A stretch of 29,847 nt of DNA, from positions 1 through 29,847 of the forward strand of contig DYEF01000092.1 in assembly GCA_020725805.1 (NCBI GenBank), read 5' to 3'. Origin of the DNA: Bdellovibrio sp. (GTDB taxonomy: Bacteria; Myxococcota; SpSt-1050). The notes under the pieces were generated by a model that did no database searches, was not told where the DNA came from, and was given only the letters and a program-made list of their open reading frames with translations. Each line of letters opens with the position of its first letter. Position 1 is the stretch's first letter. Made by a program: the position numbers and the translations under genes. Shown in pieces: positions 1 to 29,847 of this stretch.

Positions 1-175
1 ATTTGTGGATAAAGTAACGGGGAATATCAAAAGTGAAGAGATGGCAAGATACATTGAGAGTGAGATAGAGATAACCAAAAGAGCGATAGAGAATTACAAA
101 AACGAACCAGAGAAGATAAAGAGATACCAGAACAGACTAAACAGATTACAGGAAGTCTCTGAGAAGATTAAATAA
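1..175 (+). CDS. C-terminal end of a charged, coiled-coil-like protein (5' partial)
   Basis: An open frame enters from the left edge (first full codon at base 2) and ends with TAA at 173-175. The visible 57 residues are dominated by Glu, Lys, Arg and Ile with hydrophobics at roughly heptad spacing, consistent with a helical or coiled-coil tail. There is no catalytic motif and I do not recognise a family. The stop is followed by 128 bases without a gene before the next start. It could be the tail of a structural, chaperone-like or regulatory protein; the part seen does not decide. Confidence 0.6.
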   Translation, partial: FVDKVTGNIKSEEMARYIESEIEITKRAIENYKNEPEKIKRYQNRLNRLQEVSEKIK

Positions 176-243
176 TATATATTTCTAATTTACAAATGAG
201 TTATGAAAGATTTTGGGGTATTTCCAGTGAGTATCATTTTGTC

Positions 244-272
244 TTGAAAAAGCGCTAATTTGGGATTATTTA
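244..272 (+). promoter_or_regulatory. Possible sigma-70-type promoter for the 304 unit
   Basis: TTGAAA at 244-249 and TATTTA at 267-272 are separated by 17 bases. The predicted start near 279 gives a leader of about 25 bases that includes the ribosome site. The -10 match is weak. The rest of the 176-303 gap shows no tRNA-like or terminator-like structure. Confidence 0.3.
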
Positions 273-292
273 TTGTATTGTTTCTGCCTCAA

Positions 293-298
293 AGGAGG
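293..298 (+). promoter_or_regulatory. Strong ribosome binding site that decides a TTG start
   Basis: AGGAGG lies five bases before TTG at 304-306. No ATG sits at a suitable distance, and the frame from this TTG opens directly into a signal peptide (MKKISFSLMLMFLFC), so TTG is the likely initiator. Confidence 0.75.
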
Positions 299-303
299 AT
301 ATC

Positions 304-840
304 TTGAAAAAAATATCTTTTAGCCTGATGCTGATGTTTCTGTTTTGCTATAATGTATACGGGAATCAGGATTCCTATCAGAGTCTGGGCGTAGCCCTGA
401 GTTCATACAGCGGTTCGGGGCTCTCCTACAGATATCATTTTGAAAACAGATGGGCGCTGCAGCTGACAGGAGGGGCAATAGTTGGCGATGAAGAAAAATA
501 TTATGCAACAGGACTTGAGTTGCAGAGCGACCTGACATCGATAAAAGACAAGAGAATGTATCTGATCCTTTCGTTCGGATGGTACGGGGAGACTGAGGAG
601 GTCTTTACAAATGGTGGCGGGATGTACGGAAGGGAAGAAGTCGATATAAACTACTACAAGGTGGCAATCGGATTCGGCGGCGAGCTTGCATTCGGGAACA
701 GCCTTGTCGATAATCTCTCTCTGGGACTTGCTATCTTCCCTATTGGCCTTTCGGTCAAGGAGAAACATTCATATCCGGAATATGATGATACGAACAGCGT
801 CAGTTTCGGGGCATCACTCTTTACCCATTTTAATTTCTGA
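304..840 (+). CDS. Small outer-membrane beta-barrel-like protein (hypothetical)
   Basis: 178 residues. Residues 1-20 form a signal peptide (two Lys, a hydrophobic core, then NVYGNQ as the likely cleavage zone). The mature part alternates polar and hydrophobic residues, has many Gly and aromatic residues (GSGLSYRYHFENRWALQLTGG, then a Tyr-rich middle) and ends in Phe (FTHFNF), the usual terminal residue of BAM-assembled barrels. The size suits an eight-stranded barrel. I do not recognise a named family; 'outer-membrane beta-barrel' is inferred from composition and ends. It starts with TTG behind a strong AGGAGG. The HAD phosphatase gene follows after 8 bases, so the two are probably co-transcribed. 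Confidence 0.65.
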   Translation: MKKISFSLMLMFLFCYNVYGNQDSYQSLGVALSSYSGSGLSYRYHFENRWALQLTGGAIVGDEEKYYATGLELQSDLTSIKDKRMYLILSFGWYGETEEVFTNGGGMYGREEVDINYYKVAIGFGGELAFGNSLVDNLSLGLAIFPIGLSVKEKHSYPEYDDTNSVSFGASLFTHFNF

Positions 841-848
841 TTTTTGAT

Positions 849-1514
849 ATGTCCGAAAAGAGAATTGCCGCTTTCTTTGATTTTGACAACACCTTTCTGG
901 CAAGAGACAGCGCCGTAATAGGTATAAAGTATCTCTTAAAGAGGGGAGATATATCGTTCTGGTTTATTATCGGAATAATTGTCAGAAGCATTTTTTTTAA
1001 ATTAAACCTTTATAGTGCAGAGCGAATTTCAAGATATGCACTGCGATTCTATAAGAATAGGGATATATCAGAGTATCTGAGGCAATCAGAAATCTATTAT
1101 CAGGAGATGCTGAAACCACATATTTCACCTACAGTGAGGGAAAAACTCGAAGAACATCGTAGAAAGGGGCACCTACTGATTTTAATTACCGCATCATTGC
1201 GATATATGTTGGAGCCGGTTGTTAAAGATTATGGATTTGACTTGCTTTTGTGTACGGACCTTGAGATAGGAGAGAACGGTCGTCCTACGGGAAGACCGGT
1301 TGAACCGATATGTGTGGGAGAGAATAAGGTTTATTATGCAAGGAAGGCGGCCGAAGAGCTTAATATTGATCTTGAAAATTCATTTGCCTATTCGGACCAT
1401 CATAGTGATTTACCATTATTGAAACTTGTTGGTAATCCAGTTGTCGTAAACCCGAATTTCTTCTTGAGAAGGATTGCCGCAAAAAACAACTGGCCTGTTC
1501 TTGAGCATTTTTAG
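849..1514 (+). CDS. HAD-superfamily subfamily IB phosphatase (SerB-like fold)
   Basis: 221 residues. All four HAD motifs are visible: motif I DFDNT with nucleophile Asp11 and acid/base Asp13; motif II LITAS with Thr114/Ser116; motif III Lys160; motif IV YSDHHSDLPLL with metal-binding Asp183 and Asp187. A helical cap lies between motifs I and II (residues about 35-95). This pattern fits the IB class that includes phosphoserine phosphatase and small-molecule phosphatases of the 'HAD-IB family hydrolase' group. The substrate cannot be read from sequence; phosphoserine or a lipid-phosphate head group are alternatives. No signal peptide, so cytosolic or membrane-peripheral. It starts with ATG 8 bases after the beta-barrel gene. 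Confidence 0.8.
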   Translation: MSEKRIAAFFDFDNTFLARDSAVIGIKYLLKRGDISFWFIIGIIVRSIFFKLNLYSAERISRYALRFYKNRDISEYLRQSEIYYQEMLKPHISPTVREKLEEHRRKGHLLILITASLRYMLEPVVKDYGFDLLLCTDLEIGENGRPTGRPVEPICVGENKVYYARKAAEELNIDLENSFAYSDHHSDLPLLKLVGNPVVVNPNFFLRRIAAKNNWPVLEHF

Positions 1515-1567
1515 GAATAGTTCTTTTATCGTCGGGGGATTTACAGAGAGAGCAGTTTCAATTAGGC

Positions 1568-1596
1568 TTGACAAGAGGGAGAAATGATAATATCAC
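1568..1596 (+). promoter_or_regulatory. Candidate promoter with consensus -35, possibly giving a leaderless mRNA
   Basis: A perfect TTGACA (1568-1573) and TATCAC (1591-1596) are separated by exactly 17 bases. Transcription would start about 7 bases after the -10, i.e. at or next to ATG 1604. There is no Shine-Dalgarno between the -10 and that ATG. An overlapping GATAAT/TAATAT at 1586-1593 could serve as an alternative -10 but would be poorly spaced. Confidence 0.5.
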
Positions 1597-1603
1597 TAAT
1601 CCT

Positions 1604-1948
1604 ATGAAAATAAACGGATATCGTTTTGGTAATATATCTGTTGACGGAAATGATTATTCCGATGATATGATTATTGCCCATGGGAGTGAGATTATCGTAC
1701 CATGGATAAGGGAGAGGGGGCATCTCTGCCAGAAGAAGGATATCGAGAGATATCTAAACGGGCAGGTCAGGAAGATTATCTTCGGCAGAGGTTATTTTCT
1801 TGTGATGAAAATTGATGATGACCTCAGAAATTATCTTCAGGAAAACGGGATCGAATTTATCGAGACAGGTTCAAAAAAGGCAGTCGAACTTTTTAACAGT
1901 GAAGAGGACAGGTCATCCCTTCTCTTCTGCATTCATCTGACCTGCTGA
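1604..1948 (+). CDS. Mth938-like domain protein (DUF498 / NDUFAF3-type family)
   Basis: 114 residues from ATG 1604. The whole chain matches the Mth938 fold as I know it: an N-terminal INGYRFGNISVDGNDYSDD, then W-I-R-x-x-G-H, a central IIFGRGYFLVMKI strand pair, a NGIEFIETGSKKAVELFN segment and a closing C-I-H-L-T-C. Members are small cytosolic proteins of unknown biochemical role; the mitochondrial relative NDUFAF3 helps complex I assembly, which need not hold here. ATG 1604 is chosen over an in-frame TTG at 1568 because family members begin close to this Met and the TTG overlaps a consensus -35. The nadD gene follows after 8 bases. Confidence 0.75.
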   Translation: MKINGYRFGNISVDGNDYSDDMIIAHGSEIIVPWIRERGHLCQKKDIERYLNGQVRKIIFGRGYFLVMKIDDDLRNYLQENGIEFIETGSKKAVELFNSEEDRSSLLFCIHLTC

Positions 1949-1956
1949 GGGAAAGT

Positions 1957-2514
1957 ATGAGGATAGCTGTATTCGGAGGAAGTTTTGACCCGCCGCATAT
2001 CGGACATATGATGGCCTGTTATTATCTGCTTGCAACTACCGACGTTCAGAAGGTATGGCTTGTTCCGTCATTCAGGCATCCGTTTTGTAAGGATTCGGCT
2101 CCGTATGAGATGAGAGTAAAGATGTGTGAGATATCATCGGCGATATTTGGTGAGAGAGTGGAGGTAAAGAGGTTTGAGGAGGAGATGGCGCAGGGAAGCA
2201 GCAACCCGGTCTATACAATAGATTTGCTGAAATTCCTCACAGAGAGATTCAGCTCTGACAGATTTTATTTCGTCGTGGGTTCGGATATACTTGCAGAGGC
2301 AGAAAAATGGAAGGATTTTGACAAAATAGAAAATTATGCCCGGCTCCTTATTCTGAGAAGAAGGGGAGTTGACCCTTCCGAAGACTATAAATCTGTCCTG
2401 CCGGATGTGTCGTCTACGCTGATCAGGGAGAATATCAGAAAATCGATACCGGTTTCGGGTCTTGTATGTAATGATGTTCTCAGATTTATAGAAGAGAATA
2501 ATCTCTATCGTTAA
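1957..2514 (+). CDS. nadD: Nicotinate-nucleotide adenylyltransferase NadD
   Basis: 185 residues. It transfers AMP from ATP to nicotinate mononucleotide, giving deamido-NAD in NAD synthesis; cytosolic. The nucleotidyltransferase signature GGSFDPPHIGHMM lies at residues 8-20, with both His of HIGH. FYFVVGSDILAE in the middle is the conserved strand and GSD turn, and SSTLIRENI near the C-terminus is the SSTxIR motif that binds the ATP phosphates. Length is typical for the family (about 190-215), slightly short. It starts with ATG 8 bases after the Mth938-like gene and is followed 18 bases later by the zinc-ribbon gene, so all three probably share a transcript. Confidence 0.92.
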   Translation: MRIAVFGGSFDPPHIGHMMACYYLLATTDVQKVWLVPSFRHPFCKDSAPYEMRVKMCEISSAIFGERVEVKRFEEEMAQGSSNPVYTIDLLKFLTERFSSDRFYFVVGSDILAEAEKWKDFDKIENYARLLILRRRGVDPSEDYKSVLPDVSSTLIRENIRKSIPVSGLVCNDVLRFIEENNLYR

Positions 2515-2532
2515 GGTATTTCAGGAGGTTTT

Positions 2533-2883
2533 ATGAAATTTTGTCCCGATTGCAGAAGTGCGTATAAAGATGAAATTGAAAAATGCCCGGATTGCGGGAC
2601 CGCCCTTGTGGAAAAACTTGAGGAGTTTGAGAATATCGAGTTTGCAGAGCTCTGTGATGTTGAGGGGCCGTTTAAGGCAAATCTGATTGTCGATGTTCTG
2701 GAAGATAACGATATTGAGTGCTATCTCTATTCGGAACCTGTGCATATCTATCCTATCCCCGGTGAAGGTATTCAGTTTACTGTCTATGTAAACAGGGAAA
2801 AACTCGAACAGGCAAAGTCGCTTCTCGAGGATATCGAAAAATCCGAAGAGATGGAACCACTGCCGGACGACGAATCCACATAA
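2533..2883 (+). CDS. Zinc-ribbon plus DUF2007-type small protein
   Basis: 116 residues. Residues 4-21 form a zinc ribbon: Cys4-x2-Cys7 and Cys18-x2-Cys21. The following part (about 38-105: ELCDVEGPFKANLIVDVLEDNDIECYL ... FTVYVNREKLEQAKSLLEDIE) resembles DUF2007, a ferredoxin-like domain annotated in databases as a putative signal-transducing domain. The acidic tail is likely disordered. The function is unknown. A strong AGGAGG lies 5-6 bases before ATG 2533. It closes the plus-strand unit with nadD; a new promoter region follows. Confidence 0.7.
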   Translation: MKFCPDCRSAYKDEIEKCPDCGTALVEKLEEFENIEFAELCDVEGPFKANLIVDVLEDNDIECYLYSEPVHIYPIPGEGIQFTVYVNREKLEQAKSLLEDIEKSEEMEPLPDDEST

Positions 2884-2920
2884 GATTCAATCATTGAAAA
2901 CTTATCAGAAAGTCCAAAAC

Positions 2921-2963
2921 GGTTTATATTTGAATTTTGTTTCTTTGTGGTTTAATATAAACC
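2921..2963 (+). promoter_or_regulatory. Promoter embedded in an operator-like inverted repeat
   Basis: Promoter: TTGAAT (2930-2935), 17-base spacer, TAATAT (2953-2958), giving a short leader before ATG 2979 and its GGAGG site. GGTTTATATT (2921-2930) is a perfect 10-base inverted match to AATATAAACC (2954-2963), with arms bracketing the -35/-10 pair. A second palindrome, GGTTTA-ATA-TAAACC (2949-2963), covers the -10. Three half-sites over a promoter suggest a repressor or activator site. There is no T-tract, so it is not terminator-like. Confidence 0.55.
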
Positions 2964-2978
2964 GGACGGAGGAGAAAT

Positions 2979-4772
2979 ATGGTGAACAGAGTAATTCTTA
3001 TATCAGTTCTGGTTCTGAGTGTTTTATTTTGCTCCTGTTCTGACGGGGATAACGGAGGTCTTGAGCAGGTAAAGGATACCTCGAGGAAAGATGCATCATA
3101 TGATGTTCTTTTTGAAGATTCTGTTGTTAACAAGGATGCAGAATCTGATGCTGATGATACAGGACCGAAGGATATTACAGAGGATGTCTGCGTTCCGGAT
3201 TGTGAAGGGAAGCAGTGCGGGGATAACGGATGTGGAGGAGTATGCGGGGAGTGCGGGCAGAATGCCGAATGCCTTGAAAACCAGTGTAAGTGCATAAGAA
3301 AATACGACAATTGTAATAATGACTGGGCTGACGGCTGCGAGATAAATTATTATACGGACCCGAAAAACTGCGGCAAGTGCAATAGTCAGTGTGATGCCAA
3401 AAATGTTAAAAATATGCTGTGTGAAGATATGATTTGTTCTTATGATGAATGTATTCCGCCTTATAAAGACGGGGATTTTGACAAAAAGAACGGCTGCGAG
3501 CTGTATTTCTACTGGCCGTTCAGATATGGAACGGTTGCTCAGGAGAGCGGTAGGGCCGTGATTGAGACAAGGGATAAAGGCTTTCTGATAGTCGGGACCA
3601 CGAATCTGAGGGGCAGCGGGAATACCGATTTTCTTGTAAACAAGGCCGATGCCTACGGGGAGACTATCTGGCAGAGGGTTTTGGGCGGTGACAAGGATGA
3701 TTTTGCGGTTGCCGTGGCGGAAAATGCAGATGATGATTACCTCGTGGGCGGATATACGAATTCGTTTGGTATGGGCGGCTACGATGTGTGGCTCGTTCTG
3801 TTTGATGCAACCGGTAATATAAAGTGGCAGAAGTCATACGGGAGCACAAATGATGACAAACTCTTTGCACTGAAATCTGTATCGGACGGATTTGTTGTTG
3901 CCGGAACCTATAATTCCTCCTGCCTGACCTGCAGTGCAATCTGGATATTCAAGATTGATAAAAACGGGGACTTCGTCTGGCAGAAACAGTTTGGAAGTAC
4001 GAATGACAGCGGGGCATTCAGTCTGGATATTTCACAGTCGGGAGATATTCTGGTCGCCGGGGCAGTAAATACGGGATGTCAGACCTGTTATGATGCGATA
4101 TTTCTGAGACTCGATAAGGACGGGAACAGGATTCTCGGTAAGCAGGTTGGAAGTTCGGATAATATTGAACGGGGTTATGCGGTTGCGGGCACATCCGATG
4201 ACGGGGCTGTATTGGGCGGAGAGGTGCCTGTTACAGGAAATGTGCTGGATATCATTCTGATGAAGTTTGACAAATCGGGAAATGTCAGCTGGCAGCGGAC
4301 TTATGGAGGTCCGGACAACCAGAAACCATATCAGGTGATAAGAACGAGCGACAATAATCTGATGCTGCTGTCCGAGACTATGTTTTATGGCTCGGGGCAG
4401 TATGACTGCCTTCTCATCAAGGCCGATTCATCAGGGAATGCCCTCTGGCAGAAGACCTACGGAGGTGATAAGATAGACAGGTGCTATTCTGTATTTGCAG
4501 TCTCTGACGGGGGTTATATCTTTACAGGTGAGTCCTATTCGTTTGATACTTCTTTAGAGATGGTTGTATATAAGACCGATAAGGATGGTGTATCAAAGGG
4601 GCTTTGTTCAGACGGATTCGGCAAGTCTGTCTCTGTTAAGATAAACAGTTCCTCTGTACCTGTGAAGGACCTGAATATCCAGTCGTATAACACGAGCGCA
4701 GCCATAAATATTACAAATGCCTATGTCGATATCTCCGGCATAACGAACAAGATGCTCTGCAAAGAGAAATAG
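2979..4772 (+). CDS. Cys-rich lipoprotein with a WQKxYGG-type beta-propeller
   Basis: 597 residues. Residues 1-20 are a lipoprotein signal (hydrophobic core, then LFCSC, Cys20 the likely lipidated residue). An acidic Asp/Ser-rich linker (about 21-68) leads to a Cys cluster of the CGDNGCGGVCGECG type (about 70-105) and a second cluster NNDWADGCEIN...DPKNCGKCNSQC (about 110-175), both of kinds common in myxobacterial surface proteins. From about 180 to 545 are six blade-like repeats, each with an 'F-V-V-A-G' strand, then 'K-x-D-x-x-G-x-x-x-WQK-x-YGG' (WQRVLGG, WQKSYGS, WQKQFGS, LGKQVGS, WQRTYGG, WQKTYGG), predicted to form a beta-propeller. The ligand is unknown. It is monocistronic by spacing, with its own promoter; the next gene begins 91 bases later. 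Confidence 0.75.
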   Translation: MVNRVILISVLVLSVLFCSCSDGDNGGLEQVKDTSRKDASYDVLFEDSVVNKDAESDADDTGPKDITEDVCVPDCEGKQCGDNGCGGVCGECGQNAECLENQCKCIRKYDNCNNDWADGCEINYYTDPKNCGKCNSQCDAKNVKNMLCEDMICSYDECIPPYKDGDFDKKNGCELYFYWPFRYGTVAQESGRAVIETRDKGFLIVGTTNLRGSGNTDFLVNKADAYGETIWQRVLGGDKDDFAVAVAENADDDYLVGGYTNSFGMGGYDVWLVLFDATGNIKWQKSYGSTNDDKLFALKSVSDGFVVAGTYNSSCLTCSAIWIFKIDKNGDFVWQKQFGSTNDSGAFSLDISQSGDILVAGAVNTGCQTCYDAIFLRLDKDGNRILGKQVGSSDNIERGYAVAGTSDDGAVLGGEVPVTGNVLDIILMKFDKSGNVSWQRTYGGPDNQKPYQVIRTSDNNLMLLSETMFYGSGQYDCLLIKADSSGNALWQKTYGGDKIDRCYSVFAVSDGGYIFTGESYSFDTSLEMVVYKTDKDGVSKGLCSDGFGKSVSVKINSSSVPVKDLNIQSYNTSAAINITNAYVDISGITNKMLCKEK

Positions 4773-4821
4773 AGGGTTCTGAACTTTTCTTTCTTGCCTA
4801 AATCTAAATTATGTGATTAAT

Positions 4822-4856
4822 CTTAACAAGGTTTTAATAAACCTTTTAAGAGGAGG
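4822..4856 (+). promoter_or_regulatory. Near-perfect palindrome abutting the ribosome binding site
   Basis: CTTAA-C-AAGGTTT (4822-4834), loop TAAT, AAACCTT-TTAAG (4839-4850): a 12-base-pair stem with one unpaired C. The right arm ends at the first base of GAGGAGG (4850-4856), which lies 7 bases before ATG 4864 and fixes that start. The core GGTTT...AAACC repeats the half-sites at 2921-2963. It could be a DNA operator or an mRNA hairpin controlling access to the ribosome site. A TTGCCT at 4794 is a possible -35, but no convincing -10 pairs with it. Confidence 0.5.
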
Positions 4857-4863
4857 ATTTTTT

Positions 4864-6282
4864 ATGAAAAAACTGTTTGTTTTTACTATGCTATTGTTAT
4901 TGCTGGTAGGGTGTGACCCCGGTATAGGTTCGGATGAGACACAGACTCCTGTTCTGAGTACTTTCGATAAGGATAAGGGTCTGATTATACTCCCCAATGA
5001 CCTTCTTAAGAATCCCGGGACCGGCAAACTTATGCTACCCGAAACACCGACTGATTCTGAACTGACGAAGGAGATTAAAAGTTTTATCAATATGCTCGAC
5101 GGATGGCTGGTAGCCCAGACTATTACGGTCCCGTTTGAATACGAACTGGATAAGACCACCGTAAAACCTGAAAATGTTCTTCTCTTCGATATTGATGTGG
5201 TAAACAAATCAGTGACAAAGAAGACAGCCGCCGAGTATTATGCCCTGTACAATTTTTCTATGACTCCTTCAGATAAACCGCCTTATAATATTACCGTTAA
5301 GAACAAGCCAAATGATAAGAGTGGCGGAATGCCGGCGGATTTCATACAGGGGCATTATTATCTTGTGGCTGTGACAAATGCAGTCAAGACGAAGGAAGGG
5401 AAGGATATTACAGAAAATCCGGTATATTACTTCCTGAAGAAGAAAGAGCCTCTGGTAAATGAGGCAAAGAAATCGGTTACGGTCCTCTCTGACGAGGAGG
5501 CTTCTATGCTGGAACCGGCCAGAGATGCATTTAACAAATTGTTTGCACTTGTCGAGACAGTCGAGAGCGATATAAGGGCAAAGAGTATAGCATTCTCTTT
5601 CTTCTCGGTTCAGTCCGGCTCGAGGGCTCTCTTTAATCCTGCAAGCGTAGGTCAGATTCTGCCTCAGCCAAACGATATCAAGGGGAAGGCAAATGCTCCC
5701 GTTGATGTCAAACCATATATTTATTATGATCTTCCGCTCGACGATACCACACTCTCAAAAGGTGTGATGATGATGAAACTTACAGGCGGGCAGCCGATTC
5801 CCGTTGAAATATCAAAGCTGGAAATTATAGAGGAGAATTCGAGGTACAAACTGCAGATTATACCAAAGACTCCTCTTGATAAAGGGTCGACATATCTTGT
5901 CTTCACCACTAATGATATAAAGAGCAAGCACGGTGTTGAGACAGCGGCATATTCCACATTCTCGATTCTGAGGGCAAAGAATCCGTTTGTAACCAAAGTG
6001 GACGACACAAATTATGCACTGAATTCACCACTTATCGATAATACTCTGGATGTGCTTATCCTTGCCTCGAAACTCGGTATGCTTTCCGAGAGTGCCAATA
6101 AGAATATAGCAGCAGCAACTTCTGATGACTGGAAGGTCGCTTACGGGCTCCTTGTTCAGAATCTGGTTCAGCTCGAGGCTTTGAGAAATGCCTATGCGCC
6201 GCTCTTTGCAGGAATTGAGGCAGCCGGTATCGACCGGAAGAAGGTTACGGCTCTGTGGACATTTACAACAACTGCTGAATAG
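4864..6282 (+). CDS. Lipoprotein resembling the N-terminal region of VolA / Pla-1-type lipases, without lipase domain
   Basis: 472 residues. Lipobox L-V-G-C with Cys17. The next segment (ST-F-D-x-D-K-G-L-I-I-LPNDLL, residues 32-48, then KLMLPETPTDSE and a stretch on an N-M-L-D-G-W-L-V-A-Q-T-I-T-V-PFEYELD pattern) matches the N-terminal region of extracellular Pla-1/cef-type lipases such as Vibrio VolA, as I remember them. Ig-like strands follow (TPLDKGSTYLVFTTNDI), and the chain stops at ALWTFTTTAE, about where those enzymes pass into the alpha/beta-hydrolase domain. No GxSxG is present. The fadL gene follows after 15 bases; volA and fadL are also neighbours in Vibrio. A likely role is binding lipid or handing it to FadL, but this is inferred. 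The start is ATG 4864, not the ATG 51 bases upstream, because of the signal peptide and GAGGAGG. Confidence 0.65.
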   Translation: MKKLFVFTMLLLLLVGCDPGIGSDETQTPVLSTFDKDKGLIILPNDLLKNPGTGKLMLPETPTDSELTKEIKSFINMLDGWLVAQTITVPFEYELDKTTVKPENVLLFDIDVVNKSVTKKTAAEYYALYNFSMTPSDKPPYNITVKNKPNDKSGGMPADFIQGHYYLVAVTNAVKTKEGKDITENPVYYFLKKKEPLVNEAKKSVTVLSDEEASMLEPARDAFNKLFALVETVESDIRAKSIAFSFFSVQSGSRALFNPASVGQILPQPNDIKGKANAPVDVKPYIYYDLPLDDTTLSKGVMMMKLTGGQPIPVEISKLEIIEENSRYKLQIIPKTPLDKGSTYLVFTTNDIKSKHGVETAAYSTFSILRAKNPFVTKVDDTNYALNSPLIDNTLDVLILASKLGMLSESANKNIAAATSDDWKVAYGLLVQNLVQLEALRNAYAPLFAGIEAAGIDRKKVTALWTFTTTAE

Positions 6283-6297
6283 AGTAAGGAGGTATTT

Positions 6298-7500
6298 ATG
6301 AAGAAGTTTACGATATTATCTGTTCTCTGTCTTTTCCCTGTCCTTGCATTTGGAAACGGTTTCTTTCTTTATGAAGTGAGCCCGTCCAGTATCGCTCAGG
6401 GAGGTGCAACGCTTGCAGCCGGAAGTGAGCCTGCCGCCGTCTTTGTAAATCCGGCCTCAATAACCAGACTTGAGGGATTCAATTTCTCCCTCAATCTCAA
6501 TATGTATCTGAGTGATTCCGAATTTACTTCGGAAACTTCCAACAAGAAAACGACTGCAGATACAGGTTTCTTCCCGACTCCTTCATTCTTTGCTACCTAT
6601 AAGGCCCACAAATGGGTATCGGTAGGTCTCGGGACTTATGCCGTGTATGGGCTTGGTATCAGCTGGCCCGAGAAGTGGGAAGGGTATCATCTCGTAAAGA
6701 GCTCTGAACTTCAGAGTTATTCAATACAGCCCTCCATTGCATTGGGTCCTTTTTACGGTTTTTCGATTGGTGCCGGTTTTGATATAGTCCTTGGCGCCGT
6801 TAATGTTCAGCAGGGTATACCGTTTGGTGACGGAGTCTATGCAAAGATGAAACTCGGCGGCACTACAGTTGGCTATGGAAATAACGTAGGTATTTTCTAT
6901 GAACCTGCAAAATGGATCAGGGCTGGTGTTCATTACAGGTCTCAGGTTCTTATGAAACTCGATGACGGAAAGGTTGACTTCGATGATGTGCCCGCGCCTT
7001 TTGCTGCAACAATGAAGGACCAGAAGGTAAAGACCGGTCTTATTCTGCCTCAGGTAGTTGGTCTGGGTGTTAGGATTACTCCGATTGAGCATCTTGAAGC
7101 AGAACTGGATGTAAATCAGATCTACTGGTCATCCTATAAAAGCCTTACATTCGAGTTTGAGGATGCGTCGCTCAATCAGGTTCAGGAGAAGAAATGGGAG
7201 GATGCCCCTCAGATAAGATTCGGGGCACAGTATACATTCAGAAAGTGGGATTTCAGAGCAGGTCTCATATACGATATTACCTCCATTCCGGATGAGACGC
7301 TTGACCCGATGCTTCCTGATAACGACAGAATTGATTATTGCATAGGTGCAGGATACTCGTTCGGGAAGTTCAGACTTGATATTTCATATATGTTTGTCAA
7401 CATTCTCGAGAGAACTGCCAAGGCGGATAAGAACCCGTTCCCGGGTACATATGACGCTGCGGTTCATTCATTTGCTCTGGGATTCACCGGTTCGCTGTAA
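6298..7500 (+). CDS. fadL: FadL/OmpP1/TodX-family outer-membrane transporter
   Basis: 400 residues. A signal peptide (1-19) is followed by NGFFLYEVSPSSIAQGGATLA, the N-terminal hatch pattern of FadL proteins, and E-P-A-A-V-F-V-NPAS with Asn51-Pro52-Ala53, the NPA motif of the plug. The rest is beta-strand rich with typical phrases (VSVGLGTYAVYGLG, ...IRAGVHYRSQV, FRAGLIYDITSIPDETLDPMLPDNDR, HSFALGFTGSL). Family members let long-chain fatty acids or other hydrophobic compounds through the outer membrane. Somewhat shorter than E. coli FadL (about 446). GGAGG lies just before ATG 6298; it is the second gene of a unit with the VolA-N-like lipoprotein, and an intrinsic terminator follows 27 bases after the stop. 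Confidence 0.88.
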   Translation: MKKFTILSVLCLFPVLAFGNGFFLYEVSPSSIAQGGATLAAGSEPAAVFVNPASITRLEGFNFSLNLNMYLSDSEFTSETSNKKTTADTGFFPTPSFFATYKAHKWVSVGLGTYAVYGLGISWPEKWEGYHLVKSSELQSYSIQPSIALGPFYGFSIGAGFDIVLGAVNVQQGIPFGDGVYAKMKLGGTTVGYGNNVGIFYEPAKWIRAGVHYRSQVLMKLDDGKVDFDDVPAPFAATMKDQKVKTGLILPQVVGLGVRITPIEHLEAELDVNQIYWSSYKSLTFEFEDASLNQVQEKKWEDAPQIRFGAQYTFRKWDFRAGLIYDITSIPDETLDPMLPDNDRIDYCIGAGYSFGKFRLDISYMFVNILERTAKADKNPFPGTYDAAVHSFALGFTGSL

Positions 7501-7526
7501 TTCTGGAAATACTGTAATTGTTCTGG

Positions 7527-7560
7527 TGCCGGAGGCTGTTATACCCTCCGGCATTTTTTT
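7527..7560 (+). terminator. Rho-independent terminator after fadL
   Basis: TGCCGGAGG (7527-7535) pairs with CCTCCGGCA (7545-7553) in a 9-base-pair GC-rich stem with a 9-base loop, followed by seven T (7554-7560). This is the clearest terminator in the window. Confidence 0.92.
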
Positions 7561-7562
7561 AT

Positions 7563-7591
7563 TTGAATTCGGGCAAAATTTGATTTAATCA
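7563..7591 (+). promoter_or_regulatory. Promoter for the hybrid histidine kinase gene
   Basis: TTGAAT (7563-7568), 17 bases, TAATCA (7586-7591), directly after the fadL terminator and 21 bases before ATG 7613. It shares the TTGAAT and TTTAAT elements of the promoter at 2930-2958. Confidence 0.45.
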
Positions 7592-7612
7592 GGAATATTA
7601 CGAGGGGGAAGA

Positions 7613-9922
7613 ATGCGGTTTTCCTTCAAGGGTATAAAGTTACAAAATCTGATTTTAATATGTTCACTTATTTTCCTTCTGCCACTTCTCCTTGTGTTGA
7701 AATACTATCAGTATTCTGAACAGAAGAACGAGATTATCGAAAGTTTTAATACATCAAGACAGATTACTGATAATAACATAATTACTTCAATAAAACTCGC
7801 CGATAATGCATATCATATTATAGAAGAATCGGTCAAAGACAAGCTCGAGAAATTCCTTACGGAACTTCACAATGTTTATATTGCCGCCGGCGGCGACCTG
7901 AATAAGGTTGATCTTACAAGATATAAGAACGAGTTAAAATTCGAGTATAAGGCAGGGCTTGATTTTTACATCATCGATGAAAATAATGTGATTGTCAAAA
8001 CAACTTATCTCAAGGATCTGGGACTCGATTTCAGAAAATTCCCTGATTTATCAGTCTCTTTGGACAGAATAAGGACCGGGGATAAGTTTGTTCTCGACCG
8101 CCTTACTGTTGAGACACTCACAGGCAGGTACAGGGTATTTGCGTATCTGCCGACCTATGACCACAGATATATCCTCGAGGCAGGCTGCGGGCTGCTGCAG
8201 TTCAGCGATATCCTCAACCAGTACAATTTTATGCGGATTGCAGAGAGAATCAAAGAGGTAAATCCCCTCGTCGAATATATCAGAGTCTATGACAGACACG
8301 GATATATCTTCGGCAATCCTGATTACAGGCCTGATGATGAACTGCAAAAAAGAATTCTGAATATGTTTTACAAGAGAGAAGGGACAAAGTTCGATTTCGA
8401 GGATAGGGACAGATACTTTATATTCGTTGACCTGAATGACCCCCGTTATCCGACAGATGCAAGTAAGATCGTCGAGGTAAAATACAGGACATATCTTGTC
8501 AGGGAGAGGATAAAGAGGGCATTACTTGATGTCATTCTGAATGGTCTGCTCCTTTTCCTGATAGTGCTTTTTATCGCCTATGTAATATCTTATCTGATAA
8601 ACTATCCTATCACCAAAATGGTCAGGGAGATAGAAGAGATATCATCCGGTAATTTCAGCAGCAGAATCGGTGAGTCTGATATATCAGAGCTCAACAGACT
8701 TGCGCAGTATATAAACCGTATGGTGGACAGTATTGAGGAACATATAGCGAGGATAAAAAAACAGCAGGAAGAGACCAAAAGGCTCGAAAATCAGCTGAGG
8801 CAGTCACAGAAGATGGAGGCTGTAGGGCTTCTTGCCGGAGGTATTGCCCACGATTTCAATAATATTATGTCTGCCATACTGGGATATACAAATCTTCTGC
8901 AGATGCAGTTTGCAGATAATAAGGAGGTGAAGAACAGGCTCGACCAAATAGTTTCAGCCATTGAAAGAGGTACCAGACTGATAAGAGTACTTCTGACATT
9001 CAGCCGCAGACAGAATATCTCTCTCAGGATTATCGACCTTAACGAGATTATCAGCGGAATCAGCAAACTCCTCAGAAGGATTATAGGTGAAGATATAAGA
9101 CTGAATGTTAAATTCTCCAATGAGTCTGCCAGTATAATGGCCGATATAACAAATATCGAACAGGTTATTATGAATCTGGTGACAAATGCCCGTGATGCAA
9201 TGCCTCAGGGAGGTGATATCACGATGGAGATTCAGATTTCGGATGTAGATGAATCAAAATCACTTGAGCACAATGTAAAGGCCGGCAAATATGTGCTTAT
9301 GAGGGTTTCGGATACCGGAAAAGGTATCAGCAGGGATATCATTGATAAGATTTTCGATCCGTTTTTTACCACGAAGGAGGCCGGCAAGGGTACTGGACTC
9401 GGACTTTCCGTCGTATATTCTATCGTAAAGCAGCATAACGGTTTCATTGAGGTTACGTCGGAGAGCGATAAAGGGACGACCTTCGATATATACTTCCCCT
9501 ATAAGGAAGACGCCCTGAATGAAGAGAACAGGGAATTAGCTGCGGATTTTATAGAAGGGGGCAGCGAGACCATTCTCCTTGTGGAGGATGATACGGATAT
9601 ACGAAACAGCCTCAGATTCATACTTGAGAGATACGGTTATAAGGTCCTTGAGGCATCTACCGGGCTTGAAGGTTATGAAGTATTTGCAGAAAACAGCGAT
9701 AAGATAGACCTAATCATTTCGGATGTGGTTATGCCGGAACTGAGTGGTGTAAAGATGTATGACAAAATTTCGAAGATAAAGGGCGATGTAAAGATTATTT
9801 TTATGAGCGGATACAGTGAAGAGATACTCGAGCAGCGGACAAGCAGAAATCTGGAAGTACTTTTCAAGCCGGTTCCGCCCGCAGAACTTTTAAGAAAGAT
9901 CCGTGAAAAACTGAAAGGCTGA
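7613..9922 (+). CDS. Membrane-bound hybrid sensor histidine kinase with C-terminal receiver
   Basis: 769 residues. Transmembrane segment 1 about 12-30; an extracytoplasmic sensor of about 270 residues, which may be a double-Cache fold (not provable by eye); transmembrane segment 2 about 304-330; HAMP about 331-383; a coiled coil (EEHIARIKKQQEETKRLENQLRQSQKMEA) into the H-box GGIAHDFNN with His413 as phosphorylation site. ATP-binding motifs follow: N-box Asn521-Ala529 (NLVTNARDA), DTGKGI at 567, DPFFTTK, and GTGLGLS at 593. The receiver domain is about 650-769 with an acidic pair in LLVEDDTD, phosphoacceptor Asp704 (SDVVMP) and Lys in FKPVPP. There is no output domain and no separate regulator beside it, so phosphate probably passes to a partner elsewhere. 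The ligand is unknown. Confidence 0.9.
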   Translation: MRFSFKGIKLQNLILICSLIFLLPLLLVLKYYQYSEQKNEIIESFNTSRQITDNNIITSIKLADNAYHIIEESVKDKLEKFLTELHNVYIAAGGDLNKVDLTRYKNELKFEYKAGLDFYIIDENNVIVKTTYLKDLGLDFRKFPDLSVSLDRIRTGDKFVLDRLTVETLTGRYRVFAYLPTYDHRYILEAGCGLLQFSDILNQYNFMRIAERIKEVNPLVEYIRVYDRHGYIFGNPDYRPDDELQKRILNMFYKREGTKFDFEDRDRYFIFVDLNDPRYPTDASKIVEVKYRTYLVRERIKRALLDVILNGLLLFLIVLFIAYVISYLINYPITKMVREIEEISSGNFSSRIGESDISELNRLAQYINRMVDSIEEHIARIKKQQEETKRLENQLRQSQKMEAVGLLAGGIAHDFNNIMSAILGYTNLLQMQFADNKEVKNRLDQIVSAIERGTRLIRVLLTFSRRQNISLRIIDLNEIISGISKLLRRIIGEDIRLNVKFSNESASIMADITNIEQVIMNLVTNARDAMPQGGDITMEIQISDVDESKSLEHNVKAGKYVLMRVSDTGKGISRDIIDKIFDPFFTTKEAGKGTGLGLSVVYSIVKQHNGFIEVTSESDKGTTFDIYFPYKEDALNEENRELAADFIEGGSETILLVEDDTDIRNSLRFILERYGYKVLEASTGLEGYEVFAENSDKIDLIISDVVMPELSGVKMYDKISKIKGDVKIIFMSGYSEEILEQRTSRNLEVLFKPVPPAELLRKIREKLKG

Positions 9923-9926
9923 AGTT

Positions 9927-12233
9927 TCAGACTTTTCTCATTATTGATTTAATAAAACCTGTATCGCCTGTCTTGATACCGGAGGCATTTGCCTCATCTG
10001 TATCGATGTGCATTGCCAGTCTGAAGTTCTTATCTACCCTTACGAGTACTTCGTCGAATGTAATTCCTCTCTCACCCTCAACCATTACCTGTACAAGGTC
10101 CTTGTCCTTGATTCCGAATCTTAAAGCGTCTTCGAATGACATATGGATATGTCTCAGTGCCAGAATAACGCCCTTTTCTATTGTTATCTTTCCATTTGGC
10201 CCTTCGATTGTGAGTCCGGGTGTACCTTCGATATCTCCCGATGCCCTGATGGGGGCCTGAATTCCGAGTCTGAACTCCTCTGTCATTGCAATCTCAACCT
10301 GTGTTTTATCCCTCTCAGGACCCAGAATCCTTACATTGTCTATTCTCCCCTTTGGTCCTATCAGGTTTACCTTCTCCTTACAGGCGTATTGCCCCGGTTG
10401 TGAGAGTTCCTTGTCAATGGTAAGTTTGTATCCCTCACCGAAGAGTTTATCCACATCCCCTCTCGAGAGATGTATGTGGTGTGCCGAGACCTCTACCGGA
10501 ATCGGTATTGGTTTGATTCTGCTTATTTCCTGAGAGATTTCATAATTTCTTAATGCCTCGAGACTCTCCCTTGCAATCATAAACTCCTCATCGGTCGGGA
10601 CAACAAGTACCTTTACCCTTGAGTTGCTTGAGGTTATGTCGCATATCTGTTTGAAGCCGTTTGCACTCCTGTTCAGGTCTTCGTCGATTTCAATACCCAT
10701 AAATTCCAGACCCTGTAGGGATAGATTCCTTACGAGTGCAGAGCCCTGTCCTATGCCTCCCGTGAAGATTATAAGGTCCACTCCGCCCATTGCGGCGATA
10801 TAGGAACCTATATACTTTCTGATGCGGTAAGCAAATGACTTAATGGCTATCAGTGCGCGGTAGTCCGACTGATTTGCGGCATTCTCGATTTCCCTCATAT
10901 CGTTTGATATACCCGAGATACCTCTCAGTCCCGAAAATTTGTTGATGACCTTATCCAGCTGGTTGTAGTCCATATTTTCATTCCGCATTATGTGAATGAG
11001 CACTCCCGGGTCGATGTCACCGCATCTCGTACCCATAATCAGACCTTCTGCCGGTGTAAATCCCATACTCGTATCCACCGACCTGCCGTGGTCGATTGCA
11101 CAGACAGAACAGCCGTTCCCGAGATGACAGGCAATTATCGAGAGAGAGGAGTATCTCCGTTTCAGGAATTCGGCAGCCTTAAGGGAGACATAGGCGTGAG
11201 ATGTCCCGTGAAAGCCGTATCTCCTTATCTTTTTCTGTGAATAGTATTCGTACGGCAATGCATACAGGAAAGCATAGGGAGGCATTGTCTGATGAAAAGC
11301 CGTATCGAAGACCGCTATATGGACGGCCTTTCTGAAGAGTTGTCTTGATTCCCGTATGCCGGTCAGATTTACGGGGTTATGCAGCGGGGCATAGAGATTT
11401 GCCTTCTCTATCTCCTTCTCTACTTCCTCTGTAATGACGGTAGGGGCGTTGTATTTTTCGCCTCCGTGTACTACCCTGTGTCCGACAATATCTATCTCGT
11501 CAGGATTCCTGATTATCCTGAATTTTTCGGAGGTAAGGATTCTGATGACGTCCAGAAATGCCTCTTTGTGGTCGGATGCGGATATAATATGCTTCTCTTC
11601 CTGTGAGTTGTAACTGAATTTATGGACTGTCTGGTTTTCACCTATTCTCTCGACAATCCCCTTGAAGGGCTCATCCGGTCTGTAAGTGTCATAGTATGCA
11701 TACTTGAGGGAGGAGGAGCCGCAGTTGATGACGAGTATCTGTTTTCTCTTCTCCGAATTCAGTGTAATATGGCCGTCCTTATAACTTCCGGTCTCCTGAG
11801 ATGCCTTTGAAATCTCCGAGACTCTCTTCATCATAAGTTTCGACAGGTATGCTATTGCCGAGGGTTCTGTCATAAGAGCCTTTGTGAACATACTCTGCGG
11901 GATGAGCAGAATTTCGGAATGTGTGCTGCCTACCACGTTTGCAACCGTCTTCTCATTGGTCATCAGGGCAATCTCTCCGAAAATTTCGTACTCCCTGAGG
12001 CTGCCGATTATTTTTCTGCTCCCGTCGTTTTCCACTCTTATGATATTTACACCGCCCGAGAGAATAATACCGAGGAATCTCCCTTTTTCCTCCTCCTCGA
12101 TTACGGCCTCATTCTCCTCGACAGTGACGAGTTTTGAGCCGTCGATGATAATCCCTATTTTCTCTTCCGAAAATCCCTTAAAGAGTTCGACCTTTTCACT
12201 CAGGATTGAAATGACAGACTCTCTTGAAAGCAT
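9927..12233 (-). CDS. Fusion of cyclic-nucleotide-binding-like domain, acetate kinase and PduL-type phosphotransacylase
   Basis: 768 residues in one uninterrupted frame. Residues about 17-135: CRP/cNMP-binding fold, with FGEIALM at 85-91 as the phosphate-binding cassette, but Thr96 where the usual Arg sits. Residues about 165-565: complete acetate kinase with NCGSSSLK (170-177), GHRVVHGG (Arg253), DTAFHQTMP (Asp310), YGFHGTSH (His342), HLGNGCS, GTRCGDIDPG (Arg403), FTGGIGQGS and a C-terminal TDEEFMIARE (Glu549/550). Residues about 576-768: PduL with HHIHLS (585-590), CKEKVNLIGPKG, GIQAPIRASGD, RHIHMS (694-699) and HIDTDEANA (His742), covering the metal-ligand motifs. Predicted chemistry: acetyl-CoA plus phosphate to acetyl phosphate, then to acetate with ATP formed (reversible); propionyl substrates are possible. 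No signal peptide, so cytosolic. GAGGAGG (12241-12247) precedes ATG 12233. It ends 4 bases from the convergent kinase gene. Confidence 0.9.
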   Translation of the reverse strand: MLSRESVISILSEKVELFKGFSEEKIGIIIDGSKLVTVEENEAVIEEEEKGRFLGIILSGGVNIIRVENDGSRKIIGSLREYEIFGEIALMTNEKTVANVVGSTHSEILLIPQSMFTKALMTEPSAIAYLSKLMMKRVSEISKASQETGSYKDGHITLNSEKRKQILVINCGSSSLKYAYYDTYRPDEPFKGIVERIGENQTVHKFSYNSQEEKHIISASDHKEAFLDVIRILTSEKFRIIRNPDEIDIVGHRVVHGGEKYNAPTVITEEVEKEIEKANLYAPLHNPVNLTGIRESRQLFRKAVHIAVFDTAFHQTMPPYAFLYALPYEYYSQKKIRRYGFHGTSHAYVSLKAAEFLKRRYSSLSIIACHLGNGCSVCAIDHGRSVDTSMGFTPAEGLIMGTRCGDIDPGVLIHIMRNENMDYNQLDKVINKFSGLRGISGISNDMREIENAANQSDYRALIAIKSFAYRIRKYIGSYIAAMGGVDLIIFTGGIGQGSALVRNLSLQGLEFMGIEIDEDLNRSANGFKQICDITSSNSRVKVLVVPTDEEFMIARESLEALRNYEISQEISRIKPIPIPVEVSAHHIHLSRGDVDKLFGEGYKLTIDKELSQPGQYACKEKVNLIGPKGRIDNVRILGPERDKTQVEIAMTEEFRLGIQAPIRASGDIEGTPGLTIEGPNGKITIEKGVILALRHIHMSFEDALRFGIKDKDLVQVMVEGERGITFDEVLVRVDKNFRLAMHIDTDEANASGIKTGDTGFIKSIMRKV

Positions 12234-12254
12234 ATGTGTGCCTCCTCAAAAGAT

Positions 12255-12287
12255 AGTTTACTATACATAACAGGTTGCATAATACAA
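12255..12287 (-). promoter_or_regulatory. Promoter region of the AckA-PduL fusion gene
   Basis: On the minus strand, TTGTAT (12287-12282), a 16-base spacer and TATAGT (12265-12260) lead to a leader of about 20 bases carrying GAGGAGG. An overlapping TAAACT (12260-12255) is an alternative -10 and belongs to a 10-base sequence also found before the metallopeptidase gene (27416-27407). Confidence 0.45.
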
Positions 12288-12311
12288 TAAAATAAAACAG
12301 GAGACTTTTCT

Positions 12312-12364
12312 GTATGAGGTATTTGAACTGCTGCAATTGTCTCTCAAAGGATTGTGTCTCATAC
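12312..12364 (+). repeat. Inverted and direct repeats in the divergent intergenic region
   Basis: The 266-base gap 12234-12499 separates divergent genes and holds both promoters. Inside it GTATGAG (12312-12318) is mirrored by CTCATAC (12358-12364), and ATTGTCTCTC (12336-12345) is repeated as ATTGTGTCTC (12351-12360). These could be regulator sites; no tRNA or terminator structure was seen. Chance cannot be excluded for repeats this short. Confidence 0.3.
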
Positions 12365-12461
12365 TGATGATTACTGCCCATTAAGGGTATCTCTTTAATA
12401 CAGTATTGCAATGCGGCAAACTCACAGGACGGGTTCCCTTTGCTCACTCTTTACATTATAT

Positions 12462-12490
12462 TTGACTGATAGTAAAAATTTGAATATCAT
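12462..12490 (+). promoter_or_regulatory. Promoter for the prepilin peptidase unit
   Basis: TTGACT (12462-12467), 17 bases, TATCAT (12485-12490). The predicted start, about 12497, is almost at ATG 12500, so the mRNA would be nearly leaderless; a GAGG at 12492-12495 would then fall outside the transcript. Either transcription starts upstream or the ATG is read without a leader. Confidence 0.4.
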
Positions 12491-12499
12491 TGAGGCAGT

Positions 12500-12970
12500 A
12501 TGTTCGAACTTCTTACATTCTCCTGCCTTGTTGTCATAGGGACTATTGCCTCGATAACGGATTTCAGGGAAAGGAAGATATATAATTCGGTTACATATCC
12601 TTCCATCCTTCTGGGTTTTATACTCTGGTCGGTCAATTCAGGTGTGGATGGTTTCATTATGAGTGTTATCGGATTCGGTATAGCATTCGGAATCTATCTG
12701 ATAATATTCTTTCTGGGCGGATTTGGGGCAGGTGATGTGAAATTTGCTGCAGCTATAGGGGCAATTATGGGGTATCCGTCGGTTATCAGCTGGATTGTGA
12801 TATCAGCTATAGTCGGCGGAATCTTTGCACTTATGCTTCTCGTAAGGTTCAGACTCAAGAAGGCCGAAAGATTTCAGATGAAAGAGAGTATATTTATACC
12901 GTTCGGACCTCCTATGGCACTTGCAGTTCTGATTACATACGGATATAATTATCTGATGCCGGGTATGTGA
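12500..12970 (+). CDS. A24-family prepilin peptidase (short, TadV/CpaA-like)
   Basis: 156 residues, almost all membrane-spanning (about five to six segments). The two aspartates of the A24 peptidases are visible: Asp21 in SITDFRERKIYN and Asp79 in GFGAGDVKF (GxGD). These enzymes cut the leader of type IV pilin-like proteins at the cytoplasmic face of the inner membrane. The N-methyltransferase domain of PilD is absent, as in TadV/CpaA forms. No pilin, ATPase or secretin gene lies in the window. Its TGA overlaps the ATG of the next gene (TGATG at 12968-12972), so translation is probably coupled to the Cys-rich lipoprotein. Confidence 0.82.
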   Translation: MFELLTFSCLVVIGTIASITDFRERKIYNSVTYPSILLGFILWSVNSGVDGFIMSVIGFGIAFGIYLIIFFLGGFGAGDVKFAAAIGAIMGYPSVISWIVISAIVGGIFALMLLVRFRLKKAERFQMKESIFIPFGPPMALAVLITYGYNYLMPGM

Positions 12971-15147
12971 TGAGAAATATCGTTTTAATAATCGGCCTTT
13001 ATTTTCTTTTATCCTGCCAGTCCTGTGAGAATGAATTTACCTGTGAAAGGTCATCCTGTATGCCCGGTAATTGTCTCTACAACGGCCAGTGCGTTCAGGT
13101 GGTTGGCAATGTCTGCACCCAGAACAGCTCCTGTATTTCGGGTATCTGTATCAGGGGCGCCGGTAAGGATTACGGATACTGTACCTATAACTGTGTTCAG
13201 GATACGGATTGTCCGGATAAATACAGTTGTCTCGGAAATCCGAGAATGTGTGTCTTTACCGGAGACATTAACGGTTGCAGTACAGATGCGGATTGCGGAG
13301 TCTGCGGACACTGTGTAAACGACAGATGTTCTAAGGAATACGGATGCCCGTATTCACTCTATATGTGCAATACTGTTGTCGATTGTCCGTATTGTATGAA
13401 TTGTGTAAGCGGTCTCTGTGTACCCATAGAAGGGTGTACCGGTTCGATGTGCCTTAACAATGAAGACTGTGGCGGCTGTGCCGTTTGTGTCAATGGTCTT
13501 TGTAAAAATCCGGAGGGATGTAAATATCCGCCATGTAATGCCGATACAGACTGTCCCTACGGATTCTTCTGTAACCAGAAGACAGGTGAATGCAGAAAGA
13601 AGGGGATGTCCGAAATAGGAAAGTCCTGTATGCCTGATGCTGGCATGGATATAACCGATGCAGAGGGAGACCTGAGTTGCGAGAGCGGTCTCTGTCTGTA
13701 TGATGACGGAAGTTTCTACTGCTCTGTGGACTGCACACAGGACAGTTCCCTCTGCCCGTATAATTACACCTGTTCCATATACAGCGGGGGAATGAGAGTC
13801 TGTAAGAAAAAGAAATCGGTATATACCGGCATTGCCTGCCTAAGAGATTCGGACTGTAATGCCAGCAAACACGAGGCCTGCATATATGTGGCAGATTCGC
13901 AGAGCAGTGCAGGGGCATATTGCAGTCAGCCGTTTACGGACGGATTCGGTCTGGGTTATACCTGCGAGCAGCACGGAGATTGTCAGACCAATCTATGTCC
14001 GGACAACAGGATATGCAGTAAGCCCTGCGGGAGGGACAAGGACTGTCCGCGCGGCTATGTCTGTGAGAATCTCAAATTTGATATCAACGGGGCGAAGGTC
14101 ACACTGAAAGGGTGTATAGCCAGGTATTTTACTTACGGAAGAATCGGTGATATCTGTAATGAAAATATCCTCTGCAGGGAGGGTCTGTTCTGTCCGAAGG
14201 ATGATATAAATCTTCCGTCACCTGTCTGCACAAAGGAGTGTCTCTCCTCCGATGATTGTATCGACAATTATGAATGCCGTCCTGATGACCTGTATTCAAC
14301 CGGCAAATCGCTATGTCTGCCGGTGATGCAGGTAAGGGACTGTGTCTCGGATTCTGAATGTAAAGACAATAAGGTATGTTCTGTCTTTGTCGGTGAGAAT
14401 AAGGAATACAGTATATCCTGTACAGATGCACTGGAGGGTAGAGACCCGCTTATGAGTTGTTCCTTTACTACGGGATATCCGGGATGCCGCAATAATATGT
14501 GTACATATTACAATTACTGTGACCGTTTGTGTAACTCATTATCGGATTGCGGAAGTGATACTCTGAGGTGTGACTATTCTCCTCTGAAACTTGCCGATTC
14601 CTCTCTTAGATTTACTCTGGCCTGCAGGCTCAGAAACGGTTCACTCAGGAGTTGTACTACCGATAAGGACTGTATCCTGCCGGAAATCTGCCGCAGATTT
14701 ATTTCGTTTGACGGAATGTATGAAAAGAACGCCTGTATGCTGCCTGTCCCGGGAGGTCAGTCTTTCGGCTCGAGTTGTAATCCGCAGACAGTCGAGCCCA
14801 AGTGTGCAAGTGACCTCTGCAGTGATGACGGTATATGTACCAGATTCTGTCTCTCGGATTCTGACTGTGGGGAGTCTATGAAATGCGATGTCTCGCACGC
14901 AAGGCTCTCAAGCGGGAGCGAACTCTATTTTATGGGTTGCAGGCCGGACAAGAAGCGCGGTCAGCTCGGAGACCCCTGTCCGTCCGGCTGGCTGGACTGT
15001 GAATATAATCTGTTCTGTTACAATGACGGAGAACAGTCCTTCTGTACCAAATCCTGCGATAAGGATAATCCTCTGGACTGTGCACCTCCCGGAAACATCT
15101 GCACGGAAATCAATCAGAATTATATCTGTGTCCCTGTGAGTAAATAA
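12970..15147 (+). CDS. Large Cys-rich lipoprotein with repeated CxxDxDC modules
   Basis: 725 residues from ATG 12970 (a GTG at 12967 would add one residue). The signal MRNIVLIIGLYFLLSC gives a lipobox L-L-S-C with Cys16. The rest is built from more than a dozen short modules, each with a CxxDxDC-like start (CSTDADC, CNADTDC, CLRDSDC, CGRDKDC, CTTDKDC, CLSDSDC and others) and a trailing Gly-x-Cys pattern. Such arrays, probably disulfide-bonded, are common in myxobacterial surface lipoproteins; ligands are unknown. There is no catalytic motif. Its TAA overlaps the ATG of the following gene by one base (15147). Coupling with the prepilin peptidase and beta-helix genes suggests a shared envelope role. 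Confidence 0.8.
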   Translation: MRNIVLIIGLYFLLSCQSCENEFTCERSSCMPGNCLYNGQCVQVVGNVCTQNSSCISGICIRGAGKDYGYCTYNCVQDTDCPDKYSCLGNPRMCVFTGDINGCSTDADCGVCGHCVNDRCSKEYGCPYSLYMCNTVVDCPYCMNCVSGLCVPIEGCTGSMCLNNEDCGGCAVCVNGLCKNPEGCKYPPCNADTDCPYGFFCNQKTGECRKKGMSEIGKSCMPDAGMDITDAEGDLSCESGLCLYDDGSFYCSVDCTQDSSLCPYNYTCSIYSGGMRVCKKKKSVYTGIACLRDSDCNASKHEACIYVADSQSSAGAYCSQPFTDGFGLGYTCEQHGDCQTNLCPDNRICSKPCGRDKDCPRGYVCENLKFDINGAKVTLKGCIARYFTYGRIGDICNENILCREGLFCPKDDINLPSPVCTKECLSSDDCIDNYECRPDDLYSTGKSLCLPVMQVRDCVSDSECKDNKVCSVFVGENKEYSISCTDALEGRDPLMSCSFTTGYPGCRNNMCTYYNYCDRLCNSLSDCGSDTLRCDYSPLKLADSSLRFTLACRLRNGSLRSCTTDKDCILPEICRRFISFDGMYEKNACMLPVPGGQSFGSSCNPQTVEPKCASDLCSDDGICTRFCLSDSDCGESMKCDVSHARLSSGSELYFMGCRPDKKRGQLGDPCPSGWLDCEYNLFCYNDGEQSFCTKSCDKDNPLDCAPPGNICTEINQNYICVPVSK

Positions 15148-16613
15148 TGGGTTATGAAATTCAGGACCTCTTGAAAGAGGTGGTTAATGAATGCGGGATT
15201 TATGAGGCTGTAAAACCCGGCAGGTGTCTCGAAATGCTCTCGCAGAAATACGGTGCGATTAAGGAGGATTTTCTGCTCCTGTCAAGGGCGGCCGAATACG
15301 GTATTGCAGAGGACCTGATAAAGGAAAGACACCGTATGGAGGCAGATTATCTGATTAAGATGCTGGCCTCGAGGCTGATTGTCAGAATGAACATTGATGA
15401 GAAGACGGCGGAGTGGCTCGTGAACTCATGGGCATATGCGCTGGGTATATCAGGCCCGGTTCAGGGCAGTGATGCGGCAAAAAGAACTTTACAGAAAAAA
15501 ATAGTTGTAGGAAAAACCGCAGAGGACGGGTGTTATGATTCTCTGTATAATGCGATCAGGGATATCGAACCGGGAGGTGAGATAGAGATTCTTCCGGGTG
15601 TGTATTACGGACATTACAAAATAAGAAAGCCGCTTCTGATTCGCGGTGTTTCGAGTGAGAAGGTTGTAATACAGAGCGATATCATGCCGGTCTTCTCTCT
15701 TTTTGACACAGAGAAGGTATCAATTGAAAATCTTACTCTCAAAGGTATCGGCAGAACCGATTATGACAAATCGCATATTGCAGAGATTGTCAATTCGGAG
15801 GCAAGGATAAGAAACTGCAGAATCACCGGTGCAACTCTCTCCGGTATCTTTGTGTACGGTAAAAAGTCTGATATCAGGATTGAAGATTGTGAGATAGGTA
15901 TGTGTGCGAAGTCGGGAGTTGTGGTATCCGACGATGCGAAGTGCACACTCGAAAATACTTTGCTCTCTTCCTGTCTTGATGCAATAATTGCGGTGAGGGA
16001 CTATGCAAATCTCTTTCTGATAAACAGTCGGGTAAAAGACGGAGAGAATACAGGGATAAGGTTGCTGAACGATGCGAATTTATTCTCTGATAATTCCGAG
16101 ATATCCTTCAACAAGAGGGCCGGAATAATAATCAGTTATAATTCCTGTTCGAATATCAAGAACAGCAGTATTCACCATAATAAAGGCTATGGAATAATCG
16201 TATCCGATATGAGCTGCACCACTATAGATAACTGTCAGGTCTATCAGAATTCCGTGTCAGGAATACGGTTCGACAAAAGCTCGGATTTTTTCAACTATTC
16301 AAGTAATGTAAATGATACGATTGTGACTATAAGCGGCAGCCGTGACGAGACAGATGATTCGGTGAAATCCGATGCTATTGATGAATATGTAAAGAATCCT
16401 CCCGAGACTTCAATGGAGAGTCCGCCGGATACCTTTCAGTCCATTGTTATTATCATATCGTTTGTCCTTGTATTCGAAATTACTGCTCTTGTCATTGCCG
16501 AAATCGCAGGGGTCATAAAATCCGATAACGAACTGAGGCTCTCGTTCCTTCTGCCGGCGGCGGCAATTCTCGGAGTGATAGCCGCCCTGATAAATATTAT
16601 ACGGAGGGGCTGA
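15147..16613 (+). CDS. Right-handed beta-helix protein with helical N-terminal domain and C-terminal membrane hairpin
   Basis: 488 residues with no signal peptide. Residues 1-101 are helical and resemble a domain I have seen at the ends of many multidomain bacterial proteins (R-C-L-x-M-L, L-L-x-x-A-x-x-x-G-I, W-x-x-x-SWAYALG; Trp90, Trp95); I cannot name it safely. About 116-160 (YDSLYNAIRDIEPGGEIEILPG) opens a NosD/pectate-lyase-like parallel beta-helix running to about 385 with rungs of the 'I-x-N-C-x-I-x-x-x-x-x-x-G-I-x-V' type. Two hydrophobic segments follow at about 433-456 and 465-485. The catalytic residues of polysaccharide lyases are not evident. Without a signal peptide the helix is expected in the cytoplasm, tethered by the tail. 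The start overlaps the upstream stop. Confidence 0.75.
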   Translation: MGYEIQDLLKEVVNECGIYEAVKPGRCLEMLSQKYGAIKEDFLLLSRAAEYGIAEDLIKERHRMEADYLIKMLASRLIVRMNIDEKTAEWLVNSWAYALGISGPVQGSDAAKRTLQKKIVVGKTAEDGCYDSLYNAIRDIEPGGEIEILPGVYYGHYKIRKPLLIRGVSSEKVVIQSDIMPVFSLFDTEKVSIENLTLKGIGRTDYDKSHIAEIVNSEARIRNCRITGATLSGIFVYGKKSDIRIEDCEIGMCAKSGVVVSDDAKCTLENTLLSSCLDAIIAVRDYANLFLINSRVKDGENTGIRLLNDANLFSDNSEISFNKRAGIIISYNSCSNIKNSSIHHNKGYGIIVSDMSCTTIDNCQVYQNSVSGIRFDKSSDFFNYSSNVNDTIVTISGSRDETDDSVKSDAIDEYVKNPPETSMESPPDTFQSIVIIISFVLVFEITALVIAEIAGVIKSDNELRLSFLLPAAAILGVIAALINIIRRG

Positions 16614-16709
16614 ATGCATATTTATGTTGTTTTTCTGGTTTTTGGAATATGCCGCGAAAAAGATTTGATTTGATGTTTTTAAGAGGTGTGATAAGGATTT
16701 TTTTGGCTT

Positions 16710-17498
16710 ATGAATAATGATTATTCAGAAAAAACAGATTCCATGATAAATGTCCGTAAGGGCATTACAGAAAAGACCGGTGAGTTATTCGGGTTTATTT
16801 TTCCTGTAAGATGCATCGGTTGCTCATCTCTTCTTGAGGATACAGTCAGAAAAGATGCCGGAGGTTTTTGCGATATCTGTAAGATTTCGGTTGAAGAGAG
16901 GGGAGATAATTTCTGCCCGGTATGCGGGGTCAGACATACTGGTATTACCGGCGAGTCAGTCTGTAGTGAGTGTATTAAGAATCCGAAGCCTTTTGAGAGG
17001 CTTTTTTACCGTTTTCTGTACGGAGGCGCAATGGGGGATGCAGTGACTTCGTTCAAGTACAGCCATAATCTTTTTGCAGGGAGATTTATTGCAACAGAAT
17101 CTGTAAGATTTCTTTATGATGAGATTCTGAAGTTCTCTCCTGACTTGATTATCCCTGTACCTTTGCATTTCTTAAAATACCTTATTCGTTCATTCTCCCC
17201 GACAGCCTATATTGCGTCTCTTCTTTCGGATATTCTGAAAATCCCTGTGCGGTATGATGTGCTCAGGAAAATCCGATATACAAGGGCTCAGGTAGGACTC
17301 GACAGGGAGCAGCGTCTCAAAAATCTGAAAGATTCATTTGATGTCAGCCCAAAGAAGATGTCACTAATCGAAGGCAAGAATATCCTTCTTGTAGATGATG
17401 TATACACTACAGGTGCTACCGCATCTCTGTGTGCCGGCCTTCTGAAAAAGTCAGGTGCAGGGTCAGTGACTCTCTTTGTGCTTGCAAGGGGGGAATAA
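16710..17498 (+). CDS. comF: ComF-family phosphoribosyltransferase-like protein
   Basis: 262 residues. Eight zinc-ribbon cysteines in four CxxC pairs (35/38, 54/57, 69/72, 85/88) precede a phosphoribosyltransferase fold. The middle part (FKYSHNLFAGRFIA, LIIPVPLHFLKYLIRSFSPT, RAQVGLDREQRLKNLKDSF) is typical ComF, and ILLVDDVYTTGAT with Asp229/Asp230 is the PRPP-binding loop. ComF is needed for DNA uptake in naturally competent bacteria, though the family also occurs elsewhere. A second in-frame Met at residue 12 is an alternative start. It lies 96 bases after the beta-helix gene and may share that transcript; the short gap has AT-rich sequence but no convincing promoter. Confidence 0.88.
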   Translation: MNNDYSEKTDSMINVRKGITEKTGELFGFIFPVRCIGCSSLLEDTVRKDAGGFCDICKISVEERGDNFCPVCGVRHTGITGESVCSECIKNPKPFERLFYRFLYGGAMGDAVTSFKYSHNLFAGRFIATESVRFLYDEILKFSPDLIIPVPLHFLKYLIRSFSPTAYIASLLSDILKIPVRYDVLRKIRYTRAQVGLDREQRLKNLKDSFDVSPKKMSLIEGKNILLVDDVYTTGATASLCAGLLKKSGAGSVTLFVLARGE

Positions 17499-17680
17499 GG
17501 CTCTTTTTTCGGGTATGCTTTTTGAACATAAAGATTAGGGGCAGGGCTTTATTCTGCAAAGTCCGGCAGATCTCTTGACGGAATCTGAAGTCTATCGGAT
17601 TTTCTATTTTTGCAAAACAAAAGGATTTCCTTTATTTTTGGGCTGAAGATTACTATTTATTATTATTTGCATTTATGGTA

Positions 17681-17686
17681 TATAAT
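17681..17686 (+). promoter_or_regulatory. Consensus -10 (TATAAT) before the kelch lipoprotein unit
   Basis: A perfect TATAAT lies 25 bases before ATG 17712, giving a leader of about 20 bases with GAGGTGG (17699-17705). The -35 is weak (TATTAT at 17658 with a 17-base spacer). The gap 17499-17711 otherwise shows only a small AAAGGA-TT-TCCTTT palindrome at 17620-17633. Confidence 0.5.
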
Positions 17687-17711
17687 TGCCCAGCAAGCGA
17701 GGTGGATTATT

Positions 17712-19487
17712 ATGATAAATATTGTGAAAATGACCTTCTCATTGATTTTATTTCTGCTTCTTTTTCTCATCTTTTCCTGTTCGGGGACTGAGTCTGATAC
17801 TGAATTAAGTGTAAAGCCTTATTTCGGAACTGCAGTCAGATATGCCTGTGATATCAATAATCCTCCCAAAGCCGGAGAGGCTCCGTGTGATATAGATGCC
17901 TTCAGACTCTGTGCCTTTTCCGAAAAACTCAATTCTGTGTTGTGCAATGAGTATTCGGTTGATGAGGGGAAGGGCGGCGCAAAGTTCAGATTGCCCGAGG
18001 CTGAGGACTACAGGATATTCTTTCAGGGATTCAATAAGGCAAAAGCTGATGTGATGCTCTGGTGCGGGGCTACCGATAAGATAGCTGTAAAGAAAGGTGA
18101 CAGTAAGGATGTATCTGTCTTTATCGGGAGATGCTCTGATTTTGTCTTCGCGCGCAACAAGATGGGTGTCGCGAGGGCCTTTCATACAGCAACCTTGCTC
18201 AATGACGGCAGGGTTCTGATTACGGGCGGAATCAGTTCTGTGTCGAGCAACTCCTGTGACCCTGATTGTGACGGGAAGGATTGCAAACCGTTTTGCAGGC
18301 TATCAGGTGCTGTAGCTGATGCAGAGATTTATGATTACAAAAAAGGCGAATTTCAGAAAATAGGCAAAATGAATATCCCCCGTGCACTTCATACAGCGAC
18401 CCTTCTTGAGGACGGCAGGGTCCTGATTGCCGGAGGTGTAAAGAGTGTAAAACTGCAAATGGTTCCCGGTGAAGACAAACCCTTTGTGATGCCGGAATCG
18501 ATGGACGAGGCATCGCTGACGATAGAGATATTTGACCCTCAGGCGAATACATTCAAGAAGGTTCAGGGGTCTGTAAGCAGGGCTATGCACTATGCCTATC
18601 TCTCTCCGGGCGGAAAGGTTTATGCTATCGGCGGGGTAAGTGACAACAGCGGAAATTTCGAGGCGAAACTTGCAGAAATTAGTCCGACTTCCGGTATGAC
18701 AGAGAGCAAGATTTCACTGACTGCCGGCAGAATTTTTCCGGTCATTGCTGATTTTTCTGTTGTGGACAAGGGGTCGTCTGTAATTGCAGTGGCAGGTGGT
18801 ATGGTGATTGAAGAAAGTAAAAACCTCGGGAATTCATTCGATATTATCTCTTTTGCAGACGCCGTTCCTTCAGTGAACGAACATAAATATTCAAAGAGGG
18901 ATGCATATATTCTTGCCTCTCTGGGCTCCGGAATAATTCCGGTTGACAGCGGCAAATTCCTCCTGTGCGGCGGTATGCTTATGAGGAATTTCAGACTCGG
19001 ATTCTTAGGAGGAGAGTACAATGTCTTTGCCGGTCAGCCTCTTGATTATTCGTACTATTTCGATATCAATAACAACAATGTGTCGTATCCCGAGAGAAAC
19101 AGCAATCTTATTTACAGGAGGGCATTCTTTCAGTCTGTATATCTCTATTCAAAGAACCCGAAGATTTTGTTCACCGGCGGATTTGAGGCGGTCAACCCGG
19201 ATTTTGCTACAGATTCCTCCTTTATCCCGTTTATTCCGTCACGTTCTGCCGAACTCTTTCTCGTCAACTCCGACCTCTTTGACTCTATTCACCCGACCGG
19301 CATAGTAGATGCCGCCAATCCGGTTGTCAAAATGAATGAAGCGAGGGCAGCTCACACTCTGACTGTTCTTCCGGACCAGACTGTTCTGGTAACCGGCGGC
19401 TTCTCATCTGCAAGCGAGATTTCAAATACATCCGAGATATTCGAACCATATCCGGCAGACAAGGATATCTCGCTGCTTGTTTATTGA
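17712..19487 (+). CDS. Kelch-repeat lipoprotein
   Basis: 591 residues from ATG 17712. Signal with lipobox I-F-S-C (Cys23). After an N-terminal domain of about 130 residues, kelch-type blades follow with the 'R-A-x-H-T-A-T-L-L-x-D-G-R-V-L-I-x-GG' signature (ARAFHTATLLNDGRVLITGG, PRALHTATLLEDGRVLIAGG, SRAMHYAYLSPGGKVYAIGG and, near the C-terminus, ARAAHTLTVLPDQTVLVTGG), about seven in all, enough for one propeller. A Cys-rich insert (S-C-DPDCDGKDCKPFC) sits after the first blade. A surface or periplasmic lipoprotein of unknown ligand. The start is chosen at ATG 17712, not 34 codons upstream, because of GAGGTGG and the signal peptide. The MBL gene starts 14 bases after its stop. Confidence 0.8.
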   Translation: MINIVKMTFSLILFLLLFLIFSCSGTESDTELSVKPYFGTAVRYACDINNPPKAGEAPCDIDAFRLCAFSEKLNSVLCNEYSVDEGKGGAKFRLPEAEDYRIFFQGFNKAKADVMLWCGATDKIAVKKGDSKDVSVFIGRCSDFVFARNKMGVARAFHTATLLNDGRVLITGGISSVSSNSCDPDCDGKDCKPFCRLSGAVADAEIYDYKKGEFQKIGKMNIPRALHTATLLEDGRVLIAGGVKSVKLQMVPGEDKPFVMPESMDEASLTIEIFDPQANTFKKVQGSVSRAMHYAYLSPGGKVYAIGGVSDNSGNFEAKLAEISPTSGMTESKISLTAGRIFPVIADFSVVDKGSSVIAVAGGMVIEESKNLGNSFDIISFADAVPSVNEHKYSKRDAYILASLGSGIIPVDSGKFLLCGGMLMRNFRLGFLGGEYNVFAGQPLDYSYYFDINNNNVSYPERNSNLIYRRAFFQSVYLYSKNPKILFTGGFEAVNPDFATDSSFIPFIPSRSAELFLVNSDLFDSIHPTGIVDAANPVVKMNEARAAHTLTVLPDQTVLVTGGFSSASEISNTSEIFEPYPADKDISLLVY

Positions 19488-19501
19488 TTGCGGGGTCTTT
19501 T

Positions 19502-20140
19502 ATGAAATATGAAATGCTGACAGTCGGACCGCTTGAGACGAACTGTTATGTCATCTACTCGGAATATAAGGAGTGTATTATCGTCGACCCGGGATTTGAG
19601 GCCGATGAGATTATCAGTCTTGTCGAGAAACTGGGCAAGATTCCGAAGTATGTCCTGCTGACGCATACACACTTCGACCATATAAGTGCGCTGAGGGATA
19701 TCAGGGAAAAATATAAAAACGTCAAGATTCTCCTTCACCCTATGGAGAAGGATATGCTTACACAGCAGTCGGGTTTTGCAATGTTCTTCGGAATCAGGAT
19801 AAAGGACCCGCCTCCGGCAGACGGACTTGTTGACGAGGGAGATATAATATCATTCGGAGATAACAGACTCGAAGTGCTCTATACTCCCGGACATTCGCCG
19901 GGCTCTGTATCTTTTCTCTCGAGGGAGGATAAATTTGTTGTGGTAGGTGACCTCCTCTTTGAAGGCTCCATAGGACGTACAGACTTTCCGGGAGGGTCCT
20001 TTGAAGAGATAAAGAGGAGTATTCAGAAGAAGATTTACAACCTTCCCGATGAATTTGACGTTCTGCCGGGACACGGTAACAGAACGAAGGTCGGGGTTGA
20101 GAAGAGGAGCAATGCATTTGTAAGGGGAGATAAGATTTGA
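19502..20140 (+). CDS. Metallo-beta-lactamase-fold hydrolase (GloB / YcbL-like)
   Basis: 212 residues. The metal-binding motif T-H-T-H-F-D-H spans residues 54-60 (His55, His57, Asp59, His60). Further ligands are in TPGHSPGSVSF, GDLLFEGSIGRTDFPGG and LPGHGNRT. This set and the length fit the single-domain glyoxalase-II-like group, which hydrolyses glutathione or related thioesters; the lack of the C-terminal substrate-binding domain of full GloB makes the substrate open. Cytosolic. ATG 19502 is preferred over an in-frame start 18 bases upstream because family members begin with M-x-x-x-x-x-V-G-P-L-x-x-N. Its stop TGA overlaps the TTG start of the next gene. Confidence 0.85.
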   Translation: MKYEMLTVGPLETNCYVIYSEYKECIIVDPGFEADEIISLVEKLGKIPKYVLLTHTHFDHISALRDIREKYKNVKILLHPMEKDMLTQQSGFAMFFGIRIKDPPPADGLVDEGDIISFGDNRLEVLYTPGHSPGSVSFLSREDKFVVVGDLLFEGSIGRTDFPGGSFEEIKRSIQKKIYNLPDEFDVLPGHGNRTKVGVEKRSNAFVRGDKI

Positions 20141-20619
20141 TTTTTGCTCTTGTAGGACTCCTGTTTATTGCTGCCCTTGTCTTTATTTTTGTCCCTGTTC
20201 TTCCGCCGGGCCTCTTTGTGTTTGCCGGCTATCTTCTCTATGCACATCATACTGATTATCAGGTTTTCAACAGTCTTGTACTTATTGTTGTAGGTTTCTT
20301 TTCTATACTGTCACTTTTTGTGGACAACGTACTTTCATTTGTAGGTGCAAAGATCTTCAGGGCATCACGTCTGTCGTTTATAGGTATGATGGTAGGAATG
20401 GTTGCCGGTTTTATTCTCGGAGGACCTGTTGGTATTCTCATTGGTGTTTTTGCCGGCTCTTTTATCGGTGAATTTGTCAACTCTGCACTTGTCAATAAAT
20501 CACTAATTGTTGCTCTGGGAGCGGTGGCGGGTTATTCTGCCGGAGTTCTGCTTAAGTTTTTCATCATCGGGGGTCTGATCTTTTATTTTATACTCAAGGT
20601 CTTTATTCTTAAAAATTAG
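20137..20619 (+). CDS. DUF456-family membrane protein
   Basis: 160 residues, several hydrophobic segments. It matches DUF456 in outline: an N-terminal membrane helix leading to VPVLPPGLF, a D-x-x-x-x-x-x-GAKIFRASRLSFIGMMVG core, GGPVGILIGVFAGSFIGEFV and a C-terminal hydrophobic stretch. The function is not known. The initiator is TTG 20137, overlapping the MBL stop (TTGA), with AGGGGAG a few bases upstream; this indicates coupled translation. The GH92 gene follows 8 bases after its stop. Confidence 0.75.
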   Translation: MIFALVGLLFIAALVFIFVPVLPPGLFVFAGYLLYAHHTDYQVFNSLVLIVVGFFSILSLFVDNVLSFVGAKIFRASRLSFIGMMVGMVAGFILGGPVGILIGVFAGSFIGEFVNSALVNKSLIVALGAVAGYSAGVLLKFFIIGGLIFYFILKVFILKN

Positions 20620-20627
20620 GTGGCATT

Positions 20628-22937
20628 ATGAAAAATCTTCTTTTTTATTTATGTCTGTTCTTATCTGTCGTTTATTATTCCTGTTCGGATGAAAAGAATA
20701 ATACTGTTGCTGATACAGGTACAGATGATGTCACTGTTATTCAGGATACAGGGCCTGAGCAGGTAGCTGATACGGGTGTTGAAGAGAAACTCATTGATTA
20801 TGTCAATGTCTTCACCGGCACCGGTGGTGTAGGATTTGGTGTGGGGTCTATGATTCCGGGTGCAACAGCACCGTTTTCCATGATAAAACTCTCTCCGGAT
20901 ACCGCAATGTCGAACGGTGCAGTACCGTTTTATCACTGTGCAGGTTATTATTATGAAGATGAGTACATTGTGGGCTTCTCTCACAATCATCTGCCGGGGG
21001 TCGGTGTTGCGGATCAGGGGAATATACTGTTTATGCCGGTGACTTCCTTCTCGGATGAGATGATAAACTGGACGAAATACCGTTCACCTCTCGACCATTC
21101 TCTCGAAAAGGCCTCTCCGGGTTATTACTCCGTACTTCTTCCGGACAGAGATGTGCTTGCGGAATTTACAGTCAGGAGCAGGTCCGGAATTCACAGATAT
21201 ACATTTAAGAACAGGGAGTCCCCGAATGTACTCCTTGTTGACCTCGATGCCGCTGCGGCTTTCGGAAAGGTAGAGGATGAGGAGATTGTAATAGATACAG
21301 AGAAGAATGTCTTTTACGGGTCAGCAAAGACGATAGGAGATTTTGCCGACAGATATGGTGGTCTTAAGATATACTTTTATGCAGTACCCGACAGAAAGAT
21401 AAAGGATTTCAGACTTTACAAGGACCTGAAATATTCGGAGGGCAATTCCCTGAGCGGAGATAATATCAGGGCACTTCTCCATTTCGAAGGGAGCGGGATT
21501 CTCAATGTAAGGGTAGGTATATCCTATGTGGATATCGAGGGTGCAGAAAAGAATCTTATAAGTGAAATTCCAGACTTTGGTTTCGAAAAGTACAGGTCGG
21601 ATACCGAAAAAGACTGGGAGTCTATGCTCTCTCTTGTTAGAGTAAAGAGCGAGAATAAGCGGGATAAGAGGATTTTCTATACGGCTATGTATCACCTCTT
21701 TCAGATGCCTACATTGTTTACAGATTCAGACAGAAGGTACAGGGGGTTTGACAATCAGATTCATACAGCAGAGAATTTCATTTACTATACCGATTTTTCA
21801 CTCTGGGATACGTACAGGACGTTTCATCCCCTGATATCTCTCATTCTTCCGGCCATTCAGAGGGATTTTAATATCTCTCTTCTGAAGATGTATGAGCAGG
21901 GCGGATATCTCCCCAGATGGCCGATGGGGACAGGAGAGTCAGGTTCGATGGTCGGAGAGAGTGCAAATATTATGTTTGCAGACTCTGTTATGAGAGGAGT
22001 TGTCGACTGGGATATAGAAAAATCCTTTGAAGCAATGCTAAAGACAGCAGATAAACCAAAGGACCCGAACTCATATTACGGAGGGAGGGACGGGATAGAG
22101 GAATATGTGAGTCTTGGGTATGTGCCGGCAGATAAATATAGCGGTTCTGTCTCGAAGACTCAGGAATATACGTATGATGATTACGCAATCGCCTATATCG
22201 CAGATTATCTGGGTAAAAAAGAGGATTACGGGAGATTTCTCGAAAGGGCATCCTATTATAAAAATCTTTTTAGCAATGAACAGAAGTTCTTCATAGGGAG
22301 AAATTCGGACGGGACCTTTATTGATAATTTTATTCCTACCTCTCATTCACAGTATTATGTGGAAGGGAACGGCTGGCAATACAGGTTCTTTATCCCTTAC
22401 GACTCTTCGGGGCTGGCAGACCTTTTCGGTGGCAGGGAGAATCTCATTGCTGCACTCGATGAACTCTTTACAAAGTCAGAAGAGGAGTATAAATCAGAGC
22501 CGACAACATTACTCCCCCGCAAATACTACTGGCACAGCAACGAACCCTGTATTCTCATACCGTTTATGTATTGTGACCTTAAGGACTGTAACAGTTCAAA
22601 TAGGTGGAACAGGTGGATATTCAAGGTCTCATATAAGGATTCTCCCGACGGACTTCCGGGTAATGATGACGGCGGAACAATGTCTGCGTGGTATATAATG
22701 AGTTCCCTTGGAATAATGATGCTCCCTGTCAAGGATTATTATCTGATAGGTGCCCCGCTCTTTGCAGAGAGTGAGATAAAGTTCAATAATACAAAACTTC
22801 TGGTCAGAACAGCTGGTTATTCGAGAGATAAGTATAAGGTAAAGAGAGTTCTTTTTAATGGTAAAGAGGTCAGTGATTTCAGGATAAATCACAGCGAACT
22901 GATAAAAGGCGGGGAGATTAAGGTTGAGTTTGAATAG
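20628..22937 (+). CDS. GH92-family alpha-mannosidase-like lipoprotein
   Basis: 769 residues. Signal with Cys19 (Y-Y-S-C; Tyr at -3 is an imperfect lipobox) followed by an Asp/Thr-rich linker to about residue 55. VNVFTGTGGVGFG...MIPGATAPFSMIKLSPDT and GFSHNHLPGVGVADQGNILFMPV are the GH92 N-terminal signatures. Later come LWDTYRTFHPL, YVEGNGWQYRF (Glu579, likely general acid) and GNDDGGTMSAWYIMSSLG (Asp680/Asp681, base candidates). GH92 enzymes are calcium-dependent exo-alpha-mannosidases acting on N-glycans and mannans. The length fits the family. NEPCILIPFMYC lacks the His usually seen after NEP, and GGT replaces the usual CGQ or similar before MSAWY, so specificity may differ. Last gene of the 17712 unit. 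Confidence 0.88.
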   Translation: MKNLLFYLCLFLSVVYYSCSDEKNNTVADTGTDDVTVIQDTGPEQVADTGVEEKLIDYVNVFTGTGGVGFGVGSMIPGATAPFSMIKLSPDTAMSNGAVPFYHCAGYYYEDEYIVGFSHNHLPGVGVADQGNILFMPVTSFSDEMINWTKYRSPLDHSLEKASPGYYSVLLPDRDVLAEFTVRSRSGIHRYTFKNRESPNVLLVDLDAAAAFGKVEDEEIVIDTEKNVFYGSAKTIGDFADRYGGLKIYFYAVPDRKIKDFRLYKDLKYSEGNSLSGDNIRALLHFEGSGILNVRVGISYVDIEGAEKNLISEIPDFGFEKYRSDTEKDWESMLSLVRVKSENKRDKRIFYTAMYHLFQMPTLFTDSDRRYRGFDNQIHTAENFIYYTDFSLWDTYRTFHPLISLILPAIQRDFNISLLKMYEQGGYLPRWPMGTGESGSMVGESANIMFADSVMRGVVDWDIEKSFEAMLKTADKPKDPNSYYGGRDGIEEYVSLGYVPADKYSGSVSKTQEYTYDDYAIAYIADYLGKKEDYGRFLERASYYKNLFSNEQKFFIGRNSDGTFIDNFIPTSHSQYYVEGNGWQYRFFIPYDSSGLADLFGGRENLIAALDELFTKSEEEYKSEPTTLLPRKYYWHSNEPCILIPFMYCDLKDCNSSNRWNRWIFKVSYKDSPDGLPGNDDGGTMSAWYIMSSLGIMMLPVKDYYLIGAPLFAESEIKFNNTKLLVRTAGYSRDKYKVKRVLFNGKEVSDFRINHSELIKGGEIKVEFE

Positions 22938-23007
22938 ACCAGAGAAGGCTTAATACCGGATATTCTATTAGTCTGTAAGATATTTTAAAACAGAAGGCGG
23001 CCTCTAC

Positions 23008-23526
23008 TCAACATTTATTGTTGCGGATTTTGTTGAAATCAGAATCAACGGAAGCAGACCTAATTATGTGTGAGTTCAGATTCAGGGCGAAATGCCTGAG
23101 CGGAATATTGGTCTCGGGGTCGGTGATATTGCCGTCAATTTCTAAAAGCGGGATAAGGAAAAAATCCCGTTCTTTGAGCTCGGCATGAGGGATTGTCAGT
23201 TCTTCTGTTTTAAGCACGAGACTCCCGTAAATCAGTATATCAATGTCAATTACTCTGGGACCCCATCTGAAAGACTCTGTACGTCCCACTCTTTTTTCTG
23301 TCTCCTTTATCTTCAAAAGGAGAGGAAGCGGTTCAAGTTCTGTTTTGCAGTTAAGGACTATATTCAGAAAGTTTGACTGATTGATATATCCGTACGGGTA
23401 TGTCTCGTAGAGCGAGGAATTTCTGACAATGGTTACTCCGGAGCCGTTAAGAATTTTTACAGCATTCAGAATATTTTCATATCTGTTGCCTACATTGCTT
23501 CCGAGTGCAAGATACAGATTCTCCAT
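23008..23526 (-). CDS. folK: 2-amino-4-hydroxy-6-hydroxymethyldihydropteridine pyrophosphokinase (HPPK)
   Basis: 172 residues. It transfers pyrophosphate from ATP to the pterin in folate synthesis; cytosolic. Signatures: LYLALGSNVGNRYENI at the N-terminus, YGYINQSNFLNIVL, then FRWGPRVIDIDILIYG (the HPPK signature with the two catalytic Asp) and IPHAELKERDFFLIPLLEI. Length is typical (about 160-180). The start is set at ATG 23526; a GTG two codons upstream (23532) overlaps the previous stop and is equally possible. It is the last gene of a three-gene minus-strand unit. Confidence 0.92.
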   Translation of the reverse strand: MENLYLALGSNVGNRYENILNAVKILNGSGVTIVRNSSLYETYPYGYINQSNFLNIVLNCKTELEPLPLLLKIKETEKRVGRTESFRWGPRVIDIDILIYGSLVLKTEELTIPHAELKERDFFLIPLLEIDGNITDPETNIPLRHFALNLNSHIIRSASVDSDFNKIRNNKC

Positions 23527-23528
23527 CG

Positions 23529-24026
23529 TCACTGGTTTTTGTTTTCTTTTAGGAATTTGAGTATTATTTTGTCGAGTGACTCTTCGCTGATCGTACTTTC
23601 GCCGAACACAGTAAAACCGGATGCAGAGGTTACGGGTTTGAAGGGAGACTTATCTTTCTGCTTCGGCGGGATTTTCTCAGGCGGCATTGTATTGTCCGTT
23701 TTCGGAGTCTCTGCATTCTGAGTATTTGCAGGCTGAATATCCAAAGGGTGTTTCTGTACCCCTGAGACAAGAGGGTGCGAATCGTATTTGCCTGTTATCA
23801 GTTCCTTTATCAGTTCTTTATGCTGGTTTTCCATTATCGCTCTGACGCTTGCGCCCATATTTTCCCTGCCAAGAAGGTCTGAATAATTTGTCTTTTTGGT
23901 TGCGATGATATTCCCGCCGATAAACAGATGGGAGATGACGAGAGGGTTTTCCTCTCCGTTGTCCTCTGTCTGAACATGGAAGACCATATTCCTGTATTTG
24001 ATATTGTGATTAAAACCGGGAAGCAT
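23529..24026 (-). CDS. Conserved myxobacteria-type hypothetical protein (HVQTED motif)
   Basis: 165 residues. The N-terminal part (NIKYRNMVFHVQTEDNG..NPLVISHLFIGGNIIATKKTNYSD) and a helical segment (VRAIMENQHKELIKELITGKYD) are followed by a Pro/Lys-rich, probably disordered linker and a short C-terminal FGESTISEESLDKIILKFLKE. From memory this arrangement is widespread in Myxococcota as an uncharacterised protein; no function is known. No signal peptide or membrane segment. It starts 2 bases after the TIGR04552-like stop and its TGA meets the folK start, so the three are co-translated. Confidence 0.6.
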   Translation of the reverse strand: MLPGFNHNIKYRNMVFHVQTEDNGEENPLVISHLFIGGNIIATKKTNYSDLLGRENMGASVRAIMENQHKELIKELITGKYDSHPLVSGVQKHPLDIQPANTQNAETPKTDNTMPPEKIPPKQKDKSPFKPVTSASGFTVFGESTISEESLDKIILKFLKENKNQ

Positions 24027-24028
24027 AT

Positions 24029-25072
24029 CTATTCTTTGGTTATTCTTGCAATTGCCTCTCTCTTAAGCAGGAGTTTCTGGTTCTGCTGATTGTTCTGGGA
24101 GTGCTCTGTCTTTCTCTGGGATTCTATGTCTGTAATGACAAAGTCAGTAAGTGAAAATATCGTGTATCCCAGATTCTCGGCCGTTTCATCATCTATACTG
24201 ATGCCGAGTGAATTTATATCCAGCGGGATATCTGCCCTCATATAGACTCTGTCGGATGCTGAATTTGCCATTGGAGCCTCTTTTGTGAACTGATAGATAT
24301 CGATTTTTTTTGAGTATTCATCGGAGGATTTGAGTTCATTGATGAGGTCGATATAATTGCTGCTCGAATATCCCGGCACGACATAGTTGAAAGGAAAAAC
24401 GTTTGTTATGAGATACCTCAAAACCGAAAGGACTTCTTCCTTCTTCTCCGTTACGATGTTGAAGGATGCCTTCTCGAACATCTGGGCAGCGATAATCTCT
24501 TTTCTGGCAGTGAGTTTTGTAATTCTGTCAAATATATTTTCGCGGCAGGTAGAGTAATGATAAATAGAAATGCCTGACCTGTTCAGTTCGGAAATTGCCT
24601 TCGAGACCTTTTCCTCACAGGCTGAAAATAGATTCTCGATGGAGATACTGGTACGATACATAAGCTCCCTTGACTCAAGGTGATGTAGAATATGCATAAC
24701 CTTGAGGATGCTGCAGGAGATCTTTGCAAATGTCTTACTCCCTTTCAGATATGACGCATACCTGAAGAGGTCCCGTATGTCTGAAAGTTCCCTGAATTCC
24801 TGAGGAATCTGAACGTCGAGAGATGTCAGATAATTGATGGCATCATTGTAAATGTGATAGATTCTTCTGTATGACCTCGGCTCGGTGAGGACAAAATTAT
24901 TCAGTTTCAGAAAATTGTCTATCTCGCTGTCGCTCTTGAAATTGAGTCTTAGAAAATCAATAACTGAATTGCCGCTGAGTATAAGGCCAAGGGCATCGAT
25001 TACTGAATCTGATGCATTCATTTTTGAAAGCACTGATGAAAGTGTTGATTCGATTTTAATATCTGAACTCAT
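24029..25072 (-). CDS. TIGR04552-type conserved protein of unknown function
   Basis: 347 residues. Conserved-looking stretches: LILSGNSVIDFLRLNF (about 30-45), DLFRYASYLKGSKTFAKISCSILKVMHILHHLESREL (about 101-137), and IFDRITKLTARKEIIAAQMFEKASFNIVT...VFPFNYVVPG (about 180-234). This is the pattern I remember for TIGR04552, found mainly in deltaproteobacteria and myxobacteria. The 175-210 part resembles the K-x-x-x-S-x-x-x-K...R-x-x-V core of RelA/SpoT-type synthetases, but key basic residues differ, so this is only a suggestion. Cytosolic. AAGGAG precedes ATG 25072. First gene of the unit with the HVQTED-type gene and folK. Confidence 0.6.
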   Translation of the reverse strand: MSSDIKIESTLSSVLSKMNASDSVIDALGLILSGNSVIDFLRLNFKSDSEIDNFLKLNNFVLTEPRSYRRIYHIYNDAINYLTSLDVQIPQEFRELSDIRDLFRYASYLKGSKTFAKISCSILKVMHILHHLESRELMYRTSISIENLFSACEEKVSKAISELNRSGISIYHYSTCRENIFDRITKLTARKEIIAAQMFEKASFNIVTEKKEEVLSVLRYLITNVFPFNYVVPGYSSSNYIDLINELKSSDEYSKKIDIYQFTKEAPMANSASDRVYMRADIPLDINSLGISIDDETAENLGYTIFSLTDFVITDIESQRKTEHSQNNQQNQKLLLKREAIARITKE

Positions 25073-25114
25073 AAAATTCTCCTTAAAGGATTAAAAAACC
25101 AGTACATTATTTAC

Positions 25115-25120
25115 ATTATA
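25115..25120 (-). promoter_or_regulatory. Consensus -10 (TATAAT) before the TIGR04552-like gene
   Basis: The 120-base gap 25073-25192 holds TATAAT on the minus strand, 42 bases before ATG 25072. No good -35 is visible at the usual distance (a TTGTCA is too close at 10 bases). No terminator for the upstream glycosyltransferase gene was seen. Confidence 0.4.
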
Positions 25121-25192
25121 AAAGCACAATTGACAATAGATTTTTATCCTATGCGGTTTGTTTTGTATGACACTGCTTCCCGGGAGAGGGAT

Positions 25193-25873
25193 TCAGAAGA
25201 GATTATATTTTATGATACAGTAAACGGTCCTGACGGCATCTTTAATACCGATCTTCTTCCCCTCCCTGTAATTGCGGGCCCTGTAACTTATAGGAACTTC
25301 GGTAATCCTGTATTTGTTTCTGGCGATCTTTGCTGTGAGTTCCGGTTCGATGCCGAATCTGTTCTCTTCTATCTCAATCTGACTGAAAATGTCCCTTTTT
25401 ATCATCTTATAACAGGTCTCCATATCGGTCAGGTCGAGTCCCGAAAATATATTTGAAATATATGTAAGTAGTCTGTTGCCCAGATAGTGTATGCTATTCT
25501 CTCCCTCGGGCTTCCCGTTAAGGAATCTCGAGCCGTAGATTACATCGTATCCTTCCTGTGCCTTTTGTATGAGTCTTTTAATATCGGACGGGTCATATTC
25601 GAGGTCAGCATCCTGAATAATAATGTAGTCACCTGTTGCGTTCTTGACGGCTGTTCTTATTGCTGCCCCTTTCCCCTGATTTGCCGTGTGATGAAGAACC
25701 TTTACCCTTGGGTCCCTGATTTTATTGAGTATATCTTTTGTACCATCGCCTGAGGCGTCATTTACAATTACAACTTCAGTCTCTGCATCAAATTCTGTAC
25801 TGAGTACCTTCTTTATCAGGTTTTCTACCGTTTTGGCCTCGTTATATACCGGTATGAGTATGGATAGTTTCAT
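25193..25873 (-). CDS. Family 2 glycosyltransferase (dolichyl/polyprenyl-phosphate-sugar synthase type)
   Basis: 226 residues. LSILIPVYNEAKTVENLI, VIVNDASGDGT (Asp39), NQGKGAAIRTAV and IIQDADLEYDP (D88-x-D90, metal/nucleotide-sugar site) are the GT-A motifs of GT2. NRFGIEPELTAKI and the RARNYREGKKI segment match the polyprenyl-phosphate mannose/glucose transferase branch. There is no C-terminal membrane domain, so it is the short soluble or peripheral form. Such enzymes feed lipid-linked sugars to GT-C membrane transferases, and a GT-C-like gene lies 1.6 kb upstream on the same strand (27476-29482); a functional link is inferred. The ribosome site is weak (AGGA very close to ATG). Confidence 0.88.
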   Translation of the reverse strand: MKLSILIPVYNEAKTVENLIKKVLSTEFDAETEVVIVNDASGDGTKDILNKIRDPRVKVLHHTANQGKGAAIRTAVKNATGDYIIIQDADLEYDPSDIKRLIQKAQEGYDVIYGSRFLNGKPEGENSIHYLGNRLLTYISNIFSGLDLTDMETCYKMIKRDIFSQIEIEENRFGIEPELTAKIARNKYRITEVPISYRARNYREGKKIGIKDAVRTVYCIIKYNLF

Positions 25874-25956
25874 ATCCTAACAGGTAATCCAAAGTATGAA
25901 GATTTGCAACTTAATATTATTCAGGACCATAAATTTCTGCTTCGGGATTTCTGTTG

Positions 25957-27387
25957 TCAGTTCAGAAGGGTGCAGCCGCAACCGGATGAGTCGTCGGAGA
26001 GCGAACTCAGGTCTGATTTCGGTTTTTTGACATCTTCAGGGATATCTGTATCCTCTTCGGCAGTTATATCCGTACTTTCGGTGTCTATGATATTGCTGTC
26101 TTTCGGAACAGTAATATCTTCTGCCATGGTCTCATATCCGGCATCGGTTGTTCCGGTATCCGGGATATCACTGATGACTTCGTCAGTCGTCGTAATATCC
26201 TGAAATGTATCGGTTACATCAGTTGTGCCTGTATCTGCTGTAGTATCTGCAAGGATATCCGGAAGAATTGTATCTTCGGTTGATATGTCATTATATCCGG
26301 CATCAATTGAGACAGGTTGACCCGGGCAGGTCGGAGTTCCTGTCCCTCTCCCGTCGAGGGTTGTATCTGCGGATGCACGGTCATTTGTCGCCCAGGCGTA
26401 CCAGGTCTCCCAGCGCTTACGGTATTTGTCCAGTTTGCTGATCTGGGACTGTGTCGGCATCTGTCCCTTCGGATATACGAGTATAAATGCTACTTTCCTG
26501 TGACAGGGTTCGAGTTCGGGATTGCGGACACCATTTGCAGATATTATATCATCCATTGTAAAACTTATCTTCTTCCCTTTTACAATACTACTTGAGCCAT
26601 GTGCAGGAGGAATTGCTGCCGAGCCGGTTATCATATCACCTGTATCCACCAGAAAGAGCTGACTCTGGTCCACCTCGGACATCTTTCTTAATCCCATAAG
26701 GTACTGGTCGAGGTCCGAATATCCTACAGCCGGATATGAAAATTCGAAACTTCCGTTACCCAAATCCTTGATGAAGCTCCCGTACATTACAGACCTTGAA
26801 TTGAAATAATAACTCCAGTGCTGATTGAAATCACCTGTATAATAACCATCACACAAATCACCTGTAGAACTTCCGGTGCTCTCCATTCCTCTTATCCAGC
26901 AATGAAGGACTCCGTTCTGCCTGTATGTTATTGATGCGAGATACTGGTGCCCGTATTCATGTCCCATAAGTTCCGCCCCTGTAAGCGGATATCCCGGGAC
27001 GATCTGTGCCCTGTCGTCGGGATTCTCTGGAAGTGTTGGCAGACTGCCCATCTTTACTGCCATTCTCAGCTTTCCGTTCGGGACTCCGAATCTTGCCCTC
27101 TGGTCCCTCAAAAGATCTCTCCCGATACCTTTGACATCCAGATAGACAGGCCATCCCTGCTGGATTCCGCCTCCTGTGGTATTGTGGAATACAAAGATAT
27201 CATCGTAGATATCCTGATGAGTTTTATAAAAAGCCTTTGCCGCCGCCGCAAGATAGAAATCGGGTAGCTGTGCGTATTTGGCGATAGAACCATCGGTATC
27301 CTCCACAAGTGCAATATCTCCTACATCCTGTGCATATACATAGACCGGAAAGAATATTAATAAGCATAATAAGATTAACCGGTTCAT
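25957..27387 (-). CDS. Secreted zinc metallopeptidase-like protein (HExxH) with Asp/Thr linker and SGCGC tail
   Basis: 476 residues from ATG 27387 (GGGAGGT just upstream); an in-frame start 27 codons earlier lacks support. Signal peptide 1-20 (ends VYA-QD). The catalytic region holds GHEYGH (His143, Glu144, His147), then QHWSYYFNSRSVMYG (His190 a candidate third ligand; SVM a possible Met-turn) and GYSDLDQYLMGL, a combination I associate with uncharacterised secreted myxobacterial and actinobacterial peptidases. From about residue 375 an Asp/Thr/Ile-rich repeat linker runs to the end, which reads SGCGC plus four residues. That resembles MYXO-CTERM sorting signals but lacks their membrane helix and Arg cluster. 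A free-standing gene, 83 bases upstream of the GT2 gene. Confidence 0.75.
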   Translation of the reverse strand: MNRLILLCLLIFFPVYVYAQDVGDIALVEDTDGSIAKYAQLPDFYLAAAAKAFYKTHQDIYDDIFVFHNTTGGGIQQGWPVYLDVKGIGRDLLRDQRARFGVPNGKLRMAVKMGSLPTLPENPDDRAQIVPGYPLTGAELMGHEYGHQYLASITYRQNGVLHCWIRGMESTGSSTGDLCDGYYTGDFNQHWSYYFNSRSVMYGSFIKDLGNGSFEFSYPAVGYSDLDQYLMGLRKMSEVDQSQLFLVDTGDMITGSAAIPPAHGSSSIVKGKKISFTMDDIISANGVRNPELEPCHRKVAFILVYPKGQMPTQSQISKLDKYRKRWETWYAWATNDRASADTTLDGRGTGTPTCPGQPVSIDAGYNDISTEDTILPDILADTTADTGTTDVTDTFQDITTTDEVISDIPDTGTTDAGYETMAEDITVPKDSNIIDTESTDITAEEDTDIPEDVKKPKSDLSSLSDDSSGCGCTLLN

Positions 27388-27409
27388 AATTACCTCCCAG
27401 AATGCTGAT

Positions 27410-27438
27410 AGTTTACAACATTGAGCGCTTATAGTAAA
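27410..27438 (-). promoter_or_regulatory. Possible promoter of the metallopeptidase gene
   Basis: Minus strand: TTTACT (27438-27433), 17 bases, TAAACT (27415-27410), 22 bases before ATG 27387. GTAAACTATC (27416-27407) occurs at nearly the same distance before the AckA-PduL fusion gene (12261-12252). Confidence 0.35.
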
Positions 27439-27475
27439 GGAAAGAATGAGTGTATGACGGTCTGGCACGGGTTAT

Positions 27476-29482
27476 TCAGATGGATATTCTCTTTTTGAAT
27501 GTTTTCGAATCCCGTTTGTTCTTCCCAAAGATTGTAATTTCTATTTCGTCAAAGTTAATTTGAGATTTCTCTGCCTCTGTTACGAAGACCGGTGAGACTC
27601 CGGCTATCTCCGGTACTCTTATTTTTTTCTTCTCCTTCTGAATTATTCTTCCGTCTTTTCTGTAAGTAATTTCTGCATTGAAATATAATCTCAGAGGTAT
27701 TTTACTCCCGTTTCTCCCTATATCTGTTTTGAGATAGATGTAATACCTGTTTTTGTTTATAAAATAACTGATTTCGGAAAAATTCCTGTATGTGAAGTAC
27801 CCCCCGAAGTCATATTCCAGCGAATATATGACTCCATCATTGCCCTCGTATATCTTACTGAATTTTTTACCTTCTTCCGGATTAATTCTGTCGAATCTGT
27901 CTGATAGTATCCTGTCTGTAACGGCAATATATCTGATACCCAGTGCAGAGAGTATATTGAGTGTATCTGCCCCGTCAGGGTTTTTTTCGATTTCTTTCAG
28001 AATATTATTTAGCGGATGTATATATCCTGTAAATGATGTATATGTAGGTTTACCGGTAACAGCTGCATAGATAATGTGTGAATATGTATGCCTTAAGGGG
28101 AAGTATATTACTGCGCCGTCACCAAGTGATCTGACCTTTTTCAGGATTTCAGGAGGACTGGTAAATATGTCAAATTTTATGGCCGGTATTCTCGCATAAT
28201 ATTCTAAGGAAATTGCCGAGAGTACAAGCAGAAAAATGATAACCCTGATTGCTCCCGTCTTTATTCTCTCTGTCAAAGCTATACCTGAGCCGGCAAATAT
28301 CGAGACAGCCAGTACCGTGAAGATATAAAATCGCATCGGGACGCGTGTCCCGTCGAAGGCTGGGAAATAGTCATATAAAAACCTGTACAAAAAGCCGTAA
28401 TTAAAAACTGTGTCTTTTATTACGATTGTCGGGTTGGGGCCTGAGATTATTAAAAACGAAAAGATAATTATCAGAATCAGGGTCAGACGGTAAATCTCTC
28501 TGACCTTTGAGAAGATAATTCCAAAGGTAGCGGCGGCGGCGACAGAAATTCCGAGAAAGAATGAGCCCTCATTTATATCCAGTTTCGTGAAATACTCCTT
28601 ATACAGAAAGCTGAATCTGTTTATACCGGACAGATTTTTTATTTCAGGCAGAGATGAAATGGTTTTTATCTCTCTTGTCAGTCCGAAATACTCCCTTAAT
28701 TCGATATAAGGCAGAAAGAACGGGAGAAGTATCAGTAGAGAGAGAAGTGCGGTGATTATCAGACTGATAATAAGTCTTACATCGGTTGTTTTTTTCTGAT
28801 GAATTATATAAGGCACTGCTGTTAAGGGAAGAATTATTGCCAGATAAACGGCAAAGTACATATTCATAAGGGACTGGAGAATTACAAAGAAAGAAAGCAG
28901 AATAATATGTCTTATTCTTGCTTCATCGATTAACCGGTAAAGATATAATATGCATATTGGGAAAAATCCGGACCATAGAGTCTGGATATGGCCTGCCTGA
29001 CCTATTCTGTGAGGGATGAACGCATATATGAGACCAGCAAAAAAGGAGGCTGTTAGGCTTTGGGTGAGGTGATAGGCAAGTATAAACATACCGATTCCGG
29101 CAACGACAAATGAGAGGAGGTATAAAATGTTGTAAATAAAGACAGGGTTCTGATTAATCAGGTAAAACGGCAGTCCAAGTATCGACTCTCCGGTCAGATG
29201 CTCGGAAAAGGCAAGGGTGTTTTTATAGGGGAACATTACATTTGCATCAAAGTATTCTGCGATATTGAATTCAGTTATGCTTTTCAGGTCCCACCAGAGT
29301 GTCCAGACGTTTAATAACGGATCACCCGGATCTGCAGGTATCTGATTTTTCAAATCAGTAATCAGAGGGTATGTGACTGAAACTGCTGCTGTCAGATAAA
29401 AAAGAGATGATAATAAGAGGCCGGTAATTACTTTCCGGTTCGTTGTCATATGGGAGTAAATATTCCTTATTTTTATCAGCAT
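27476..29482 (-). CDS. Large polytopic membrane protein, GT-C glycosyltransferase-like
   Basis: 668 residues from ATG 29482; a TTG nine codons upstream (29509) and an ATG twelve codons further in (29449) are alternatives, none with a good ribosome site. About eleven to twelve hydrophobic segments lie in residues 20-430, then a soluble domain of about 220 residues. The first large loop has DPGDPLLNVWTLWWDL and YFDANVMFPYKNTLAFSEHLTGE, and later FAGLIYAFIPHRIGQAGHIQTLWSGFFP, a pattern of uncharacterised deltaproteobacterial membrane proteins resembling GT-C lipid-sugar-dependent transferases, with acidic residues in the first loop as catalytic candidates. The C-terminal domain (VIYFPLRHTYSHIIYAAVTGKPTYTSFTGY) fits that group. 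Substrate unknown; surface glycan or protein glycosylation is plausible given the nearby GT2. Confidence 0.7.
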   Translation of the reverse strand: MLIKIRNIYSHMTTNRKVITGLLLSSLFYLTAAVSVTYPLITDLKNQIPADPGDPLLNVWTLWWDLKSITEFNIAEYFDANVMFPYKNTLAFSEHLTGESILGLPFYLINQNPVFIYNILYLLSFVVAGIGMFILAYHLTQSLTASFFAGLIYAFIPHRIGQAGHIQTLWSGFFPICILYLYRLIDEARIRHIILLSFFVILQSLMNMYFAVYLAIILPLTAVPYIIHQKKTTDVRLIISLIITALLSLLILLPFFLPYIELREYFGLTREIKTISSLPEIKNLSGINRFSFLYKEYFTKLDINEGSFFLGISVAAAATFGIIFSKVREIYRLTLILIIIFSFLIISGPNPTIVIKDTVFNYGFLYRFLYDYFPAFDGTRVPMRFYIFTVLAVSIFAGSGIALTERIKTGAIRVIIFLLVLSAISLEYYARIPAIKFDIFTSPPEILKKVRSLGDGAVIYFPLRHTYSHIIYAAVTGKPTYTSFTGYIHPLNNILKEIEKNPDGADTLNILSALGIRYIAVTDRILSDRFDRINPEEGKKFSKIYEGNDGVIYSLEYDFGGYFTYRNFSEISYFINKNRYYIYLKTDIGRNGSKIPLRLYFNAEITYRKDGRIIQKEKKKIRVPEIAGVSPVFVTEAEKSQINFDEIEITIFGKNKRDSKTFKKRISI

Positions 29483-29588
29483 TAGTCTGTCTGACTTTCT
29501 AACATACAAATCCGGTTATTAAAAGGCAATAATTAACATCTTTGAGTGTAATTGTTGGTGTTATTTAAGTTTTTGTGATGATTGATAC

Positions 29589-29617
29589 TTGAAATATTGC
29601 TCGATGTTTTGTAAGAT
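29589..29617 (+). promoter_or_regulatory. Promoter for the right-edge lipoprotein gene
   Basis: TTGAAA (29589-29594), 17 bases, TAAGAT (29612-29617); predicted start about 29624, leader of about 40 bases with AGGAGG at 29652-29657, 7 bases before ATG 29665. The gap 29483-29664 shows no other structure. Confidence 0.5.
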
Positions 29618-29664
29618 ATTTTCTGTATTAATTGAAGATATGATTAGATTCAGGAGGTAATCCT

Positions 29665-29847
29665 ATGAATAGAATATTAATACTGGTTTTGGTCTTTGTA
29701 TCTTTTTTTCTCTCCTGTTCGACCGAGATAGAGCCAGTAAACCCGTTCGACCCGCAAAGTCCTAAGGAGCTTCAGCGCAAGGGCGGTATAAAGGGTAAGG
29801 TTGTTCTGGAGAATGTCTCGGATATAGCGAACATAAAGGTAGACATA
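29665..29847 (+). CDS. Lipoprotein N-terminus, possibly with a carboxypeptidase-regulatory-like domain (3' partial)
   Basis: The open frame from ATG 29665 runs off the right edge; 61 residues are visible. Signal MNRILILVLVFVSFFLSC gives a lipobox F-L-S-C with Cys18. A short NPFDPQSP segment follows, then KGGIKGKVVLENVSDIANIKVDI, the start pattern of CarboxypepD_reg / Ig-like 'G-x-I-x-G-x-V' domains often found at the head of myxobacterial surface lipoproteins. The rest is outside the window, so the function cannot be stated. AGGAGG and a promoter precede it. Confidence 0.75.
   Translation, partial: MNRILILVLVFVSFFLSCSTEIEPVNPFDPQSPKELQRKGGIKGKVVLENVSDIANIKVDI

Follow-up and report, generated by a model that had tools for sequence, protein, structure and literature searches.

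Locus and parts of the encoded protein

The window (the whole stretch of DNA analysed, 29,847 nucleotides) carries on its minus strand, at 9927..12233, a gene for a 768-aa protein that joins a cNMP-binding-type (CNB) domain, an acetate kinase (AckA) and a PduL-type phosphotransacylase (PTAC) in this order. The gene is a single unbroken ATG-to-stop frame with its ATG at 12233, directly 5' of which a Shine-Dalgarno-like GAGGAGG can be read from the sequence (12237..12247, minus strand); the plus strand across the same interval holds 18 stops. A sister genome (G001) encodes a counterpart with the same parts, also of 768 aa and 76% identical, and a comparison of the two genes yielded saturated synonymous sites (pS about 0.8–0.9) together with low pN values (0.20 for the CNB, 0.12 for the AckA and 0.11 for the PTAC part), which indicates purifying selection on all three parts. 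An earlier note on this DNA had described three complete parts in one frame, and this description is confirmed by the frame itself, by profile matches and by the G001 homologue, with the strand, not given in that note, corrected to minus. A stop or frameshift splitting the gene was looked for and none was found, the frame being intact in the window and conserved in G001 as well as in unrelated genomes.

The N-terminal CNB domain (residues 1–145; 11799..12233, minus strand) is supported by Pfam profile, structure match and column counts, the cNMP_binding profile (PF00027) covering residues 36–122 (E 2.4e-16, 59.9 bits vs. a cut-off of 27.5). It is followed by a flexible linker (residues 146–163; 11745..11798, minus strand) of low model confidence (pLDDT 50–65) and poor conservation (44% to the sister species). 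The acetate kinase (residues 164–562; 10548..11744, minus strand) matches Acetate_kinase (PF00871) over residues 166–555 (E 3.8e-145) and TIGR00016 over its whole length (residues 162–558, 488 bits vs. a cut-off of 293). Its alignment to the structure 1g99 places N7, R91, H123, D148, H180, N211, R241 and E384 of M. thermophila AckA, in order, at N170, R253, H285, D310, H342, N373, R403 and E549 of the window protein, so that all of these catalytic residues, whose roles in the M. thermophila enzyme we take to be established enzymology, are present. The PduL-type part (residues 576–768; 9930..10508, minus strand) matches PTAC (PF06130) over residues 579–753 (E 3.1e-79, 265 bits vs. a cut-off of 25) and NF011652 (272.5 bits vs. 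a cut-off of 209); all three Pfam matches exceed their curated cut-offs. Alignment to 5cuo revealed all six zinc ligands (H586, H588, E647, H695, H697 and H742), the dizinc ligands given for rPduL being His48, His50, Glu109, His157, His159 and His204 (PMC4784909), and both halves of the PduL fold are present by profile and by structure match to 5cuo.

An AlphaFold2 model of the protein (mean pLDDT 91, pTM 0.81) matches solved acetate kinases with Z 54, R. palustris PduL (5cuo) with Z 29.8 and rmsd 1.0, and the CNB domains of PKG, PKA and CRP with Z up to 20.4 (best match 5bv6). At the counted columns, each AckA residue is retained in most or all of the CNB-bearing relatives, and only one relative with a readable PTAC part lacks the full set of PduL zinc ligands. 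Judged from the sequence, both catalytic parts are complete, and the earlier statement to this effect is borne out by profiles, catalytic residues and structure matches alike.

Within its own genome (G000), the window protein is the only PTAC protein and the only full AckA. The remaining kinase matches are of butyrate-kinase type, and the two PTA_PTB matches score best as phosphotransbutyrylase. One butyrate kinase is encoded on contig C88 in an apparent operon (G000:C88:36941-41485; L031:6942-11486) with genes for the alpha and a likely beta subunit of indolepyruvate ferredoxin oxidoreductase and for phosphotransbutyrylase (Ptb); this operon possibly leads from amino-acid-derived acyl-CoA to ATP. 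Another locus (G000:C44:4781-7171, minus strand; L044) encodes a 797-aa Buk-Ptb fusion with butyrate kinase at residues 105–436 and phosphate butyryltransferase at 487–787, after which comes a CoA-transferase/GNAT fusion gene (L044:2923-4764). Genes for POR_N (2-oxoacid:ferredoxin oxidoreductase) are also present and are consistent with an acetyl-CoA-fed fermentation. A search for microcompartment (BMC) shell proteins (PF00936) found none in G000 or G001 and none in 17 of the 19 three-part genomes tested (two have any), which argues that the three-part enzyme is not part of a microcompartment. The neighbours of the gene are likewise not conserved beyond near relatives, as fits a stand-alone unit, and the only context clues to function are a cyclase gene in Aminicenantes and a CNB-aspartase fusion in Verrucomicrobium (see below). 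Elsewhere in the window, a prepilin peptidase (12500-12970) lies next to a likely secreted, Cys-rich protein of 726 aa with many short Cys-rich modules (12967-15147, plus strand), and a Glycoside hydrolase family 92 protein is encoded at 20628-22937 (plus strand).

Distribution and origin of the family

A profile of the PTAC part was run against named genomes, and the open frame of each of the best 80 loci was checked. The CNB-AckA-PTAC order was found in at least 33 proteins, including that of the window, from about 11 bacterial phyla; most carriers are MAGs, so that single taxon assignments may be wrong, and one named strain and one chromosome-level record are included. Among these best 80 loci, the labels of the carriers comprise Deltaproteobacteria/Myxococcota, Spirochaetales, Brocadiia, Planctomycetales, Fischerbacteria, Verrucomicrobium, Akkermansiaceae, an uncultured proteobacterium, Anaerolineae, Aminicenantes, Syntrophaceae/Smithella, magnetotactic Nitrospirota and Elusimicrobia. 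In a further relative with the same order (G002), the gene runs off the end of a contig, and its continuation, which overlaps in sequence, begins another contig. In several of the three-part genomes, the three-part protein is the only AckA. On this comparative evidence, the three-part protein is a conserved family. Proteins of the two-part AckA-PTAC type are also common (Myxococcota, Bacteroidota, Gammaproteobacteria), whereas a search of viral contigs for relatives returned none.

Several variants accompany the family. Magnetobacterium casense (Nitrospirota) has a CNB-AckA copy without PduL (L179:2010-3734, minus strand), and some of the second "AckA" copies of Nitrospirota (L176, L177, L178) are divergent three-part paralogues, with lost zinc ligands in L177. 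Two long frames (1363 aa and 1059 aa, in G022 and G025) were considered as larger fusions and rejected, their N-terminal parts looking like spurious high-GC extensions; the true proteins look like two-part ones.

In a tree of the AckA part, the CNB-bearing proteins cluster together with six proteins of the two-part type, and the hypothesis that the CNB-bearing group arose once is not rejected (p-AU 0.45, with row L210 left out of the test for its abnormal branch, probably a wrong-frame translation). In one Myxococcota family, several proteins of the two-part type (L021, L029, L030) retain at the N-terminus the linker motif DPY of most CNB-bearing proteins, and another (L027) has DRY instead; the motif is absent from the other two-part groups. 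We read this remnant as a sign that the CNB domain was lost in these Myxococcota proteins after one gain. Such apparent losses suggest that control by the CNB is dispensable in some lineages. In the PTAC tree, the two-part proteins L019/L090 and L098 pair with stand-alone PduLs, suggesting separate AckA-PduL fusions, and one origin of all fusions is only weakly disfavoured (p-AU 0.07).

The CNB pocket and the proposed function

The reading that we favour, with a probability of roughly 0.6, is that the protein would serve as a self-contained, allosterically controlled bifunctional replacement for Pta-Ack, converting acetyl-CoA, phosphate and ADP to acetate, ATP and CoA. In this scheme, the C-terminal dizinc domain would turn acetyl-CoA (or propionyl-CoA) and phosphate into acyl phosphate and CoA, the central kinase would pass the phosphate of the acyl phosphate to ADP, yielding acetate and ATP, and the binding of a small ligand to the N-terminal CNB domain on its flexible linker would alter activity. 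The ligand, probably a product of a class III nucleotide cyclase or otherwise related to one, is possibly not cAMP bound in the usual way. Retention of the CNB domain under selection and across about 11 phyla was counted in favour of allosteric control.

The properties of the CNB pocket bear directly on this proposal. The cassette FGEIALMTNEKTVANV (residues 85–100) lacks the phosphate-binding Arg and has T96 in its place; at this position (R209 of PKA RI-alpha), none of the 34 family members has Arg, and most have Thr, Ala or Ser. A comparison set of 31 CNB domains from the same phylum, picked by similarity to the window CNB and not a random sample, has Arg in 18, chiefly in first or single CNBs. 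The earlier description of a cNMP-like sensor therefore holds for the CNB fold, as matched by structure, but not for the PKA-type phosphate-binding Arg, so that cAMP or cGMP should not be assumed as the ligand; indeed, the domain may have no affinity for cyclic nucleotides. The missing Arg could also mean that the CNB fold is a structural, dimerising or docking module of a constitutive Pta-Ack replacement, as would the fact that the second CNB of tandem proteins from the same phylum is likewise without Arg and that some relatives have dropped the domain altogether. This alternative, which we consider unlikely, is opposed by the strong conservation of the cassette region, including the Gly-Glu pair for ribose (G86 in 34/34 and E87 in 33/34), as well as by a cyclase gene that adjoins the three-part gene in four Aminicenantes.

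These cyclases are of the FHA-GAF-class III type (L057:2590-4347, L056:3-893, L193:6136-7815 and L195:309-2036) and are immediate neighbours of the three-part gene in 4 of 6 Aminicenantes contigs; two lie upstream and are read in its direction, and two lie downstream in convergent orientation. Chance adjacency is unlikely because these genomes have only 1–3 cyclases each, and the arrangement suggests a cyclic nucleotide or a related ligand; the species are related, however, and the association may have arisen once and been inherited. It was seen only in Aminicenantes and not in the window's own genome, the four cyclases of which all lie on contigs other than that of the three-part gene. A precedent for control of this kind is mycobacterial Pat, in which cAMP activates the enzyme through an N-terminal CNB (PMC5861322) and the structure of which (4avb) is among the matches of our model. 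In Verrucomicrobium sp. BvORR106, a CNB-aspartate ammonia-lyase fusion lies directly upstream of the CNB-AckA-PduL gene (L051:2415-4322, plus strand), two CNB-enzyme fusions being thus adjacent.

A doubtful alternative is that the domain is a sensor for a non-cyclic ligand, for example a nucleoside or nucleotide that reflects the energy state. A signal of this kind would be apt for an enzyme that makes ATP, and trypanosome PKA regulatory subunits in which this Arg has been lost bind purine nucleosides in place of cAMP (PMC10959531). The cyclase adjacency points instead to cyclic nucleotides, and the second trypanosome change is absent: position 89, two residues past the cassette Glu, is Ser or Ala in 34/34 (Ala89 in the window protein) and never the hallmark Glu (an Ala to Glu change), for which reason the trypanosome PKAR nucleoside-binding type was rejected. 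Operation mainly in reverse, from acetate to acetyl-CoA, is improbable; both reactions are reversible (established enzymology; PMC4784909), but the POR_N oxidoreductases and the several acyl kinase/phosphotransacylase pairs of the genome suggest, as a plausibility argument, ATP formation fed by acyl-CoA. An artificial fusion through assembly or missed stops has a negligible probability: the source is a draft assembly of 115 contigs, but the same 768-aa protein in G001 and the 31 other same-order proteins, including those of the named strain BvORR106 and the chromosome-level record CP070750, keep the order in one frame.

Returning to the allosterically controlled Pta-Ack replacement, Pta-Ack acetate formation is among the commonest ATP-forming routes in anaerobes, and a form of this route in which a CNB domain exerts direct allosteric control has, to our knowledge, not been described. 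A broader proposal, that a widespread ligand-gated bifunctional family lets a nucleotide second messenger switch ATP formation from acetyl-CoA to acetate through an Arg-less CNB pocket, is tentative, at somewhat under even odds; such a pocket would possibly bind a ligand new to CNB domains, or bind its ligand in a new way. If true, a second-messenger switch would act on substrate-level phosphorylation itself, and a widespread, hitherto undescribed variant of a basic step in energy conservation might be turned on and off by a small molecule, in a many-phylum family that is compatible with a single origin and has syntrophs (Smithella, Syntrophaceae) as well as magnetotactic Nitrospirota among its members. 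The protein would also offer a compact enzyme for cell-free regeneration of ATP or acetyl-CoA and a model for studying CNB domains that lack the arginine for the cyclic phosphate.

Comparison with known systems

The placement of both steps on one chain and the possible channelling between them, raised in the earlier note, were anticipated by Erbilgin et al. (2016), who noted PduL-Ack fusions and proposed channelling of the acyl phosphate (PMC4784909). These fusions resemble the window protein in having AckA followed by PduL on one chain without an encapsulation peptide; the window protein adds an N-terminal CNB domain, which the portion of that article consulted does not mention. The suggestion that the three-part arrangement is undescribed thus stands in part: the AckA-PduL fusion is known, and only the CNB-bearing form seems undescribed, no account of it having been found in open-licence literature (weak evidence; domain databases may also list the architecture uncommented).

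Compared with stand-alone acetate kinases (TIGR00016; 1g99, 2iir), the window kinase has the same whole fold and catalytic residues at 45–48% identity and differs in being fused at both ends. With PduL phosphotransacylase (PF06130; 5cuo) the C-terminal part of the window protein shares all six zinc ligands over 188 aligned residues (Z 29.8, 48% identity), whereas its genome is without microcompartment shell genes and its first RHxH motif is HHxH. The Buk-Ptb fusion of the same genome (G000:C44:4781-7171, minus strand) is an analogous chain of acyl kinase and then phosphotransacylase, in which a non-homologous transacylase, Ptb (PF01515), takes the place of PduL and the CNB domain is lacking. 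Mycobacterial Pat/KAT (Rv0998), in contrast to the window protein, carries an acetyltransferase as its enzyme part, and the window CNB is without the canonical Arg; nevertheless, both proteins have an N-terminal CNB fused to a metabolic enzyme, and for Pat/KAT control by cAMP has been shown.
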